The notes under the pieces: generated by a model
The model's input: only the letters and a program-made list of their open reading frames with translations
Database searches by the model: none
Told to the model about the DNA's origin: nothing
Translations under genes and position numbers: made by a program
In this document: piece by piece, positions 1-64,000 of the stretch
Layout: the number at the start of each line of letters is the position of its first letter
Numbering within the stretch: the stretch's first letter is position 1
Assembly (NCBI GenBank): GCA_028287235.1
Contig: JAQBQB010000026.1
Span: forward strand, 1-64,000
Reading direction: 5' to 3'
DNA length: 64,000 nt
From: Gemmatimonadota bacterium
GTDB taxonomy: Bacteria; Gemmatimonadota; Gemmatimonadetes; Gemmatimonadales; Gemmatimonadaceae

Positions 1-112
1 CGAACTGAATCGGACTCGTGTTGGCCATTTCACTCGTCTCCTGAGCCGCGACATTCGCGCTCGCGAGAACAGTGAACCCCAGTACCGCAGCACCCGTAAG
101 AAAACGCTTCAT
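1..112 (-). CDS. Secreted protein, N-terminal part only (runs off left edge)
   Basis: Only the 5' end is inside the window. An ATG at 112 (minus strand) follows an AGAGGA ribosome site a few bases upstream. The 37 visible residues form a standard Sec signal peptide: MKRFL, a hydrophobic stretch of about 17 residues, then NVAAQ as a likely cleavage region, followed by polar ETSEMANTSP. It is therefore probably exported to the periplasm or outer membrane. The mature domain is missing, so no family can be assigned. Confidence 0.6.
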   Translation of the reverse strand, partial: MKRFLTGAAVLGFTVLASANVAAQETSEMANTSPIQF

Positions 113-535
113 AAGTTCCTCTCAGTCTTTATTGAAGGCCACGTTATGCGACTGCGAAACCAGCGTCGCCCTTGTCCAAAAGGCAAAAAGGAAGCCGTTC
201 GTTCCGGACATAACGGACTCTTCACGCGTCGCGTCCGCTACAAACACCGGGCGTAGAAGACGTTGTGATTCGAAGCGTACATAGCATCATCGCCGCGATG
301 CGTCCTTTCATGCGCAGCTCGGTCGACGTTCAAACGTTTCCGAAAAGCTCGGCACGGATCTCTGGTCTCGAGCGCAATCGGGAATACACGAAACTGCCCG
401 CGCACATGTTCGCCGGAATCGGCGCTGTGTCACGGGCAGTTTGACAAAATCAGATGCGATGATGCGCGCAGATGATTCGACGCTTTTGCTGAATCGCATG
501 CACTCGACGACCTCTCACAGGTCGTCGTCCAGCAC
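113..535. other. Gene-poor stretch with one inverted repeat
   Basis: No convincing protein gene is present: the short open frames are arginine/serine-rich shadows without ribosome sites. The stretch holds the promoter region of the minus-strand gene starting at 112. It also has a perfect 10-bp inverted repeat, AAACTGCCCG at 391-400 and CGGGCAGTTT at 433-442, and the hairpin at 505-527. Nothing else is recognisable. Confidence 0.5.
505..527 (-). terminator. Possible hairpin terminator after the 536-1123 gene
   Basis: A perfect 9-bp stem (CGACGACCT / AGGTCGTCG) with a 5-base loop sits 9 bases past the stop codon of the minus-strand barrel gene. There is no clear T tract on the downstream side, so termination is inferred from position and stem strength only. 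Confidence 0.4.
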
Positions 536-1123
536 TTAGAACGTGATGCCGACGCTGATCGGAAGAAACTGCAGTGACTTCGGATTGCTGGAAGCCACGT
601 CGCCTACGTCCGAGCCATGAATCACGTTGTGGTAACGCGCTTCGATGAACGTCGCGAACCCCGTGAGCTGGAACTTGAATCCGACACCGGCGTTCAGACC
701 GAACTTCGTACCGCTCACGTGCAGATCACTGTTCGGATCCTTGAACCGCTCGTTGTACGCACCGACGCCGCCGATGACATAGAACTTCGTCGGCAGTGCG
801 GCGCCGAACGTGTACACGACATTCGCCGTACCATCGATGATGCGAAGATCCGCCGGATCGGCGACCCCGCTCTTGTGTTGAAGTTGGTGCCACTGTCCGT
901 CGATGCGAAAGCTCACAGGCACCAGCGGCACCCCGATCGTCACCAGCGCACCGGCATTCCATCCAGTCTTGTTGAAGTCCTTCAGATCGCTGAGCGGTAC
1001 CGTCGCACCGCCCATGATGCCGAATCGCACCGGGCTGCTGACGATGGCTTGCGCCGAAAGCGGCGCGGCGGCCGCGGAAAGAATGAGCCCCCAAACGGCG
1101 GCATTGATCGCCGTACGATTCAT
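536..1123 (-). CDS. Small outer-membrane beta-barrel protein
   Basis: 195 residues. The start ATG at 1123 is chosen because a signal peptide (MNRTAINAAVWGLILSAAAA, cleavage near PLSAQA) begins there and an AGGGGG ribosome site lies just upstream; the reading frame extends further 5' without coding character. The mature part alternates short hydrophobic strands and Gly/Asn turns and ends with an aromatic residue (ISVGITF). This is typical of porin-like barrels assembled in the outer membrane. The segment FIEARYHNV and the end PISVGITF resemble VEARYHTV and PISFGLVF in the barrel gene at 8222-8755, so the two are probably paralogues. Ligand and role are unknown. Confidence 0.7.
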   Translation of the reverse strand: MNRTAINAAVWGLILSAAAAPLSAQAIVSSPVRFGIMGGATVPLSDLKDFNKTGWNAGALVTIGVPLVPVSFRIDGQWHQLQHKSGVADPADLRIIDGTANVVYTFGAALPTKFYVIGGVGAYNERFKDPNSDLHVSGTKFGLNAGVGFKFQLTGFATFIEARYHNVIHGSDVGDVASSNPKSLQFLPISVGITF

Positions 1124-1364
1124 AGCAAATCCCCCTGACAGTTCATGAGTCGCGGTCCTGGGCGCTGCCGACGATGCACCAGCGCCTGAAGAGCCGTCCG
1201 GCACGTGCCGGTCAACGCTTTCAGTGCAAGAAGCACGCATATCGAACGGTCCCGACGGAGAAAAGTTCGCCGTGCGCGCCATCCTACAGACGCTCGGGGC
1301 CCAGGAAAGTTTGGGAGAGGAGCTTTTTATTGGTGAGTTCGGTCACATTTCGCGCCGGACCGCG

Positions 1365-1859
1365 TCACGCCGCACAATCCATCGTGCCCGCACGCAACAC
1401 GCGCGCAACGCACACCTCGGCGCACCCGAAGCGACGCGCGCACGAGGCGCAGTCGCGGCGAATCTTTTCCGGATAGCGCGCGCGCTCGGTGACCGCATAT
1501 CCGATCGACTCGAAGAATCCCGCGGTCATCGTGAGTGCGAACAACTCGTCGATCCCGCGCATGCGTGCCAGCGTCTCGAGCTCTGCGACAATGCGTTTGC
1601 CCAGTCCGGCCCCGTGCGCATCGCGCGCCACCGCGAGCGATGCGACCTCCGCCAGCGACGGAGAGTATTCCTTGAGCGCGCCGCACGCGCGAACACGTCC
1701 GCGCGCATCCGCTGCGACCACGAAATCCTCGAGGGCGAGCATCACACGCTCGGCGCTGATCGGCAGCATCACGCTGTCGGATGCATAGTCGTTCACCAGG
1801 GCGACGATGGCAGCAACATCCGCGGGCTGCGCCATGCGCAGGGAGATCTGCTCTCTCAT
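1365..1859 (-). CDS. GNAT N-acetyltransferase, probable short N-acetylglutamate synthase
   Basis: 164 residues with a GNAT fold: motif A is seen as VASLAVARDAHGAGLGKRIV (acetyl-CoA pyrophosphate loop around residues 73-92), followed by a beta strand LFALTMTAGFFESIGY typical of the family's C-terminal half. It is the last gene of the argC-argB-argD run and its ATG overlaps the argD stop by 4 bases. This strongly suggests it acetylates glutamate in the first step of arginine synthesis. Stand-alone GNAT-type synthases of about 150-170 residues are known in bacteria. The C-terminus carries several cysteines (CASCARRFGCAEVC), unusual for the family. The glutamate substrate is inferred from context. 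Confidence 0.75.
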   Translation of the reverse strand: MREQISLRMAQPADVAAIVALVNDYASDSVMLPISAERVMLALEDFVVAADARGRVRACGALKEYSPSLAEVASLAVARDAHGAGLGKRIVAELETLARMRGIDELFALTMTAGFFESIGYAVTERARYPEKIRRDCASCARRFGCAEVCVARVLRAGTMDCAA

Positions 1860-3070
1860 GACAGCGCCTTCTCCAACTGGTCTACGCCATACGCGAGCTC
1901 CTCGCGCGTCGCGATGAGCGGCGGCAGGAGCCGCACCGTGTAATCGCCCGCGGTCAGCATCAGGAGCCCGGCCTCGCGCGCGCTCGCGAGGATCTCGCCC
2001 GCGGGCCGCGTGACATCGATTCCCCAGATGTATCCCACACCGCGCACCGCGCGAATCTCATCGCGTCGTGCGGCCAGCGCGCGCAGCGACTCGCCGAGCC
2101 ACGCGCCGTTCTCGCGCACGCGCGCGAGCAGTGCGGGATCCGACAGTCGATCGAATACATGCTTCGCGACGGTCGAGACGAACGGACCGCCGCCGAACGT
2201 GGTTCCGTGATCGCCAGGCTGCACCGCCGCGGCGATCTCCGCGGTCATGAGTATCGCACCCATCGGCAACCCGCCCGCCAGCGGCTTCGCGAGCGTCACC
2301 ACATCCGGCACGACGTCGGTGCGCTCGTACGCGAACAGCCATCCCGTGCGTCCGAGCCCGCACTGCACCTCGTCGAAGATCAGCGCGACGTTTCGCTCGC
2401 GCGTGAGCGCTCGTAGCGCGTTGAGGAACGCGGGCTCGAGCACGCGCACGCCTCCCTCGCCCTGTACGGGCTCGACGATCACCGCCGCAACGGTCTCTCG
2501 ATCGAGCATGCGTGACAGCTCGCCGATATCGCGCTCGGCGATCGAGATTCCAGCCGCGAGCGGACGAAAGGGCGCGCGATATTGTGGCCGGTCCGTGGCC
2601 GCGAGCGTCGCGAACAGCCTGCCGTGAAAGCCGCCGCGCAGCGCGATGATCTCGTGCTTGTCCGCTCCGCCTACCTCGCGCCCCCATCGGCGTACGAGCT
2701 TGAACGCGCCCTCATTCGCCTCCGCACCCGAGTTGCAGAAGAACACACTCGACGCGAACGACCGAGCGACCAGCGCCTCCGCGAGCGCGAGCCCCGGTGC
2801 CGAGTGAAAGAGATTCGACGTGTGCAGCACGCCGCTTTCGAGCGCTCCGCGAATCGCATCGGCAATGCCCGCGTCGTTGTAGCCGAGCGCGTTCACACCG
2901 ATGCCGCTGGTGAAATCGAGATAGCTGCGGCCGTCTGCGGCGAAGAGTCGCGATCCCTCCCCGCGCACGATCTCGACGGGGAAGCGCTTGTAGACCGGAA
3001 GGATCGCGAGCGACTCGTCGTCGCGCTGCGTGGATGGCGTGCTGGCCATGACTACGGGCAACGTCGTCAT
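1856..3070 (-). CDS. argD: Acetylornithine aminotransferase
   Basis: 404 residues, class-III PLP-dependent aminotransferase. It transfers an amino group from glutamate to N-acetylglutamate semialdehyde, giving N-acetylornithine. Visible family features are LDFTSGIGVNALGYND near the N-terminus, FFCNSGAEANEGAFK (phosphate-binding turn), IFDEVQCGLGRTG with the ring-contacting Asp, and TLAKPLAGGLPMGA with the Schiff-base Lys. Length is normal. ATGA overlaps join it to argB upstream and to the acetyltransferase downstream, so the four genes are translationally coupled. A role in lysine synthesis as well cannot be excluded. Confidence 0.93.
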   Translation of the reverse strand: MTTLPVVMASTPSTQRDDESLAILPVYKRFPVEIVRGEGSRLFAADGRSYLDFTSGIGVNALGYNDAGIADAIRGALESGVLHTSNLFHSAPGLALAEALVARSFASSVFFCNSGAEANEGAFKLVRRWGREVGGADKHEIIALRGGFHGRLFATLAATDRPQYRAPFRPLAAGISIAERDIGELSRMLDRETVAAVIVEPVQGEGGVRVLEPAFLNALRALTRERNVALIFDEVQCGLGRTGWLFAYERTDVVPDVVTLAKPLAGGLPMGAILMTAEIAAAVQPGDHGTTFGGGPFVSTVAKHVFDRLSDPALLARVRENGAWLGESLRALAARRDEIRAVRGVGYIWGIDVTRPAGEILASAREAGLLMLTAGDYTVRLLPPLIATREELAYGVDQLEKALS

Positions 3071-3831
3071 GCGAGCTGCGCGGTCGCAACGAGCGTGGTC
3101 CCCACCGCGTGGTCCAGCAGCGCGTCGAGCCCTCCAATGCGCACTTGCGGCACGCCGCGGCGAAGCGCGTCGAGCGCGGCGCGCAGCTTGGTCGCCATCC
3201 CCTCCGTCGCGATCCCTCGCTCGATCGCCTGCGCGGCGTCATCCTCCGTCAGCGACGCTGCCGCCACACCATCGATCAGTACCCCGGACACATCGGAGAT
3301 GAGAAGCAGCTCCTCCGCCCCCAGCGATGCCGCGATCGCCGCCGCCGCATCATCGGCGTTCACGTTGAGCGCGCCGCCCTGCACGGATTCTCCATCGCAC
3401 GACACCGGCGAGATGACCGGGAGATAGCCGCCGGCGAGCAGCGTGCGCAGTAGCGCACCGTTCACCTCCACCACGCGCCCCACCTTCCCGAGCACGTCCG
3501 CATCGAGCGCCCGCGCGACGAGCAGCGCGCCATCCTCGCCGGACAGGCCCACCGCCTGAATTCCCTTAGTACTAAGAGAGCTCACGAGCTGCTTGTTCGC
3601 CACGCCCGAGAGCGCCATTCTCAGCACTTCAATATCAGTGTCCGTTGTCACGCGCCTGCCAGCGACGAAGCGCGGTGCGCCGCCGAGCTGCGTCTGCAGC
3701 GCAGAGATCGTGTCGCCACCGCCGTGCACCACGCAGAAGCTCGCGGGCGCATCCGACCAGAGCGTCGCAAGCGCGCCCGCGAGAGCCGCGTCGCGCTGTA
3801 CGCGTCCCCCCACCTTGATCACGCGCATCAT
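3067..3831 (-). CDS. argB: Acetylglutamate kinase
   Basis: 254 residues, amino-acid kinase family. It phosphorylates N-acetylglutamate with ATP, the second step of arginine synthesis. The N-terminal VIKVGGRV strand, the HGGGD loop, GRRVTTDTDIEVLRMALSG and the C-terminal ISDVSGVLIDG/GMATKLRAAL segments match the family. The ATG at 3831 overlaps the argC stop (ATGA), so that start is preferred over the adjacent in-frame ATG at 3828. The protein lacks the N-terminal helix of hexameric, arginine-inhibited kinases. Control may therefore rest on ArgR, which is an inference. A perfect AT-rich palindrome, CTTAGTACTAAG, lies inside the gene near 3570. Confidence 0.93.
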   Translation of the reverse strand: MMRVIKVGGRVQRDAALAGALATLWSDAPASFCVVHGGGDTISALQTQLGGAPRFVAGRRVTTDTDIEVLRMALSGVANKQLVSSLSTKGIQAVGLSGEDGALLVARALDADVLGKVGRVVEVNGALLRTLLAGGYLPVISPVSCDGESVQGGALNVNADDAAAAIAASLGAEELLLISDVSGVLIDGVAAASLTEDDAAQAIERGIATEGMATKLRAALDALRRGVPQVRIGGLDALLDHAVGTTLVATAQLA

Positions 3832-4799
3832 ACGGGAAGCCCCATCGTCTCCTCGAGCCCCAGCAGCAGGTTCGCGTTCTGCAGCGCCTGTCCCGCCGCT
3901 CCCTTCACGAGGTTGTCGATCGCGGCAACGATGATCACCGTCGGCGCACGCACGCCCGCCGCCATCGTCGCGGTGATGCGCACGACGTTCCGGTGCACGA
4001 CATCCCGCAGCGATGGAATCTCCGCGCTCACCTCGATGAAGGGCTCCCCCTCATAGTGCTCGCGCCACGGCGCCAGCACATCCACGAGGGGCTCGGTCAC
4101 CGGCACCGTGATCGTCGCCAGGATTCCGCGCGCCACGGGAAGCAGGTGCGGCGTGAAGATGAGATCCGCATCGCAGTCGAGCGATGCGAGTACCGCACGC
4201 ATCTCGGCGAGATGCCGGTGCTCGTTCCCGATCGCGTATGGACGAAAATCGTCGGCGACCTCGGCGAACATCAGCTCGCGCCTGGGAGTGAACCCCGCGC
4301 CGGTGACGCCGCTGGCTGCGTTCACCGTGATCGTAGCCCCGGGCGCCACGAGCCCGCGCACGAGCAGCGGCAGCAACGCCAGCAGCGTCACCGTGGGATA
4401 GCATCCGGGATTGGCCACGATCTCCGCGCCGCGAACGGTGTCCCTCGCAAGCTCGGTGAGCCCGTACGGAACGCTCCCCGAGCCGAGCGCGATCCCGTTG
4501 CCGGGACGCAGATCGGCCGAGAGGTCTACGACCTTCGCGCCGGCATCGTGCGCCGCGCGCACCCACGACGCCGATGCGCCGTGCGGGAGCGCGCTGAACA
4601 CCAGCTGCGCGTCGCCCAGCCTGGCGTCTTCGGCCGCGACGAAGGCCACGTCCTGTCCGCCGAAGCGCGCACGAGAGCCCTGCCGGTCGCTCGCGGTCGC
4701 GAACACCAGCCGCGCGCAGGGATGCCGGGCCACGAGCTCGCACAGCTCGCGCCCCGCGTATCCACTGGCCCCCAGAACTCCAATCGCAAGTTTATGCAC
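3828..4799 (-). CDS. argC: N-acetyl-gamma-glutamyl-phosphate reductase
   Basis: 323 residues. It reduces acetylglutamyl phosphate to the semialdehyde with NADPH. The Rossmann motif GVLGASGYAGREL is at residues 7-19 and the catalytic Cys is in NPGCYPT (Cys133). The start is a GTG at 4799: the frame is open further upstream, but the Rossmann fold begins exactly here and upstream residues look non-coding. The start codon lies inside the right side of an inverted repeat (4791-4813) proposed as an ArgR operator, so the repressor could block both transcription and start-site access. First gene of the four-gene arg operon and divergent from argR. Confidence 0.92.
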   Translation of the reverse strand: MHKLAIGVLGASGYAGRELCELVARHPCARLVFATASDRQGSRARFGGQDVAFVAAEDARLGDAQLVFSALPHGASASWVRAAHDAGAKVVDLSADLRPGNGIALGSGSVPYGLTELARDTVRGAEIVANPGCYPTVTLLALLPLLVRGLVAPGATITVNAASGVTGAGFTPRRELMFAEVADDFRPYAIGNEHRHLAEMRAVLASLDCDADLIFTPHLLPVARGILATITVPVTEPLVDVLAPWREHYEGEPFIEVSAEIPSLRDVVHRNVVRITATMAAGVRAPTVIIVAAIDNLVKGAAGQALQNANLLLGLEETMGLPV

Positions 4800-4813
4800 A
4801 CCGAATGCATAAA
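4791..4813. promoter_or_regulatory. Candidate ArgR operator between argC and argR
   Basis: A perfect inverted repeat, TTTATGCA-N7-TGCATAAA, overlaps the argC start codon and lies 66 bases before argR. The core TATGCA-N7-TGCATA recurs with one change at the argG promoter (5390-5408). These are the only two arg transcription-control regions in the window. The pattern fits an ArgR site, but the exact motif differs from the enterobacterial ARG box, so binding is inferred. Confidence 0.65.
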
Positions 4814-4878
4814 ATTGCCGAGCCCCCGTGTCAATGGCGCCCTCTCGCCGCGGCCCGGCTCCATCGCTATTCTCCGCC

Positions 4879-5343
4879 ATGGCCAACAAACGAGAACGGC
4901 AGGCGACGATCCGCGGCGTCATCGATTCCCGCCCGATCGAAAACCAGGAGGAGCTTCGAAAACAGCTCCGCCAGCGCGGGTGGGATGTCACGCAGTCCAC
5001 GCTGTCCCGCGACCTTCGCGAGATGCGGGTCTCGCGAATCCCCTATCAGGGTGGCAGCTCACGCTACGCCATCACCTCCGAGGACACGGACGCGCGCCCC
5101 CCTCTGCAGGCGCTGCTCCCTCCGCTCTACACCGCGATCGACGGCGTCGGCGAGCTCATCGTATTGCACACGCTGCCGGGCGGCGCGCAGCCGATCGGCG
5201 TTGCCCTCGATGCCGAAGAATGGCCCGAGGTGATGGGCACGATCGCCGGCGATGACACGGTGCTGATCATCTGCCGCTCCACCACCGCCATGGAAAAGGT
5301 GATCAAGCGCCTCAAATCAGTTGCCGGCCCGCCCCCCGTCTGA
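4879..5343 (+). CDS. argR: Arginine repressor
   Basis: 154 residues, normal ArgR length. The N-terminal winged helix ([20 protein letters not shown] ... [12 protein letters not shown]) binds DNA. The C-terminal half ([13 protein letters not shown] ... [11 protein letters not shown]) is the hexamerising, arginine-binding domain with its conserved Gly-Asp-Asp-Thr. The ATG at 4879 (MANKRERQ) is chosen because the helix starts there and the frame upstream is proline/arginine-rich without a ribosome site. It sits between the two arg transcription units and is divergent from argC. It probably represses argCBD, argGH and itself through the inverted repeats at 4791 and 5387. Confidence 0.93.
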
Positions 5344-5361
5344 GCCTCCGCGGCCCACCGC

Positions 5362-5390
5362 TTGACAGGGCCTGCGCCCATCCGCTAAAT
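5362..5390 (+). promoter_or_regulatory. Probable sigma-70-type promoter of argG
   Basis: TTGACA at 5362-5367 is followed after 17 bases by CTAAAT at 5385-5390. The -10 overlaps the inverted repeat at 5387-5411, so a bound repressor would exclude polymerase. The -10 is a weak match; the -35 is perfect. Confidence 0.55.
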
Positions 5391-5411
5391 ATGCAGAAGT
5401 TGCGCATATTT
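5387..5411. promoter_or_regulatory. Candidate ArgR operator at argG
   Basis: Perfect 8-bp arms AAATATGC (5387-5394) and GCATATTT (5404-5411). Aligned as TATGCA-N7-CGCATA it has the same geometry as the site at 4791-4813. It overlaps the -10 element and probable start of transcription of argG and ends 22 bases before the argG ATG. Confidence 0.62.
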
Positions 5412-5432
5412 ATTCCTGATCGCGGAGACGGC

Positions 5433-6710
5433 ATGATTCGCAAGATTGCGCTCGCCTACTCGGGGGGCCTCGACACTTCCATCATCGTTCCCTGGCTGCG
5501 CGAGCGCTACGACGCCGAGATCATCTGCGTCGCCGCTGACATCGGCCAGGGTGACGAGCTCGATGGCGTTCGCGCAAAGGCGATCGCCTCCGGCGCAGAC
5601 GAATGCTTCATCGAGGACATGCGCGAGGAGTTCGTCACCGATTACATCTGGCCAACACTCCGCTCCGGCGCGATCTACGGCCGCAAGTACCTTCTCGGCA
5701 CCTCGATGGCGCGCCCGCTCATCGCGAAGCGCCAGGTCGACGTCGCACGCGCCGTCGGCGCCGATGCGCTCGCCCACGGATGCACCGGCAAGGGAAACGA
5801 CCAGGTGCGCTTCGAGCTCACGTACGCCGCTTTCGCTCCCGAGCTACCGGTCATCGCGCCATGGCGCGAGTGGGACATCCGGAGCCGCGAGGACGCCCTC
5901 GCCTACGCCGCCGCGCACAACGTCCCGGTCTCCGCGACCACCGCCAAGATCTACTCGCGCGATCGCAATCTCTGGCACGTCTCGCACGAGGGCGGAATTC
6001 TCGAAAATCCCAACGCCGTCCCGCCGGCGGACCTCTTCCTTCTCACCGCCGACCCGGCAAGCGCGCCGAATACACCGGAAGACGTCAGCATAGGCTTCCA
6101 CGCCGGCACCCCGGTATCCGTCAACAATCAGAAGCTCGGCCCGGTCGAATTGGTCGAGAAGCTCAACCAGATCGGCGGCACACACGGCGTCGGACGAATC
6201 GACCTCGTCGAAGATCGCCTGATCGGAATGAAGTCCCGCGGCATTTACGAGACCCCTGGCGGAACACTCCTCCAGCTGGCGCACTCCGAGCTCGAGCAGC
6301 TCGTGCTCGACCGCCGCACTCTCTCTGCCAAAGACCTGATAGCGCCGCGCTACGCGGACCTCGTGTACGAGGGCCGCTGGTGGACGACGGAGCGCGAGGC
6401 CTACGACGCCTTCGTTCACGCGACGCAGCAGCGCGTCACGGGCACGATCACGCTGCGCCTCTTCAAGGGATCGGTCACCATCGCCGGACGCGAGAGCGCT
6501 GAGGCATTGTACGATGAGCGCTTCGTCACCTTCGGCGAGGACGACGTCTACCAGCAGAGCGACGCGGCGGGCTTCATTCGCCTTTTCGCCTTGCCCGCCC
6601 GCGTGCGCGCCATCAAGGATCAGGAGATGGGGCTCACACCCATTCCGTCGCCGGTAACCCAGGCATCCATCGAGGAAGCGGCGGACGAGCCCGCGCTTCA
6701 ACCGGCGTGA
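5433..6710 (+). CDS. argG: Argininosuccinate synthase
   Basis: 425 residues. It joins citrulline and aspartate using ATP. The ATP-binding loop [13 protein letters not shown] opens the protein at residues 4-16, and [13 protein letters not shown] and the C-terminal [16 protein letters not shown] segments are family hallmarks. The ATG at 5433 is chosen over an in-frame ATG at 5391, because the latter lies inside the operator and the earlier residues are not conserved in style; GGAGA at 5424 serves the chosen start. The gene is followed by argH with a GTGA overlap, forming one unit. A 15-residue acidic tail ends the protein. Confidence 0.94.
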
Positions 6711-8107
6711 CGACGGTGACCTTCGCGGCCGCGTCTGCCAAATCGCACAAGCTGTGGGGGGGCCGCTTCGCCGGCGGTCCCGCCCCGGCGTTCGACGCGC
6801 TCAACAACTCCATCGGCATCGATTTCCGTCTGTGGCCGTTCGACGTTCAGCTCTCGAAGGCGTGGGCGATGGCGCTGTACAAGGCCAACGTGCTCACGCT
6901 TGACGAGTGTCGCGAGATCGAGCGCGGACTGGACGCCGTTTCTGCGCGCCTTGATGCGGGCGAGCAACCGGGTGAGGGCGACGAGGATGTACATACGCTC
7001 ATCGACCGCCTCCTGCACTCCGAGGTCGGTGACGTCGCATCGAAGCTCCACACGGGTCGCAGTCGCAACGACCAAGTCGCGACGGCAACGCGCCTGTGGT
7101 CCATGGAAGCGGCGAATCGTCTCGACGCAGCTGTCCGCGCCCTGCAGCAGGTGATGATTGACCAAGCGCACGGGCTCGAGACGGCGCTCATGCCGTCGTA
7201 CACGCACATGCAGCGCGCCATTCCCGTATCGGGCGCGCATTGGATGCTGTCACATTTCTGGCCGCTCGAGCGCGATCGCGTGCGTCTTCGCGCGTCGCAA
7301 CGGTCGGCCGGTGTGCTGCCGCTCGGCTCTGGCGCGGTAGCCGGGTGCGCGTATCCGATCTCCCGCGTGCTGTTACAGGGAAGCCTCGGGTTCGGCGCGG
7401 TGACGCAGAATTCCATCGACGCGGTGAGCGATCGCGATTTCGTGGCCGAGCTGTTGTTCGCGTCGACGATGATCGGAACGCACCTTTCGCGCTTCGCCGA
7501 GGATCTCATCATTTACGGCTCGAGCGAGTTTGGATTCGTGCAGTTCGGCGACTCGTTCACGTCGGGCTCGAGCATGATGCCGCAGAAGCGGAACCCCGAC
7601 GCGCTCGAGCTGGCGCGTGGATCCGCGGCCCGCATGCTCGGCAACCTGACCACGCTGTTGGCAACCCTCAAAGGGCTGCCGAGCAGCTACAACAAGGATC
7701 TTCAGGACGACAAGCGCGTGTTGTTCGACGCTGTCGACACCTTGTTGCTCGTGTTGCCCGCCGTTGCCGGCGCGCTGGCCGAGTGCGAGTTCAAGCCGCA
7801 GCGCATGAAGGCCGCGCTGTCGAGCACGATGATGGCGACGGATCTCGCCGACTATCTCGTGCGCAAGGGTGCCACGTTCCGCGAGGCGCACGGTGCGGTG
7901 GGGCGGTTGGTGCGTCAGAGCGAGGAGGAAAAGTCCGAGCTCCACACGCTGCCGCTGTCGGCGTTCACCGCCGCGCACGTGCTGTTCGAGCAGGACGTCT
8001 TCGACGCGCTGTCGGCGCACGCGTCCGTCGAGCATCGCGAAGTCGAAGGTGGAACGGGCCCTGTTTCCGTACGCGCGCAGATCGAGTCGGCGCAGAAGGC
8101 CCTTTAA
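6707..8107 (+). CDS. argH: Argininosuccinate lyase
   Basis: 466 residues, fumarase/aspartase superfamily. It splits argininosuccinate into arginine and fumarate. Visible motifs are KLWGGRF near residue 15, [33 protein letters not shown], and the mobile catalytic loop [12 protein letters not shown] with the active Ser. The GTG start at 6707 overlaps the argG TGA. Length is normal. It closes the plus-strand arginine unit, and a long hairpin (8110-8208) begins right after its stop. Confidence 0.94.
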
Positions 8108-8109
8108 CA

Positions 8110-8208
8110 GCACTAACGCAGACGACGAGCGACGAACAGACGAGCGCGGACCGCGGAGAGATGCTTTCCCCGCGGTCCGCGCTTGTCTGTTCGGGTCTGC
8201 GTTAGTGC
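8110..8208. repeat. Long imperfect hairpin between convergent genes
   Basis: Outer arms of 14 bp (8110-8123 / 8195-8208) pair perfectly. Inner arms of 23 bp (8134-8156 / 8170-8192) pair with a single G-T wobble, leaving a loop of about 13 bases and a bulge (8124-8133). The word GACGAGCG is repeated at 8124 and 8139. It lies between argH and the convergent barrel gene, so it may act as a two-way terminator, though no T tract flanks it. Confidence 0.75.
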
Positions 8209-8221
8209 AGTTGTGCGGGTA

Positions 8222-8755
8222 TTAGAACACCAAGCCAAACGAGATCGGCACGAACTTCACGTCGACGTTCGACACGGTGTGATATCGCGCCTCGACGTAC
8301 GCGGAGAAGCCGCTGAGCGGAAATTTGAATCCGCCGCCGATGTTGTAACCGACGTTGCTTTGGCTCTCGAAGTCGAAGAACGGCTCTTTGGTGCTGTAGT
8401 AGCCGATGCCGCCGATGAGATAGAGCGTATTGCTCTGCGTTCTGCTCGGCTGGATCAGGTTGTACGTCACGTTGCCGGTGATTCCGCCGGCGTGCGATTT
8501 GTCGCTGCCGAACTTCTCGCTGAACTCGTTGTAGATCCCTTCAGCTCGAAACCCGAGCGCGGAGGCCGGCTGTTCCATACCAACGCCGACCATGAAGTTA
8601 TAGCTGGTGTCGTTCCGATCGCCGAAGGAGCCGGCGGCCAGGGATGCACCGGCGGCGAGGTTGTAGTGGATGCTGGTCGTCGATTGCGCGCTCGCCAGAA
8701 CGGGAGCGGAGAGGGCGAGGGCGAGCAGTGCCCCGGAGCGGAGCATTCGTGGCAT
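8222..8755 (-). CDS. Small outer-membrane beta-barrel protein
   Basis: 177 residues. ATG at 8755 with GGAGAACC upstream. A signal peptide (MPRMLRSGALLALALSAPVL, cleavage after ASAQ near residue 24) is followed by alternating beta-strand sequence, and the protein ends in Phe (ISFGLVF), the usual last residue of barrels recognised by the Bam machinery. The C-terminal third resembles the barrel gene at 536-1123, suggesting an old duplication on either side of the arginine block. Ligand unknown. Its promoter region probably includes the 16-bp palindrome at 8825-8840. Confidence 0.7.
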   Translation of the reverse strand: MPRMLRSGALLALALSAPVLASAQSTTSIHYNLAAGASLAAGSFGDRNDTSYNFMVGVGMEQPASALGFRAEGIYNEFSEKFGSDKSHAGGITGNVTYNLIQPSRTQSNTLYLIGGIGYYSTKEPFFDFESQSNVGYNIGGGFKFPLSGFSAYVEARYHTVSNVDVKFVPISFGLVF

Positions 8756-8824
8756 TGGTTCTCCGAATTGATGTTGGCGATTGCCCGGTGCCTGTTCCGT
8801 GCCGCTTGAATTGGATTGCCATCA

Positions 8825-8840
8825 CTGGTCGCGCGACCAG
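8825..8840. promoter_or_regulatory. Perfect 16-bp palindrome, possible operator
   Basis: CTGGTCGCGCGACCAG is fully self-complementary. It lies in the 166-base divergent gap between the barrel gene (minus) and the DNA-binding gene at 8922 (plus), where a repressor site for either would be expected. Function is inferred from position only. Confidence 0.4.
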
Positions 8841-8849
8841 GTAGAGACT

Positions 8850-8920
8850 AATATCCTTATGAAATAGTATATTAATCGAGAAGGAGCGGTATTATATTTA
8901 TCTTCTCTCAGAAGGATATT
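8850..8920 (+). promoter_or_regulatory. AT-rich leader with inverted repeat over the ribosome site
   Basis: The strip 8843-8921 is strikingly AT-rich for this genome. AATATCCTT at 8850-8858 is the exact complement of AAGGATATT at 8912-8920. The second copy contains the AAGGA ribosome site of the gene starting at 8922. If transcription begins before 8850, the mRNA can fold so that the ribosome site is paired. Alternatively the two arms are protein-binding half-sites. Both readings are inference. Confidence 0.45.
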
Positions 8921-8921
8921 T

Positions 8922-9302
8922 ATGGCTCGCTCCTATCATGTTGAGATCGCACAACATGCCGCAGATGCGGATGCAAAGTGGGTCGACAACCTACTCTCGC
9001 ATTTCAACATCCCCGGAGTCGAAGGCGGCCGCCAGGGCGTCGCGCGGCGAATCTCGCTGCACGGCATCTACCATGTCGCGTTGATCCGCCGGCTGACGCG
9101 CGGTCTGACCGTGAGTGTAGACGCCGCTGTCTCCCTGGCGAGACACCTGTTGACCACCGATGCCGAACATTTATCCCTGTCGGGCGGTTTGAGTCTGCAT
9201 CTCGACCGGCGGGTCTTCGAGCGGGAGGTCGATGCCGCGCTTGCGGTCGCGGTGGAATCGGTCGCACCTGCCCGTCGCGGTCGGCCGCCCCTGAGGCGCT
9301 GA
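8922..9302 (+). CDS. Small DNA-binding protein: MerR-like helix-turn-helix plus AT-hook-like tail
   Basis: 126 residues, ATG at 8922 with AAGGA five bases before. Residues about 17-60 (KWVDNLLSHFNIPGVEGGRQ onward to ALIRRLT) read like a MerR-type winged helix, and the next 30 residues are helical. The last 10 residues, ARRGRPPLRR, contain the GRP core flanked by arginines that defines AT-hook motifs, which grip the minor groove of AT-rich DNA. Its own leader is the most AT-rich piece nearby, so self-control is plausible. I do not recognise a named family; the regulator call rests on these two motifs. Confidence 0.55.
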   Translation: MARSYHVEIAQHAADADAKWVDNLLSHFNIPGVEGGRQGVARRISLHGIYHVALIRRLTRGLTVSVDAAVSLARHLLTTDAEHLSLSGGLSLHLDRRVFEREVDAALAVAVESVAPARRGRPPLRR

Positions 9303-9320
9303 ACATCGACCAAAACGAAC

Positions 9321-9344
9321 GGGGCGCCCAACACTGGGCGCCCC
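9321..9344 (-). terminator. Terminator of cold-shock gene
   Basis: Perfect 10-bp stem GGGGCGCCCA / TGGGCGCCCC with loop ACAC. Read on the minus strand it is followed by a T-rich stretch (GTTCGTTTTGG). It lies between convergent genes and may serve both. Confidence 0.8.
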
Positions 9345-9373
9345 GCGCTACTTCGCCGATCAGGAGCCGAGCG

Positions 9374-9589
9374 TCAGCTCGCGATCGCCTTGCTCACGTT
9401 CTCGGCAGCCGGTCCCTTCTGGCCTTGCACGAGGTCGAATTCCACCGGCTCACCCTCAGCGAGGGTCTTGAAGCCGTTGCCCTGGATGGAGCTGTAGTGG
9501 ACGAAGCAATCCTTGTCGTCGCCGTCTGGGGTAATGAACCCGAAACCCTTGGCGTCGTTGAACCACTTTACTTTGCCGCTCGTGCGCAT
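9374..9589 (-). CDS. csp: Cold-shock domain protein
   Basis: 71 residues, one OB-fold cold-shock domain that binds single-stranded RNA/DNA and melts mRNA structure. The RNP1-type segment [10 protein letters not shown] and RNP2-type CFVHYSSI are clear. The ATG at 9589 ([10 protein letters not shown]) has AGGAG upstream; an upstream extension of the frame is ignored. An about 100-base leader separates it from a likely promoter at 9697-9725, and a strong hairpin terminator follows. The arrangement matches the second cold-shock gene at 45856-46059. Long leaders of this kind often mediate cold control, not demonstrated here. Confidence 0.93.
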
Positions 9590-9696
9590 GGCCGACTCCT
9601 GAAAGAACGCGCCGCGACAACACCATGTTGCGCGGGGGAGAACACGCCGAAACCGAATCTCCGGCACTCCCGGAGGACCGGTTTGAGGCGACGGCC

Positions 9697-9725
9697 AAGG
9701 TAGCCGCGACTGGAAAAACGGTCAA
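9697..9725 (-). promoter_or_regulatory. Probable sigma-70-type promoter of the cold-shock gene
   Basis: On the minus strand TTGACC (9720-9725) and TACCTT (9697-9702) are 17 bases apart. Transcription would start near 9690, leaving a leader of about 100 bases. Confidence 0.55.
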
Positions 9726-9762
9726 GCGTGGCTCTAGAGGGCTCCCACGGGTGCCGTGAGGG

Positions 9763-11115
9763 ATGTCCGATCCACGAGTATCTTTCACCCTGTCCCGTGG
9801 TCGAGGAACCAGCGTGCGCTTTGGAGAACGCAGAGAAACCGTAACGGCGTGGGTCGGCGGCGTTCCCGTCGGCTCGTCCATGCCCGTCGTCGTGCAGTCG
9901 ATGACGAACACCGACACCGCCGACGCGCGGGGAACGGCGGAGCAAGTGGTCGCCCTCGCGCGCGCCGGCTCGCAGCTCGTGCGTGTCACGGTGAACAACG
10001 ACGAGGCCGCGGCAGCCGTGCCCGAGATCGCCAGCCGTGTGATCGACGCCGGCGTCATTGTGCCCATCGTCGGCGACTTCCACTACAACGGGCACCTGCT
10101 CCTCGCCAAGTATCCGGAGTGCGCTCGCACGCTGGCCAAGTACCGCATCAACCCTGGGAATGTCGGCGGCAAACGCCGCGATGAGAACTTTCGTACGATC
10201 GTTCAGATCGCCGTGGACCACGACAAGCCCGTTCGCATTGGTGTGAACTGGGGCTCGCTCGATCAGGATCTGCTCACGCAGATGATGGACGAGAACGCGC
10301 GTACCGGTTCGCTGCGTGACGCCAAGGACGTCTACATCGAAGCGATGCTCGCCAGCGCGCTTCGCTCTGCGGAGCTCGCGGAGGAGGTAGGGTTGCGCCA
10401 TGACCAGATCATCATCTCCGCCAAGGTCTCCGGCGTTCAGGATCTCGTCGAGGTGTACCGCCGGCTCGCCGCGCGATGCGACTACCCGCTCCACCTCGGC
10501 CTCACCGAAGCCGGAATGGGCACGAAAGGCATCGTAGCCAGCACCGCCGGCCTCTCGATCTTGCTGGCCGAGGGGATCGGGGACACGATTCGCGTGTCGC
10601 TCACGCCGAAGCCGAACGGCGATCGCACGGAGGAAGTGCTCGTCGCGCAGCAGATCCTTCAGTCGCTCGGCCTGCGCAGCTTCGCGCCGCAGGTCACCGC
10701 CTGTCCAGGATGCGGCCGCACCACCTCGACGTTCTTCCAGCACATGGCGGAAGACATCCAGACGTACATCCGCGATCAGATGCCCGTGTGGCGCGAAGAG
10801 CGTCCCGGCGTCGAAGAGCTGAAAGTGGCGGTCATGGGCTGTGTCGTGAACGGGCCGGGCGAGTCGAAGCACGCGAACATCGGCATCTCGCTGCCGGGCA
10901 CGTTCGAGGAGCCGAAAGCGCCCGTGTACGTCGACGGAAAGCTCCGCACAACGCTCAAGGGCGACACCATCGTTCAGGATTTTCTAAAGATCCTCGAGGA
11001 CTACGTCGCGTCGCACTACGCAGCGACGTCGGCGAACTCCTCGAGCGACGCGACCGCGGCTCCCAGCTCGCGCATGATCGCCCCGGTGAAGCCGACCTCG
11101 TTGAGCCGGTCGTAG
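9763..11115 (+). CDS. ispG: 4-hydroxy-3-methylbut-2-enyl diphosphate synthase
   Basis: 450 residues. An iron-sulfur enzyme of the MEP isoprenoid pathway that turns MEcPP into HMBPP. The TIM-barrel part begins [13 protein letters not shown] and the cluster ligands are in ACPGCGRTT (about residues 312-320) and [11 protein letters not shown] (about 356-366). The gene is longer than usual. The last 33 codons ([13 protein letters not shown]...) are low-complexity and lie antisense to the convergent HD gene, overlapping it by 100 bases, so the native stop seems to have been lost. The ATG at 9763 has GAGGG too close to act as its ribosome site, so the true start may differ slightly. Confidence 0.93.
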
Positions 11116-11633
11116 ACGGAGCGATAGAAGCGGATCGTTCCGTCCTTTCCGCCGCTGAACCGGCTCCAGATGGTATCGGGGTCGATCGTGCGGCGGAGGT
11201 CGGCGAGAATGCTGCTCGCGTTGTGCAGCTTGTCGGCCGCGCACACCCATCGCGCCGATTCGCTCGCCGTGGCGAGACGCGCGAGATAGTCCTCCCGCCG
11301 GTCGTCGTGCGACAGCTCCACACCGTCGTCGTCCACGAGGCGGTAGGTCACGGCGAGCACCGTGTCGAGCACGCCGCTGCCGAACTTGTCGCCGATGCGC
11401 TGCTCGAGTGTCTCGCGAGAGAACGCCTCGCGCACGCAGTCTTCGATCACGTCGTGCAGGATTCCGCCCACGACCGTCTCGGTGTCCTGACCGTAACGCG
11501 TCAGAATAATCGCGACGTTCGCCGGATGCGTCAGGTACGGCAGCCGCGTTCCCTTGCGCACCTGTCGGTCGTGGTGCTTGGCCGCGAACGCCAGCGCGTG
11601 GTTGATGCGATCCGAATAGCCGGTGGTCGTCAT
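11016..11633 (-). CDS. HD-domain hydrolase of the SpoT/MESH1 type
   Basis: 205 residues. Metal ligands of the ppGpp-hydrolase HD domain are visible: [20 protein letters not shown] near residues 17-36, [10 protein letters not shown] near residues 58-67, and [10 protein letters not shown] near residue 132. There is no synthetase or TGS domain, so this looks like a small alarmone hydrolase removing the 3' diphosphate of (p)ppGpp. Substrate is inferred from the family. The 3' end overlaps the tail of convergent ispG by 100 bases; here the HD gene keeps coherent sequence, so it is the original occupant of that strip. Confidence 0.75.
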
Positions 11634-11670
11634 GGGCAGAACCCCAGGCTACACATCGTCGCGACCCGCG

Positions 11671-12165
11671 TCAACCACGGCCTTCGCCGGCAAACCAGCG
11701 CATGATGCGCTCAAGACCATTCGCATCCTCTTGATCGAACGTGGAGCGGCGATCGGAATCGATGTCGAGCACTGCGATGAGCGCGCCCGCCGCGTCGAAC
11801 ACCGGAACGACGATCTCCGATTTCGACCGCGCGTCACACGCGATGTGGCCCGGAAAGCGATCGACCTCCGGCACGACGACAGTGCGCCGCTCGGCCGCCG
11901 CCGTTCCACAGACGCCGCGGCCGAACGCGATGTCGAGACAGCCGAGCGTTCCTTGATAGGGCCCAACGCGCAGGAGATTTGGCCCCACCACGCGATAGAA
12001 GCCCGTCCAGAGATGGCGGAATCCGTGGTGGATGAGCGCGCTCATCGTCGCCATGCCGGCGATGTCGTCGTCGATTCCGGCGAGCACGGCGATCAAATGC
12101 GCATGCAGTTGAGCGTATGCGCGGTCTTTCGGTATGTGTCGCAGGTCGGGCGTGACTTCAGCCAT
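11671..12165 (-). CDS. msrC: GAF-domain free methionine-(R)-sulfoxide reductase
   Basis: 164 residues, single GAF domain of the fRMsr type. It reduces free methionine-R-sulfoxide. HLWTGFYRVVGPNLLRVGPY, QGTLGCLDIAFGRGVCGTAA and the stretch after it with HIACDARSKSEIVVPV supply the three conserved cysteines (about 76, 86 and 110) and the GAF core. The ATG at 12165 overlaps the stop of the upstream membrane gene (TAATG), suggesting coupling. A 14-bp AT-rich palindrome (12165-12178) covers this junction. Confidence 0.82.
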   Translation of the reverse strand: MAEVTPDLRHIPKDRAYAQLHAHLIAVLAGIDDDIAGMATMSALIHHGFRHLWTGFYRVVGPNLLRVGPYQGTLGCLDIAFGRGVCGTAAAERRTVVVPEVDRFPGHIACDARSKSEIVVPVFDAAGALIAVLDIDSDRRSTFDQEDANGLERIMRWFAGEGRG

Positions 12166-12593
12166 TATCTCGAGATAACCGAGGCGAATTGCAGGTCGAT
12201 CAGCAGGAGGGCGAGGCCCTGTACCACGATGCCGACGCCGGCGCCCACTGCCGCGATCTTCCGCGCGATCATCCACGCAGACAGCGCGAGCACCGCTCCT
12301 ACTGCAACGTAACCCGCATCCAGCCCGATGTTCATCCAGAGCAGACGTTCGAGTCGAGCGGCACCGGAGACATCGCGTAGCTGCGCGCCGTACCAGCCAA
12401 GCCCCGCGATTGCGCCTATCACGACGCCCCAGCCGCCCATCTGAATGGCGAAATGGGCCAGAAAGGGAGAACGAACGCGACGCACTGCCATCATTGTCGC
12501 GACACCGGTGGCGGCCAGGATGGATAGCCCAGCCCAGAACAACAATCGCAGCAGGTGCTGCTGCTCGGCGTGAAGAACGGTGTCGGCCCACAC
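12165..12593 (-). CDS. Four-helix membrane protein of unknown function
   Basis: 142 residues beginning with GTG at 12593. Hydrophobic segments at about residues 15-37, 46-67, 88-107 and 110-136 suggest four membrane spans. No motif is recognised. The gene is coupled to the methionine-sulfoxide reductase by a stop/start overlap. The ribosome site before the GTG is poor, so the start is uncertain. A Gly-rich first half (GGWGVVIGAIAGLGWYGAQL) suggests tight helix packing. Confidence 0.6.
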   Translation of the reverse strand: MWADTVLHAEQQHLLRLLFWAGLSILAATGVATMMAVRRVRSPFLAHFAIQMGGWGVVIGAIAGLGWYGAQLRDVSGAARLERLLWMNIGLDAGYVAVGAVLALSAWMIARKIAAVGAGVGIVVQGLALLLIDLQFASVISR

Positions 12594-12633
12594 GCGAGGG
12601 ATGCTAGCCGGGCACCGACGACCGAGGAAGTGG

Positions 12634-14364
12634 TCAGCCGGCGCCGGTGAGCGCTCTCATCTCCGCGGTGTGTACCGGGCGCGGCGAACGAGCGATGCGG
12701 TCTGGGCTCGGGAGTGCAGGAGGCGCGGCGTCCCACAACACGATACCGAGCGGATTGCCGCCCGCCACTCGCACCGCTTCCAGCGCCGCCTGCAGATTCG
12801 CGATTCGCGTATGACCGATGCGCGCGCACAGAATCGTGTCGGGAATCGGCAGCACCCCCGGCAGTCCCGCCGCCGTTTGCTCGACCGACGCCACGATCAC
12901 GATGGCCTCATAGTGTCGCGCCAAGCGCGCCGCTTCGGTCTTGAAGAGCTGCGTTACGTCGGCGGGATTCCGGCTCGTCGTCGACATGCCACTCGGGATC
13001 ACGTCGATCGTCCGGTCTCGGCCGACCATCACCTGCGACGTCGCTTCGGTCCAGTCGACGCGGCGATCCATGACGTCCGTGAGGCCTGGTTCGGCGTGAA
13101 TGCGCAGCGCCGCGGCAACGGGCGAGGTGCGCGGATCGGTGTCGACGATGACCGTGCTCCGCGCTTCGTCGGCGGCAATCGCCGCGACGTTCGTGGCGAC
13201 GACGGCGGCGATGCCGGTGTCCTCGCCAGCGATCGTCAGCATCACGCGACTCGCCCCCGCGCGGGCGACGTGCAGGTAGGTGAGCTGGTACCCATCGGCG
13301 GCGGGGTCGAAGTACGGCGGCGCCTCGCGATCGGCGGAGCGGCGCTTTCGATCCGGACTCCGGGGACGAGGTCGTATCGTCGCCAGCACGCGCGCCCCGG
13401 TCATTCGCTCAGCCTCGTGCTCGTCGCTGATGCGCGGATGGCGCATCTCACCGACGAACGCGGCGCCAAAGCCGAGCGCGATGCCGAAGACGAGCGCCGC
13501 CCCCAAAAGCGCCACGGGAGGCGCGTCGAGCTTTGCTTCTTCCTTGGCGCGCGCTACCTGCCGATCGTAGCTCGTGGCTTTGGTCCGGACTTCCGTCAGG
13601 GCGGTGGTCGCCTGCACCACCAGCGATTGCGCCGAATCCCGCTCGGCTGTCCACGCGGCGGTATCGGCGACGGGCGACTCCGCCACCGTCTGTCGCTGCG
13701 CCGGCATGGCGATCTTCGAGATTTGCTGCCGGATCGCTTCGCGCCGATCCTGAGCGATCGACTCGATTCCCCGGCCGATTTCCGTCGCGCGGGCGGTCAG
13801 CGCGAGGTAGACCGGATCGGCTCCTCCCGTGGTGCCAAACGCTTCGCGGTCCTTTTCCACCTCGGCGAGCGAGTCGAGCAACGCCTTCACTCGGGGATTG
13901 GTCGTCATCTGCGGCGATTCCGCCAAAGCGCGATAAGAAGCGGCGAGCGGAGCCGATTCCACGCGCGTGAGCAGTGCGCCCAGATCGTTGACGGCCACTG
14001 AAAGCGAGTCACGCTGCTTCGTCAGAATCGGCGTCAGCGTGTCGACCGTGGGCTTGGGCGTCGTCGCGGCGTGCGCGCGGGCGAACGCCAACGATGAGTC
14101 GGCGGCTCCCAAACGGGTGCGCGCCTGAGCCAGTGCCGCGGTGAACGGCATGGTGTCAGGGCGCACGTCCACTGTGACCGTCGCGACTTGGCCAACGCGC
14201 TTTGCCTGCTGCGGAGCCAGGATCAGCGCGACCAGAGCCGCGGCGAACGTTCCGATACCAACGGCGCCGATGAACACCGGGCGGTGCATGGCGTTCCGCG
14301 CCCGCGCGGTCAGCCAAACCGCCCGCGCGATCGGTCGCGGGAACTCGCCGGTCATTTGAGGCAT
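12634..14364 (-). CDS. Chain-length regulator / tyrosine-kinase-like membrane protein with degenerate ATPase
   Basis: 576 residues. One membrane helix near residues 28-48, a long alpha-helical, Ala/Arg-rich periplasmic region (about 60-260), a second helix near 265-290 (VALLGAALVFGIALGFGAAF), then a cytosolic Rossmann-type domain resembling BY-kinases: VIVDTDPRTSPVAAALRIHA stands where LLVDADLRRP is usual, and DVIPSG follows. The Walker A position reads IAGEDTGIAAVVATN, lacking the Gly-Lys-Ser/Thr that holds ATP. It may be a Wzz-like scaffold for polysaccharide export without kinase activity. No capsule or O-antigen genes are next to it. Confidence 0.65.
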   Translation of the reverse strand: MPQMTGEFPRPIARAVWLTARARNAMHRPVFIGAVGIGTFAAALVALILAPQQAKRVGQVATVTVDVRPDTMPFTAALAQARTRLGAADSSLAFARAHAATTPKPTVDTLTPILTKQRDSLSVAVNDLGALLTRVESAPLAASYRALAESPQMTTNPRVKALLDSLAEVEKDREAFGTTGGADPVYLALTARATEIGRGIESIAQDRREAIRQQISKIAMPAQRQTVAESPVADTAAWTAERDSAQSLVVQATTALTEVRTKATSYDRQVARAKEEAKLDAPPVALLGAALVFGIALGFGAAFVGEMRHPRISDEHEAERMTGARVLATIRPRPRSPDRKRRSADREAPPYFDPAADGYQLTYLHVARAGASRVMLTIAGEDTGIAAVVATNVAAIAADEARSTVIVDTDPRTSPVAAALRIHAEPGLTDVMDRRVDWTEATSQVMVGRDRTIDVIPSGMSTTSRNPADVTQLFKTEAARLARHYEAIVIVASVEQTAAGLPGVLPIPDTILCARIGHTRIANLQAALEAVRVAGGNPLGIVLWDAAPPALPSPDRIARSPRPVHTAEMRALTGAG

Positions 14365-14483
14365 GCTGCGATTCTCTCACACGTGGGGACGCGCCGCAAA
14401 CGACGCTGCGTCACACTCCCTACACTGGCAGGCAACGGGCCACCGCGTCGCTCTCGCAGTCCTGGCGGAACGGGCTGGAAAGC

Positions 14484-14519
14484 AAAAAAAGAGCGGAACC
14501 AGTCAAGGCTCCGCTCTTT
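14484..14519 (-). terminator. Intrinsic terminator of the cupredoxin gene
   Basis: Stem AAAGAGCGGA / TCCGCTCTTT (14488-14497 / 14510-14519) with a 12-base loop. On the minus strand it runs into seven Ts (complement of 14484-14490). It lies 27 bases past the stop codon. Confidence 0.88.
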
Positions 14520-14545
14520 GTACGGTGTTGCGTCCTGCTTACCGC

Positions 14546-15058
14546 CTACTGCACCGTGATGACGCCCTTCATGCCCATCGCGAGGTGCGGCGTGCAATGG
14601 AAGGGATAGACGCCCGGCTTGACGCCGCCAAACGAGATCGTGTAGGACTCGTTCGGATTCATGAGCATGGGGCTCGAAAGCTCGGACATCTTCTGGGGCA
14701 TGTTCGCGTCGAGCTGGGCCTTCGAGTCGGCCGGGATCGTAGCGGGATCGAATGCCACGTTGTGCGGGCCGCCGGTGACCATGATGAACTTCACGGCGTC
14801 GCCCGACTTGATCGTCAGGTTTGCCGGCTCGAAACGATAGCCTTTGTCGTCGCCGATCATCTTGACTTCATGCGTCGCGCCCGTCGCCGGGATCGGCGCT
14901 ACAGCGCCAGCCGTACCCGTTGAGGGGGCCGCCGTCGCCGGGGTAGTTGCCGAGGGGGCAGGCGTCGCCGCTGCCGTAGTATCAGCCTTCTTTTCGCCAC
15001 CGCTGCACGCGCCGAGAACAGCCGCGCCCGCCAGGAGCGCCAGTCCGTAGAACCGCAT
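14546..15058 (-). CDS. Plastocyanin-like blue-copper lipoprotein
   Basis: 170 residues. A lipoprotein signal peptide ends in LGAC with the lipidated Cys at 18. A Thr/Ala/Pro-rich linker to about residue 60 precedes one cupredoxin domain. Copper ligands are visible: His99 in GGPHNVAFD, then Cys155, His158 and Met161 or 163 in FHCTPHLAMGMKG. It should carry single electrons at the outer face of a membrane. Partners cannot be inferred, because no oxidase or reductase genes adjoin it. A strong terminator follows, so it is probably monocistronic. Confidence 0.88.
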   Translation of the reverse strand: MRFYGLALLAGAAVLGACSGGEKKADTTAAATPAPSATTPATAAPSTGTAGAVAPIPATGATHEVKMIGDDKGYRFEPANLTIKSGDAVKFIMVTGGPHNVAFDPATIPADSKAQLDANMPQKMSELSSPMLMNPNESYTISFGGVKPGVYPFHCTPHLAMGMKGVITVQ

Positions 15059-15234
15059 TTCTTAGGGCCTCCGAGTAATGCTTCGCTAGATCGTTGAGTG
15101 GTTCGCCGCGAGTTCGCGGAGAATGTGAAACTATTCACAAAGTCGGGCAAATGCAACGCACGGCGCCCCGCTGCAAGGGGCGCGCCGCTGTATGGCCCAA
15201 CGCCTGGGCAGCGGCCGCCGTCTACTTTGTTGAC

Positions 15235-15948
15235 ATGATCGCCATTCCCAGCGTCGACCTTCGCAGAGGCATTTGCATCCAGCCGGGCGTTCCGGCCGGA
15301 TCGGACGACCCTATTGCGCTCGGACATCCGATAGCGATCGCTCGCTCCTGGGCGAACGCAGGATTTCACCGACTCCACGTGCTCGACCTGGATGCCGACA
15401 GCGGCGCGGGGTCGAACACCAGCCTCGTCGAGGACATCGTCCGCGACGGCGCCCTCGACGTGCAGGCCAGCGGAGGGGTGCAGTCGACCGACCAGATCGA
15501 GCGGCTCGTTGACGCCGGCGCAACGCGAGTCGTCGTCGGACCGCGCGCGATCGAAGAGCCCAACTGGCTCGGATCGGTCTCGGAGCTCTTTCCCGGCATG
15601 CTCGTCGTGAGCACCGACGTTCGCGAGCGTCGCGTCGTGACTCGCGGTTGGGTGCGAAACCTTCCCCTCGACATCTTCGACGTGATCGACGAGTGGGCAG
15701 GTCTTCCGCTCGGCGGTGTGCTCGTGGCGTCGCTGGGTGTCAATGGCCACCGGACGCCGCAAGATCTCGCGCTGCTCGAGGATGTCGCCGAGTCGTGCGA
15801 GTTCCCCGTGATTGCCGCGGGCGGAGTCTCGACGATGAGTGACCTTCGGGCGCTGGAGCACCGCGGTCTGGCCGCGGTGCTCCTGGGGAGCGTGCTGTAC
15901 TCGGGCGAGCTCGACGCACGCGCCGTCGCGCAGGAGTACGGCGGCTAG
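15235..15948 (+). CDS. HisA-family (beta/alpha)8 isomerase, isolated
   Basis: 237 residues, starting ATG at 15235 (MIAIPSVDLRRG); an upstream open stretch looks non-coding. HisA isomerises ProFAR in histidine synthesis and needs two aspartates. Here Asp8 and Asp128 (VVSTDVRERRVVTRGW) sit at the expected places, and the phosphate loops QASGGVQS and AAGGVSTMSD are present. LRRG replaces the usual LRGG, and no other his gene is near. It may be the genuine HisA relocated or a dual HisA/TrpF-type enzyme. The 3' end overlaps the convergent protease gene by 4 bases. Confidence 0.7.
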   Translation: MIAIPSVDLRRGICIQPGVPAGSDDPIALGHPIAIARSWANAGFHRLHVLDLDADSGAGSNTSLVEDIVRDGALDVQASGGVQSTDQIERLVDAGATRVVVGPRAIEEPNWLGSVSELFPGMLVVSTDVRERRVVTRGWVRNLPLDIFDVIDEWAGLPLGGVLVASLGVNGHRTPQDLALLEDVAESCEFPVIAAGGVSTMSDLRALEHRGLAAVLLGSVLYSGELDARAVAQEYGG

Positions 15949-17258
15949 AACTGTCCGATCAGACTCCGCGAGAGCGCATCGGACTTGCCGAGATACACGA
16001 ACCGGAAATCGTGGATGTACTGGCGAGCCACGCGCCGGACGTCTTCGGGATGCACTCGACGGAGGTCCTCGACGAACTTGCCGGCGAGCCGGTAGTCGCC
16101 CTGATAGATCTGCGCGCGCGCCAGCGCCGTCGCCTGATCGGCGTTCGTCTCGTTCTTGAGGAAATAGTCGGTGATGAACTGGCCGATCAGCCGCTCCAGT
16201 CCCTGCGGATCGATCAGCTCGCGCTGCAGCCGGTCGATCTCGACGCGCATCAACCCCAGTGTGGTGTTGGGGTCGGTCGTCGTCACGTAGACGCCACCAT
16301 TCGAGATTGCGCGCTCCACGAAGGGCGCGTCGACCTCGTATGACAGATTGCGTCGCGAACGTATCTCGGTGAAAAACCGGCCCGACAGGACTGCGGACGC
16401 GACGCGCAGCGCCTGATAGTCGGGATCGCGTGCCGCGGGGCCGGCGAAGTAGCCGAGCAGGTAGTTGGTCGGAAGCGCCGCTTCTCTAACGACGAGCGCG
16501 CGGCCCAGCTTCGCCGGCGGCCGCGGCGGCGACCAGGTGTAGTTGCCGCGGGGAAGCTGCGCGAGGGTGCGCTGCACCAGCGGTTCCAGGTGCGCGCGAT
16601 CGATGTTGCCCACCACGACGAGCAACATGCGCGACGTGACCATCTGCGACGTCTCGTAATTCCGAAGCGCGTCGAGCGTGATGGACTGGAGCGAGGACTC
16701 CGTTCCCGTTGGGGAGAATCCGTACGGGTGACCGACGTAGGCCAGGCTGTCGGCGAGGCGGTTCACCAGCGGATCGGGATTGTTCTCCGCCTCGCGCACG
16801 TTGGCGATCATCCGTGCGCGCACGAGCTCGACCTCGTTCGAGTCCAGCGTCGGTGCCATCAACCGGTCGGCGAAGATGGCGAACGTCGAGTCGAAAACGG
16901 TCTTGATGGTCGTCACACCAAACAGCGTCCAGTCCTCGGACGGCGCGATCACGACGTCGGTCCCGAGCTGGCTCATGAGCTGGCGAACTTTCTCGCGCGG
17001 AAAGCGTTTGGTTCCGCGCTCCGACACATGGAGCAGCAGCCACTCGATGCCCTGAGTCGCCGGCGTCAGTTGTTGGGTGCCGCCAAGCAGATACACGTTG
17101 GCGGACACGACGTCGTTCGCCGTGTTGCGGCGGAGAATCACCTTCAGGCCATTGACGTCGAACGTTGACGTCGCGGTGTCGGCTTGTGCATGGGCACGCA
17201 CGGGCGCGACGATCGCGCAGGCGAGCAGCGCGGCACGGAGCAACGAGGAAACGCTCAC
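15945..17258 (-). CDS. M16-family peptidase homologue lacking the zinc site
   Basis: 437 residues, starting GTG at 17258 that overlaps the TGA of the upstream M16 gene. It has a signal peptide (LLRAALLACAIVAPVRAHAQ), so it is exported. The fold is M16 (QGIEWLLLHVSERGTKRF aligns with the active-site helix), but the HxxEH zinc motif reads WLLLH at residues 73-77: the first His and the Glu are gone. In two-gene M16 systems one subunit is active and the partner supplies the substrate cradle. This one is the inactive partner of the gene at 17255-18676. The RxxxY-type segment RSRRNLSYEV near the C-terminal half is kept. Confidence 0.82.
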   Translation of the reverse strand: MSVSSLLRAALLACAIVAPVRAHAQADTATSTFDVNGLKVILRRNTANDVVSANVYLLGGTQQLTPATQGIEWLLLHVSERGTKRFPREKVRQLMSQLGTDVVIAPSEDWTLFGVTTIKTVFDSTFAIFADRLMAPTLDSNEVELVRARMIANVREAENNPDPLVNRLADSLAYVGHPYGFSPTGTESSLQSITLDALRNYETSQMVTSRMLLVVVGNIDRAHLEPLVQRTLAQLPRGNYTWSPPRPPAKLGRALVVREAALPTNYLLGYFAGPAARDPDYQALRVASAVLSGRFFTEIRSRRNLSYEVDAPFVERAISNGGVYVTTTDPNTTLGLMRVEIDRLQRELIDPQGLERLIGQFITDYFLKNETNADQATALARAQIYQGDYRLAGKFVEDLRRVHPEDVRRVARQYIHDFRFVYLGKSDALSRSLIGQF

Positions 17259-18676
17259 GGACGAATTCCGAGATCGAGGAGCATGGACGGCGTGAGATTG
17301 AGGCCCTTTCGCACTTCGGGGGCGAGCAGCACGCCGGTGACGTGCGGCTTGCCGATGATGTACTTGGCGGCGTACGCCTGAAGGTTCGCCGGCGTCTGCT
17401 TGGCCATTGTGTCGACGTAGCCGAAGAAATAGTCGAGGCCCGTGACAGCCCACCAGAAGCCGAGTTGCTGTGCGAAGCCCGAGGCGCGCTCGAGACTGGC
17501 CGTCGTCGACACGATGCGGTGCTGCTTCACGGCGCTGAGCTCTTCGGCCGAGTAGTAGCCGGGATCGTTGAGCTTCTGAATCTCGTCACGCAACGCGGCG
17601 AGCGCTTCTTTCAGCCGCCCCGGCGAGGTCTCGCCTTCGATCGTGATGGGACCGCTCTGATTGAGCGTGTAGTAGTTCACGACAACCGAGTGAAAGAGGC
17701 CGCTGTCGACCAACCGGCGCTGAAAGCGCGAGCCGGGAAGATTGAGCACGTCGGAAAACACGTCGGCTGCGTAGGTCGAGGCGGGATCCTTCGTGGCGCT
17801 CGGGCCCTGCCATTGGAGCATCAACATCACGCTTCCAAACGGCTGCTCGACGATGATCGCCGTGTCCTTCTTGAGGGCTGGAATGGGCGGAACGGGATCG
17901 GCGACGGCCGGATCGGCGCCGCGTTTCCAAGTTCCGAAGAGGGCGCGCGCCATTGAAAACGCCTTTTCGGGCGCGATGTCGCCGGTGATGATGATCGCGG
18001 TGTTGTTCGGGACGTAATAGCGCTTTTGGATGAAGCGCATCTTCTCGGGCGTCGTCGTTTTGATGATCGCCCGCTCCCCGAGCGGATTCTTTCGGCTCCA
18101 CGCCGTGGTCCAGAGCGCCTTGCCCATCGCGGTGGTGAACTGGAAGAACGGGCTCGACTCGTTTCGGTCGTACTCCCCGATCACCACTTCGCGCTCACTC
18201 TCGAGTTCGTCCTTGCGAAACAACGGATCGATCAGCGCGGCGGCGAGAAACTTCATTCCCCCTTCGGCGCTGTCGGCAGGCACGGTGAGATAGTAGTTGA
18301 CCCGCTCTTCGCTCGTCGTGCCGTTGAACTCCGCTCCGAGCTCCGAGGCGCGCGCCACGAAGTCGTCAGGGTTGGCGAACAGCCTGTTTGCCTTGAAGAA
18401 CATGTGCTCGTACAGGTGCGAGAGCCCCTCGTACTCGGGGCCCTGCGTGAACGAGCCGTTCTTGACGTCGGCCTCGATCGTGACGAGCGGAACGCCGCGA
18501 TTCGGCACGACGATGACCTCGAGCCCGTTGGGAAGCGTCGTCCGCTGGATCCGGCGCTCCAGCTCGGCTCGCTGAGCTCCCGCGATGCACGAAATGGAGA
18601 GCAGCAGCGCCAGCGCGCTCGCTCGAAACGTGCGAGAGCGCGTGGCTGAGCGCGGTAGCGTCTCGAGGTCATCCAT
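17255..18676 (-). CDS. Active M16-family zinc peptidase, exported
   Basis: 473 residues from ATG at 18676 (a second in-frame ATG at 18697 is possible and would overlap the murB start codon on the other strand). The signal peptide is followed by the inverted zinc motif HLYEH at residues 87-91 (GLSHLYEHMFFKANRLF) and the distal Glu in ESEREVVIGEYDR. The C-terminal half carries the usual non-catalytic M16 repeat. It is coupled by GTGA overlap to the inactive partner downstream. The pair probably degrades peptides in the periplasm; substrate unknown. Confidence 0.85.
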   Translation of the reverse strand: MDDLETLPRSATRSRTFRASALALLLSISCIAGAQRAELERRIQRTTLPNGLEVIVVPNRGVPLVTIEADVKNGSFTQGPEYEGLSHLYEHMFFKANRLFANPDDFVARASELGAEFNGTTSEERVNYYLTVPADSAEGGMKFLAAALIDPLFRKDELESEREVVIGEYDRNESSPFFQFTTAMGKALWTTAWSRKNPLGERAIIKTTTPEKMRFIQKRYYVPNNTAIIITGDIAPEKAFSMARALFGTWKRGADPAVADPVPPIPALKKDTAIIVEQPFGSVMLMLQWQGPSATKDPASTYAADVFSDVLNLPGSRFQRRLVDSGLFHSVVVNYYTLNQSGPITIEGETSPGRLKEALAALRDEIQKLNDPGYYSAEELSAVKQHRIVSTTASLERASGFAQQLGFWWAVTGLDYFFGYVDTMAKQTPANLQAYAAKYIIGKPHVTGVLLAPEVRKGLNLTPSMLLDLGIRP

Positions 18677-18695
18677 AGTTTCTTTCAGCCTCACC

Positions 18696-19652
18696 ATGTC
18701 CAGTCCAGATCCGAAGGCAATTGAACGCGTAGCGTTGCGCCTCGACGCGGCCCACGTTCGCCGCAACGAGCCCCTGGCTCCATACACGACGTTCAAGATT
18801 GGCGGTCCTGCCGATCTCTTCTTTGAAGCTACGTCCGCCGACGCGCTTGCGAATGCCGTGCTCGCGGCCCGCGAGCACGATGTACCCTATTTCGTGCTGG
18901 GCCTAGGGGCCAACGTCTTGATCGGCGACCGCGGGTTTCGCGGTGTGGTCATTCGAAACACCGCCCGCGCACATGAGTTCCGCGAGGCCGGCAACGCCTG
19001 CCAGCTGTGGACGGAAAGCGGCGCGATCGTCAAGGATCTCATCCAGGAGTCGGTGGCGCGCGGCTGGTCGGGGTTGGAGCACTATGTCGGAATACCGAGC
19101 ACCGTGGGCGGCGCAATCTGGCAGAATCTCCACTTCCTCTCGCCGGCGCCCGAACGCGAGCGGACGATGTTCATCGCCGAGGTGTTCGAGTCGTGCGATA
19201 TCCTGTCCGAGGAAAACGAGCGGAAGACCGTTGACGCGGGCTACGTCGGATTCGGATACGACGACACAGTGTTCCATCACCGCCGGGACATCGTGCTGTC
19301 CGCAACATTCACGCTGGCGCGCGCCGACCAGGAAGTGCTGCAGCGCATTCTCCAGGAGAACCTCAGCTGGCGCGGGAGCAAGCACCCCTGGCTCGAATGG
19401 CATCCGAGCGCCGGCTCGATCTTCAAGAAGAAGGAAGGGGTGGGGGCGGGACGTTTGGTCGATCAGTGCGGCCTCAAGGGGCACCGCCACGGCGGGGCAC
19501 AGATCTCCCATATGCACGCGAACATCATGATCAATCTCGGGAACGCCACGGCGAAAGATGTGCGCGAGCTGATCTCGATCGCGCAATCCACCGTCGAGAA
19601 GGAATGCGGCGTGCACCTCGAGCCGGAGATTGGGTTCATCGGAGAGTTTTGA
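18696..19652 (+). CDS. murB: UDP-N-acetylmuramate dehydrogenase
   Basis: 318 residues. A FAD enzyme of peptidoglycan precursor synthesis that reduces the enolpyruvyl group to lactyl. Family landmarks: NEPLAPYTTFKIGGPADLFF, VLGLGANVLIGDRGFRGVVI, GIPSTVGGAI, SAGSIFKKKEGVGAGRLVDQ, CGLKGHRHGGAQISHMHANI and the C-terminal PEIGFIGEF with the catalytic Glu. It starts ATG at 18696, back to back with the M16 operon. No dcw-cluster genes are next to it. Confidence 0.9.
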   Translation: MSSPDPKAIERVALRLDAAHVRRNEPLAPYTTFKIGGPADLFFEATSADALANAVLAAREHDVPYFVLGLGANVLIGDRGFRGVVIRNTARAHEFREAGNACQLWTESGAIVKDLIQESVARGWSGLEHYVGIPSTVGGAIWQNLHFLSPAPERERTMFIAEVFESCDILSEENERKTVDAGYVGFGYDDTVFHHRRDIVLSATFTLARADQEVLQRILQENLSWRGSKHPWLEWHPSAGSIFKKKEGVGAGRLVDQCGLKGHRHGGAQISHMHANIMINLGNATAKDVRELISIAQSTVEKECGVHLEPEIGFIGEF

Positions 19653-19677
19653 TCCGGCACCCGCTCGCTCGCGTCGA

Positions 19678-21816
19678 CTAGAAGATTCCACCGAAGCCGA
19701 ACACGAGCTTCCAGGGCGCGGGCCTGTCGACAGGACGCGCGACCCCGATGTGCACGATGTCGGAAAACAACGTGATTCCTCCGCCGACCGTCGCGCGAAC
19801 TCCGTGCGTCGGCTCGGACACGGGCGTTGAGCTCCAGCCGGCACCGAGTTGTTGTGCCGCGCGACGCGCGCCGGGAGACGAAAGCTCGGTCCATCCGCCT
19901 TGCGCGCTTACCGCGACCCCGGGGCTTACCCCGGGCAGAAAGTAGTTGCGCCATACGTGAATCGGCCGTTCCCAGACGCGGAAACGGTAGCTCGCGAACG
20001 TACGAAAAAGCGCGGCTCGATCTCCAGCGAACTGCTTGTATTCATAACCAGGCAGTGTCTGGTCGCCGCCCAGCTCGAAGAGTTGTTGGGGCGGAGGGTT
20101 CGCGCCGAGGAGCATGCCGCCGTCGGCGTGCGCTGAGATGGACAGTGGGCCGAGGTACCGCCGCGCCGAGAGCCCGAGCTCCGCGCGCTGCCAGTCGATA
20201 TCGCCCGACGCGGCCTCGTAATGGGCGCGGAGGCCGACGCCGGGTGTCACGAAATCGCCGGTCACGTTCGGGTGAATCTCGAGCTCCGCACTGCCGAGCA
20301 CGTATCGTCCTTCAGCAACTCCGCGGTTCTGACGAAACGCGCTACCGCCGTGAAATAGACCGTACGACAATCGGGAGTGTTCGCCGCGGTCGTCCGCGAC
20401 ACCCAGTTGCACGGTCGCCAAGCCGGCGTCGACCGATCCCAGAATGCGCGTCAACGAGAACATCGCGCTGCGGCGGTCGACGTAGTCGTAGTTGTCGACG
20501 GAGCTGAGCAGCGCGCCAAATCCGGGATCGTCGCTGAGCGGGGGCGTGAAGTCGTTCGTCGTCGGCAGCGCTCGCTCCGCGCGGAGCCCAAGAATGTTCT
20601 GTCCCCGATGATACGAGACGAATGCACCGCCGCGCGCCGTCTGCTCCGTCCACGCCCACCCCACATTCACACCGGCGGACAAGCCGGGCGCCACATTCCG
20701 GAAATCCACCGACGGCGCGACGCCCGTGAACAATCCTTCGACGCGATTGAACCGCAAAATACGGCCGGTGGTGTTTGGAAAGAGGTTGAGCCGTGGCGGT
20801 CCGTCGGTGCGCCAGATGTCCGGCGCCATGTCGTCGAAATCGTCGGAGTGAACCGAGTTGCTCTGAACGCCGATCCCGTGCTGCCAGCCCGTGTACGCGC
20901 TCACGCTGTCCCCTGGCGCCCAGGTCACACGAACGCGGAGGCTGTCGTTGAACGCGGTGATGACGCCAGCCGTGTCGTTCACGGCGATCCCGCTGATGTT
21001 CGAGACGAGCCGAAAGATCGGACGCGTGGCGCCGAAGAACGGAAACGCCGCTTGGAACTCCGTTCGTTGGAACGCCGGCAGCCAGTATTTCCCGTCGACT
21101 TCGGCGTTTACGAATTCCGCGTACGCAACGGCGACCACCATCCGCCGCAGGATCGCGTCACGCGCACTCGGCTCTCCGCCGGCAATGACGAACTGCCCGC
21201 GCATGCGTATGATCTGCGAGCGGGTGGCGTCGAGATCGATCTCGCCGTCAAACGCAGCGAGGCGGGTGGGACCGGTGATGTTTGGATGCACGCGCACCCG
21301 GACCATGGGAATGCTCCGCGCACCCGATCGCAGAATGGCAACCGTGTCGCCGCCCGTGAACCGATAGTACTTGTCGCGATCGGCGGCGAACGGATGAACG
21401 GCGATCAAGGTGTCGTCGGCCGGCCGGTCGCGCGTGAAATACGTGCCGAGGGAGAGACGCTCGCCGTACAACGACGGCACCGTCCACGCGCGAACGATGC
21501 TGAGCGTGGAATATGGAACGCCGACGCTCTGCGACCGATACCCGACGACGTGCAAATCGTATCGGCCGATCCGCCTCCAGTCGGCGGTCGTCGCCATCTG
21601 CTCGATCTCCGCGCTGTGCTCGCGACCGAGTGTGTCGCGAATGAGCAGCGAGATCTCCGTCTCGATGTGACTGCGGTACGACCGCAGCGCCGGCGGTGGT
21701 TCGTGGTTGGCGATCGCCGCCGCCGCGACCGCGTCGCGGAGCGCGGCCGAGGAGTATGTGGAATCGCGAGCGGGCGTCGCGATGGCCAGCTGCGCACAAA
21801 CGATGAAGCTCAGCAT
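19678..21816 (-). CDS. Outer-membrane Omp85-type barrel protein
   Basis: 712 residues with a short signal peptide (MLSFIVCAQLAIATPA). The N-terminal half has a carboxypeptidase-regulatory/DUF5686-like feel (beta-rich, with RTEFQAAFPFFGATRPIF in the middle). The C-terminal 350 residues form a barrel and contain the Omp85 signature region LGGDQTLPGYEYKQFAGDRA followed by FASYRFRVW. The protein ends in Phe (FGFGGIF). Insertase, lipase-export or assembly roles are all possible. It lies 24 bases after the ABC-F gene on the same strand, so the two are probably co-transcribed. Confidence 0.7.
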   Translation of the reverse strand: MLSFIVCAQLAIATPARDSTYSSAALRDAVAAAAIANHEPPPALRSYRSHIETEISLLIRDTLGREHSAEIEQMATTADWRRIGRYDLHVVGYRSQSVGVPYSTLSIVRAWTVPSLYGERLSLGTYFTRDRPADDTLIAVHPFAADRDKYYRFTGGDTVAILRSGARSIPMVRVRVHPNITGPTRLAAFDGEIDLDATRSQIIRMRGQFVIAGGEPSARDAILRRMVVAVAYAEFVNAEVDGKYWLPAFQRTEFQAAFPFFGATRPIFRLVSNISGIAVNDTAGVITAFNDSLRVRVTWAPGDSVSAYTGWQHGIGVQSNSVHSDDFDDMAPDIWRTDGPPRLNLFPNTTGRILRFNRVEGLFTGVAPSVDFRNVAPGLSAGVNVGWAWTEQTARGGAFVSYHRGQNILGLRAERALPTTNDFTPPLSDDPGFGALLSSVDNYDYVDRRSAMFSLTRILGSVDAGLATVQLGVADDRGEHSRLSYGLFHGGSAFRQNRGVAEGRYVLGSAELEIHPNVTGDFVTPGVGLRAHYEAASGDIDWQRAELGLSARRYLGPLSISAHADGGMLLGANPPPQQLFELGGDQTLPGYEYKQFAGDRAALFRTFASYRFRVWERPIHVWRNYFLPGVSPGVAVSAQGGWTELSSPGARRAAQQLGAGWSSTPVSEPTHGVRATVGGGITLFSDIVHIGVARPVDRPAPWKLVFGFGGIF

Positions 21817-21840
21817 TCGCTTGAAGGGGAGGTTCGCTCC

Positions 21841-23787
21841 TTACGAGCTTTCGGTCACCAAAGTGTCGAGGACTTCCGTGGCCGTACCCCAATCGTTCAG
21901 GGCGCGCTCCAGTTGAGGCTTCACCCGCTCCAGCTCGATGCCCAGATCTTTCGCGCGGGATACGCCGTTCGGCTTCGTATACAGCTCCGGATCTTCGAGC
22001 TCCGTGGTCAGCTTGTCGATGCGCGCTTCGAGGTTCTGAATCTCTAATTCCAGATCACTCACACGCCGCTCGGCAGCCCGGCGCGCGTTTCGCGTCTCGT
22101 TCGACGACGGTTCGCGTCGCGGCATTTTCTTTTTTTCCTGTACGCGGCGCAACGCCTCGTCCTCCGACGCGCGCACCGAAGCCGCGTGCTGCCGCTCCGA
22201 CGACACGATCTCCCATTCCGCGAAGTTGCCGTCGAAATCGGTCACGTGACGGTCGTGCAACACCCACAGGCGTGTGGTCAGCGCGCGCAACAGGGCGCGG
22301 TCGTGGCTCACGAGCAGCACCGTGCCGTCGTACTGCTCGATCGCGTCCTCGAGCGCCTCGATCGACTCGACGTCGAGGTGGTTCGTCGGCTCGTCCAGAA
22401 TGAGGAGGTTGGCACGGCTCAACATCAACATCGCCAACGCGATCCGCGCGCGCTCACCGCCCGAGAGCGTATCGGCGCGCCGCTGCACCTCGTCTCCGGA
22501 AAAGCCGAAGCGCCCGAGATGTCCCTGCACGAGCCGCCGGTCCCACGTCGGACGAAGGTCGTTGATGACCTCGAACAACGTCTTGTCGAGCGGCACCTGG
22601 GTCATGTCCTGGCGGTAATAGCCCACCGTGATGCCGCCGCCGATCTTCAGCTCCCCGCTCGAAATGGGATGCTCCCCCATGAGCGTGCGAATCAGCGTGG
22701 ATTTCCCGGAGCCGTTGGGCCCGAGCAGCCCGAGTGTGTCGCCGCGCATCAGCGTGGCTTTGAGATCCTTCACCAGCACGCGGTCGGGCACCTCGATCGT
22801 CGCGCGCTCGGCCGCCACCACGCGGTCACCGCCGCGCTCGGCCACCTCGAAGCGCACCGACATCGTGCCGTCTCCGCCAATCGGCGCGCTGAGTCGCGGC
22901 ATACGAGCCAGCAGCTTCCGGCGGCCCTTGGCCTGCTTGCTGTTCTGACCCGCGAGATTGCGCGCGATGTAATCCTGTTCGCTGGCGACTTTTCTTTCCT
23001 GCTTCTCGAACTGACGCTGTTGCGTGAGCCTCCGCAGCTCGCGTTGCTCGATGAATGCCTGGTAGCCGCCAGTGTATGGCGTCGCGCTGTCCCCCTCGAA
23101 GTGGAGGACGTGATCGACGACCACCGCCAGAAACGCGCGGTCGTGGCTGATGAGCAGCACCGTGGCGCTCACCGACGCGAGGTATTCTTCCAGCCAACGC
23201 GTCGTCTCCAGATCGAGATGGTTCGTCGGCTCGTCGAGCAGCAGCACGTCGGCGGGACTCACGAGCTGCCGTGCGAGACCGAGCCGGCCGCGTTCGCCGC
23301 CGCTGAGCGTCGCCACGAGCGCCGTGCGGGCGGCCGCCGGATCGAAGCCGAGTCCGTGGAGCACCGCGTCGACACGTGGTGCGATGGTGTAGCCGCCTTC
23401 GCGCTCGAACCGCTCGAGGTCGCGGCCGTAGCGATCCATGGCGGCTTCGCTGTGGTCATGCTCCAGCTGCGCGGCCTGCTCGACGAGCGACTTCTCTAGC
23501 GCGAGCAGGTCGGCGAATTGTCCCGCCGCCGCTTCCCACACCGTCACGGCGCCGCCGAAATCTCGATGCTGCTCGAGCAGCGTGACGCGAAGGTTCGGCT
23601 GCCGCGAGATCTGTCCGCGTGTCGGGGTCACCTCGCCGGTGAGCAGCCGGAAGAGCGTCGTCTTCCCGGTACCGTTCCGGCCGATGATTCCCCACCGGTC
23701 GCCGGCGCCGACGGTGAACGTGATGTCCTTGAAGAGCAGCGTGGCGCCGAACTCGACGCTCACCGCGGAAAAGGAAAGCTGCGTCAC
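21841..23787 (-). CDS. ABC-F family ATPase
   Basis: 648 residues with two ABC domains and no membrane segments. Walker A sequences are GRNGTGKTT (about residue 37) and GPNGSGKST (about 357). Signatures LSGGERGRLGLARQL and LSGGERARIALAML and two DEPTNHLDLE/DEPTNHLDVE Walker B motifs are clear. The inter-domain linker (QRQFEKQERKVASEQDYIAR) is the ribosome-contacting arm, and a C-terminal coiled coil of about 80 residues follows, as in Uup-type proteins. It likely acts on ribosomes or replication-linked structures. GTG start overlaps the stop of the small ArsC-like gene. Confidence 0.9.
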   Translation of the reverse strand: MTQLSFSAVSVEFGATLLFKDITFTVGAGDRWGIIGRNGTGKTTLFRLLTGEVTPTRGQISRQPNLRVTLLEQHRDFGGAVTVWEAAAGQFADLLALEKSLVEQAAQLEHDHSEAAMDRYGRDLERFEREGGYTIAPRVDAVLHGLGFDPAAARTALVATLSGGERGRLGLARQLVSPADVLLLDEPTNHLDLETTRWLEEYLASVSATVLLISHDRAFLAVVVDHVLHFEGDSATPYTGGYQAFIEQRELRRLTQQRQFEKQERKVASEQDYIARNLAGQNSKQAKGRRKLLARMPRLSAPIGGDGTMSVRFEVAERGGDRVVAAERATIEVPDRVLVKDLKATLMRGDTLGLLGPNGSGKSTLIRTLMGEHPISSGELKIGGGITVGYYRQDMTQVPLDKTLFEVINDLRPTWDRRLVQGHLGRFGFSGDEVQRRADTLSGGERARIALAMLMLSRANLLILDEPTNHLDVESIEALEDAIEQYDGTVLLVSHDRALLRALTTRLWVLHDRHVTDFDGNFAEWEIVSSERQHAASVRASEDEALRRVQEKKKMPRREPSSNETRNARRAAERRVSDLELEIQNLEARIDKLTTELEDPELYTKPNGVSRAKDLGIELERVKPQLERALNDWGTATEVLDTLVTESS

Positions 23788-24131
23788 TTGCCCGTCCAGT
23801 CTTTCCAGTCTTGCTCGGCCAGCCCAACGGTGAGCGCGTTTCCGTTGCGCACCAACGGCATCCGAAGGATCAACGGTTCGTCGATCAACCGCTCCAACCA
23901 GCGCTCGTCCGAGAGACGGGCGTGGCGCAGTCCCAACTCTTCATACCGCTTCGATTCCTTATCGATGAGCCGGTCCAACCCGAACTTTTGCACGAATCGC
24001 TTGAGCTCCCCGAGTGATGCCGCACGTTCATTCATATCGACAAAGTGGGTCTTTACCCTGCGCTCCGCGAAGAACCGGAGTGCTTTCCGTGTGTCCGCGC
24101 TCTTCTTTACGCCAAATACTTGAACTTCCAT
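23784..24131 (-). CDS. ArsC/Spx-family protein without catalytic cysteines
   Basis: 115 residues, thioredoxin-like ArsC/Spx fold. The N-terminal strand-loop MEVQVFGVKKSADTRKAL aligns with the CxxC loop of Spx (CTSCRKA), but the positions read S-A-D-T, and the whole protein has no cysteine. The C-terminal DEPLILRMPLVRNGNALTVG matches the ArsC end. Arsenate reduction is therefore unlikely; a regulatory or structural role as in RNA-polymerase-binding Spx relatives is possible. It starts ATG at 24131, 30 bases from the divergent hydrolase gene, and is coupled to the ABC-F gene by GTGA. Confidence 0.72.
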   Translation of the reverse strand: MEVQVFGVKKSADTRKALRFFAERRVKTHFVDMNERAASLGELKRFVQKFGLDRLIDKESKRYEELGLRHARLSDERWLERLIDEPLILRMPLVRNGNALTVGLAEQDWKDWTGK

Positions 24132-24161
24132 CGGTGAGTTCTGGCTGTTATTGATCGCTTC

Positions 24162-25172
24162 GTGTCCAACCGCCGCAGCGAGTATATCTACCACCCCGCA
24201 TGGTGGGTACCGGGCCCCCACGGACAAACGCTGTGGGGAAAGTTCTTTCGCCCGCGCCCGGCTTTGCCAATCCGAGCTGAACGGTGGCAGACGCCCGATG
24301 GAGATTTCATCGATCTTCACCGGCTCGGCGGACCCCACGGCGCGCCGCGACTCCTGTTCCTTCACGGCCTCGAAGGGACCGTTCGGTCGCACTATGTATC
24401 CGGGTTCTTCGAGCAAGCGAAAGATCGCGGGTGGGCGGCCGATTTGCTGATCTTTCGCGGGTGTGGCGATGAACCCAATCGCGCGCCGCGCTTTTATCAT
24501 TCCGGCGAGACGTCGGACCTCGCCTTCGTGCTCGACCGAATTCTCAACGAGCATTCCGACAGCCCCGTCGTTCTCGCCGGTGTCTCGCTCGGCGGGAATG
24601 TCCTCCTCAAGTTCTTGGGCGAGCAGGGCAGCGCGCTGTCCAACCGTATCAGAGCGGCCGCGGCCGTATCCGTTCCGTTCGACCTCGAGCGCGGGTGCCG
24701 ATTCATTTCGACCGGATTTTCGCGAATCTACGATCGACATTTTCTGAACACGCTGCGCGTGAAAGCGTTGGCGAAGCTCGATCGATACCCGGGTCTCTTC
24801 GACCCGGCGCAACTGGAACGGGCCGAGTCGATCTATGACTTTGACGACGCGGTGACAGCACCGGTTCACGGTTTCGCGGACGCGCACGACTACTACCATA
24901 AGTCCAGCTCTGTTCGCTGGATCGACCGGGTCTCGGTTCCAACCTTACTGCTGAGCGCGATCGACGACCCGTTCTTGCCGGCAGAGGTTCTGGACGAAGT
25001 TCGGTCGATTGCGCGCGACAATTCGCACCTCACGCTGGAGTTCACGGCGCACGGCGGCCATGTTGGCTTCGTGGGCGGGCGTTGGCCGTGGCGTCCGTTC
25101 TACTATGCGGAATGGCGCGCATGCGAGTTTCTCGCCGCCGCGCTCGGCGCGGACGGAACCGCGCGCCCGTGA
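24162..25172 (+). CDS. YheT-like alpha/beta hydrolase
   Basis: 336 residues, GTG start at 24162. The opening YIYHPAWWVPGPHGQTLWGK is the characteristic N-terminus of YheT/ABHD1-3-type hydrolases. LLFLHGLEGT supplies the oxyanion region, GVSLGG the nucleophile Ser142, IDDPFLP the acid and HGGHVGF the His. Members act on esters of lipids or similar hydrophobic substrates; this one's substrate is unknown. No signal peptide, so it is cytosolic. Confidence 0.85.
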   Translation: MSNRRSEYIYHPAWWVPGPHGQTLWGKFFRPRPALPIRAERWQTPDGDFIDLHRLGGPHGAPRLLFLHGLEGTVRSHYVSGFFEQAKDRGWAADLLIFRGCGDEPNRAPRFYHSGETSDLAFVLDRILNEHSDSPVVLAGVSLGGNVLLKFLGEQGSALSNRIRAAAAVSVPFDLERGCRFISTGFSRIYDRHFLNTLRVKALAKLDRYPGLFDPAQLERAESIYDFDDAVTAPVHGFADAHDYYHKSSSVRWIDRVSVPTLLLSAIDDPFLPAEVLDEVRSIARDNSHLTLEFTAHGGHVGFVGGRWPWRPFYYAEWRACEFLAAALGADGTARP

Positions 25173-25244
25173 CGATTACATTCCGGAATTGAGAGCGCGC
25201 CTACCCATGGGGAGTTCCATGTCGCTTCCAGCCGACCGTATCGC

Positions 25245-25775
25245 ATGACCATTCTCTACCTCGCCAGCTTCATCGGCGGGCTGCTGTTGGCAGTCGGCGT
25301 AATGATCTTTGGAGTTGAACGGCCCCGAGCGTTGCACCCGTCGGGCGAGCGCTCGTTTCGCCTCTCTCCGGCGCCAATCGGGGCGTTCGCTGTGATGTTC
25401 GGCATTGCGGGGTACATCCTGTCGCGCCGCGGAGGCGCCAGTGTCGCGATGACGGTCGTCATTGCCGCGGTCGCAGGCATCGTTGCATCGATGACGACTG
25501 CACGGCTCGTGCGGAAATGGTGGGCGGTGACGCCCGAGCACGAAGTGGAGGACGAGCGCTACATCTTGCAGGGCCACCTCGCTCGTGTGACGAAACCGAT
25601 CGACGCGGGCGTTGATGGAGAGGTGGTGTTCGAGGTCGAAAACGAACGTCGCGTGCTACGCGCGCGTAACTTCGACGAGGGCGCACTTCCCGAAGGAACC
25701 GACGTCGTGATCGAGCGCATCGAAGACGACGTCGCGTACGTCGAGGCGTGGCAGGAAGTGGAGAAGCGACTGTAG
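25245..25775 (+). CDS. NfeD-like membrane protein
   Basis: 176 residues. Membrane segments at about 3-23, 46-60 and 67-86 are followed by a soluble beta-rich C-terminal domain (YILQGHLARVTKPIDAGVDG ... GTDVVIERIEDDVAYVEAW) with the look of the NfeD OB-fold. NfeD proteins usually partner with stomatin/flotillin-type proteins, but none is adjacent. The ATG at 25245 directly follows a short spacer. The next gene, a small zinc-ribbon membrane protein, begins 22 bases later and is likely in the same unit. Confidence 0.65.
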   Translation: MTILYLASFIGGLLLAVGVMIFGVERPRALHPSGERSFRLSPAPIGAFAVMFGIAGYILSRRGGASVAMTVVIAAVAGIVASMTTARLVRKWWAVTPEHEVEDERYILQGHLARVTKPIDAGVDGEVVFEVENERRVLRARNFDEGALPEGTDVVIERIEDDVAYVEAWQEVEKRL

Positions 25776-25797
25776 CGACCGTAGGAGAGGTGACGCG

Positions 25798-26076
25798 ATG
25801 TGGGACGCCGTACTCTGTATTCTGATCATCGGCGGCTTTTTCATACTGCGCGCAGTCCTTGCCACGGTCTTTTTCTTCTATCTGCTCCCCGAAGGCGACC
25901 ACTGCCCCAACTGTGACGCGGTCACGGTGCGCGTGCAGTCGCGCGGATGGAACGTGCTGCTCCCCCGGTTTCGCACGAGCTGGTGTTACGAGTGCGGCTG
26001 GCACGGGCTGCTGCGAAATGGACCGCTGACGCCCACGAAGCCGTCAGAGTCGCTCACCGAGCACGGACCGCCGTAG
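25798..26076 (+). CDS. Small membrane protein with zinc-ribbon motif
   Basis: 92 residues with a strong ribosome site (AGGAGAGG) before the ATG. One membrane helix spans about residues 5-29. It is followed by CPNC (about 36-39) and CYEC (about 63-66), a four-cysteine zinc ribbon, then a Pro/Thr tail. It may sense or anchor something at the inner membrane. No family is recognised. Confidence 0.65.
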   Translation: MWDAVLCILIIGGFFILRAVLATVFFFYLLPEGDHCPNCDAVTVRVQSRGWNVLLPRFRTSWCYECGWHGLLRNGPLTPTKPSESLTEHGPP

Positions 26077-26079
26077 GCC

Positions 26080-26370
26080 TCACCGAGCGGAAACGAGGAT
26101 CTTGAGCCAGTCCGGCCAGTTGCCCGTCAACTCGAAGAAGTCGTCGAAGTAGACGAGTCCCATTCCTTCGAGCTCGCTGATCAGATCGCCGAGCGCGTCT
26201 CCGTCAGTACCATAGATCGGGCCGATCGCGACCAGCTCGCCCTCCACGGCGAATTCCTCGGGCGTCAGGCCAAGGCGCTCGTCGAGCGCGGCGCGACTCA
26301 AGCCGCTCGATTCGTATGCGGCGCGTCGGAGGAAGAGAGTGGGTGCGCCGGTAGCGACTGTGATGGCCAT
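26080..26370 (-). CDS. Small acidic protein of unknown function
   Basis: 96 residues; ATG at 26370 is chosen for the GGAG site nine bases upstream. The sequence is helical with an acidic centre (RLGLTPEEFAVEGELVAIGP, then GDALGDLISELEGMGLVYFD) and an aromatic C-terminal patch. The N-terminal LFLRRAAYESSGLSRAALDE could be part of a small DNA- or protein-binding helix pair. No signal peptide or known domain is seen. It is convergent with the zinc-ribbon gene and divergent from mnmG. Confidence 0.6.
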   Translation of the reverse strand: MAITVATGAPTLFLRRAAYESSGLSRAALDERLGLTPEEFAVEGELVAIGPIYGTDGDALGDLISELEGMGLVYFDDFFELTGNWPDWLKILVSAR

Positions 26371-26467
26371 GATGACAACTCCGTGAATTGCGGTGTGGTG
26401 CGGTCTGCAATATAGGCGAGACAAGCGCACAGCTCCCCTAGGCCTTTGCGCGACCGTACCTTTCGGA

Positions 26468-28411
26468 ATGGCCCCGCCCCACTTCACCGAACACCTCGAA
26501 GCGACCTTCGACGTCATCGTCATCGGCGCCGGTCACGCCGGCACCGAGGCGGCGGTCGCCGCTGCGCGCTCCGGCGCGCGCGTCGGCATTGTGACGAGCG
26601 CGCTCGAGACGATCGGCCAGATGTCATGCAATCCAGCAATCGGCGGCGTAGCCAAGGGAACCGTGGTGCGCGAAGTGGACGCGCTCGGTGGCATCATGGG
26701 TCGGGCCACGGATCTCGCGTCGCTTCAGTTTCGGATGCTCAACCGCAGCAAAGGCCCGGCAGTCTGGGCGCCGCGCGCGCAGTGTGATCGCGGGCTTTAT
26801 CGCCGCGCCGTGCGCACCCTGCTCGAGGAGCATGCGTCGCTGCAGACGATTCAGGGCACCGTGGGCCGTCTGCTGATCGACGCCGAATCGCGCGCGGTCG
26901 GCGGTGTCGAGACGCTGGAGGGCCGCCGGTTCGGTGCGAGCGCCGTGGTGATCACGACGGGGACGTTCCTGCGCGGACGCATTCATATCGGCACCGAGAC
27001 GAAGATCTCCGGAGGCCGCGCCGGCGAGTCCGCGGCCACGCACTTGGCTGAGCAGCTCGACGACGTTGGGCTCGTCGTCGAACGATTCAAGACGGGTACG
27101 CCGCCGCGCATCGACGGCCGCTCGGTCGACTACACGCATCTCGAGCGGCAGGACAGCGAGATCGATGCGTTCGACTACTCGTGGTCGCACTTCTGGCCCA
27201 CGCCGCGGCTCACCGACGGCGTGTCGCGCCATCCGGCTCAGATGCCCTGTTGGATCACGTTCCTCGGCGAGAGCGGCAAGCGAATCATCGAGACGAACAT
27301 CGCGAAGTCGGCAATGTACGGCGGCGCGATCGCCTCCCGCGGCCCGCGCTACTGCCCATCCGTCGAGGACAAGATCGTGAAGTTCCCGGCGGCAGAGCGT
27401 CATCAGCTCTTCCTCGAGCCGGAAGGTCATGACACGTCGGAGCTCTACGTCAACGGCTTGTCGACGTCGCTCCCCGCGCCGGTGCAGCTCGAGATCCTGC
27501 ATTCGGTTCCCGGGCTCGAGCGGGCACGGATGACGCGCGCCGGATACGCGATCGAGTACGACTACTATCCGCCCACGCAGCTCGACGCGACGCTGCAGGT
27601 GAAGGCGCTGCGCGGGTTGTTTTTCGCGGGGCAGATCAACGGCACCACGGGCTACGAGGAAGCGGCGGGGCAGGGTCTCGCGGCCGGGTTGAACGCCGCG
27701 CGGCAGGCGCTGGGCAAGGATGGAATCGTGCTTGGGCGCGAGAGCTCGTACATCGGCGTGCTGATCGACGATCTCGTGACGCGCGGCGTCGATGAGCCGT
27801 ATCGGTTGTTCACCTCGCGTTCGGAGTTTCGGCTCACGGTGCGGCAGGACAACGCGATTCGCCGTCTTGCGGCGATCGGCATCGAGTGCGAGTTGTACTC
27901 CGCACGCGAGCTAGCGGTGATCGAGCGGCGGCTGGCCGATGAAGACGCGGCGCTCCGCCTGGCGGAAACGGCGAGCATCGTTCCGACCCAGGCGGATCCC
28001 GTGTTGCTGCGCGCCGGCAGCGCGCCGCTGGCGCATTCGGTCAAGATCGCCGAGCTCGCGAAGCGGCAGGGCGTTTCGTTGGGCGATCTGTTTGCCGCGG
28101 TGGATAGCGGGCGGGAGCTGTCGGCGGATGCGATCATCACCGCGGAGCTCGAGCTCAAGTACGCAGGCTATTTTATTCGCGAGCGCGACCAGGCCGCGAA
28201 GATGCGTCGAATGGGACAATTTTCGCTCAGCGAAGACATCCCGTATGGCGAGTTGCAGTCGCTGTCGTTCGAATCGCGACAGAAGCTGACGGCGATTCGA
28301 CCGTCGACGCTGGCGCAGGCGGCGCGCATTCCGGGCGTGAGTCCGACGGACTTGCAGAACCTCGTGCTCGAGATCGAGAAGCGCCGCCGGATGGCGATGA
28401 CGAAGCTTTAA
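26468..28411 (+). CDS. mnmG: tRNA uridine-5-carboxymethylaminomethyl modification enzyme MnmG
   Basis: 647 residues from ATG at 26468. FAD-dependent partner of MnmE in modifying U34 of tRNAs for split-codon boxes. DVIVIGAGHAGTEAAVAAAR holds the dinucleotide-binding loop, SCNPAIGGVAKG and the Cys in it, FKTGTPPRI, and GYEEAAGQGLAAGLNAA are diagnostic. The C-terminal helical MnmE-binding region is intact. MnmE itself is at 58717-60114. The gene rsmG, often just downstream, is absent here; a SIMPL gene and parAB follow. Confidence 0.95.
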   Translation: MAPPHFTEHLEATFDVIVIGAGHAGTEAAVAAARSGARVGIVTSALETIGQMSCNPAIGGVAKGTVVREVDALGGIMGRATDLASLQFRMLNRSKGPAVWAPRAQCDRGLYRRAVRTLLEEHASLQTIQGTVGRLLIDAESRAVGGVETLEGRRFGASAVVITTGTFLRGRIHIGTETKISGGRAGESAATHLAEQLDDVGLVVERFKTGTPPRIDGRSVDYTHLERQDSEIDAFDYSWSHFWPTPRLTDGVSRHPAQMPCWITFLGESGKRIIETNIAKSAMYGGAIASRGPRYCPSVEDKIVKFPAAERHQLFLEPEGHDTSELYVNGLSTSLPAPVQLEILHSVPGLERARMTRAGYAIEYDYYPPTQLDATLQVKALRGLFFAGQINGTTGYEEAAGQGLAAGLNAARQALGKDGIVLGRESSYIGVLIDDLVTRGVDEPYRLFTSRSEFRLTVRQDNAIRRLAAIGIECELYSARELAVIERRLADEDAALRLAETASIVPTQADPVLLRAGSAPLAHSVKIAELAKRQGVSLGDLFAAVDSGRELSADAIITAELELKYAGYFIRERDQAAKMRRMGQFSLSEDIPYGELQSLSFESRQKLTAIRPSTLAQAARIPGVSPTDLQNLVLEIEKRRRMAMTKL

Positions 28412-28501
28412 TTAGAGATCGTCGAACAGCGGAAGTGCGAACCAACATCGTCGTCGCGCGGACAGGTGCCGCGGACGGGACCGCCGGAATGTCCGTCGGC
28501 T

Positions 28502-28527
28502 CGCTCGGTCGACGTTGAGACCGAGCG
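28502..28527 (+). terminator. Possible hairpin after mnmG
   Basis: Perfect 9-bp stem CGCTCGGTC / GACCGAGCG with an 8-base loop, 90 bases past the mnmG stop and before the AT-rich promoter region of the next gene. No T tract, so the terminator call is weak. Confidence 0.35.
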
Positions 28528-28649
28528 GTCTCGCGCAGGCGTCCCTTACATCGGAACCTTTCGCCGCCTATTTAGTAGCAATATGGTACTTATTATCCGA
28601 GCATGGCCTTTGCGGCCATTGTCCGCCAGCACCAATTGGAGAGCCTATC

Positions 28650-29372
28650 GTGCGTAACTCGATTTTGTGGTCCGCGGTCATCGTCGCCGCTGTGACGGCG
28701 CCCGCTGCTGTGTCTGCTCAGAGCTCTGGCATCGTGACGACGCCCCAGATCGTTACCTCCGGTATTGGCGAAGCCAGAATTTCGCCGGACCGAGCGACCA
28801 TTTTCATTGGAGTTCAGAGCAAGGCGGCAACCGCGGCGGCAGCTGGCACGGAGAACGCTCGGCGGCAGCGCGCAATTCTGGACACCCTGAAGGCGATGGG
28901 CCTGACGAATGAGCAACTCTCAACGGTCAATTACAACGTGTCGCCGGAGATGCAATACAGCCCGAACGGGACCACACCCCCGCGCGTGACGGGGTACACC
29001 GTCAGCAACACGGTTCGCGCCGAAGTGCGACGGTTGGACGACGTTGGGAAGATCATCGACGCGGCGCTCGCGAAGGGGGCGAACGAGATCTCGAGCCTGC
29101 AGTTCTTCTCGTCGAAGGCAGATTCGGTTCGTCGGGTCGCGCTGAGCGTCGCCGTGATGAACGCGCGGGCAGACGCCGAAGTGCTCGCGAGGGCAGCAGG
29201 GGGCTCCCTGGGGCAGCTCTTGGAGCTTTCCACTTCCGAGCCGGCATCTCGTCCAGTTCCGATCGTGATGGCGCGGATGACCGAGGCCAAGCAATCGACT
29301 CCGATCGAAGCGGGAGAGCAGAGCTTTTCTGCGAGCGTTTCGGCTCGCTGGGCGTTCGTAGGCGGTCGATAG
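28650..29372 (+). CDS. Exported SIMPL-domain protein
   Basis: 240 residues from a GTG at 28650 with GGAGAG upstream. A signal peptide (SILWSAVIVAAVTAPAAVSA) precedes a SIMPL (DUF541) domain: IVTSGIGEARISPDRATIFI and LGLTNEQLSTVNYNVSPE-like segments, TVRAEVRRLDDVGKIIDAAL and NARADAEVLARAAGGSLGQL are typical. Periplasmic, possibly oligomeric; the family is linked to envelope stress, but the role here is unknown. An AT-rich stretch at 28570-28600 probably holds its promoter. Confidence 0.82.
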   Translation: MRNSILWSAVIVAAVTAPAAVSAQSSGIVTTPQIVTSGIGEARISPDRATIFIGVQSKAATAAAAGTENARRQRAILDTLKAMGLTNEQLSTVNYNVSPEMQYSPNGTTPPRVTGYTVSNTVRAEVRRLDDVGKIIDAALAKGANEISSLQFFSSKADSVRRVALSVAVMNARADAEVLARAAGGSLGQLLELSTSEPASRPVPIVMARMTEAKQSTPIEAGEQSFSASVSARWAFVGGR

Positions 29373-29391
29373 CGCAATCGCTTGGGCAAAC

Positions 29392-29405
29392 GTGCCACGT
29401 GGCAC
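29392..29405. promoter_or_regulatory. parS: Candidate variant parS site 1
   Basis: GTGCCACGTGGCAC is a perfect 14-bp palindrome centred on CACGTG, as in the canonical ParB site TGTTTCACGTGAAACA, but with GC/GC in place of TT/AA in each arm. It lies about 200 bases upstream of parA. Assignment as a parS rests on position, core and duplication. Confidence 0.6.
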
Positions 29406-29429
29406 ATGCGTGCGTCGATCACGCTGGAT

Positions 29430-29443
29430 GTGCCACGTGGCAC
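29430..29443. promoter_or_regulatory. parS: Candidate variant parS site 2
   Basis: A second identical 14-bp palindrome, 38 bases centre to centre from the first. Including flanks it reads TGTGCCACGTGGCACG, matching the canonical site at 11 of 16 positions including the outer TGT and the CACGTG core. Two identical copies next to parA-parB are unlikely to be chance. Confidence 0.6.
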
Positions 29444-29598
29444 GTTGTTTCGCACTCCAGCGCCACATAGATTTGCCGAAGTCAGACCCAGGTCGCTCCG
29501 AAGGTCGCGGTGAAGCCAAACGCCGACAGGAGCCGGGAATGGGGTGCTCCCACCCCACCTCGAGGCACTGACGCTCTTCCCCCCAAGCCTCACGGATA

Positions 29599-30366
29599 TT
29601 GGCCCGCGTCATAGCGATCGCGAACCAGAAAGGCGGCGTCGGCAAGACCACGACCGCCGTGAACCTCGCCGCCAGCCTCGCCGGGGCGGAGCAACGAACC
29701 CTGCTCATCGACGGCGACCCACAAGGGAATGCCACAAGCGGGATCGGAGCCCAGAAAGATCAGGTCGACGGCACCGTCTACGACGTCCTGATCGGCGACC
29801 GCGCGATCAGCGATACGCTCATCCGCCACGTCCACTTCAAGCATCTCGACGTGGTTCCGGCCACCCCCGACCTCGCCGGCGCGGAGATTGAGCTCGTCGA
29901 CCGGCCGAATCGTGAACGAATGATGCGTACTGCCGTGGAAACGGTACGCGAGCGCTACGACTACGTACTGATCGATTGCCCGCCGTCGCTGGGTCTGATC
30001 ACGCTGAACATGCTCGCCGCCGCCGACGCGCTGCTGATCCCGCTCCAGTGCGAGTACTACGCCCTCGAGGGTCTGTCGCAGCTCCTCAACACGGTGCACC
30101 TCGTCCAACGAAGCGTCAACCCGGATCTGGCCATCGACGGCGTGCTCCTCACGATGTACGACGCCCGCCTCAATCTGTCCCGACAGGTCGCCACCGAAGC
30201 GCGTGAGTACTTCGGCAATCAGGTGTTCGAAACCGTCATTCCGAGAAACGTACGTTTAGCCGAAGCTCCTAGCTTCGGCAAGCCGATCATTCTGTATGAC
30301 GTCGCGTCGGTGGGAGCACAGGCGTATATGAGTGTCGCCAAAGAACTTATGGAGAGATTGAAGTGA
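29599..30366 (+). CDS. parA: Chromosome-partitioning ATPase ParA (Soj)
   Basis: 255 residues. Deviant Walker A KGGVGKTT at residues 11-18 (two lysines), LLIDGDPQGNAT and VLIDCPPSLG are the ATPase motifs; there is no N-terminal DNA-binding extension, so it is the small chromosomal type. The start is probably TTG at 29599 (LARVIAIANQ); no ATG or GTG lies in a better place. It forms ATP dimers on the nucleoid and is driven by ParB bound to parS. It overlaps parB by GTGA. Confidence 0.95.
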   Translation: MARVIAIANQKGGVGKTTTAVNLAASLAGAEQRTLLIDGDPQGNATSGIGAQKDQVDGTVYDVLIGDRAISDTLIRHVHFKHLDVVPATPDLAGAEIELVDRPNRERMMRTAVETVRERYDYVLIDCPPSLGLITLNMLAAADALLIPLQCEYYALEGLSQLLNTVHLVQRSVNPDLAIDGVLLTMYDARLNLSRQVATEAREYFGNQVFETVIPRNVRLAEAPSFGKPIILYDVASVGAQAYMSVAKELMERLK

Positions 30367-31292
30367 GCGCCGATAAGCCGAGGCGGCTCGGGCGCGGCCT
30401 GGAAGCATTGATCCCGGGATCTGCGACGAACACCTCAGCCGCGCCCGCCGCGCCGCCGAGCGACCTCCAGCGCATTCAGCTGTCCCGCATTCGCGCCAAC
30501 CCGTTTCAGCCACGCCGCGAATTCGCCCCAGCCGACCTCGCTGAGCTAGAAGCATCACTCAAAGCGAGCGGGCTCTTGCAGCCGATCACGGTCCGGCGCC
30601 GCGGCGATGCGTACGAGCTCATCGCCGGCGAACGACGCTTCCGCGCGGCGACCAACCTGGGTTGGACCGAGATATCGGCGATCGTCCGCGAGTTCGACGA
30701 TCAGACGATGCTCGTACTGGCGCTCGTCGAAAACCTCCAGCGCGCCAACCTGAACGCGATCGAAGAAGGGCGCGGCTATCGTCGCCTCATCGATGAATTT
30801 CAGCTCACGCAGCAGCAGGTAGCCGACGCCGTCGGAAAGGATCGGACGACGGTCACCAATCTCCTGCGCGTGCTTTCCCTACCCGAGCAAGTACAGCAGT
30901 TGGTCGAGAACGGCGTGCTCAGCTCGGGGCACGCGCGCGCTTTGTTGGCGCTAGGGACCAAGCACTCCGCGGTCGATGTCGCCAACCAGGCAGTCGCGCG
31001 AGGGATGTCGGTGCGGGAGCTGGAGCAGCTCGTGCGCGACTTGGTAGCTGGGCCGAAGGCCGCCACAGCTGCAGAAAAGAGTCCAGCGGCCACGACGATC
31101 CCCAAGGCGTCAGCGGCGTCGGACCCGGCCGTGCGGCGAATCGAAGACGATTTGAGGCGCTACCTGCAGACGGACGTACGGGTTCAGGTTTCCGGGGAAT
31201 CGAAGGGAAAGATCGAAGTGTCGTTCTATTCGAACGACGACCTCGATCGGGTACTCGACCTCATTCTTCGAGAGAGTCGACGCGATTTCTAG
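30363..31292 (+). CDS. parB: Chromosome-partitioning protein ParB
   Basis: 309 residues, GTG start overlapping the parA stop. The N-terminal LGRGLEALIPG motif contacts ParA. The CTP-binding/hydrolysing pocket is seen in GLLQPITVRRRGDAYELIAG followed by ERRFRAA, with ENLQRANLN. A helix-turn-helix (TQQQVADAVGKDRTTVTNLL) recognises parS, and the C-terminal RIEDDLRRYLQT to FYSNDDLDRVLDLI is the dimer and non-specific DNA-binding domain. Target sites are probably the palindromes at 29392 and 29430, plus others outside the window. Confidence 0.95.
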   Translation: MSADKPRRLGRGLEALIPGSATNTSAAPAAPPSDLQRIQLSRIRANPFQPRREFAPADLAELEASLKASGLLQPITVRRRGDAYELIAGERRFRAATNLGWTEISAIVREFDDQTMLVLALVENLQRANLNAIEEGRGYRRLIDEFQLTQQQVADAVGKDRTTVTNLLRVLSLPEQVQQLVENGVLSSGHARALLALGTKHSAVDVANQAVARGMSVRELEQLVRDLVAGPKAATAAEKSPAATTIPKASAASDPAVRRIEDDLRRYLQTDVRVQVSGESKGKIEVSFYSNDDLDRVLDLILRESRRDF

Positions 31293-31360
31293 GCGACGCG
31301 CTATAGCGCCATAATAGCCACTCATGCGCGCCGTATATGAGCCATCCTCGATACAGCATA

Positions 31361-32383
31361 ATGACATTTTACCGCCATCTTAGACACCTAAGCGCAGGTT
31401 GGCTCTTTGTCACAGCCGTGGCTTGCAGCAAGACAGGCGGAAAGCCAGCCACCGATACAGCGGCCAAATCCACCTTCAAGGTCGCGCTCCTAACCCCAGG
31501 CCCAATCTCCGACCAGTCGTGGAACGGCGGCGCCTATCAGGGGCTCATGGCCATTCGCGACAGCCTCGGCGCGCAGGTGAGTCATATTCAGACCAAGACG
31601 CCCGCGGAGTTCGACGAGAATTTCCGCCAGTACGGGGCGCAGGGCTACACGCTCGTCTTCGGGCACGGCTTCGAGTTCCAGGACGCTGCCAAACGTGTTG
31701 CGCCAGAGTTCCCGCGAACCATCTACGTCACCACGTCGGGATCGACCGCCGGTCCGAACCTCGCGGGGATGACATTCGCGTTCTCTGATGCGTCGTATCT
31801 CGCCGGTATCCTCGCGGCATCCATGACCAAGACGAACAAGCTCGGCGTCATCGGCGGAACGCAGCTACCGCCCGTCGTCGAAAGCTTCGGCGCGTTCGAG
31901 ATGGGGGCACACTCGGTGAACCCGGCGATCAAGGTGATCGCCTCGTACGTCGGAAACTGGGACGACGTGAGCGCCGGCAAGGAGGCCGCGCTCGCGCAGT
32001 TGTCGCAGGGAGCGGACGTCATCTTCCAGAACGCCGACGCCGCGGGCCTCGGCGTGTTTCAAGCGGCGCGCGACAAAAAGAACGCGTTCGTCATCGGATC
32101 GAACTCCAATCAGAACGCCGTCGCGCCCGACGTGACGCTCGGAAGCGTCGTCATCGACCTACCGTTGGCGTTCCTGACCATCGCGAAGCAAGTGAAGGCG
32201 GGAACCTTCAAGCCGGGCGTCGTGCAGCTCGGCGAGCGGAGTCACGTCGTGACGCTCGTGCTCAACCCGGCCCTGCAAGCGTCGATTCCGCCGGCCATGC
32301 GCACGCGCATCGACTCCTTGCAAACGAAGATGCTCGCCGGCGAGTACACGGTGAACGTGGACAGCACGCCGGCGAAGCGCTGA
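31361..32383 (+). CDS. BMP-family substrate-binding lipoprotein (nucleoside importer)
   Basis: 340 residues from ATG at 31361 (an in-frame ATG at 31337 is possible). A lipoprotein signal ends TAVACS with the lipidated Cys. The Bmp/PnrA fold is recognised by FKVALLTPGPISDQSWNGGA near the N-terminus, YTLVFGHGFEFQDA, and FSDASYLAGILAA. Such proteins bind purine nucleosides for an ABC importer; the ATPase and two permeases are at 33155 and 35962-37922. Tethered to the outer face of the inner membrane. Exact ligand not determinable. Confidence 0.85.
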   Translation: MTFYRHLRHLSAGWLFVTAVACSKTGGKPATDTAAKSTFKVALLTPGPISDQSWNGGAYQGLMAIRDSLGAQVSHIQTKTPAEFDENFRQYGAQGYTLVFGHGFEFQDAAKRVAPEFPRTIYVTTSGSTAGPNLAGMTFAFSDASYLAGILAASMTKTNKLGVIGGTQLPPVVESFGAFEMGAHSVNPAIKVIASYVGNWDDVSAGKEAALAQLSQGADVIFQNADAAGLGVFQAARDKKNAFVIGSNSNQNAVAPDVTLGSVVIDLPLAFLTIAKQVKAGTFKPGVVQLGERSHVVTLVLNPALQASIPPAMRTRIDSLQTKMLAGEYTVNVDSTPAKR

Positions 32384-32384
32384 C

Positions 32385-33158
32385 ATGTCCGCCCTCGCAC
32401 AGCTCGCCGAGTTTCTCGACGCCACGTTGAACGTCGCGGGGATTCCGGACTATCCCAACGCAGTAAACGGCGTGCAGCTCGCCAACATGGGCGATATCGA
32501 GCGAGTCGCGACGGCCGTCGACTTCTCGACGGAAACGGTGAACGGCGCGATCGGCGCCGGTGCGCGGCTGCTGATCGTGCATCATGGGATGTTCTGGGGA
32601 GGCGTGCAGCCGATCACGGAACACCGCCACCAGCGCCTGTGGACGCTCGTCACGCACGACGTGGCGGTGTACTCAGCGCACCTACCTCTCGACGTCCATC
32701 CGGAGCTCGGCAACAACGCATTGCTCGCGAAACGACTCGGCCTCCAGCCGTCGGGTGGATTCGCGAAGTATCAGTCGATCGACGTGGGACTCAGCGGCGA
32801 GTCGAACGTGCCGACGCGTCTGCTCGCCGACGCCGCGCACGCGCTCGCGAGCGAGCATCGGGGCAGCTTCGTGGCTACGCCGTTCGACGACAACCGTCTC
32901 ACGCGACGGTGGGGCATCTGCACGGGATCCGGCGCTGATTCCTCGTCGCTCCGTGAGGCTGCGCAGCGCGGACTCGACACGCTCATCGTGGGCGAAGGAC
33001 CGCATCACACCGCGGTCGAGGCGCGCGAGTTGGGCATCGTCATTCTGTACGCGGGCCACTATGCCACCGAGACGCTGGGCGTACGCGCACTCGGCGAACG
33101 CGTCGCCGCGCGGTTCGGCCTGACCACGACTTTCATCGACGTGCCGAGCGGGTTGTGA
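32385..33158 (+). CDS. Nif3-like dinuclear metal-binding protein
   Basis: 257 residues. NIF3/YbgI family (also named GTP cyclohydrolase 1 type 2, with unsettled function). Metal ligands are in LLIVHHGMFWGG, VYSAHLPLDVHPELGNN and LYAGHYATETLG. YPNAVNGVQLANMGDIERVA is the family's N-terminal signature. It begins 2 bases after the BMP lipoprotein gene and overlaps the ATPase gene by GTGA, so it is made together with a nucleoside importer. A role in handling imported nucleosides or nucleotides is a reasonable inference. Confidence 0.85.
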   Translation: MSALAQLAEFLDATLNVAGIPDYPNAVNGVQLANMGDIERVATAVDFSTETVNGAIGAGARLLIVHHGMFWGGVQPITEHRHQRLWTLVTHDVAVYSAHLPLDVHPELGNNALLAKRLGLQPSGGFAKYQSIDVGLSGESNVPTRLLADAAHALASEHRGSFVATPFDDNRLTRRWGICTGSGADSSSLREAAQRGLDTLIVGEGPHHTAVEARELGIVILYAGHYATETLGVRALGERVAARFGLTTTFIDVPSGL

Positions 33159-34624
33159 GTGTGCTGGGTGACGACGTCTCACTCGCACTCACGGGCATCA
33201 CAAAGCGGTTCGGCGCAACGCTCGCCCTCGACGGCGTCTCGATGCGGGTACGGCGCGGGACGGTGCACGCGCTGCTTGGCGAGAACGGCGCGGGGAAGAC
33301 GACACTGATGCGCATTGCGTTCGGCCTGGTGACGGCCGACGACGGACAAATCGATATCGCGGGTGCGCCGCGTCGCATCACCTCCGCGGCGGACGCCATC
33401 TCGGCGGGCGTCGGCATGGTGCACCAGCACTTCACGAACGTACCGGCGATGACGGTGGCGGCGAACGTCGCGCTGGGCGGGCGCGGCGCCTTCGATGCGA
33501 GCGTGGCGGCGGCTCGAGTCGAAGAGATCGGCGCCCGTACGGGGCTGCGGCTCGATCCGGCCGCTCGCGCAGAGCAGCTGCCGGTCGGCGGGCAGCAGCG
33601 GCTGGAGATCGTGAAGGCGCTCGCACGCGATGCGCGAATACTCATCCTCGACGAGCCGACCGCCGTGCTCGCGCCGAGTGAAGCGGACGAGCTCCTGCGG
33701 TGGCTTCGAGGATACGCACGGGCCGGGAACGCCGTGGTGCTGATCACGCACAAGCTGCGGGAGGCATTGGCGATCACCGACGACGTGACCGTACTGCGGC
33801 GCGGGCGAGTCGTGCTGAGTGCCGGCGCCTCGACGGTCACGACGTCATCGCTGGCACTCGCGATGTTGGGACAGGAGCTGGTCGCCGCGGAAACACGCGA
33901 AGCCGTGGCGCCCAGCGGTCCGGTGATCGCCGCGGCGCGGAATGTCACGGTGCTCGATGGTCGAGGTGCAACTGTGGTATGCGATGCCACGTTCGCCGTT
34001 GGGGCGGGGGAGCTCGTGGGGATCGCCGCGGTCGAAGGAGCGGGGCAGCGAGAGCTGTTGCGCGCGCTGGCGGCGCGCACGCCGATTGCCCGGGGTGAGT
34101 TGAGCCTTCCGCTCGAGATCGGGTTCGTTCCAGAGGACCGTCACCGGGACGCACTCGTCCTGGATTTCTCCGTCGCTGAAAATGTCGCGCTCAAAGGAGC
34201 GGGTCGGCGCCGCGGTCGAATCAGCTGGGGCGGGGTGCGCGATCATGCCCTCTCGCTCGTTCGCGACTTCGACGTCCGTGGCACGGGCGCACACGCAAGT
34301 GTGCGATCGCTGTCGGGCGGCAACCAACAAAAGCTCGTGCTCGCCCGCGAGCTCGACGGAACGCCGGAGATGCTGGTCGTCGAAAATCCGACGCGCGGAC
34401 TCGACATTCGCGCAACGCAGGAGGTGCATGCCCGACTGCGCGCCGTTGCCGCGGCCGGGACGGCCGTGGTGGTGTACTCGAGCGATCTGGACGAGGTGCT
34501 CGCGTTGGCCACGCGGGTGCTGGTGATGCACGCCGGGATGGTGCGGGAGGTTGAGCGGGATAGGGACGCGGTGGGTCGGGCGATGTTGGGAGTGGACAGC
34601 CTGTCAGCCGGCAGCTCGCCGTGA
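33155..34624 (+). CDS. ABC transporter ATP-binding protein, nucleoside/sugar type with two ATPase domains
   Basis: 489 residues, GTG start. Domain 1 is complete: LGENGAGKTT Walker A near residue 46, the Q-loop VHQHFTN, ILDEPTAVLAPSEA Walker B. Its signature is altered to LPVGGQQRLEI. Domain 2 has a weak Walker A region (GIAAVEGAGQRELLRAL, no Lys) but an intact signature LSGGNQQKL and VVENPTRGLDI. This asymmetry is usual for the YufO/RbsA group. It powers the BMP-dependent importer with the permeases at 35962 and 36999. The last 21 bases overlap the convergent MFS gene. Confidence 0.9.
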   Translation: MSVLGDDVSLALTGITKRFGATLALDGVSMRVRRGTVHALLGENGAGKTTLMRIAFGLVTADDGQIDIAGAPRRITSAADAISAGVGMVHQHFTNVPAMTVAANVALGGRGAFDASVAAARVEEIGARTGLRLDPAARAEQLPVGGQQRLEIVKALARDARILILDEPTAVLAPSEADELLRWLRGYARAGNAVVLITHKLREALAITDDVTVLRRGRVVLSAGASTVTTSSLALAMLGQELVAAETREAVAPSGPVIAAARNVTVLDGRGATVVCDATFAVGAGELVGIAAVEGAGQRELLRALAARTPIARGELSLPLEIGFVPEDRHRDALVLDFSVAENVALKGAGRRRGRISWGGVRDHALSLVRDFDVRGTGAHASVRSLSGGNQQKLVLARELDGTPEMLVVENPTRGLDIRATQEVHARLRAVAAAGTAVVVYSSDLDEVLALATRVLVMHAGMVREVERDRDAVGRAMLGVDSLSAGSSP

Positions 34625-35875
34625 CGATGGACGGGGCGAAACGGCGACCAGCCGTCTGATCGCCGCGATCCCGCACACCGGCCCGAGCGCCAACAGCGCG
34701 AACGCCCATCGCCAGCCGATGACATGCTCCACCGGTGGAACGAGCTGAATGGACACCATCGTCAGCAGGAAGCCGAGTGACGTCTGCACCGTGAGGGCCG
34801 TACCCACGGCGTGCGGCGCGACCGATTCGGTTACGAGAACGCTGAACTGAGCGCTGTCGGCAATGACGAAGAAGCCCCAAGCGAGCGCGATTGGTACGAG
34901 CCACCAAAGGCTCTGCCCGAACGTGAAGCCGATGAGCAGCGCACACGCCCCACTGGCCGCCATGGCCGTTGTGACGAGCCATTCCCGGCCGCGGCGGTCC
35001 GCCACGAGACCGCCCCACACGCAGCCGATGCCGCCAACCGCGATGATGGCGAAGGAGATGGCGGAGGCCAACGAGTCGTGATGAGGACCGGCGGGCGGAC
35101 CATGCGCGGCCATGCTGGCCGCAACGAAGACCGGAAGCCACGTCCAGGCGCTGTACAACTCGAACATGTGACCCAGGTAGCCGCCGGTGGCGAGTCGCCA
35201 TCTCCGCTCGCGAAACACCGACGCCACGAGCCCCCAGGAGAATGCTCGAGCGGGGAAGGGGTAAGGGCCGTCGCTGTACGAGAACAACACCAGCAACGAG
35301 GCCAGGATGGCACCGCCGCTCGTGGTAAGGATGACCGGAGTTTCGCCGGCACCGGGGATGGCGTGAACGAGGTATGGGGTCGCCTTACCGATGGTGAGCG
35401 CGCCGACAATGCTGCCGACGGCCAAGCCGCGCTGTGAGCGGAACCAAGTCGAGATCATCTTCATCGCGGGCGGATACACGCCGGCGAGAGCGAAGCCTGT
35501 CGCAAAGCGGCAGAGGAGCGCGACGGGGTAGCTGGGCGCGAGCAACAAGAGCGCGTTCGCCGTGGCGCCGGCGAGCGCTGATGACGCGAACAGCCGCCGC
35601 GACGGCAGAACGTCGGCAAGATTCAGAATTGCCGAAACGGCCGTGCCCACCACAAAGCCAAGTTGAACGATGGCAGTCAGCCAGCCAATCTCCGACGTCG
35701 AGAGGGACCAGCGTACTCCGAGTTGCGGGGCAACCGCACTCGCCCCGAACCAGAGAGACATTCCCAACAGCTCGGCCAACGCCAGAACGCCCAGCGTTCG
35801 CCACCTGCGCGGATCGGAGTCGGTCAGGCGTGGAGACGTGGCGATCGCGTTCGGATTCTCGGTTAGGAGGCTCAT
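34604..35875 (-). CDS. MFS transporter, inserted antisense inside the importer operon
   Basis: 423 residues, 12 predicted membrane spans. ATG at 35875 (MSLLTENPNA); the long upstream frame extension is Arg/Ser-rich and rejected. LAELLGMSLWFGASAVAPQL in span 1 and RFATGFALAGVYPPAMKMIS between spans 4 and 5 match the NimT/CynX-like anion or drug efflux branch. Substrate unknown. It lies on the opposite strand between the ATPase gene and permease gene of one ABC importer, overlapping the former's 3' end by 21 bases. Confidence 0.82.
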   Translation of the reverse strand: MSLLTENPNAIATSPRLTDSDPRRWRTLGVLALAELLGMSLWFGASAVAPQLGVRWSLSTSEIGWLTAIVQLGFVVGTAVSAILNLADVLPSRRLFASSALAGATANALLLLAPSYPVALLCRFATGFALAGVYPPAMKMISTWFRSQRGLAVGSIVGALTIGKATPYLVHAIPGAGETPVILTTSGGAILASLLVLFSYSDGPYPFPARAFSWGLVASVFRERRWRLATGGYLGHMFELYSAWTWLPVFVAASMAAHGPPAGPHHDSLASAISFAIIAVGGIGCVWGGLVADRRGREWLVTTAMAASGACALLIGFTFGQSLWWLVPIALAWGFFVIADSAQFSVLVTESVAPHAVGTALTVQTSLGFLLTMVSIQLVPPVEHVIGWRWAFALLALGPVCGIAAIRRLVAVSPRPSSRRAAG

Positions 35876-35961
35876 TGTGGGGGAGAGTAACGTTGGACGA
35901 CGCGCGCCGCGACAACCAAGATGACACTCTGCATGCCCTCCCGTAGAAACCGTAGACATCG

Positions 35962-37002
35962 ATGATCGGCGGCCGTCGCTCTCCGCGCCGGTTCGCCGCG
36001 TACGCCGTGACGCTGCTCGTCCTGAGCACCGGCCTGCTCCTCGGCGCTGCGGGCTTCGATGTGCGCAGCGCGTTCGTTGCGTTGGTCCGCGGATCCGCCG
36101 GCTCCTGGTACGCACTCGGCTCGGGAACGCTGGTTCGCGCCACACCGTTGATCCTCACAGGGCTGGCGGTCGCCGTCGCCTTTCGAGCGGGCGTGTTCAA
36201 CATTGGCGCCGAAGGACAATTCCTCGTTGGTGCCGCCGCCGGAGCGGCCGTCGCGCTGTCGATGCGATCGCTCCCGGCGATCGCCCTCATACCAGCGGTG
36301 CTCCTGGCCGGGGTTTTGGCCGGTGCTGCGTGGGCATGGGTCGCGGCGGTGTTGCGTACGCGCTTTCACGTGCTGGAAGTCATCAGCACGATCATGTTGA
36401 ACTTCATCGCCGCGTATCTCGTCTCGTATCTCGTGCGCGGACCGCTGCAGGAGCCCTCGCACGTCAATCCGCAAACGGAGACGATCGTAGTGGCGGCGCG
36501 GTTGCCGCGATTCGGAGCGGCCACGCGACTTCATCTTGGCTTCGGCATCGCGATCGCCGCCTGTCTCGGCGCATGGTGGGCGATTCGATATACGGCCGCG
36601 GGTTTTCGGCTGCGCGTCGCCGGCGCCAACGCCCACGCGGCTCGTTCCGCTGGGTTGATCGACGTGGAGCGCGTTACGACGCGCGCCTTCCTGATCAGCG
36701 GCGGCGTAGCAGGGCTCGCGGGTGCAATCGAAGTGTCGGGCGTCACGTACGCATTGTACGAGAACATCTCACCGGGATACGGCTTCACCGCGATCGCGGT
36801 CGCGTTGCTCGCGCGGCTCAACCCGGCGGCGGTCATCGTCACGGGGATTCTGTTCGGAGCGCTGGAGGCGGGTGCGTCGGCGATGCAACGTGACGCCGGG
36901 GTACCGTCGGTTGTGGTGTCGGTCGTCGAAGCGGGAATCATCCTCGCGCTGGTGGCTGTCGAGCGCGCGCGACGCGCGTCGTCGACCGGTGTGAGCGAAT
37001 GA
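35962..37002 (+). CDS. ABC permease subunit 1 (nucleoside importer, YufP-like)
   Basis: 346 residues, BPD_transp_2 family with about 9-10 membrane spans. TPLILTGLAVAVAFRAGVFN and NIGAEGQFLVGA form the conserved region that faces the ATPase. GANAHAARSAGLIDVERVTT is the cytoplasmic coupling loop. It pairs with the next permease, which it overlaps by ATGA, and with the ATPase gene at 33155 across the antisense MFS gene. Confidence 0.88.
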   Translation: MIGGRRSPRRFAAYAVTLLVLSTGLLLGAAGFDVRSAFVALVRGSAGSWYALGSGTLVRATPLILTGLAVAVAFRAGVFNIGAEGQFLVGAAAGAAVALSMRSLPAIALIPAVLLAGVLAGAAWAWVAAVLRTRFHVLEVISTIMLNFIAAYLVSYLVRGPLQEPSHVNPQTETIVVAARLPRFGAATRLHLGFGIAIAACLGAWWAIRYTAAGFRLRVAGANAHAARSAGLIDVERVTTRAFLISGGVAGLAGAIEVSGVTYALYENISPGYGFTAIAVALLARLNPAAVIVTGILFGALEAGASAMQRDAGVPSVVVSVVEAGIILALVAVERARRASSTGVSE

Positions 37003-37922
37003 GCGCGGCCGCGAATGCCTTCCTCGAGGCAACGGTGCGCACGGCGACGCCTCTCGCGCTCGCCGCGATGGGGGAGCTCGTAGTGGAGCGAGCCGGCGTG
37101 ATCAACATCAGCCTCGAGGGCGTCATCGCGGCCGGCGCGTTCGGCGCGCTGGTCGGCGCGACACACGCGGGCGTCGCCGGAGGGTTCTTCGTCGCGATGC
37201 TGTTCGGAGTGGCCCTCGCGCTCGTGTTCGCGCTGTTCACCATTTGGCTGCGGGCCGACCAGATCATCACGGGCACCGCGGTCACGCTGCTTGCGGTCGG
37301 ACTCACCGGAACGCTTTATCGCGCGTTGTACGGCGCGGCGGGCGCGGCGCTGTCGATTCGGACAATTGGTTCGCTGCGAATTCCTGGACTGTCCGCCTTG
37401 CCGCTGATCGGACCAGGCTTCTTCGACCAACCCGCGACGACGTACGCCGTCTATATCCTCGTCCCCGTGATGTGGTGGTGGATGTATCGCACGCACGCCG
37501 GACTTGCGGTCCGCGCGGTCGGAGAGTCTCCGGCGGCGGCGGAGGCAGCAGGCATTCGCGTGGATCGAGTTCGACTGCTGGCGCTCCTGTTCGGCGGGGC
37601 GATGGGCGGGCTCGCCGGAGGCACGCTCGTGCTTGCGCAGGCGGGCACGTTTGCGGAGGGCATGTCGGCGGGCCGCGGATTCATCGCGATCGCCATCGTC
37701 GTGTTGGGCCGGTGGCACCCTGGCGGCGTCGCGTTGGCTGCACTGGTGTTCGGCGGGGCGAGCGCGCTGCAGTTTCTTCTGCAAGCGCTCGGACTCGCCC
37801 TGCCGTACCAACTCTTCCTCGCGCTCCCTTACCTGCTCACGCTGGCCGCGCTGGCCGGCGTCGCGGGCCGGGTGCGCGCACCGGCGGCACTGGCGCGCGC
37901 GGACGACACCTACGGCACGTAG
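36999..37922 (+). CDS. ABC permease subunit 2 (nucleoside importer, YufQ-like)
   Basis: 307 residues, same family as the preceding permease but shorter. ATPLALAAMGELVVERAGVI followed by NISLEGVIAAGAFG is its signature. GESPAAAEAAGIRVDRVRLL is the coupling helix. ATG at 36999 overlaps the stop of permease 1. It completes an importer with lipoprotein, ATPase and two permeases. Its TAG stop abuts the stop codon of the convergent lipoprotein gene. Confidence 0.88.
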   Translation: MSAAANAFLEATVRTATPLALAAMGELVVERAGVINISLEGVIAAGAFGALVGATHAGVAGGFFVAMLFGVALALVFALFTIWLRADQIITGTAVTLLAVGLTGTLYRALYGAAGAALSIRTIGSLRIPGLSALPLIGPGFFDQPATTYAVYILVPVMWWWMYRTHAGLAVRAVGESPAAAEAAGIRVDRVRLLALLFGGAMGGLAGGTLVLAQAGTFAEGMSAGRGFIAIAIVVLGRWHPGGVALAALVFGGASALQFLLQALGLALPYQLFLALPYLLTLAALAGVAGRVRAPAALARADDTYGT

Positions 37923-38819
37923 TCAGCAGTGCCGCTTCGCGCTCGCCCAGCGTGCGCGCCAGCGACCATCCGCGCCGCGTTCCACGAGCCCGTACGCGGT
38001 CGCGTCTCCGTAGTCGTGCGCGACGATGAGCGCTGGTATGCGCGCGCCACCCAGGAGCGCGGCGGCGAGCACGTCGCGCGTCTCGATGTTCTCTTCGTTC
38101 CCGTAAGAACGCTCCGAGTACGCCGTGGTCAACGTCGTATCGGTTCCGTTTCGCTCGGCAACCAACAGCGTGCGTTCCGCCAGCGGCGTCGCTTCCTGGT
38201 TGATCTGGCGTGCCAGGTTCGCGACGACCACTTGCGGCCCATTCAAGATGTTGAAACGCCAGATGGAGCGGACGACGAACGGCAGGCCAGTGAATCGCCC
38301 AGCGGAATCGTTGGGCATCGCCGATGCGAGACGCGTGACCGCCGCGACGATCGAGACCGAATCGCCGTGAGAGATCGACTCGGTCGAGTCCATCCCGATG
38401 GGTGACACGACACCGCCGACGAATCCGACGTTCCACGGACGCGGCGGCGGAGCAGCGCTGAGCGAAGCGGCTGGACACGCACCGCTGTCCGATACAGCCG
38501 GAAGCTCCGCCGTTTGCACGGTTCCGCCGCGGCCGAACAGCGTGACCGAGGCCGGGTGAGGAATCCTCGCAAGCTCCGTCGCGGCGGACGCGGCCTCGGG
38601 CAGGACGACGTACGCTCTCGCCGGGGTTTCCCCGACGACCAGCAAGACAGGCCCGGCGCTCGGATCCCAGTCGCGAGCAGGCAGCGCGGCCGCCGCCGTG
38701 TCTGCCCCGGCGGGTGCGTTCGCGTGCGCCGAGTCACCGGCCGCGGCCGGTTTGGCCCGTTCGCAGGCTGCGCCTGAAAGAATACCCAACAATGCGAGAC
38801 AGCCGCGGAACAGCTTCAT
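37923..38819 (-). CDS. Lipoprotein of unknown function
   Basis: 298 residues. A lipoprotein signal (LALLGILSGAACERAK) gives a lipidated Cys near residue 19, then an Ala-rich linker to about residue 50. The mature part is mixed alpha/beta with no recognised domain; several cysteines (in GACPAAS and the C-terminal KRHC) could bridge. It lies tail to tail with permease 2, with no gap. Confidence 0.6.
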   Translation of the reverse strand: MKLFRGCLALLGILSGAACERAKPAAAGDSAHANAPAGADTAAAALPARDWDPSAGPVLLVVGETPARAYVVLPEAASAATELARIPHPASVTLFGRGGTVQTAELPAVSDSGACPAASLSAAPPPRPWNVGFVGGVVSPIGMDSTESISHGDSVSIVAAVTRLASAMPNDSAGRFTGLPFVVRSIWRFNILNGPQVVVANLARQINQEATPLAERTLLVAERNGTDTTLTTAYSERSYGNEENIETRDVLAAALLGGARIPALIVAHDYGDATAYGLVERGADGRWRARWASAKRHC

Positions 38820-38960
38820 CCGTGTAATTTGGACCCACCGGGCCCTGCGTCAACGGCGCGGTGGTAGAATGGCTACGTCATGCGACGTATCTCAGCCGTG
38901 CGCTCGAAGGGGTAGCGTGTGAGTGAAGGTTCGTGACGTCACCGAATGGAGCCTGCATCT

Positions 38961-40397
38961 ATGGCACACCCGCAGCACGCACCACCCCTCGTTCTACCCG
39001 ACGGTGAGGTGCGCCCAATCGAGCGCGCACCCCTCATGGAACGGGTGAGCTGGGCGCTGTACGATTTTTCGAACACGATTTTCTCCATGAACGTGGCCAC
39101 ACTGTATTTCACGGTGTGGATGGTGAGCGATCTCGGCGTGTCGAACACCGCGGTCGCGGTGGCCGGCGACATCGCGTCGCTGCTCGTGGTACTCTCGATT
39201 CCGTTTCTCGGAGCGTTGTCCGACGTGCGGCGGCGGCGGAAACCATGGGTTGTGGGATTCACCGTCGCGTCATGTATCGCGTGCGCGCTCATGGGCGTGC
39301 TCGGGCAGCGGTTGCTGCCGCTCACAGGAGAGTCCGTCGACGTGCCCGCGAGTCTGCCGGCAAACTGGCATGCGACCGGTGCGCCGCTCCTGTGGGTGCT
39401 CGCGGCATACGCCTTTGCCAACTTCGCGTACCAGGCCGCGCAGCCTTTCTACAACGCCATGATGCCGGAGCTCGTGCCGGTGGAAGAGCGGGGCAGATTG
39501 TCCGGCTTCGGCACGGCGCTCGGCTACGTGGGGTCGGTGGTCGGCGTGCTGCTGGTCTACCCGTTCTTCAACGGCAAGCTGCCGCTGATGGGGGCGCTGG
39601 GTGAACGCGTCATGGCGGTGCTGCACGCGCTCGTGCCGTTCACCGGACACTATGGACGCGTGTCGACCTTCGTACCGACCGGGATTCTGTTTCTCCTTTT
39701 TTCACTGCCGCTGTTCCTCTTCTGCCGCGACCACAATCCCGCGCCGAAGGGAACGCCAGTGAACTGGCGGCGCGCCGTGCACGAGGTGGCGAAGACCCTC
39801 CGCGACGCTCGTCAACATCCTGGCGCGCTGCGCTTCATCATCGCGTCGTTCGTGTATCAGGACGCGATCGGAACGATCGTGGGGTTCATGGCGTTGTACG
39901 CGGTGAAGGCAGTGGGATTCGACAAGGGGTCGGAGATCACCCTGTTTCTCGTACTCACCATTCCGTCGATCTTCGGCAGTTACGTGTACGGCCATCTCGT
40001 GGATCGGTTCGGCGCGAAGCGCAGCTTGATGATGACGCTTGCCCTGTGGATCGTGCTACTCGCCGCCATGATCGCCGTACCCGGCAAGAACGCGTTCTGG
40101 CTAGTCGGACTGGCGATTGGTCTGAACTACGGCGGCGTTCCGACCACGGAGCGCCCCATGTTGCTCAGCCTCGTGCCCAACGTCGAAGCGGGGCGCTATT
40201 TCAGCCTCATGCTGCTGTCGTCGCGCGCGGCGGCGATCGCTGGGCCGCTCATCTGGGCCATAACAGTGGACGGCTTGGAGCCACGTATGGGAACGGCGAT
40301 CGCATACCGAGTAGCGGTGATGATCGTTGCCGCGATGTTCGTGATCGCCGCGCTGATTTTGCGCGGCGTGCCCGATCGTTCCCGGCAACTCGCGTAA
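38961..40397 (+). CDS. MFS transporter of the Atg22/UMF1 type
   Basis: 478 residues from ATG at 38961 (GGAG nine bases upstream; an ATG 15 bases earlier is possible). The N-terminus ERVSWALYDFSNTIFSMNVA is diagnostic for UMF1/Atg22 proteins. FLGALSDVRRRRKPWV is the MFS loop 2-3 motif. About 12 membrane spans. Vacuolar Atg22 exports amino acids in yeast; the bacterial substrate is unknown. The next gene begins 2 bases after the stop, so they are probably co-transcribed. Confidence 0.85.
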   Translation: MAHPQHAPPLVLPDGEVRPIERAPLMERVSWALYDFSNTIFSMNVATLYFTVWMVSDLGVSNTAVAVAGDIASLLVVLSIPFLGALSDVRRRRKPWVVGFTVASCIACALMGVLGQRLLPLTGESVDVPASLPANWHATGAPLLWVLAAYAFANFAYQAAQPFYNAMMPELVPVEERGRLSGFGTALGYVGSVVGVLLVYPFFNGKLPLMGALGERVMAVLHALVPFTGHYGRVSTFVPTGILFLLFSLPLFLFCRDHNPAPKGTPVNWRRAVHEVAKTLRDARQHPGALRFIIASFVYQDAIGTIVGFMALYAVKAVGFDKGSEITLFLVLTIPSIFGSYVYGHLVDRFGAKRSLMMTLALWIVLLAAMIAVPGKNAFWLVGLAIGLNYGGVPTTERPMLLSLVPNVEAGRYFSLMLLSSRAAAIAGPLIWAITVDGLEPRMGTAIAYRVAVMIVAAMFVIAALILRGVPDRSRQLA

Positions 40398-40399
40398 CC

Positions 40400-41776
40400 A
40401 TGTACGCTCTCCTCCGAGCGATCGCCGGTATTGCACTCCGATGGTATTACCGGGACATCCAGGTCGACGGCCTCGAACGGATTCCGCGGCGTCGGCCGTT
40501 GCTGTTGGTCGTGAACCATCCGAACGCGCTCGTCGATGCGCTGCTCGTTGGATGGATCGTTCCACGCCGCGTGCTCGTCACCGCCAAGTCCACGCTCTTC
40601 GCGAATCCGGCGGCGGGGACGCTGCTGCGCTGGCTCGGAGTCGTTCCGCTGTACCGGGCTAGCGACGTGGCGAAAGACGGCGAGCGCCTCGACCCGAGGC
40701 GAAACCGAGACACGTTTCAGGCGGTGCACGACGCGCTGCGCCGAAAGGGAACGGTGTTGATCTTCCCGGAAGGAAAGACACACGATGAGCCGTCGCTCGC
40801 TCCACTCAAGACCGGTGCGGCGCGCATGGCGTTGCACGCGCGCGCCGGCGGCGACGCCAGCGACCTCGCGATTGTCCCGATTGGCCTGACGTTCGAGCGA
40901 AAGGACGCGCCGCGATCGCGCGTGCTCATCAAGATCGGCGAACCCATCTTCATGGACGGCTGGCGCTCGCCCGAGGATGTCGGGCCCGCCGAAGCGTTGA
41001 CGGCGGAGATCGATGCGCGCCTGCGCGCCGTCACGCTCAACTATCCCACGATCGACGATGCGGCGCGCGCGGTGCGCCTCGCGTCGATGATCGCCGCGCT
41101 CTTCGAGGACGTCGCCCCGATCGGCGCGGTCGGCCGTGGACTCGGAGTCGAAACGGCAATCGCTCGCCGAATCGACGAGCTGGCAGCGCGTCTCCCGCTC
41201 GCCGACGGCGCGCTGCGCGCGCAGGCCGATCAGCTAGTGCGGCGGCTCGATGCCGTCCAACGCGTCGCCGCGAAGCATGGCGTTCTGCTCGAAGACGTCG
41301 GCATCTCGCTGGATGACCGACGCGCGGCGCGCTTCGTTCTGCGCGAAGGCTGGTTGCTACTGATCGGTGGACCGGTCGCGCTCTGGGGGCGCGTCAATCA
41401 TTGGCTGCCGTTTCGCGCAGCGCGGTTGGTCGCGATGCGTTCGGTCGACAGCGCCGCGGATCCCGCGATGCGAACGCTGGTTGCGGGCACGGCGTTCGTG
41501 CTGCTGACCTATCTGGCGCAGACCGCGGTCGTCGCCATGATCTGGGGCCCGCTGGTGGGGCTCGGCTATTTGGTGAGCCTTCCTGTCGCCGCCGACATCA
41601 ACTTTCTGCTCAGCGACCGGCTACGCCGAGCGATGCGGCGTGCGCGTGCATTCCGGCGGTTTCGCCGCGATCCGGCCTTGCAACAGCGGCTCACCGCGGA
41701 GCTCGACGCGCTCCGCCGGGAAGTACTCGCCTTCGACCGCACTCTCGGCGACCGCGAGATCGCCGCGGCCGTTTAG
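40400..41776 (+). CDS. Glycerol-phosphate-type lipid acyltransferase
   Basis: 458 residues. An N-terminal PlsC-like domain: motif I NHPNALVDALLVG (HPNxLVD form seen in GPAT/DHAPAT-like enzymes), motif II GVVPLYRASD, motif III IFPEGKTHDE and motif IV IVPIGLTF. The C-terminal 200 residues are helical, with two or three membrane segments (about 330-345 and 370-415). It should transfer an acyl group to glycerol-3-phosphate or a lysophospholipid at the inner membrane. It starts two bases after the MFS stop. Exact acceptor is uncertain. Confidence 0.83.
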   Translation: MYALLRAIAGIALRWYYRDIQVDGLERIPRRRPLLLVVNHPNALVDALLVGWIVPRRVLVTAKSTLFANPAAGTLLRWLGVVPLYRASDVAKDGERLDPRRNRDTFQAVHDALRRKGTVLIFPEGKTHDEPSLAPLKTGAARMALHARAGGDASDLAIVPIGLTFERKDAPRSRVLIKIGEPIFMDGWRSPEDVGPAEALTAEIDARLRAVTLNYPTIDDAARAVRLASMIAALFEDVAPIGAVGRGLGVETAIARRIDELAARLPLADGALRAQADQLVRRLDAVQRVAAKHGVLLEDVGISLDDRRAARFVLREGWLLLIGGPVALWGRVNHWLPFRAARLVAMRSVDSAADPAMRTLVAGTAFVLLTYLAQTAVVAMIWGPLVGLGYLVSLPVAADINFLLSDRLRRAMRRARAFRRFRRDPALQQRLTAELDALRREVLAFDRTLGDREIAAAV

Positions 41777-41780
41777 CGTT

Positions 41781-42074
41781 TTAGCGAACGACTGTTCGAA
41801 TTGGCGGCAGCACCGGACCGCCAAGGTCCCAGTGCCAGGCGTCGCGCGCGATTCCGGTGCGCGGATCCTTCAGCGGCTTGAATTGCAGCCGATCGGCGGG
41901 AAGTCCGACCGCCGCGCCGTACTCGAGGAGCAGCGCCTTGTCGGTCGACACGAGATGCGCGAGGCGTTTGCCCTTCCACAAATGCCGATGCAGCCAGAGC
42001 CCGCCGTCCATGGCGTGGATCATTCCGTCGCGACGCTTGGCAAACTCTCGAAAGGCGGGGGGAACGCGCGTCAT
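41781..42074 (-). CDS. Small protein, DUF4031-like
   Basis: 97 residues from ATG at 42074 (an in-frame ATG ten codons earlier is possible). Trp/His-rich: GGLWLHRHLWKGKRLAHLVS, then DKALLLEYGAAVGLPADRLQ, ending DAWHWDLGGPVLPPIRTVVR. The order HxLvS-D-x-L-x-E-x-G-x-P resembles DUF4031 proteins, of unknown function. Convergent with the acyltransferase gene and just after the pilin gene on the same strand. Confidence 0.5.
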   Translation of the reverse strand: MTRVPPAFREFAKRRDGMIHAMDGGLWLHRHLWKGKRLAHLVSTDKALLLEYGAAVGLPADRLQFKPLKDPRTGIARDAWHWDLGGPVLPPIRTVVR

Positions 42075-42087
42075 GCGCGCGCCGGGC

Positions 42088-42492
42088 TCACTGGCAGGCA
42101 ACAACTCCAGCGGCCGTGGCGGGAGCGACGGCAGACGCCGTCCCCATGAACAGCGCGCAAAAATGCGGATACGACTCGGGGTTGGTCGCCGTCGCCGCCC
42201 AGCCGCTCACGGTCGCAGCCGTCACGACGACCACGTCGCCGTGCGAGGTGTTGAACTGCAGCGAGTCGAGCGCCGCCGTATACGACGCGTGGTCGTAGAA
42301 ATACGACTCCTGCGCCGTGGTGAGGTTGTGTAGATCGCTCTGCATGCCCGCGAAGTACGCTTTGCCTTTCGTGCTCGCGAACTTCGGAATCGCGATCGCG
42401 GCGAGAACGCCGATGATCACGACGACGACCAAGAGCTCGATCAGGGTAAAGCCGTGTCGAACGCGGGACACGTGGGACACGTGGGTTGGCAT
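42088..42492 (-). CDS. Type IV pilin-like protein (prepilin)
   Basis: 134 residues from ATG at 42492. A 14-residue leader rich in His/Val/Arg ends in Gly before the processing site, followed by the class III signature FTLIELLVVVVIIGVLAAIA. Glu5 of the mature protein is present. The globular part has cysteines at FCALFM and the C-terminal VVACQ that could form the usual D-loop bridge. No other pilus genes are nearby, so it depends on a peptidase and assembly machine elsewhere. The leader is encoded by a short direct repeat (CACGTGTCC twice). Confidence 0.85.
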   Translation of the reverse strand: MPTHVSHVSRVRHGFTLIELLVVVVIIGVLAAIAIPKFASTKGKAYFAGMQSDLHNLTTAQESYFYDHASYTAALDSLQFNTSHGDVVVVTAATVSGWAATATNPESYPHFCALFMGTASAVAPATAAGVVACQ

Positions 42493-42735
42493 GAGACCGG
42501 GGACCGGGTGGGAACTTCGCTGGGAAGGATCGGTCATGCTGTATGTCGTCAACAGCGTCGAGCACCCGCGATAAGGCAAGCGGGGTGCCGACCTCTGGCA
42601 ATTGCGCTAAGAGCTTGTACAGCAACGCCTTATCCTTCAGCACCGTGCGTTGGCCATCGGTTCTTGGCATCGGTCAGGTCGTCGAATTGCGAGATACCTC
42701 GCAAGGTGCGGCGCCGACAAAGTGACCGATGTCAC

Positions 42736-45687
42736 TTATGCGTCCATCTTGGTCGTGAGCCAGTTGTCGCCGGTTCCCAGGTCGACGACGAGCGGTACGG
42801 AGAGCGCCGCGGCGTGCTCCATCTCGTGCTTGACCAACTCCTTCACCTCCTCCAGCTCGGCCGACGGCACCTCGAACACGAGCTCGTCGTGTACCTGCAG
42901 TAACATGGTCGCCGCCAACTTCCGCTCGGCCAACGCCGCGTGGATGCGAATCATCGCGACCTTGATCAAATCCGCCGCCGATCCTTGGATGGGAGAGTTC
43001 GCGGCCGTGCGCTCGCCGAATGCGCGAATGTTGAAATTGCGATCGCGAAGCTCCGGGATGTAGCGGCGACGATTGAAGATCGTTTGGACGTAGCCATGCT
43101 CGCGCGCGTACTCGACCATCGAGTCGAGGTATTCGCGCACGCGGTGGAAGCGTTGGAAATACTTCTCGATGAAATCCTTCGCTTCGGCGTGCGTGATCTT
43201 GAGCTGTCGAGAGAGCGCGTGGGCGCCCTGCCCGTAGATCGTGGCGAAGTTGATCGTCTTCGCTCGCGCCCGCATCTCCTTCGTGACTTCGTCGAGCGGC
43301 ACGTCGAAGATCAGCGCGGCGGTCTGGCGGTGGATGTCGCCTCCCGAGCGGAACGCCTGCACGAACGCCGGGTCGTCCGACAGATGCGCGAGCAGGCGAA
43401 GCTCGATCTGGGAGTAGTCCGCGGCCATCAGCGTCCAGCCGGTGCGCGGAACGAAGCCGCGGCGTACGTCGCGCCCCAGCTCTCGGCGAATTGGAATGTT
43501 CTGAAGATTCGGCTCGTTCGACGAGAGGCGGCCGGTCGCGGCCGTCGTCTGGCTGAACGACGTGTGCACGCGTCGGGTCGTGGGATGCACGTACGTGGGC
43601 AGCGCGTCGATGTAGGTGCTCTCCAGCTTCGACAGCTCGCGGTACTCCATGAGCAGCACGGGCAGCTGGTGTCCCTCGTCGGCGAGCTGCTGGAGCACGG
43701 TGACGTCGGTCGAAGCGCCGGTCGCCGTCTTCTTGAGCACCGGCAGGTTCAACTTGTCGAACAGGATCTCGCGCAGCTGCGGGTTGGAGTTGATGTTGAA
43801 CTCCTGGCCGGCCTCCACATAGATCTCCTGCTCGACACGCTTCCGCTCGCGCTCGAAGCGCTCCTTGAGCTGCGCGAACCAGCCGACGTCGATGGTGATG
43901 CCATTCCACTCCATCTCGGCGAGCACCTCGACGAGCGGCATTTCCACTTCTCTAAACAATGTCGCGAGCTGCAGCGCCTCGAGCTGCGGCTCGAACATCG
44001 CGCGCAGCTGCCAGGTCATGTCGGCATCTTCGCACGAGTAGTCGCGCGCGCATTCGATCGGCACCTGGTCGAAGGGCACGAACTCCTTGCCCTTTCCGCA
44101 CAGTTCCTCGAACGACGTCATCTTGTGATTGAGGAACTCGAGCGCGAGCAGATCGAGCCCGTGCGTCCGTCGGCCGGGATCGAGCACGTAGCTGGCGATC
44201 ATCGTGTCGAAGTCGAGTCCGCGCAGCGTGAGACCGGCGCGACGAAGGGCGAGCATGTCGTACTTCGCGTTCTGCGCCGTCTTCTTGACCGCGGGATCGG
44301 CGAGCAGCGATACGAGCGGCGCCATCTCGGGACTGTCGATCGGCGGAAGATTCTGAACGCGGTGCTCGCTCCGGGCGAGCGCGCGCGCCGCGATGCTCGT
44401 CGGCTCGGCCGCTTTCTTCGCGCGCTTCTTGGGTGTCGCCCCGTCGGCGGGGGCCGCGTCGCCGAGTGCGAGATCGACCTGGCTGTCGGCGCGATGCTTG
44501 TGCGCGAGCGGAAAGTAGAACGCCTCGCCCGGCGCGACGGCGATCGTGATGCCCACCAGCGAGCAGCGCAGCGGATCCACGTCGTGCGGGGCCCCGGGGT
44601 CGATGACGGTTTCCGTATCGACCGCGATGTGCGGTGCAGTGCGCGCGCGGGCGACGGCCTGCTCCATGGCCGCGATCGTGTCCACGGTCGTGTAGTTCGT
44701 GTGCCGCGCCGGCGGCGGCTCGGGAGCATCGGGTGCTGCGTCAGGCGCCGCGATGTTGGTCGTCGAGGCGGTCGTCGCCGCAACGGCCGCGTTCTTCGCC
44801 AAGCCATGAAACTCGAGCTCGACGTAGAGGCCGCGGAGGCGATCGTAGTCGGGCGTCGAGAGGCGCATGGCGTCGAGGTCGAGCGTCACCGGCAAATCGT
44901 CTCGAATAGTTACTAATTCCTTCGAGAGCAGCGCCATGTCGCTTTGCGCCAGGAGGGCTTCGCGCGGCCGTTTCTTCGTGATCTCGCCGGCGTGCGACAG
45001 AATGCTCTCGAGATTGCCGTAGGCGGCGATGAGCTCCTGGGCGCCTTTTTCGCCGATGCCCTTCACTCCGGGCACGTTGTCCGACGTGTCGCCGACGAGC
45101 GCCAGATAGTCGATGACGTGCTCCGGCGGAACGCCGAGCCGCTCGCTGCTGTTCTCGACGCCGACCCACGATTCCTCGACACTCGCCGGGCCACCGCGTC
45201 CCGGGTTGAGCAACCACACCCCCGGGCGGACGAGCTGTTGAAAATCCTTGTCGCCCGACACGACCACGACGTTCATTCCCGCTTCCACACCCTGTTTGGT
45301 CAGCGTGCCGATGACGTCGTCTGCCTCGTACCCCGCGAGAGAGAGAATCGGAACGCGGTGCGCCTCGAGGATCGTGCAGATCCGCTCCATGCCGCGATCG
45401 AAGTCGGACTGCAGCTCCTCGGTGAGCTTCTCACGCGTCGCCTTGTACGCCGGGTACCGCTCGTGGCGGAACGACAGCCCGGAATCGTGCACCCAGCCGA
45501 GGTAGTCGGGCTTGTGCGTCTGCGTGAGGCGCTGGAGAAAGTTGACGATGCCCCACGCCGCCGACGTATTCTCGCCGCGGCTGGTGGTGAGCGGGCGGGA
45601 GATGAGGGCGAAGAACGCGCGATAGATCAGCGCGTAACCGTCTACGAGGAAGAGACGGGGAGAGGCCGGCGGCTGCGGAGAAGTCAC
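42736..45687 (-). CDS. polA: DNA polymerase I
   Basis: 983 residues with all three domains. The 5' nuclease part (to about 300) has FLVDGYALIYRAFFAL and YEADDVIGTLT. The 3'-5' proofreading domain keeps its metal ligands (AVDTET near residue 355, YDMLALRRAGL). The polymerase has ADYSQIELRLLAHLSDD, the O-helix RARAKTINFATIYGQGA and VHDELVFEV. An Ala/Lys-rich insertion around residues 410-435 (GATPKKRAKKAAEPTS) sits inside the proofreading domain. GTG start at 45687 with no strong ribosome site. It fills gaps in repair and Okazaki processing. Confidence 0.95.
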   Translation of the reverse strand: MTSPQPPASPRLFLVDGYALIYRAFFALISRPLTTSRGENTSAAWGIVNFLQRLTQTHKPDYLGWVHDSGLSFRHERYPAYKATREKLTEELQSDFDRGMERICTILEAHRVPILSLAGYEADDVIGTLTKQGVEAGMNVVVVSGDKDFQQLVRPGVWLLNPGRGGPASVEESWVGVENSSERLGVPPEHVIDYLALVGDTSDNVPGVKGIGEKGAQELIAAYGNLESILSHAGEITKKRPREALLAQSDMALLSKELVTIRDDLPVTLDLDAMRLSTPDYDRLRGLYVELEFHGLAKNAAVAATTASTTNIAAPDAAPDAPEPPPARHTNYTTVDTIAAMEQAVARARTAPHIAVDTETVIDPGAPHDVDPLRCSLVGITIAVAPGEAFYFPLAHKHRADSQVDLALGDAAPADGATPKKRAKKAAEPTSIAARALARSEHRVQNLPPIDSPEMAPLVSLLADPAVKKTAQNAKYDMLALRRAGLTLRGLDFDTMIASYVLDPGRRTHGLDLLALEFLNHKMTSFEELCGKGKEFVPFDQVPIECARDYSCEDADMTWQLRAMFEPQLEALQLATLFREVEMPLVEVLAEMEWNGITIDVGWFAQLKERFERERKRVEQEIYVEAGQEFNINSNPQLREILFDKLNLPVLKKTATGASTDVTVLQQLADEGHQLPVLLMEYRELSKLESTYIDALPTYVHPTTRRVHTSFSQTTAATGRLSSNEPNLQNIPIRRELGRDVRRGFVPRTGWTLMAADYSQIELRLLAHLSDDPAFVQAFRSGGDIHRQTAALIFDVPLDEVTKEMRARAKTINFATIYGQGAHALSRQLKITHAEAKDFIEKYFQRFHRVREYLDSMVEYAREHGYVQTIFNRRRYIPELRDRNFNIRAFGERTAANSPIQGSAADLIKVAMIRIHAALAERKLAATMLLQVHDELVFEVPSAELEEVKELVKHEMEHAAALSVPLVVDLGTGDNWLTTKMDA

Positions 45688-45801
45688 TTCGAGATCGAGG
45701 GTCAGAGGTATTGGAGCGCGTGCTCCACCTGAAAGTTCGGCGCAGCACCGCCGCGTTTCTAGACCCTACACCCTATACCAGAAACCCTGCCCAAAACAGC
45801 A

Positions 45802-45825
45802 CCGCCCGCCATTGCTGGCGGGCGG
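45802..45825 (-). terminator. Terminator of the second cold-shock gene
   Basis: Perfect 10-bp stem CCGCCCGCCA / TGGCGGGCGG, loop TTGC; on the minus strand it is followed by TGCTGTTTTGG. It lies 31 bases past the stop codon and has the same layout as the terminator at 9321-9344. Confidence 0.82.
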
Positions 45826-45855
45826 ATGCAGTGGATTCTCATGCGTGGAGGCGGG

Positions 45856-46059
45856 CTACTGAACCCGGGTCACGTTCGCGGCGTGAAGCCCTTTCTCACC
45901 GGTGTGGATTTCGAACTCCACTTCCTGACCTTCGGCGAGCGTCTTGAACCCGTCCATCGTGATGGCGGAGAAGTGCACGAACACGTCCTCTCCGCTGTCT
46001 TGCTCGATGAAGCCATATCCCTTGGCGTCATTGAACCATTTCACCTTCCCTCTGGCCAT
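45856..46059 (-). CDS. csp: Cold-shock domain protein
   Basis: 67 residues, one cold-shock domain. [20 protein letters not shown] contains the RNP1 region and VFVHFSAI the RNP2 region. It is a typical RNA chaperone. ATG at 46059 with an AGGAGG-type site (complement of gcctcct) upstream. A near-consensus promoter at 46132-46160 leaves a leader of about 65 bases, and a strong terminator follows, so it is a single-gene unit. It is a close relative of the cold-shock gene at 9374. Confidence 0.94.
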
Positions 46060-46131
46060 TCGAGCTGCCTCCTACGAGGTGAATCGATCCTGCACTGCGG
46101 TGCTGGGCAAACCGCCTGGCTTGCGGGGCCT

Positions 46132-46160
46132 TATATAGGAGCGCTTTGCGAATTTGTCAA
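46132..46160 (-). promoter_or_regulatory. Strong sigma-70-type promoter of the cold-shock gene
   Basis: On the minus strand TTGACA (46155-46160) and TATATA (46132-46137) are separated by exactly 17 bases. This is the best promoter match in the window. Transcription should start near 46125. Confidence 0.75.
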
Positions 46161-46235
46161 GCAAACGCCCGGGCGAACGGGCGTCGCGAACCGTGCTCGC
46201 TTGCGACGCCCAGGCGCGGGAATTAGGTTCGCCGC

Positions 46236-47153
46236 GTGGCTCGCGAAAATCTCGTCGGACAGACGATTGCCGGATATGCGCTGCAAAGCGAAGTGGGTGA
46301 GGGCGGAACATCCGCCGTCTTCCGCGCTCAACATGCCGATCACGGCATCGTGGCCGTAAAGGTCCTGCGCGAGAAACTGCGCCAGGACCGTACGGCCGTC
46401 GCGCGTTTTCTGCGCGAAGCTCGCTACGGCGAACGCGTCAAACATCCCAACGTCGTGCGCACGATCGAGATTGGCGAGTCCGGGCCGGGCATGCACTTTC
46501 TCGCCATCGAGTGGGCGGCCGGCGAGATCCTCGAGAAATACGCCAAGCGGCAAGGACCGCTGCCGGTCGACGAGGTGAGCGCGATCGTCAGTCAGATCGC
46601 GGACGCGGTGCACGCCGCGCACGCCGTGGGCATCGTCCATCGCGATCTCAAGCCGGAAAACGTGATGTACGATCCGGTCACGCGGCAGGTGAAGCTGCTC
46701 GACTTCGGCATCGCCACCGACACGGATCAAGCGCCGGAGCAGCGGCTCACGCGCGCCGGATTCTTCGTCGGCACGCTGATGTACGTCGCACCCGAAGCGT
46801 TGTCGGGGGAGCTCGTGGGTCCGCTGGCCGATCAGTACAGCCTCGCCACCATCGCCTACTTCCTGCTCACGGGCGGATTGCCGTTCCCGGCCAAGACACC
46901 GCGCGAAATGTTTTCGCAGCTGTTGTCGCAGCCGCCGATTCCGCTCAACCAGGCAAAGGTCGGTCTCCGGTTCCCTCTGGCGGTCGAAGCGGTCATCATG
47001 CGCGCGCTGAGCAAGGAACCGGCGAAACGCTATCCGGATGTGCTTGCGTTCGCGGCCGACTTCACCGCCGCGACACACAAGCCGGCGGAGGAGGAGAAAT
47101 CCGGCCTGGGCTCCAAGCTCGCGTCGCTCTTCGGACGGTCGAAGAAAAACTGA
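46236..47153 (+). CDS. Cytosolic Ser/Thr protein kinase
   Basis: 305 residues, GTG start at 46236. A complete Hanks-type kinase: Gly-loop VGEGGTSAVFRA, VAVKVL with Lys42, catalytic HRDLKPEN with Asp137, DFG at 156-158, and the APE-like YVAPEALSG. The C-terminal 25 residues are short and charged (HKPAEEEKSGLGSKL) with no membrane span or PASTA repeats, so it is soluble. Targets are unknown. It is convergent with the histidine-kinase gene, whose stop lies directly next to its own. Confidence 0.9.
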   Translation: MARENLVGQTIAGYALQSEVGEGGTSAVFRAQHADHGIVAVKVLREKLRQDRTAVARFLREARYGERVKHPNVVRTIEIGESGPGMHFLAIEWAAGEILEKYAKRQGPLPVDEVSAIVSQIADAVHAAHAVGIVHRDLKPENVMYDPVTRQVKLLDFGIATDTDQAPEQRLTRAGFFVGTLMYVAPEALSGELVGPLADQYSLATIAYFLLTGGLPFPAKTPREMFSQLLSQPPIPLNQAKVGLRFPLAVEAVIMRALSKEPAKRYPDVLAFAADFTAATHKPAEEEKSGLGSKLASLFGRSKKN

Positions 47154-48539
47154 TTACGCGACTGGCGCGCCCGGCCTAGCGGCCGCCGCGAGCAGCGGCT
47201 CCAGATCGGTGGGATGGACGGGCAGCCAGAGGGTGAACGTGGAGCCTTTGCCCACCTGACTTTCGAGGCCGATGTCGCCGCCGAGCAGTTGCGCGAGGCG
47301 CCGCGAGATCGCGAGCCCGAGGCCTGTGCCGCGCTGCATCGAATCGCCGCGCGGACCGGCATTCACCTGCTCGAACTCCTGGAAGATGCGCGCCTGATCG
47401 GCCGGCGCGATTCCTACGCCCGTGTCGACGACCTGCAGCGCGATCCACGCGCGACGGACATCGGGCGAGCGGCTCGCGAGGAACGGATCGTCCGGCGTAT
47501 CGCGGCGCGGTCCTGAACCAGCAGGAGTCGACGCGCCGACCATGCGCGCGCGCACACCAACCGATCCTGCCGGCGTGTATTTCACCGCATTGCCGATGAG
47601 GTTGACCAGAATCTGCCGCAGATGCGCGGGGTCGGTTCGTACACGCGGCAGCGACGCGCCAACCGCGATAGAAAAGCTCAGTCCGCGCTCGTTGACCAGC
47701 GACTCGAGCTCACTCGCGACGTTGAGCACGAACGGGCGCAGGACGAGTGTTTCCGGATGCACCTCAAGACGTCCCGCCGCGATCTTGGCGATATCGAGGA
47801 CCTGGTCCACGAGGTGGCGCAAATGCGTCGCCGATGCGGCGATGCGATCGACGGGCGGCACCTGCCGCGGCGACAGATCGCCATACACGCCGTCCTTCAG
47901 CAGCTCGACGAATCCCACGATGGCGTTGAGCGGCGTGCGGAGCTCGTGCGAGATGTTGGCGAGAAACTCGCTTTTCGCCGTGTTCGCGCGCGCCACTTCG
48001 CTATACAGACGTTCCAGCTCCGCCGAGCGTTCGCTGACGCGCATTGCCTGTCGCCGCTCGCGAATGACGCCGACACCGAGGATCGCGACGGTGATGAGGC
48101 TTAGAACCCACATCGCCGTGCGCAACGCCGCGACACCTCGCCCATGCGCGACGGTCAGCAGCCAGACCGCGCCCGACGGGCCCGCGACGGCAACCGCATA
48201 GTGCGGATCGTGGCGGAGCGCGGCGCGACGTCCGGTCACCAGGATCGTATCGCCACCCGCCACCAGCGCGGCCGCCGAGCGTTCAGCGGGGGCACGAAGC
48301 AGGAGGGGACGGAGCGCGGAATCCAGCTCGGCGCGCGTCAGATCAGTGCCGGCGCGGTCCTTCAACGCGTGCTCGACGGCGACGCGCGTCTGCTCGGCGT
48401 CGATGCGCAACTGCGCCGCGGCCGAGCGCATGAGTGCGCGGTCGCTCGCGATGAGCGCGCCGGCCATCAGCAGCAAAGCGGCAATGAGCGGGACCGTGAA
48501 TCCGACCACGGAGATCCGCGCGAGCGAGGAGCGCGCCAT
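47154..48539 (-). CDS. Membrane sensor histidine kinase
   Basis: 461 residues from ATG at 48539. Membrane spans at about 10-32 and 139-160 enclose a short periplasmic sensor. A brief coiled coil leads to the dimerisation/phosphoacceptor helix FLANISHELRTPLNAIVGF with His198. The ATPase has the N box LRQILVNLIGNAVKYTPAGS, G1 VVDTGVGIAP and G2 GTGLGLAIS. An Arg/Pro-rich insertion lies between the N and G1 boxes. No response regulator is adjacent, so its partner is elsewhere. It is divergent from pyrE. Confidence 0.9.
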   Translation of the reverse strand: MARSSLARISVVGFTVPLIAALLLMAGALIASDRALMRSAAAQLRIDAEQTRVAVEHALKDRAGTDLTRAELDSALRPLLLRAPAERSAAALVAGGDTILVTGRRAALRHDPHYAVAVAGPSGAVWLLTVAHGRGVAALRTAMWVLSLITVAILGVGVIRERRQAMRVSERSAELERLYSEVARANTAKSEFLANISHELRTPLNAIVGFVELLKDGVYGDLSPRQVPPVDRIAASATHLRHLVDQVLDIAKIAAGRLEVHPETLVLRPFVLNVASELESLVNERGLSFSIAVGASLPRVRTDPAHLRQILVNLIGNAVKYTPAGSVGVRARMVGASTPAGSGPRRDTPDDPFLASRSPDVRRAWIALQVVDTGVGIAPADQARIFQEFEQVNAGPRGDSMQRGTGLGLAISRRLAQLLGGDIGLESQVGKGSTFTLWLPVHPTDLEPLLAAAARPGAPVA

Positions 48540-48603
48540 ATTTGACGAGATGTACGAGGATTGATCGGTGCCAACTCTTCGCGTCGAACCCTGCAACGCC
48601 GCC

Positions 48604-49161
48604 ATGTCACATCACAACGACCTGCTGACCCTGCTCGCCACACGTTCCGCAAAGCGCGGCTCGTTCACGTTAGCATCGGGACGACAGTCCTCGCTATACA
48701 TCGACGCTCGCGTGACGACGATGAGTCCCGAAGGACTCGCGCTCATTGGACCGCTGGGACTCGAGGCGATTCACGCGGCCGGCTGGGACGTCGATGCCGT
48801 GGGCGGCCTCACCCTCGGCGCCGATCCCATCGCGTGCGCGGTCAGCTACGCGAGCGCCACGAGTGCGAAACCCCTTCGCGCGTTCACGGTGCGGAAGGAA
48901 CCCAAGACGCATGGAACCGGAAAGCTCATCGAGGGCGCATTCCAAACAGGAGACCGCGTCGCCGTGATCGAGGACACGATCACGACGGGCGGCTCGGCCA
49001 AGAAGGCGATCGATGCCGTGCGGGCCGCAGGGGGAACGGTCGTGGGCGTTCTCGCCCTGGTCGATCGCGAAGAGGGCGGCCGCGAAGCGCTAGAGGCAGA
49101 CGGTGTCCGCGTGATTTCCCTGGCGCGCGCCGCCGACATCGTGCCGCTCATCCCGGGCTGA
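48604..49161 (+). CDS. pyrE: Orotate phosphoribosyltransferase
   Basis: 185 residues from ATG at 48604 (a GTG 36 bases earlier is possible). It adds PRPP-derived ribose phosphate to orotate in pyrimidine synthesis. The PRPP-binding motif VIEDTITTGGSAKKAI is perfect, and GSFTLASGRQSSLYIDARVT is the typical N-terminal segment; RKEPKTHGTGKLIEG is the flexible catalytic loop. The last 72 bases overlap the tail of the convergent regulator gene. No other pyrimidine genes adjoin. Confidence 0.92.
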   Translation: MSHHNDLLTLLATRSAKRGSFTLASGRQSSLYIDARVTTMSPEGLALIGPLGLEAIHAAGWDVDAVGGLTLGADPIACAVSYASATSAKPLRAFTVRKEPKTHGTGKLIEGAFQTGDRVAVIEDTITTGGSAKKAIDAVRAAGGTVVGVLALVDREEGGREALEADGVRVISLARAADIVPLIPG

Positions 49162-50106
49162 CACGGGAATCACCAACCGGATTGCGCCCGCGTGCGCGCT
49201 GTCGTCGAGTCGCAACCCGAGCGCCGTGGCGAGTTCACGAAGCGCCGCGAGCGCACGTGGATCGACGGCCATGTCGTCCTTGGCTGCGACATTCACGGTC
49301 AGCACGCCAGAGGTCGCACCTGACGCGGCGAAGGACACCGCCAACCGATCATCCTGTCCTGGCGGTTGCCGGTGAGCAATACGAATGGCGTCGAGCATCG
49401 TTTCGAGCGCGCCGAGGTTCGTGATCAACGACGAGGCGCTTGCGCCTCCGTGCTGCGCACCGCCGGTTTCCGAGAGCGGAAGCGCGTCCCAGCCGAGCGC
49501 CGCGGTGAGCGCCGTATGGTCGGCCAGGTGCGATCGCACGAGTATCTCGGAGCTCCGCGAGTTGCGCTTGGCGATCGCCCGGAAGTGGTCGCGCGCGCTT
49601 TCACCCGCCTCGTCTTCCATGAGCAGGATCGCATTTCGCACGGTGCCGATGGCGTTCGCGATATCGTGCCGGGCGATGCGGGCGCGCTTCCGCGCCGCCG
49701 TGCTCACCGTGTGACCGAACGCGGCGGTGGCGGCGCGCCGCGCCAACGCCGCGTTGACGTGCAGCTTCCGCGCGGTCGCGAGCAGATCGGCCGGTGAGTG
49801 CACGTCGTTGGACGCGACGCGCTCGGTGATCCGATCGAGGAGCACCGTCTCGAGATCATCGAATTCGTCGACGAGCGCGCTCAGCGTTCCGCTCGTCGCG
49901 GCGTAGGCCGAGCCGTGCGCGGCCGCTGCGGTGGCGAGCCGAATTGATTCCTCTGATGCCCCGTCGAGTGCGGCGAGCAGCGCGCCGGTGATCGCGATGC
50001 GATCGAGTCCGTCGCGCTTGGGGCGACGCGAGGTCGTCTCCCAGCTCGCCGCGATGCGTTCGGCGTGTTCGTCACGGAAGTTGAGAGTCGATGCGTCGCC
50101 GGTCAT
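49090..50106 (-). CDS. Histidine-kinase-like regulator with degenerate ATPase
   Basis: 338 residues from ATG at 50106. The N-terminal 130 residues are all-helical (RDEHAERIAASWETT ... FDDLETVLLDRITERV), like RsbRD/antisigma input domains. A helix with RIARHDIANAIGTVRNAILL (His147) resembles the HisKA dimerisation helix with an H-D-x-x-N core. The last 130 residues should be the ATPase, but no N box or GxGL loop is visible. It may be a phosphotransfer or scaffold protein. Its 3' end runs 72 bases antisense into pyrE; the AraC-type gene lies 56 bases upstream on the same strand. Confidence 0.6.
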   Translation of the reverse strand: MTGDASTLNFRDEHAERIAASWETTSRRPKRDGLDRIAITGALLAALDGASEESIRLATAAAAHGSAYAATSGTLSALVDEFDDLETVLLDRITERVASNDVHSPADLLATARKLHVNAALARRAATAAFGHTVSTAARKRARIARHDIANAIGTVRNAILLMEDEAGESARDHFRAIAKRNSRSSEILVRSHLADHTALTAALGWDALPLSETGGAQHGGASASSLITNLGALETMLDAIRIAHRQPPGQDDRLAVSFAASGATSGVLTVNVAAKDDMAVDPRALAALRELATALGLRLDDSAHAGAIRLVIPVSARDERHDVGGARQGNHADTVCL

Positions 50107-50162
50107 GCACCCATCTATTGCACCATCTCTGCCACGTCGTTGGTCCTCGCGATCGGTGGACG

Positions 50163-51050
50163 TCAGTGCACGATGGTCCGCGCGTACGACGCGCCCCACG
50201 ACGGACTGAGCGGATGCAGTTGGCGAAGTTGCTCCGCATGCGGTAGCACGAGCGTTTCGCGAAAATGGTGCAGCATGCCTTCGCCGTCGTACTGATCGCG
50301 AAACTGCACGGCGGTCATTTGCATGAGCGTTCGGACGTGACGTCCAAAGCTCTGCGGCGACGAGTAGTCGAGATGGTTCGCGACGTTCGCGACCGAAAAG
50401 CCGGGATTCTCGAAGAGCCGCGCGGCGCGGACGAGTCGGGCCGTGGCGAGATACTGTTTTGGCGCGGGAAGGTGCGCGCGAAAAAATCGACTCATCAACG
50501 TGCTCGGGAGAACGTCGAGGCGGCGTGACAGCATCCGAACGGTCGAGACGCGCGCCGGCACCAGGAAGAGCGTCTCGAAGAAGCGCCAGCAATCCTGCGG
50601 AGCTCCGGTCAGGTCGATCGCCAGCTGCGCGATGGCCTGGCCCTGGATGTCCTCACCACGCGAGGCGAGCAAATAGTTGCGAAGCTCCCGCCACCCGTCG
50701 GCTTCGCGAACGTCGACAACCTGGCGAACGCCGGTCGAGCCAAGAGAGAGCATGGCGTGCGGAGTGGAGCGATCGAGCTGCGTGAGCAGAGCGACCGTGG
50801 GCACGCGCGGAAACTCCCGCACGAGCGCCGCGACTCCGGCGCGCGCGCGCTGGTCACAGCAGGTGACGGAGACGACCACGGCCCGCACACGGTTGGTCTT
50901 GAGATCCTGGACCAACTCGGCGACGGAGTCGCGATGCAGCGCGTGATAGGAGCCTTCGCCAGCCGCGTCGACGCGAATGCGCTCGAGGGGTGTGAGCATC
51001 GTCGTGATGGTCACGGGGGCACGTGATCCTGCGATGGTCTGCTGCTGCAT
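50163..51050 (-). CDS. AraC-type transcriptional regulator with receiver-like N-domain
   Basis: 295 residues. The first 120 residues have the alternating strand/helix pattern of a response-regulator receiver (RVRAVVVSVTCCDQRARAGV, PTVALLTQLDRSTPHAML, GVRQVVDVREADGWRELRNY), but no clear phospho-Asp. The region about 175-260 is an AraC helix-turn-helix pair: VRMLSRRLDVLPSTLMSRFF and FSVANVANHLDYSSPQSFGR with the characteristic second helix. It may sense a small molecule or a partner rather than phosphate. It is upstream of, and perhaps co-transcribed with, the kinase-like gene at 49090. Confidence 0.75.
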   Translation of the reverse strand: MQQQTIAGSRAPVTITTMLTPLERIRVDAAGEGSYHALHRDSVAELVQDLKTNRVRAVVVSVTCCDQRARAGVAALVREFPRVPTVALLTQLDRSTPHAMLSLGSTGVRQVVDVREADGWRELRNYLLASRGEDIQGQAIAQLAIDLTGAPQDCWRFFETLFLVPARVSTVRMLSRRLDVLPSTLMSRFFRAHLPAPKQYLATARLVRAARLFENPGFSVANVANHLDYSSPQSFGRHVRTLMQMTAVQFRDQYDGEGMLHHFRETLVLPHAEQLRQLHPLSPSWGASYARTIVH

Positions 51051-51162
51051 GGTCGCCTCTGCCGTGGGATGGGATCCGTCGAATCGTCGAGCGACTCGAG
51101 GCGACCCGAACGTAGAGCGGGGGCGTCATGCGACCGTCATTGCGACCAGCTATCTTTCAGCC

Positions 51163-51548
51163 AGTCGCCAACCGGGTAATCGCGATCGGTGTTCTTTGAA
51201 CGCCGCTCGAGGAAAGTCCGGGCTCCATTGGGTACGCTGCCAGGTAACGCCTGGGCGTCGCCGACGTCAGTCGGGCCGACGACGGACAGTGCCACAGAAA
51301 ACAGACCGCCGCATCGCGAGATGCGGTAAGGGTGAAACGGCGAGGTAAGAGCTCACCGCGCGACTGGCAACAGTCGTGGCAGGGTAAACCCCAGCGGGAG
51401 CAAGGCCAAATAGGCAGCGAGAGGCACCCACCTCGACAAAGACGCTGCGGGTAGGCTGCTAGAGGGCGTAGGCGACTACGCTCGGAGAGGAATGATTACC
51501 GGGACGGAGCAATCCGTCTTACAGAACCCGGCTTACAGGTTGACGACT
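51163..51548 (+). ncRNA. rnpB: RNase P RNA (type A-like)
   Basis: The catalytic RNA that trims tRNA 5' leaders with RnpA (55390-55902). The universally conserved core is present: GAGGAAAGTCCGGGCTCC near 51210, the CAGTGCCACAGAAAACAGAC block near 51288, GGTGAAACGGCGAGGTAAGA near 51332 and AGAGGAATGATTACCG near 51485. Ends were set by the P1 helix: AGTCG-CAACC at 51163-51173 pairs with GGTTG-CGACT at 51538-51548. TATCTT at 51151-51156 is a suitable -10 element just upstream. Length about 386 nt, normal. Confidence 0.95.
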
Positions 51549-51553
51549 ACGGA

Positions 51554-51593
51554 CGCGGACATTCGCCTAGTGCGGTGTTCGCGTTCGTTTTTT
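51554..51593 (+). terminator. Intrinsic terminator of rnpB
   Basis: Stem CGCGGACA / TGTTCGCG (51554-51561 / 51576-51583), with an inner CGC/GCG pair, followed by six Ts at 51588-51593. It begins 5 bases after the RNA's P1 helix. Confidence 0.85.
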
Positions 51594-51629
51594 GTGCGTC
51601 GCCAAGCAGACTCCGTTGGAGCAGAATGA

Positions 51630-52292
51630 CTAGTGCTCGTGAATCTCGTCATCATGTGACCCGCCGCGGCGCTCCATGACTCGCGGCGCCTGCATGAGAC
51701 CCTGGTGCGGCATCCAGCGGCCGGAGAACACCTGCCGGAGCGCGCGCCAGATGAGGCGGACCATCATCACCAGGCAAAGCAGGACGAGCAGAGCGACACC
51801 GAGCGTGATGAACGGGTGGTGCCAGATCGCGATCGTGACGGCCGAGACGAGCGCGAGCTCCACGATGTTCGCGACACCGTTCGTCACCGGCTCGGGCGAC
51901 GCGTCGATCGCGTAGCGCAGGCCGAGCTTGGTGGTGTGGGTCGTGATCGCGAGTCCGCCGCCGAGGAGCGCCGCCACGAGCACGATGACGGGGTCTGCGT
52001 GCCACGCTGTGGCAGCGGCGAGCACCGCGGCTGCCGGTGGTCTAATCAGGCTGTGAAGTGTCTCCCAGGCCGACGCAACGCCGGGAATCAGCGTTGCCAC
52101 GAACTCCACGACGTACATCGTCAGCGCGAGGCCGATGACGATGCCCCCGCCGAACGGCTCGAGCGTCGTGGGAACGTTGGTGATCCAGCCGTACCGGATC
52201 GCCAGACCGGTAACGGCGACCGCGGCGTAGAGATTCAGGCCGGCCGCGTAAGCCAGTCCGATGCCCTGGACGAGCGTGATGAAGCTGTACAT
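51630..52292 (-). CDS. DUF4126 membrane protein
   Basis: 220 residues. Five or six hydrophobic segments; YAAGLNLYAAVAVTGLAIRY near the N-terminus and PPAAAVLAAATAWHADPVIV plus LLGGGLAITTHTTKLGLRYA are the marks of DUF4126, a family of unknown function. The C-terminal 40 residues are hydrophilic and His-rich (GSHDDEIHEH). It follows dnaN on the same strand after 34 bases and may be transcribed with it. Confidence 0.75.
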   Translation of the reverse strand: MYSFITLVQGIGLAYAAGLNLYAAVAVTGLAIRYGWITNVPTTLEPFGGGIVIGLALTMYVVEFVATLIPGVASAWETLHSLIRPPAAAVLAAATAWHADPVIVLVAALLGGGLAITTHTTKLGLRYAIDASPEPVTNGVANIVELALVSAVTIAIWHHPFITLGVALLVLLCLVMMVRLIWRALRQVFSGRWMPHQGLMQAPRVMERRGGSHDDEIHEH

Positions 52293-52326
52293 TGCGACCG
52301 GCCTCCTTCAGTGGAGGTCGCGGCGC

Positions 52327-53439
52327 TCAGTCGAGCAAGCGCAGCGGCATGACGAGACACAAGTACGACGACGGATCGGCCCAGCCTTCCGGCTCGAGCG
52401 TTGCAGCGCGCTCCGGTGCCTTGAACGTCATGCGAACTTCTTCTGTCGGAATGTAGCGCAAGATCTCGAGGAGATAATTCGCGTTGAACCCGATGTCGAG
52501 GGGATCGCCGGTGTAGCGGACCGCAAGCTCGTCGGCGGCCTCGCCCAAGTCCGGGGTCTGCACGCTGAACTTGAGCATGCCCGCGTTGAACGAGAGGCGA
52601 ATGCGGTGCGTCTGGTCCGACGCGATGATCGACATGCGGCGCAGCGCGCTCATCAACGCCTGGCGATCGGCGATCGCAACCCGGTTGTTGTCCTTCGGAA
52701 TGACCTGATCGTAGTTCGGATACGGGCCTTCGATCAGCCGCGTGAACACCGCCGTGAACGGCGAGCGGAAGCCGAGGTGATTCTCGCCTTTGGCGATCTC
52801 CAGCTCTTCGTCCTCGGGAAAGAGTCGCCGGATCTGGTCGAGCGCTTTGGGAGGAACGATCAGGTCGCAGGGAGGCGCGCCGGCGGACTTGATCGGCATC
52901 TCCATCTTGGCCAACCGGTGTCCGTTCGTCGCGACCATGCGCATCATGTCCGGCTTGAGCTCCCAGAGCACGCCGTTCAGAATCGGCCGGCTTTCCTCGG
53001 TGGAGACGGCGAACGAGGTGTGGGAGATCAGCTTCTGCAGATCGCCCGACCGAATCCGCCAGCTCTCGGTGAACTTGACGTTCGGAAAGGCGGGAAACTC
53101 GTCGCGCGGCAGTCCCAGAATCTTGAAGTGCGACCGGCCGCAGTCGAGCGTGACGCGCTGCTCGCCGGCCGCAGCGATCCGAACCGGAGCCGGCGGGAGC
53201 TCGCGAGCGATTTCGCTCAGCTTCTTGGCGGGAATCGTGATCGCGCCCGGCGTTTCGACGTCGGCCGCGACTTCGGTGGTCACGGCGATATCGAGGTCGG
53301 TGCCGGAAAGCCGAATGCCCTTCTCGGTGGCCTCGACCATGATGTTCGCGAGCACCGGCAGCGTGGTTTTCGTGGGGATGCTCGCGGTTACCGCGGCAAG
53401 ACCTTCCTGCAGCTTTTCACGGGAGATCGTAAACCGCAT
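52327..53439 (-). CDS. dnaN: DNA polymerase III beta subunit (sliding clamp)
   Basis: 370 residues; ATG at 53439 with GAGGAG eight bases before is preferred over a start seven codons upstream. Three clamp domains are recognisable by MRFTISREKLQEGLAAVTAS, LPVLANIMVEA, TEESRPILNGVLWEL, NGHRLAKMEM and the C-terminal SYLCLVMPLRL (usually YvvMPmrl). It forms the ring that holds polymerase on DNA. The gene lies directly downstream of dnaA, with the candidate origin between them. Confidence 0.96.
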   Translation of the reverse strand: MRFTISREKLQEGLAAVTASIPTKTTLPVLANIMVEATEKGIRLSGTDLDIAVTTEVAADVETPGAITIPAKKLSEIARELPPAPVRIAAAGEQRVTLDCGRSHFKILGLPRDEFPAFPNVKFTESWRIRSGDLQKLISHTSFAVSTEESRPILNGVLWELKPDMMRMVATNGHRLAKMEMPIKSAGAPPCDLIVPPKALDQIRRLFPEDEELEIAKGENHLGFRSPFTAVFTRLIEGPYPNYDQVIPKDNNRVAIADRQALMSALRRMSIIASDQTHRIRLSFNAGMLKFSVQTPDLGEAADELAVRYTGDPLDIGFNANYLLEILRYIPTEEVRMTFKAPERAATLEPEGWADPSSYLCLVMPLRLLD

Positions 53440-53680
53440 CACCGCTCCTCGGATGTGCAAAACAACATGGCTCTAGTAGTTCTCTTTTAAAGAGATAAAA
53501 ACTAGTAGTCGTAGTAGTGACTGTTGATGCGTGGAAAACCGCTGGAACTTACACCAACTCAAGCAGTTCGACTATAGCCGAGCCTGTGGAAGACTTGTGG
53601 GGAGAATGCGTTGTCCAGATTCCCCGACCGACTTGGCGACAAACGGACCCACAACCTGTGGAAAAGCGCTGACAACATGT
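53440..53680. other. oriC: Candidate oriC between dnaA and dnaN
   Basis: A 241-base gap with TGTGGAAAA at 53657-53665 (one base from the DnaA box TGTGGATAA), CGTGGAAAA at 53530-53538, TGTGGAAGA at 53585-53593 and TTGTGGGGA at 53595-53603. The CCACA-N3-TGTGG arrangement near 53650 makes an inverted box pair. On the dnaN side lies an AT-rich piece (53470-53520) with a near-palindrome CTCTTTTAAAGAG and TAG/TAGT repeats like those in DnaA-trio unwinding elements. The same TGTGGAAAA occurs at 55120-55128 upstream of dnaA. Confidence 0.65.
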
Positions 53681-55069
53681 TCAGTTCCTGAGACTTTCCA
53701 ACGCGACCTGAATCTTCCCGATTCGCTGGGCAAAGCCCGAATCTTCCTTCATCATCGCCGCCACGCGCTCGAGGCTGTGGATCACGGTGGAGTGATCGCG
53801 CCCTCCGAAGGCGGCGCCGATCTCGACGAGCTGCATGCCGAGCAGCTCGCGCATCAGGAACATGGCGACCTGCCGTGGAACGGTGAGGTTCTTGGTGCGG
53901 GTCTTGGAGCGCAGCCCTTCGTTGGTGACGCCCCATTCCTTGGACACCGTCTGCTGGATGACGAAGGTGTTGAGGGCCGGCCCGCCGGGCGCGGCGCCCT
54001 CCACCGCCCGGAGCTTGTCGCGCAGGGCGTCGCGGGCGACGTCGACCGTGATCTCGCGATGCTTGAGCGAGGCGTAGGCGAGGAGCTTGATGATCGATCC
54101 TTCCAGCTCGCGCACGCTCGACCGCACGTTTTCCGCGATGAACCGGATGACGTCCTCGGGAATGGTCAGCTCGAGGTGATCGAGGTGCGCTTTCTGGCGA
54201 AGGATCGCGATGCGATGCTCGAGGTCGGGGAGCTCGATGTCGGCGACCATTCCCCACTGGAATCGGGAGACGAGCCGGGCTTCGAGGCCGGGGATCTCGG
54301 ACGGCGGCCGGTCGCTCGTGAGGACGATCTGGCGGCCAGCCTCGTAGAGTGCGTTGAACGTATGGAAGAACTCCTCCTGCATCGCCTCTTTTCCTTTGAG
54401 GAAATGCACGTCGTCGACGAGAAGGAGGTCGGTTTCGCGAAAGCGCCGGCGAAAGTCGGCGGTGGTGCGGTTCTGAATCGCGGCGACGAGCTCGTTGGTG
54501 AACTGCTCGGTGCCGATGAAGGTGATGCGGGTGTCGGGCTTTCGCTCGACGATCTCGTGCGCGATCGCCTGCATGAGGTGTGTTTTGCCGAGTCCCGTGT
54601 CGCCGTAGATGAAGAGCGGGTTGTAGACCTTGCCGGGCGCTTGGGCTGATGCGTGGGCTGCGGCGGCCGCCAACTCGTTCGACTTTCCGATGACGAAGTA
54701 GTCGAACGTGTACCGGTCGCTCAGTGGTGGCGATATGGTGCCGCCTTGCTGGCCTGGAATCTTGGCCTTTTGAGGCGGCGGCGCGATGAACATGTCCATC
54801 TGCGGCCGAGCCCGGCGCTCCTCGGTGACCTTGAAGACGACGGCGAGCGGATGGCCGAGCGCGATGGGCGCCATGCTGGAAATCATTTCCGCATGCTTGG
54901 ACTCGTTCCAGTCGGCCGCGAACTGATCGGGCGCGCCGACGTAGATCGTTCCGCCGTCGAGCGACAATGCCTCAGTTGGCTCGAGCCATGTCTTGAAGGT
55001 CTGCTCGGGTAGCTCTTGTCGAGCCCGATCGAGCAACCGGCTCCAAGCTTCGTGGGCAGTCAGCGTCAT
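53681..55069 (-). CDS. dnaA: Chromosomal replication initiator DnaA
   Basis: 462 residues from ATG at 55069. Domain I ([20 protein letters not shown]) for helicase contact; domain III AAA+ with Walker [16 protein letters not shown], Walker [14 protein letters not shown], and the arginine-finger segment; domain IV with [15 protein letters not shown], which reads DnaA boxes. The signature SYTFDYF-like opening of domain III is [10 protein letters not shown]. Regulation by its own boxes is likely, since nonamers lie on both sides of the gene. Divergent from rpmH, the classic arrangement. Confidence 0.96.
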
Positions 55070-55119
55070 GACGATGGAACGGGGAAATGCGAGGCGGGGG
55101 AGCGAAGCTAGAGACACAA

Positions 55120-55128
55120 TGTGGAAAA
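55120..55128. promoter_or_regulatory. DnaA-box-like nonamer upstream of dnaA
   Basis: TGTGGAAAA, identical to the nonamer at 53657-53665, lies 51 bases upstream of the dnaA start. It suits self-regulation of dnaA or a second part of the origin. Confidence 0.5.
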
Positions 55129-55135
55129 CGCAATT

Positions 55136-55252
55136 GCGTGGGGCGTTCGGCGTTGGGCGTGGGGCGCAACGACGCCGGAATTCAAACTGCCGGCGCCCCG
55201 CGGTCTTCGCCCCACGCCCCACGGTCCACGCCGAACGCCCCACGCCCAACGC
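55136..55252. repeat. G/C-rich inverted repeat between dnaA and rpmH
   Basis: A 17-bp arm at 55136-55152 is the exact complement of 55229-55245, and another 17-bp arm at 55150-55166 is the exact complement of 55236-55252. The words GGCGTTGGGCGTGGGGCG and CCCCACGCCC recur several times, so the strip can fold in alternative registers. It lies between dnaA and rpmH, at a place expected to hold both promoters. Confidence 0.8.
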
Positions 55253-55331
55253 TCCCTTGCTCTATCCCTTGATCCAGAATAGCTTTATCGACTGCACCGA
55301 AGGTTCGTTCGTACCGTTTTTGGAGTTGTCC

Positions 55332-55496
55332 ATGGGTAAGCCCACCTATCGTCCCCGGAACAAGCGCCGCATCAAGACCCACGGGTTTCGTGCGCGCATG
55401 GCAACCAAGTGGGGACGCGCCATTCTCAGCCGCCGCCGGAAAAAGGGACGGACGAGTCTCACCGTCAAGATTCCGAGCAAGTACGCAGGCGCATAA
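55332..55496 (+). CDS. rpmH: Ribosomal protein bL34
   Basis: 54 residues, highly basic. [39 protein letters not shown] is the bL34 pattern; slightly longer than the usual 44-47 because of a C-terminal [17 protein letters not shown] at 55332 has GGAG seven bases upstream. It sits in the large-subunit exit-tunnel region. Its last 107 bases are shared, in another frame, with the proposed start of rnpA. Confidence 0.95.
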
Positions 55497-55902
55497 CGAC
55501 GGCTTTGCTTTCCCGCGTCGCAACAAGCTGACGCGGGGCTCGGACATACAGACCGTCATTCGAGAGGGGAAGCGAATTCGGACCGTGCATCTCGATGTCC
55601 GGGTCCTCGCTTCCCCTTTCGGCTCTCCGCGCATTGGGATCGTCGTGCCTCGCCATCAACATTCCGCCGTCGATCGCAACCGCCTCAAGCGTCGGCTGCG
55701 CGAGATCGTGCGCGTCGAGCTCTTGCCCACGCTGCGCGACCGGCCGCCGATCGACCTGGCTATCCGAACTCGGCACGATGCATACGACGCGTCGCTCGAT
55801 GCGCTGCGCACGGACGTGCGGGCGATTCAGGCGCGCGTTGCCAGCGCACCAGCCGCACCAGCCGCGCCGCCCGCACCATCCGACCCACCCGCGTCAGCGT
55901 AG
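55390..55902 (+). CDS. rnpA: RNase P protein component, start inside rpmH
   Basis: The conserved part begins at [20 protein letters not shown] and continues through [20 protein letters not shown] and LREIVRVE, the RNR motif that binds RNase P RNA. No ATG, GTG or TTG lies between the rpmH stop and this domain. The nearest in-frame start is the GTG at 55390 inside rpmH, giving 170 residues with an about 43-residue extra N-terminus and an Ala/Pro-rich tail. This resembles the nested rpmH/rnpA genes of Thermus. A non-standard start codon (for example CTG) nearer the domain is the alternative. Confidence 0.85.
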
Positions 55903-55908
55903 CTCGCC

Positions 55909-56118
55909 ATGCGAACCGTGCTCGTTCTACTCGTTCGCGGGTATCAAGTGACGCTCTCCCCAATGCTCCCCGCCTCTTGCCGTTATTATCCAAGTTGCTC
56001 CGCGTACGCCATCGAGGCGCTCGAACGCCACGGTGCCATTCGCGGTAGCTGGCTTGCCCTGCGTCGTATTGCACGCTGTCACCCGTTCCGGCCTGGCGGC
56101 TACGACCCAGTTCCCTAG
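55909..56118 (+). CDS. yidD: Membrane protein insertion efficiency factor YidD
   Basis: 69 residues. [20 protein letters not shown] followed by [20 protein letters not shown] and [13 protein letters not shown] is the complete YidD pattern with its three conserved cysteines. Amphipathic N-terminus for peripheral membrane attachment. It lies 6 bases after rnpA and 17 before yidC, the standard order; it assists YidC-dependent insertion. Confidence 0.94.
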
Positions 56119-56135
56119 CGACCGTTTCATTCTGA

Positions 56136-57851
56136 ATGGATAGACGCACACTCATCGCGCTCGTACTCGTGGCGCTCGTGCTCATCGGCACGCCGATCCT
56201 GTTTCCGTCGGCGCGTCGCGGTGCTGCACCGACCATCGACAGCGCCACACGCACGACGGCACCAGTTGCCGCTTCGAACGCCTCCGCGACGCCTGGGTCC
56301 GCAGCGCCCGCAACCGCGGCGTTGCCGCAACCGTCCGCTCCCACGCCCCAGCGTCCGACGATCGCGCCGGCCAACGAGCTGAGTCGCAACCAACCGACGC
56401 CCGCCGAGTCGACGGTGGTCGTCACGACGCCGAACGCGCAGTTCGCGCTGATGAATCCGGGCGCCGTGCCCGCGGCCGTGAAGATCACCAACTATCGCGA
56501 CCTGCGGCCGGGACGAAAGGACACCATGGTCGTCGCGCAGCCGCGCGGGCCGCTGCTGCACTACCGGCTCGCGCTCGGCGCCGACACCATTGCGCTCGAC
56601 ACGGTGCCGTTCACCGTGCGGCAGTCGGGTTCCACGACGACGTTCAGCGCGACCACGCCGCCGATCACGATCACGTACGCGCCGGAAACCGGGTATCGCA
56701 TGTCGGTGCGCGGCACTGTCGCCAATGCGCCGCCGGGCTCCGCGCTGATCGTCGATCTTCCGAATGAGCTGCGGTCCGCGGAGGCCGACACCCTCGACGA
56801 TCAGCGCCACTTGGCGTACGGGTACAAAGCGCCGCTTCGCGACGTGCAGAGCATTCCGTTCGGCAAGCTCGACTCGACCACGGTGCGCGCCGACACCGGC
56901 GCCATGCAGTGGGTCGCGGCGCGCAACAAGTACTGGCTCGTGGCGCTCATGCAGCCGGTGGGCGAGAAGCCGGCGGGGGCATTCCGCGGCTTGACGATGC
57001 GCGGCGGCACGAAGGTCGGCCGCGTGACGCGCAGCGGGTACGCCACGACGGTGCAGCCGCTCAACAACGGGCAGTTCGCTTTTGACTTGTACGCCGGCCC
57101 GCAGTCGTGGCAGGAGCTGCACACTCTGGGCAACGAGCTCGAGAACGTGAATCCCTACGCCGGATTCCTGCACGCCGTGGTGCAGCCGTTCGCGACGATC
57201 GTCATGCGTACGCTGCTCTGGATGAAGGCCACGTTCCACGTGAACTACGGCTGGGTGCTCGTGCTGTTCGGCGTCACGATCCGCCTCCTCCTCTGGCCGC
57301 TGAATCAGAAGGCGATGCGCACGAGCATCGCCATGCAGCGCCTGCAGCCGGAGCTCACGGAGATCCAGAAGCGCTATAAGAACGAGCCGGACAAGCAGCG
57401 CGACGCGTTGGTGAAGATCTACGCCGCGCACGGAATGAGTCCGCTCAGTCCCATGCTCGGCTGCTTGCCGATGTTGTTGCCGATGCCGGTGCTCTTCGCG
57501 CTGTACTTCGTCTTCCAGAACACGATCGAGTTCCGCGGCGTGCACTTCCTCTGGCTGCCCGACCTCGCGCTGCGCGATCCGTTCTACATCATCCCCGTGC
57601 TCATGGGCGCGTCGATGTTCCTGTTGTCGTGGATCGGTATGCGCGCCATGCCGCCGAATCCGCAGACGAAGATGATGAGCTACATGATGCCGGTGATGTT
57701 CACCGTCATGTTCCTCAACTTCGCGTCGGGGTTGAATCTCTACTACGCCGTCCAGAACATCGCGGCGCTGCCGCAGCAGTGGTTGTTGACGCGCGAACGC
57801 GCGAAGGCGGCGGCCGCGGCGCCGGCGAACGCGGCGGCACGAAAAACGTAG
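56136..57851 (+). CDS. yidC: Membrane protein insertase YidC
   Basis: 571 residues. An N-terminal membrane anchor (TLIALVLVALVLIGTPILF), an Ala/Thr/Pro linker, the periplasmic beta-sandwich domain (about 85-345) of Gram-negative YidC, then five membrane spans beginning AVVQPFATIVMRTLLWMKAT, with NYGWVLVLFGVTIRLLLWPL and GCLPMLLPMPVLFALYFVFQ. The positively charged cytosolic loop and the groove Arg (IRLLLWPL) are present. It inserts membrane proteins alone or with SecYEG. The C-terminus is Ala-rich. A hairpin (57880-57903) follows before the next gene. Confidence 0.95.
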   Translation: MDRRTLIALVLVALVLIGTPILFPSARRGAAPTIDSATRTTAPVAASNASATPGSAAPATAALPQPSAPTPQRPTIAPANELSRNQPTPAESTVVVTTPNAQFALMNPGAVPAAVKITNYRDLRPGRKDTMVVAQPRGPLLHYRLALGADTIALDTVPFTVRQSGSTTTFSATTPPITITYAPETGYRMSVRGTVANAPPGSALIVDLPNELRSAEADTLDDQRHLAYGYKAPLRDVQSIPFGKLDSTTVRADTGAMQWVAARNKYWLVALMQPVGEKPAGAFRGLTMRGGTKVGRVTRSGYATTVQPLNNGQFAFDLYAGPQSWQELHTLGNELENVNPYAGFLHAVVQPFATIVMRTLLWMKATFHVNYGWVLVLFGVTIRLLLWPLNQKAMRTSIAMQRLQPELTEIQKRYKNEPDKQRDALVKIYAAHGMSPLSPMLGCLPMLLPMPVLFALYFVFQNTIEFRGVHFLWLPDLALRDPFYIIPVLMGASMFLLSWIGMRAMPPNPQTKMMSYMMPVMFTVMFLNFASGLNLYYAVQNIAALPQQWLLTRERAKAAAAAPANAAARKT

Positions 57852-57879
57852 AGCGAAAGGGGAGCGCAGTGGGGGGAGA

Positions 57880-57903
57880 GGGAGACGAGTTCTTCCGTCT
57901 CCC
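57880..57903 (+). repeat. Intercistronic hairpin after yidC
   Basis: GGGAGACG / CGTCTCCC with an 8-base loop; with one bulge the stem extends outward (GAGAGGGAGACG against CGTCTCCCTTCTC). It lies between two genes on the same strand, so it may weaken read-through or protect the mRNA end. No clean T tract directly follows. Confidence 0.55.
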
Positions 57904-57931
57904 TTCTCAGTCTCTTTTCTCCCAACCCCGC

Positions 57932-58720
57932 ATGCGAATCACCTACATCGGACACGCCACGCTGCTCCTCGAGATCGGCGGCGTCACACTCCTCACCGAT
58001 CCGAACTTCGATCCAAAGCTCGGCAAGATTTTGCCGAGGGTGTCGGCGCCGGGCATCGCGCTGGAGAAGCTGCCACGGCTCGATGCGATTCTGCTGACGC
58101 ACGCCCACGCCGACCACCTGTCGTTCGATTCGCTCGAGCGATTGCCGCGGAAGATTCCCCTCTTCGCGCCGCCCGTGATCGCCCGATGGCTGCGGCGACT
58201 CGGCTTCGACCACGCCGTGGAGCTCGCCCCGGGTGAAACGGCGCACCTGGGCGACGTGACGATTCACGCTGCCGCGGCGACGCACCGCGGGAATCGATAC
58301 GGCTACGACCGCTGGCGTAGCGACGCGAACATGTATCTGCTCGACGCGAGCGAAACGATCTTCTTCGCCGGCGACACGGCACTCGTGGCGGACACGCACC
58401 ACTTGGTGGAGCGCGTGCTCTGGAAGAAAGGACGCGAGCTCGATCTCGCGTTGCTTCCAATTGGCTACGCGCCGTGGTGGAAGCCGGGATTTCGGAACGG
58501 CCACCTCACGCACGAAGATGCACTCACACTGTTCGAGAAGCTTCGGGCGCGCGTGCTGGTGCCCTATCACTGGGGCACCTTTCGCCACGTGACGTCCACC
58601 GCGCACGACGCGATTCGGCGGCTGCGCGAGCGGCTCGAATCGCATCACCTGAGCGACGCGGTTCGCATCGTGGAACCGGGTGAATCGCTGGAACTGCATC
58701 CGCCGTCTCCCGCGCGATGA
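57932..58720 (+). CDS. Metallo-beta-lactamase-fold hydrolase (NAPE-PLD/UlaG-like)
   Basis: 262 residues from ATG at 57932; the open frame before it is a shadow of yid[21 protein letters not shown] and the metal motif THAHADH (His57, His59, Asp61, His62) are clear, with GDTAL and PYHWGTF carrying later ligands. It resembles phosphodiesterase/lactonase members of the fold. Its stop overlaps the mnmE start (ATGA), so it is produced with mnmE. Substrate unknown. Confidence 0.85.
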
Positions 58721-60114
58721 GCGGCGGTTCGCCGGTCAACCCGTTCGATCTATCGGAGACGATCGTTGCTCAGGCGACGCCGCCGGGTCGTGGAGCGTTG
58801 GCGATCGTACGGCTCTCGGGGCCGAACGCGCACGCCATCGCTCGCGACGCGTTGGAACGCTGGCCCGCGGCGCCGCGGGCCGCGACGCTGTCGACGGTGC
58901 GCGACGCGTCGGGCGCTGAGCTCGACCAAGCCGTCGTCATCCGCTATGACGCGCCCGCGTCGTTCACGGGCGAGGATGCCGCGGAGATCATCACACATGG
59001 CGGCCTTGTCGTTCCGACGACGGTTGTCGCCGCGCTTCTGGCGCGAGGTGCTCGGGTGGCGCGGCCCGGCGAGTTCACCCGGCGCGCGCTGCTGAACGGC
59101 AAGCTCGACATTCTCCAGGCGGAGGCGACGGGCGATCTGGTGAGCGCCGACTCGCGCGCCGCACAGCGGGTCGCGCTGCGGCAACTCGACGGCGGGTTGA
59201 GCCGTCGCGTGCTCGCACTGCGTGACGAGCTGATCGGGTTGGAAGCGTTGATTGCCTACGACATCGACTTCCCCGAGGAGGACGACGGGCCAGTCGCGCC
59301 TGCGCGCATTCTGGCCGCGACGGATCGCTCGATCGACGCGCTCGCGCAACTGCTTGCCACCGCTCGTGCCGGCGAGCTCGTACGCGAGGGCGCCGTGGTC
59401 GTGCTCGCCGGCGCTCCGAACGTGGGAAAGTCGTCGCTGTTCAACGCGCTGATCGGTGAGCGGAGAGCGATCGTGACGGACATTCCCGGCACGACGCGTG
59501 ACGCGATCGAAGCCGTGATCGACACGCCGACGCTTCCGCTCCGCCTCGTGGACACCGCGGGCATGCGCGACGCGCTCGATCCCGTCGAGCGCCTTGGCGT
59601 GGAAGTGAGCGAGTCGTATGTGAGCCGAGCGGCGGTGGTGTTGGCGTGCGCCGACAGCGAGGCGTCGGCCGCAGCCATCGGCGAGGTGCTTCGCGGACGG
59701 ACGACCGCGCCGATCGTCGCGGTGCGCACCAAGGCGGACCTGCGGGAGTCCGCGACGGAATTAGTATCAATAGGAATGAAAATAGGCGCGATGTCGGCAT
59801 TCGAGGTGAGCGCGGAAACGGGCGCCGGGCTCGATGCGCTGATCGCGGCGGTCGAGCGCATCGTGTCGAGCGATGCGGCGCCGTTGGAAACGGACGCGCC
59901 GTTGCTCACGCAGGAGCGGCATCGGTACGCCGTGGGGCGCGCGCTCGACGAAGTGCGCGCCTTTCGCGGCGCGTGGCAGACCGATGCGCTTCCCGCGCCG
60001 GTGGCCGCCGTGCATCTGCGCGAAGCGGTGACGGCGCTCGAGGATCTGATTGGCGTCGTGGACGTCGAGCAGGTGCTCGACGAGGTGTTCAGACGCTTTT
60101 GCGTAGGGAAATAA
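58717..60114 (+). CDS. mnmE: tRNA modification GTPase MnmE
   Basis: 465 residues. The N-terminal folate-binding domain begins [20 protein letters not shown]; the GTPase domain has G1 [16 protein letters not shown] (about residue 230), G2 region PGTTRDAI, G3 DTAG and G4 RTKADL (normally NKxD, so altered). The C-terminus FRRFCVGK carries the catalytic Cys (usual FCIGK). It works with MnmG (26468) on U34 of tRNAs. ATGA overlap with the preceding gene. An AT-rich run of rare codons occurs at 59758-59782. Confidence 0.95.
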
Positions 60115-60132
60115 CGGGCGTACCGAGTGTGA

Positions 60133-61068
60133 CTACGCCGTCATCGCCTCGGCTTGGCCGAGCGCGGCGATCTCGGCGGCGTTGGCGCGAATGGCCCACG
60201 AGAGGCCGCGCGCGTTGATCGCCGGCTCGCACATGCGAGCGCCGAGGTAGTAGCCGGCGCGCTCGGGAAGCACGTAGCGGTCGACCGTGCGTGCTTCGTC
60301 GCTCATGCCGCCGGAGAGATAGCGCAGGCGAAGCCCGAGCGCCGATTGATCGAGGTCGGCGCCAACGGCGCGGGCCATGACCGTTTCGAGCTGGCGAACG
60401 TCGGCGTACTGGCGCCGTTCGTAGCCGTAGTATTCCCATGCCGCGTGTCCGGGGCTGATCGAGCGCGACGTGTGGACCGCGAGTCCTTCGTTGACGAGCA
60501 GCTCGCGAAGCGTCGCGCGGCGGCCCGTGTCCCAGTACGAGTAGTGGCCGGACTCGGCGATGATCTCACGGAGCTCGCTCCGGCTCGTGGGCGACGTGTA
60601 GCGAACCACGTGCGCGATCTCGTGCGCGAGCCAGAGCGGCACGAGCTCGGGATCGAGACCGAGTCCTTCCGTCTGCGGATTCGCGACGCCGGTGAAGTGC
60701 TCGAGGCAAACGAACGCGATGCCGCGGCCGTCGACGACCAGCTCACCGGCGTTTGCGGCGCCGACACCCACCATGAGCACCACGTCCACGTCGCAATCCA
60801 TGGCAAGGAGCTCGCGGCACTGCTGCTCGGTGTTCCGCGCGAGCGACACGATGTCCGTGCGCTCGAGCATCGTTCTGAGATCGGTGCGACTGGCGTTTAC
60901 GGTCGACCGCGCGATGTCCGTGAAGTGCGCGCTGTCCGGGTCGATGACGTAGTTGTTCCAGTAGGGCTCGAGGATCTTGCGGTGGGCGGCGAAGTAACGC
61001 TGGTAGGCGGCGAGGCGATCAGTGCTATCGAGTACGGCAAAAAAATCAGGCAGCAGGTTGATCAGCAT
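60133..61068 (-). CDS. Putative zinc metalloprotease, DUF2268-like
   Basis: 311 residues. LVPLWLAHEIAHVVRYT contains HExxH (HEIAH), and downstream LRELLVNEGLAVHTSRSISP gives the third-ligand Glu region, the order seen in DUF2268 and related gluzincins. No signal peptide is apparent, so the protein appears cytosolic. Substrate unknown. It is convergent with mnmE. A possible short membrane-protein frame overlaps its start. Confidence 0.72.
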   Translation of the reverse strand: MLINLLPDFFAVLDSTDRLAAYQRYFAAHRKILEPYWNNYVIDPDSAHFTDIARSTVNASRTDLRTMLERTDIVSLARNTEQQCRELLAMDCDVDVVLMVGVGAANAGELVVDGRGIAFVCLEHFTGVANPQTEGLGLDPELVPLWLAHEIAHVVRYTSPTSRSELREIIAESGHYSYWDTGRRATLRELLVNEGLAVHTSRSISPGHAAWEYYGYERRQYADVRQLETVMARAVGADLDQSALGLRLRYLSGGMSDEARTVDRYVLPERAGYYLGARMCEPAINARGLSWAIRANAAEIAALGQAEAMTA

Positions 61069-61234
61069 TCGACCGGGCGCGGGGAGGGCATCGCGACGCG
61101 TACTTCGGACGCGGAATGATAGTGAGCAACAGAAATGCGTACAAGAGCCACGAGGTCGCAGCGACGTATGGCACAGTTTTTCCCTTTGGTGCTGTCGGCG
61201 GGGAGAGGATCAGCAGGAACAGAGGGGGACGCAC
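61046..61234 (-). CDS. Possible small membrane protein
   Basis: A 62-residue frame whose middle, TVPYVAATSWLLYAFLLLTI, is a good single membrane helix, upstream of and overlapping the DUF2268 gene by 23 bases. The flanks are Pro/Arg-rich and there is no clear ribosome site. It fills the only gap between the divergent DUF2268 and DUF2225 genes. It may be real or a chance frame. Confidence 0.25.
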   Translation of the reverse strand: MRPPLFLLILSPPTAPKGKTVPYVAATSWLLYAFLLLTIIPRPKYASRCPPRARSNADQPAA

Positions 61235-61236
61235 CG

Positions 61237-61890
61237 ATGACTACGCTACAGCAGGTTGAACTCCAATGCCCCATTTGCGAGACGCGTTTCCGCTCGCAAT
61301 CGGTGGTTTCGACGAATTCGTTCGGCGGCAAACGTACTGACTTCCACGAGCGCGCCGCGGGCACACAGCCGCTGCCGTATCTGATTCATACTTGCAATCG
61401 CTGTGGCTATTCCGGCGCCGATCGCGACTTCACCGAAGAAGCAGACGTATCGCCCGTGTTGAAGGAACGTGTCTGGAACGAGCTCGCGCCGTGCATCACG
61501 TGCGGCACGCTCACCGGATCGGAGAAGTACGAAGCCGCGGCCAAGGTCGCGGAATGGCAGGGGCTCGAGCCGCGCCACATCGCCGATCTGCTGCTTCGCG
61601 CGGCCTGGTGTTGCGTGGACGAAGGGGACATCGAGGCAGAACGCTTCTTCCGTCGAAAGGCGGCGTGGAAGTTCGAAGAGGCCCTCGACACCTTCGACGG
61701 AGTGGCTCGCGAGGAGCGAGCGGTGCTGACCTACTTGGTCGGCGAGCTGTGGCGGCGCGTGGGGAACGCGAAGCTGTCCACTGCGGGCTTCAACCGCGTC
61801 GCTTCGGAAATCGTGGACGCGCAAACGCAGCAGTGGATCATCGACGCCGCGCGACAGCAGAAGGATTGTCCGCGAGAGTGGTTCGGCTGA
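61237..61890 (+). CDS. DUF2225 protein with zinc-binding cysteines
   Basis: 217 residues from ATG at 61237 with AGAGGGGGA upstream. Two Cys pairs, LQCPICETRF and HTCNRCGYSG, form a zinc ribbon; a third, PCITCGTL, follows. The rest is helical and TPR-like (LLRAAWCCVDEGDIEAERFF, RRKAAWKFEEALDTF). This matches DUF2225, whose function is unknown. No signal peptide. It ends before a long hairpin shared with convergent upp. Confidence 0.78.
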   Translation: MTTLQQVELQCPICETRFRSQSVVSTNSFGGKRTDFHERAAGTQPLPYLIHTCNRCGYSGADRDFTEEADVSPVLKERVWNELAPCITCGTLTGSEKYEAAAKVAEWQGLEPRHIADLLLRAAWCCVDEGDIEAERFFRRKAAWKFEEALDTFDGVAREERAVLTYLVGELWRRVGNAKLSTAGFNRVASEIVDAQTQQWIIDAARQQKDCPREWFG

Positions 61891-61895
61891 TCGAG

Positions 61896-61968
61896 GGAAG
61901 GGGGAAGCGGGACGGGGACGAGAGAGCCACTACTCTATCCCTCGTCCCGCTCCCCCTTCGCCTTCTCC
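61896..61968. repeat. Long imperfect hairpin between convergent genes
   Basis: A G/A-rich left half (61896-61926) pairs with a C/T-rich right half (61933-61962): GAAGGGGGAGCGGGACG in one arm faces a near copy in the other with a few bulges, and the loop is only about 6 bases. It separates the DUF2225 gene from upp. It probably ends transcripts from both sides. Confidence 0.6.
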
Positions 61969-62616
61969 TCACCGCGTTCCGAACAACCGATCGCCCGCGT
62001 CGCCCAAGCCTGGCAGGATGTATCCACTCTCGTTGAGCTCACGGTCGAGCGCCGCGCAGTAGACGATCACGTCGGGGTGCGCGGTGGCGAGGCGCTGTAC
62101 GCCTTCGGGCGCGGCGACGATGCACATGAAACGAATGCGTGTGGCGCCGGCGCGCTTGAGTGAAGCCACGGCAGCCGCGGCACTCCCGCCCGTCGCCAAC
62201 ATCGGATCGAGCAAGAAGAAGTCGCGCTCCGGTGCGTCGCTGGGGACCTTGAAGTAGTAGTCCACCGGCTCGAGCGTATCGTGGTCGCGATAGAGGCCGA
62301 TGTGGCCCACGCGCGCACCGGGCACCAGCCGATAGATCCCTTCGACCATCCCGAGGCCGGCGCGCAGGATCGGCACCAGCGTCAGCTTTTTTCCGCTCAC
62401 GCGGTGTCCGTGTGTACGCTCGAGCGGCGTCTCGACGACCGCGTCTTCCAGCGCCAGATCGCTCGTCGCCTCGTACGCCATGAGCATCGCGATCTCGTCG
62501 ACGATCTCCTTGAAGATCTTCGTCGGGGTCTCGCGGTCTCGCAGGATGCTCAACTTGTGCTGGACGAGCGGATGCGAAACGACGCGCAACGTCGGAAAAG
62601 CCGGGGTGGTGTCCAT
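61969..62616 (-). CDS. upp: Uracil phosphoribosyltransferase
   Basis: 215 residues from ATG at 62616. Salvages uracil to UMP with [44 protein letters not shown], and the PRPP motif [16 protein letters not shown] are all present, with the C-terminal uracil-binding [17 protein letters not shown]. Length is normal. The long frame upstream is antisense to the YdcF-like gene and is not coding. Confidence 0.94.
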
Positions 62617-62715
62617 GGCGCGCAAACTACTAATTTCGCGGCCATGAATGAATACCGAGCGGTTGCACGCAGCGTATTTGCGTGCCCTGCCGACGCCGAC
62701 CGCTAACTTCCATCC

Positions 62716-63324
62716 ATGCTTCCGCGGCGTCGCACGAGCTGGCTCCAGCTCGGCTGGATCATCGGTTTTCTCATGCTTGGCACGTGGGGCATGTCGCTCG
62801 CGGGCGTGCTGTTCTGGGAGCGTCGCGACAACGCTCGGCCCGCGTCGGCGATCGTCGTGCTCGGCGCGGCGCAGTACGTGGGGCACCCGTCGCCCGTGCT
62901 GCGCGCCCGCCTCGACCACGCGATCGATCTCTACCGGCGGGGAATGGCGCCGCGCATCATTTTCACCGGGGGCTTCGGCGATCGCGACACCACGAGCGAA
63001 GCGGCGGTGGGCCAGCGATACGCCATCGACCACGGCGTGCCGCCGCGAGTCATTCTCATCGAGAACAGCGGACGCACCACGTCGGAATCGCTGCAGCACG
63101 TCGCGGCGCTCATGGACGCGGAACCGTCGCGCGACGTCATTCTCGTGAGCGATCCCTTTCACATGCTGCGCCTGTCGATCCTGGCGCGCCGCTACGGCAT
63201 GACGCCGTATGCCTCGCCGACGCGCACCAGCCCCATCTCGCTCAGCCGTCGCGAGTCGTGGAAATACGCGCTCGCGGAGTCGATCAAGGTACCAATCGCG
63301 TTTCTGCTGGAGAGGCGGGAATGA
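62716..63324 (+). CDS. YdcF/DUF218-family membrane-anchored protein
   Basis: 202 residues. One N-terminal membrane helix ([20 protein letters not shown]) anchors a DUF218 domain: [50 protein letters not shown] and [13 protein letters not shown]. Relatives include SanA and YdcF, linked to envelope permeability and cell-wall metabolism; the activity is not established. Its last 41 bases overlap the convergent hydrolase gene. Confidence 0.85.
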
Positions 63325-64000
63325 CCGCCTCGGTGGCTCCGGGCTGAACCGCTCGACGAAGCCACGTCCAGTAGTCACGGCCGCCGACGTCCGGCACGTC
63401 ATTGTGACCCGCACCGCGCACGATGAGGAGCTCGCCTTTGCGCGCGGCGGCCTCGAATACCTCGCGCCCCATACGCACCGGGATGATCATGTCCCGATCT
63501 CCGTGCGCGACCCATACCGGACGATCGAGTGCGCGCACGCGTTCGATGGTGTCGAAATGCACGCGGGAGATGAATCCCCAGAGCGCCGCAACCCCTGGCA
63601 CGACCATGCGGCGCGCCATGTCGCGCGCCGAGGAGAAGGGCGACTGGAGCACGAGCGCACGCGGCGGCTCGGCCGCGGCAAGCTCGGCCGCGATCGCCGT
63701 GCCGAGGGAGTGACCGAAATAGACGATGTTTTTCTGGGAGACGCCGAGAGCTTCGCGCACCAGCACGAGCGCGGCACGAGCATCGCGTTGAGACGAGTCG
63801 TACGATGGTGCGCCGGCGAGTCCGTCGTAGCCGCGATACTCGGGGAGAATGACGCAGGCGTTCGTCTCGCGCGCGACCTCGGTCGCCCACGGAACGAACC
63901 ACCGCGAGATGTCCGCATTTCCGTGAAATGCGATCACCGCCGTGCCGTTCGGTGCGCAATCACCGACGACGTACGCGAACAGCTCGACCCCGTCCGACGC
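63284..64000 (-). CDS. Alpha/beta hydrolase (ABHD17-like), 5' end outside window
   Basis: 239 residues visible; the frame continues without a stop through 64000, so the N-terminus is missing. [14 protein letters not shown] gives the oxyanion HGN motif, [16 protein letters not shown] the nucleophile Ser, [14 protein letters not shown] the Asp and [16 protein letters not shown] the His. This is the BEM46/ABHD17 type. Membrane association or signal peptide cannot be judged. Its 3' end overlaps the YdcF-like gene tail to tail. Confidence 0.85.

Follow-up and report, generated by a model that had tools for sequence, protein, structure and literature searches.

Twin inverted repeats in an AT-rich leader form a candidate self-control site of a predicted MerR-type protein in Gemmatimonadaceae

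Results

Organisation of the locus

The window, meaning the whole 64-kb stretch of DNA that was analysed, contains a gene for a 126-residue protein that is neighboured by an outer-membrane-protein (OMP) gene and by a cold-shock protein gene (csp). We identified the following features in and around this gene:

8849–8854, plus strand: possible −10 box TAATAT, 17 nt from TGGTCG at 8826–8831; the best-scoring pair before the distal operator, weak.
8852–8871, no strand: putative distal operator TATCCT-TATGAAAT-AGTATA; right half with one mismatch, spacer of 8.
8899–8918, no strand: putative proximal operator TATCTT-CTCTCAGA-AGGATA; left half with one mismatch, spacer of 8.
8912–8916, plus strand: ribosome site AAGGA, from the sequence, 5 nt before the ATG at 8922.
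8922–9302, plus strand: gene for the 126-aa MerR-like (predicted) winged-helix protein, from the open reading frame, homologues and a structure model; closest solved fold CvkR.
9273–9290, plus strand: codons of the AT-hook-like tail RRGRPP, from the sequence.
9374–9586, minus strand: convergent csp, from NCBIfam cold-shock matches; a conserved neighbour.

The leader (8843–8921) has a GC content of 29.1% against 65.2% for the 64-kb window, in line with a preliminary description of this DNA that had called it AT-rich. Among the 63,921 strips of 79 nt in the window, seven are as low in GC as the leader, all of them starting between 8842 and 8849, and the lowest of all starts at 8845. The two complementary 9-mers reported in the same description are also correct: AATATCCTT (8850–8858) and AAGGATATT (8912–8920) are exact reverse complements, and the ribosome site AAGGA lies inside the latter.

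Each of these 9-mers is one half of a dyad of its own with an 8-nt spacer, a feature that had been overlooked. The intact left half of the distal dyad falls within AATATCCTT, and the intact right half of the proximal dyad, which includes the ribosome site, falls within AAGGATATT. The two dyads stand in tandem, 47 bp apart, and both are imperfect, each with one mismatch of 12 to the family consensus TATCCT-N8-AGGATA. Any two copies of the same palindrome complement each other by necessity, and thus the 9-bp match requires no RNA explanation.

Conservation of the dyad among relatives

A protein-level search of 98 related genomes detected the gene in 24. With profile A1, a 24-row alignment of family members, 98 of 179 Gemmatimonadaceae genomes gave a match, either to the gene itself or to a distant relative. 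The family set comprises 90 full-length members from 89 of these 98 genomes (one genome gave two); seven genomes with a distant relative only, G125 (partial) and G206 (on a contig without the leader) were left out. Leader counts refer to 89 leaders, that of L082 being shorter than 100 nt and left out.

The leaders of homologues carry the dyad TATCCT-N8-AGGATA directly before the start codon and frequently have another copy farther upstream. Allowing at most two mismatches, a spacer of exactly 8 occurs in 52 of the 89 leaders, against 0–10 leaders for each other spacer between 0 and 60. The exact core TCCT-N8-AGGA is present in 45 of the 89, and other spacers up to 30 give at most two leaders each. 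A second core (at most one mismatch of 8) lies 28–49 bp upstream in 20/89 leaders, compared with a mean of 1.7 and a maximum of 5 in shuffled leaders, and this upstream copy covers no ribosome site. No fixed helical phase between the two operators was found, with spacings of 28, 36, 45, 47, 48 and 49. Alignment of the 52 proximal sites revealed near-complete, symmetric A/T occupancy at three positions on each side, and the 20-bp dyad with its flanks can be written as WAW-TATCCT-N8-AGGATA-WTW.

The imperfection of both window dyads counts against reading this dyad as an operator, and so do two observations on the family. The dyad is missing at up to two mismatches from 37 of the 89 leaders, and therefore some family members have altered or lost the operator. 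The right half also serves as the ribosome site, a role that explains part of its conservation. The leaders L012, L013, L011 and L048 (genera g13 and g7) are AT-rich and lack the consensus dyad; their operator, if there is one, may be altered. In the homologues at L005 and L007, the expected start near position 1500 in gene orientation is occupied by CTG or ACG instead of ATG, GTG or TTG, possibly as a rare start codon or through a sequence error.

Confinement of the dyad to the leader

A pattern search of the 179 family genomes, tallied by hand, returned 37 perfect dyads, of which 35 lie in leaders of the gene (33 genomes) and two elsewhere. None occurs in the 81 genomes that have no match to the family profile. 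Looser sites outside leaders number 17 across the family, against approximately 39 for the reversed pattern in the same kind of tally, and are background. As a sequence pattern, the dyad is private to the leader of its own gene.

The window contains no further operator-like site at up to two mismatches beyond the twin dyads. In its own genome of 5.73 Mb, four sites are found at up to one mismatch of 12, two of which are the leader dyads; at up to two mismatches there are 36 sites versus 14 for the reversed pattern. One of the two outside sites at up to one mismatch lies inside long open reading frames (L029) and the other outside the open reading frames of at least 120 aa listed for L026, and on account of these locations we claim no further regulon target.

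Predicted fold and C-terminal tail of the protein

The AlphaFold2 model obtained with the 24-row alignment has a mean pLDDT of 90.8. Its best solved match is CvkR (PDB 7xn2; Z 11.2, 2.4 Å over 109 residues, 9% identity), followed by CueR, CarH, RacA, CadR, GlnR and other MerR-type proteins. Nine chains reached a Z of at least 8, and those listed were all MerR-type; the listing leaves room for matches to other families beyond its rows. Foldseek gave a weaker signal, with a best E-value of 6.5e-3 and no match reaching 1e-3. On the fold prediction alone, the protein has the N-terminal winged helix of MerR-type proteins, and the symmetry of the dyad would be consistent with a MerR-type homodimer. 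Residues G39 and R42, which the model places in the wing region, are the same in all 24 rows of the alignment.

Sequence-based searches were far less informative. The window protein has no match in Pfam (including MerR), NCBIfam or PADLOC, a single PHROGs match has an E-value of 0.33, and a search of PDB sequences with profile A1 gave no credible match. Searches of phages, plasmids and viral contigs, the last of them with the four-row alignment A3 only, found no homologues. We found no publication on this protein family in the open PMC literature, which does not prove absence.

As the preliminary description had noted, the protein carries RRGRPP near its C-terminus, within the terminal sequence ARRGRPPLRR. 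The RGRP tail is shared by 89 of the 90 family members, and R119–P122 are invariant in the 24-row alignment. An AT-hook consists of an R-G-R-P core with basic flanks, and the tail has both. The A/T flanks of the dyad are predicted to be compatible with minor-groove binding of an AT-hook.

Position of the predicted promoter

Among the 47 leaders with a single operator, the best sigma70-like −10 box starts 12–8 nt upstream of the dyad in 20; shuffling 100 times gave 3.17 such leaders on average and never more than 8. The trinucleotide TTG at −34 or −33 was counted 16 times over these 47 leaders. In most of them, the predicted boxes are 17–18 nt apart and lie before the dyad, in a scan that penalised a spacer of 19 and disallowed one of 20. 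With the −10 box just before the dyad, the predicted start falls within the left half, and the message would lack one arm in the single-operator leaders. Two-operator leaders show no enrichment of the −10 box at this position. For the window gene, a consensus scan found no promoter and pair scoring gave weak boxes only; the TAATAT/TGGTCG pair scores near the shuffled mean.

RNA pairing and alternative explanations

The preliminary description had named an RNA thermometer formed by the 8850/8912 helix as one of two plausible readings, a reading that folding in silico does not support. When 8843–8990, which includes the first codons, was folded, the helix reached a mean pair probability of 0.0001 at 37°C, rising to 0.012 at 55°C. 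The ribosome site was 0.19–0.21 unpaired from 10 to 55°C. Over this range, the longer leaders showed no melting step of the ribosome site, that is, no in silico transition from closed in the cold to open in the warm; in a message starting at 8902, the site was 0.39–0.52 unpaired. In a transcript ending at 8925, the helix has a probability of 0.89 at 37°C; in the longer transcript it gives way to pairing between the first codons and the G-rich stretch around 8882–8889. The folding model leaves room for a transient co-transcriptional form of this helix.

For covariation, 88 leaders with an AGGATA-like right half were reduced to the 71 that keep at least three of the six left-half consensus bases, a cut-off that favours the consensus. 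One-sided changes of the dyad number 62 in these 71 leaders: 49 disrupt the base pair and 13 turn it into G-U. Of the 20 two-sided changes, 16 are complementary and 4 are not. The helix is not one preserved by compensating changes. Symmetric changes would fit DNA and RNA readings alike, and the many unpaired one-sided changes would be a misfit to a conserved helix.

Three explanations other than DNA binding by the encoded protein were weighed against these data. That an AT-rich strip within a GC-rich genome yields complementary 9-mers by chance has virtually no probability left. When 8841–8909 was put through 5000 dinucleotide shuffles, 1.7% of them gained an exact 9-nt match complementary to the ribosome-site region, so the match by itself is only mildly unusual and is not strong evidence; the dyad with one fixed spacer nevertheless recurs in relatives at 27–64% protein identity, and this comparison refutes a chance origin. 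An RNA thermometer or other RNA switch, with the ribosome site paired to either the left 9-mer or its local partner in the proximal dyad and freed as the temperature rises, is in our estimate very improbable. It draws on the position of the ribosome site inside the right half of the window’s proximal dyad, whose local pairing is predicted with a mean probability of about 0.7 from 10 to 45°C, on the complementarity retained in most two-sided changes, on the helix favoured in the transcript ending at 8925, and on the ability of most proximal dyads to pair as RNA, provided that the left half is transcribed. Against it stand the lack of a melting step and the negligible helix once the first codons are included, the predominance of unpairing among one-sided changes, the spacer fixed at 8, the recurrence of a similar dyad upstream and away from the ribosome site, the predicted start inside the left arm of single-operator leaders, and the absence of any match to an Rfam thermometer family on the plus strand at E-values up to 10. 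With pairing that is not conserved and no melting step in the folding model, we rejected the RNA thermometer.

The dyads could also be DNA sites at which the encoded protein activates its own gene, or sites of a different regulator; we consider this improbable, somewhat less so than an RNA switch. MerR-type proteins often act as activators, and in two-operator leaders the distal copy overlaps an AT-rich −10-like sequence. However, perfect sites track the presence of the gene down to their absence from the 81 genomes without it, and the single-operator dyad lies downstream of the predicted −10 box and over the start, which would be a typical position for repression.

Gene neighbourhood and distant relatives

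The convergent csp lies downstream of the family gene in 83 of the 90 loci, with ispG beyond it in 72, and upstream we found argH in 66 loci and the OMP gene in 33; since some loci end at contig ends, these counts are lower bounds. A functional link to cold shock was rejected: the synteny is strong (83/90), yet there is no third operator-like site at up to two mismatches in the 64-kb window. The Rfam cspA thermoregulator model matches 9316–9678 on the minus strand from end to end, with 62.5 bits against a gathering score of 78 and an E-value of 3.7e-15; much of this score may be owed to coding sequence. A strong terminator-like hairpin of 12 pairs, 10 of them G-C, follows csp on the minus strand (9319–9346) between the convergent genes.

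The distant relatives found by profile are longer than family members. In 6 of 8 loci examined (L123–L128), a nucleotidyltransferase-like gene directly follows the distant relative. Three of its products (L124, L126 and L127) were scanned with Pfam, and each exceeded at least one cut-off: L124 matched AbiEii (23.7 bits, cut-off 22.5), L126 matched DUF6036 (24.1 versus 23.6) and DUF2204 (21.4 versus 20.3), and L127 matched DUF2204 (30.9 versus 20.3). The relatives themselves (L124:1412–2385, L126:1488–2467 and L127:1414–2388) carry an RGR(P/R) motif and a C-terminal extension. We regard these three gene pairs as candidate toxin-antitoxin pairs.

At L119:1458–2102 and L121:1451–2059, the regulator is seemingly fused to part of a nucleotidyltransferase, with a stretch that by eye is like EWGAYPRGIERGLPFIMDAATL. 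L120, L123 and L126 have AT-rich inverted repeats beside the start codon, again recognised by eye, with a sequence unlike TATCCT-N8-AGGATA. The loci of the distant relatives suggest kinship with toxin-antitoxin-type regulators.

Discussion

The preliminary description had left a choice between thermo-control and DNA-level self-control. The dyads of relatives and the predicted MerR-type fold speak for the second, and the missing melting step and negligible helix against the first. The computation shows a dyad with a fixed spacer, present twice and confined to the leader, as well as a conserved tail and a predicted fold; from these we infer that the leader is likely to be a DNA control region, in which the encoded protein would bind the twin dyads and lower the expression of its own gene. 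In the proposed mechanism, the protein would bind both 20-bp dyads, most likely as a homodimer. Each TATCCT half would be recognised by a MerR-type winged helix, and the C-terminal RGRP tails would contact the A/T flanks through the minor groove. By covering the transcription start and the ribosome site, the bound protein would then reduce its own expression, resulting in negative autoregulation.

Our preferred guess is a small protein that binds AT-rich DNA, limits its own level and has a common origin with toxin-antitoxin-type regulators. We also put forward a bolder proposal, which taken as a whole is speculative and rather unlikely: in Gemmatimonadaceae, a toxin-antitoxin-type regulator may have been domesticated, losing its nucleotidyltransferase partner and settling beside a cold-shock gene. 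Its own leader would be its sole specific target, one dyad would serve as both operator and ribosome site, and the AT-hook-like tail would let the protein act more broadly and with less specificity on AT-rich DNA.

The family and the site are novel, and the principle is ordinary. An undescribed and widespread family of Gemmatimonadaceae (full-length members in 89 of 179 genomes) hereby gains a predicted fold, a predicted DNA site and a function that can be tested. That the only recognisable site of a regulator lies in its own leader raises the question of the protein’s purpose, and relatives beside nucleotidyltransferase genes hint at an origin that is open to testing. The analysis also illustrates that comparing relatives tells a DNA dyad from an RNA hairpin where a single sequence permits both.

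Comparison with known systems

In RNA thermometers such as fourU and ROSE, the ribosome site is able to pair with an upstream U-rich stretch. The ribosome site of the window gene can likewise pair with such a stretch; it differs from these elements in showing no melting step in the model, no conservation of the pairing and no plus-strand Rfam match.

CueR, CadR, NmlR, CarH and GlnR share the predicted winged-helix topology with residues 1–93 of the model, whereas an identity of 7–16% and the lack of a Pfam MerR match set the protein apart from canonical MerR-type regulators. Classical MerR sites sit between −35 and −10 boxes separated by a long spacer of 19–20 nt; in contrast, the dyad of single-operator leaders follows the predicted −10 box.

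CvkR, the solved structure that fits best and covers almost the entire chain, is likewise a small MerR-type protein. The passages of its report drawn on here describe a repressor of type V-K CRISPR-associated transposons with a palindromic site, a homodimeric state and translation from a leaderless mRNA (PMC9938897). Its motif, given there as AnnACATnATGTnnT, has a spacer of 1 compared with 8 in the Gemmatimonadaceae dyad, and tests on cvkR in these passages point away from autoregulation (PMC9938897). The neighbours of the present family, OMP, csp, argH and ispG genes, also distinguish it from CvkR.

The type IV antitoxins AbiEi and Rv2827c repress themselves via paired inverted repeats of 23 bp, located in the roughly 130 bp that precede the start codon and overlapping the promoter, according to the portion of the source cited here (PMC7319586). 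The corresponding dyad in the window leader spans 20 bp rather than 23. The protein has no AbiEi family match in Pfam or PADLOC, and the adjacent nucleotidyltransferase toxin gene of type IV AbiE systems is absent beside the window gene, being found with distant relatives only. Besides the paired repeats before the start codon, the likeness to AbiEi systems lies in these distant relatives, which are encoded right before nucleotidyltransferase-like genes.
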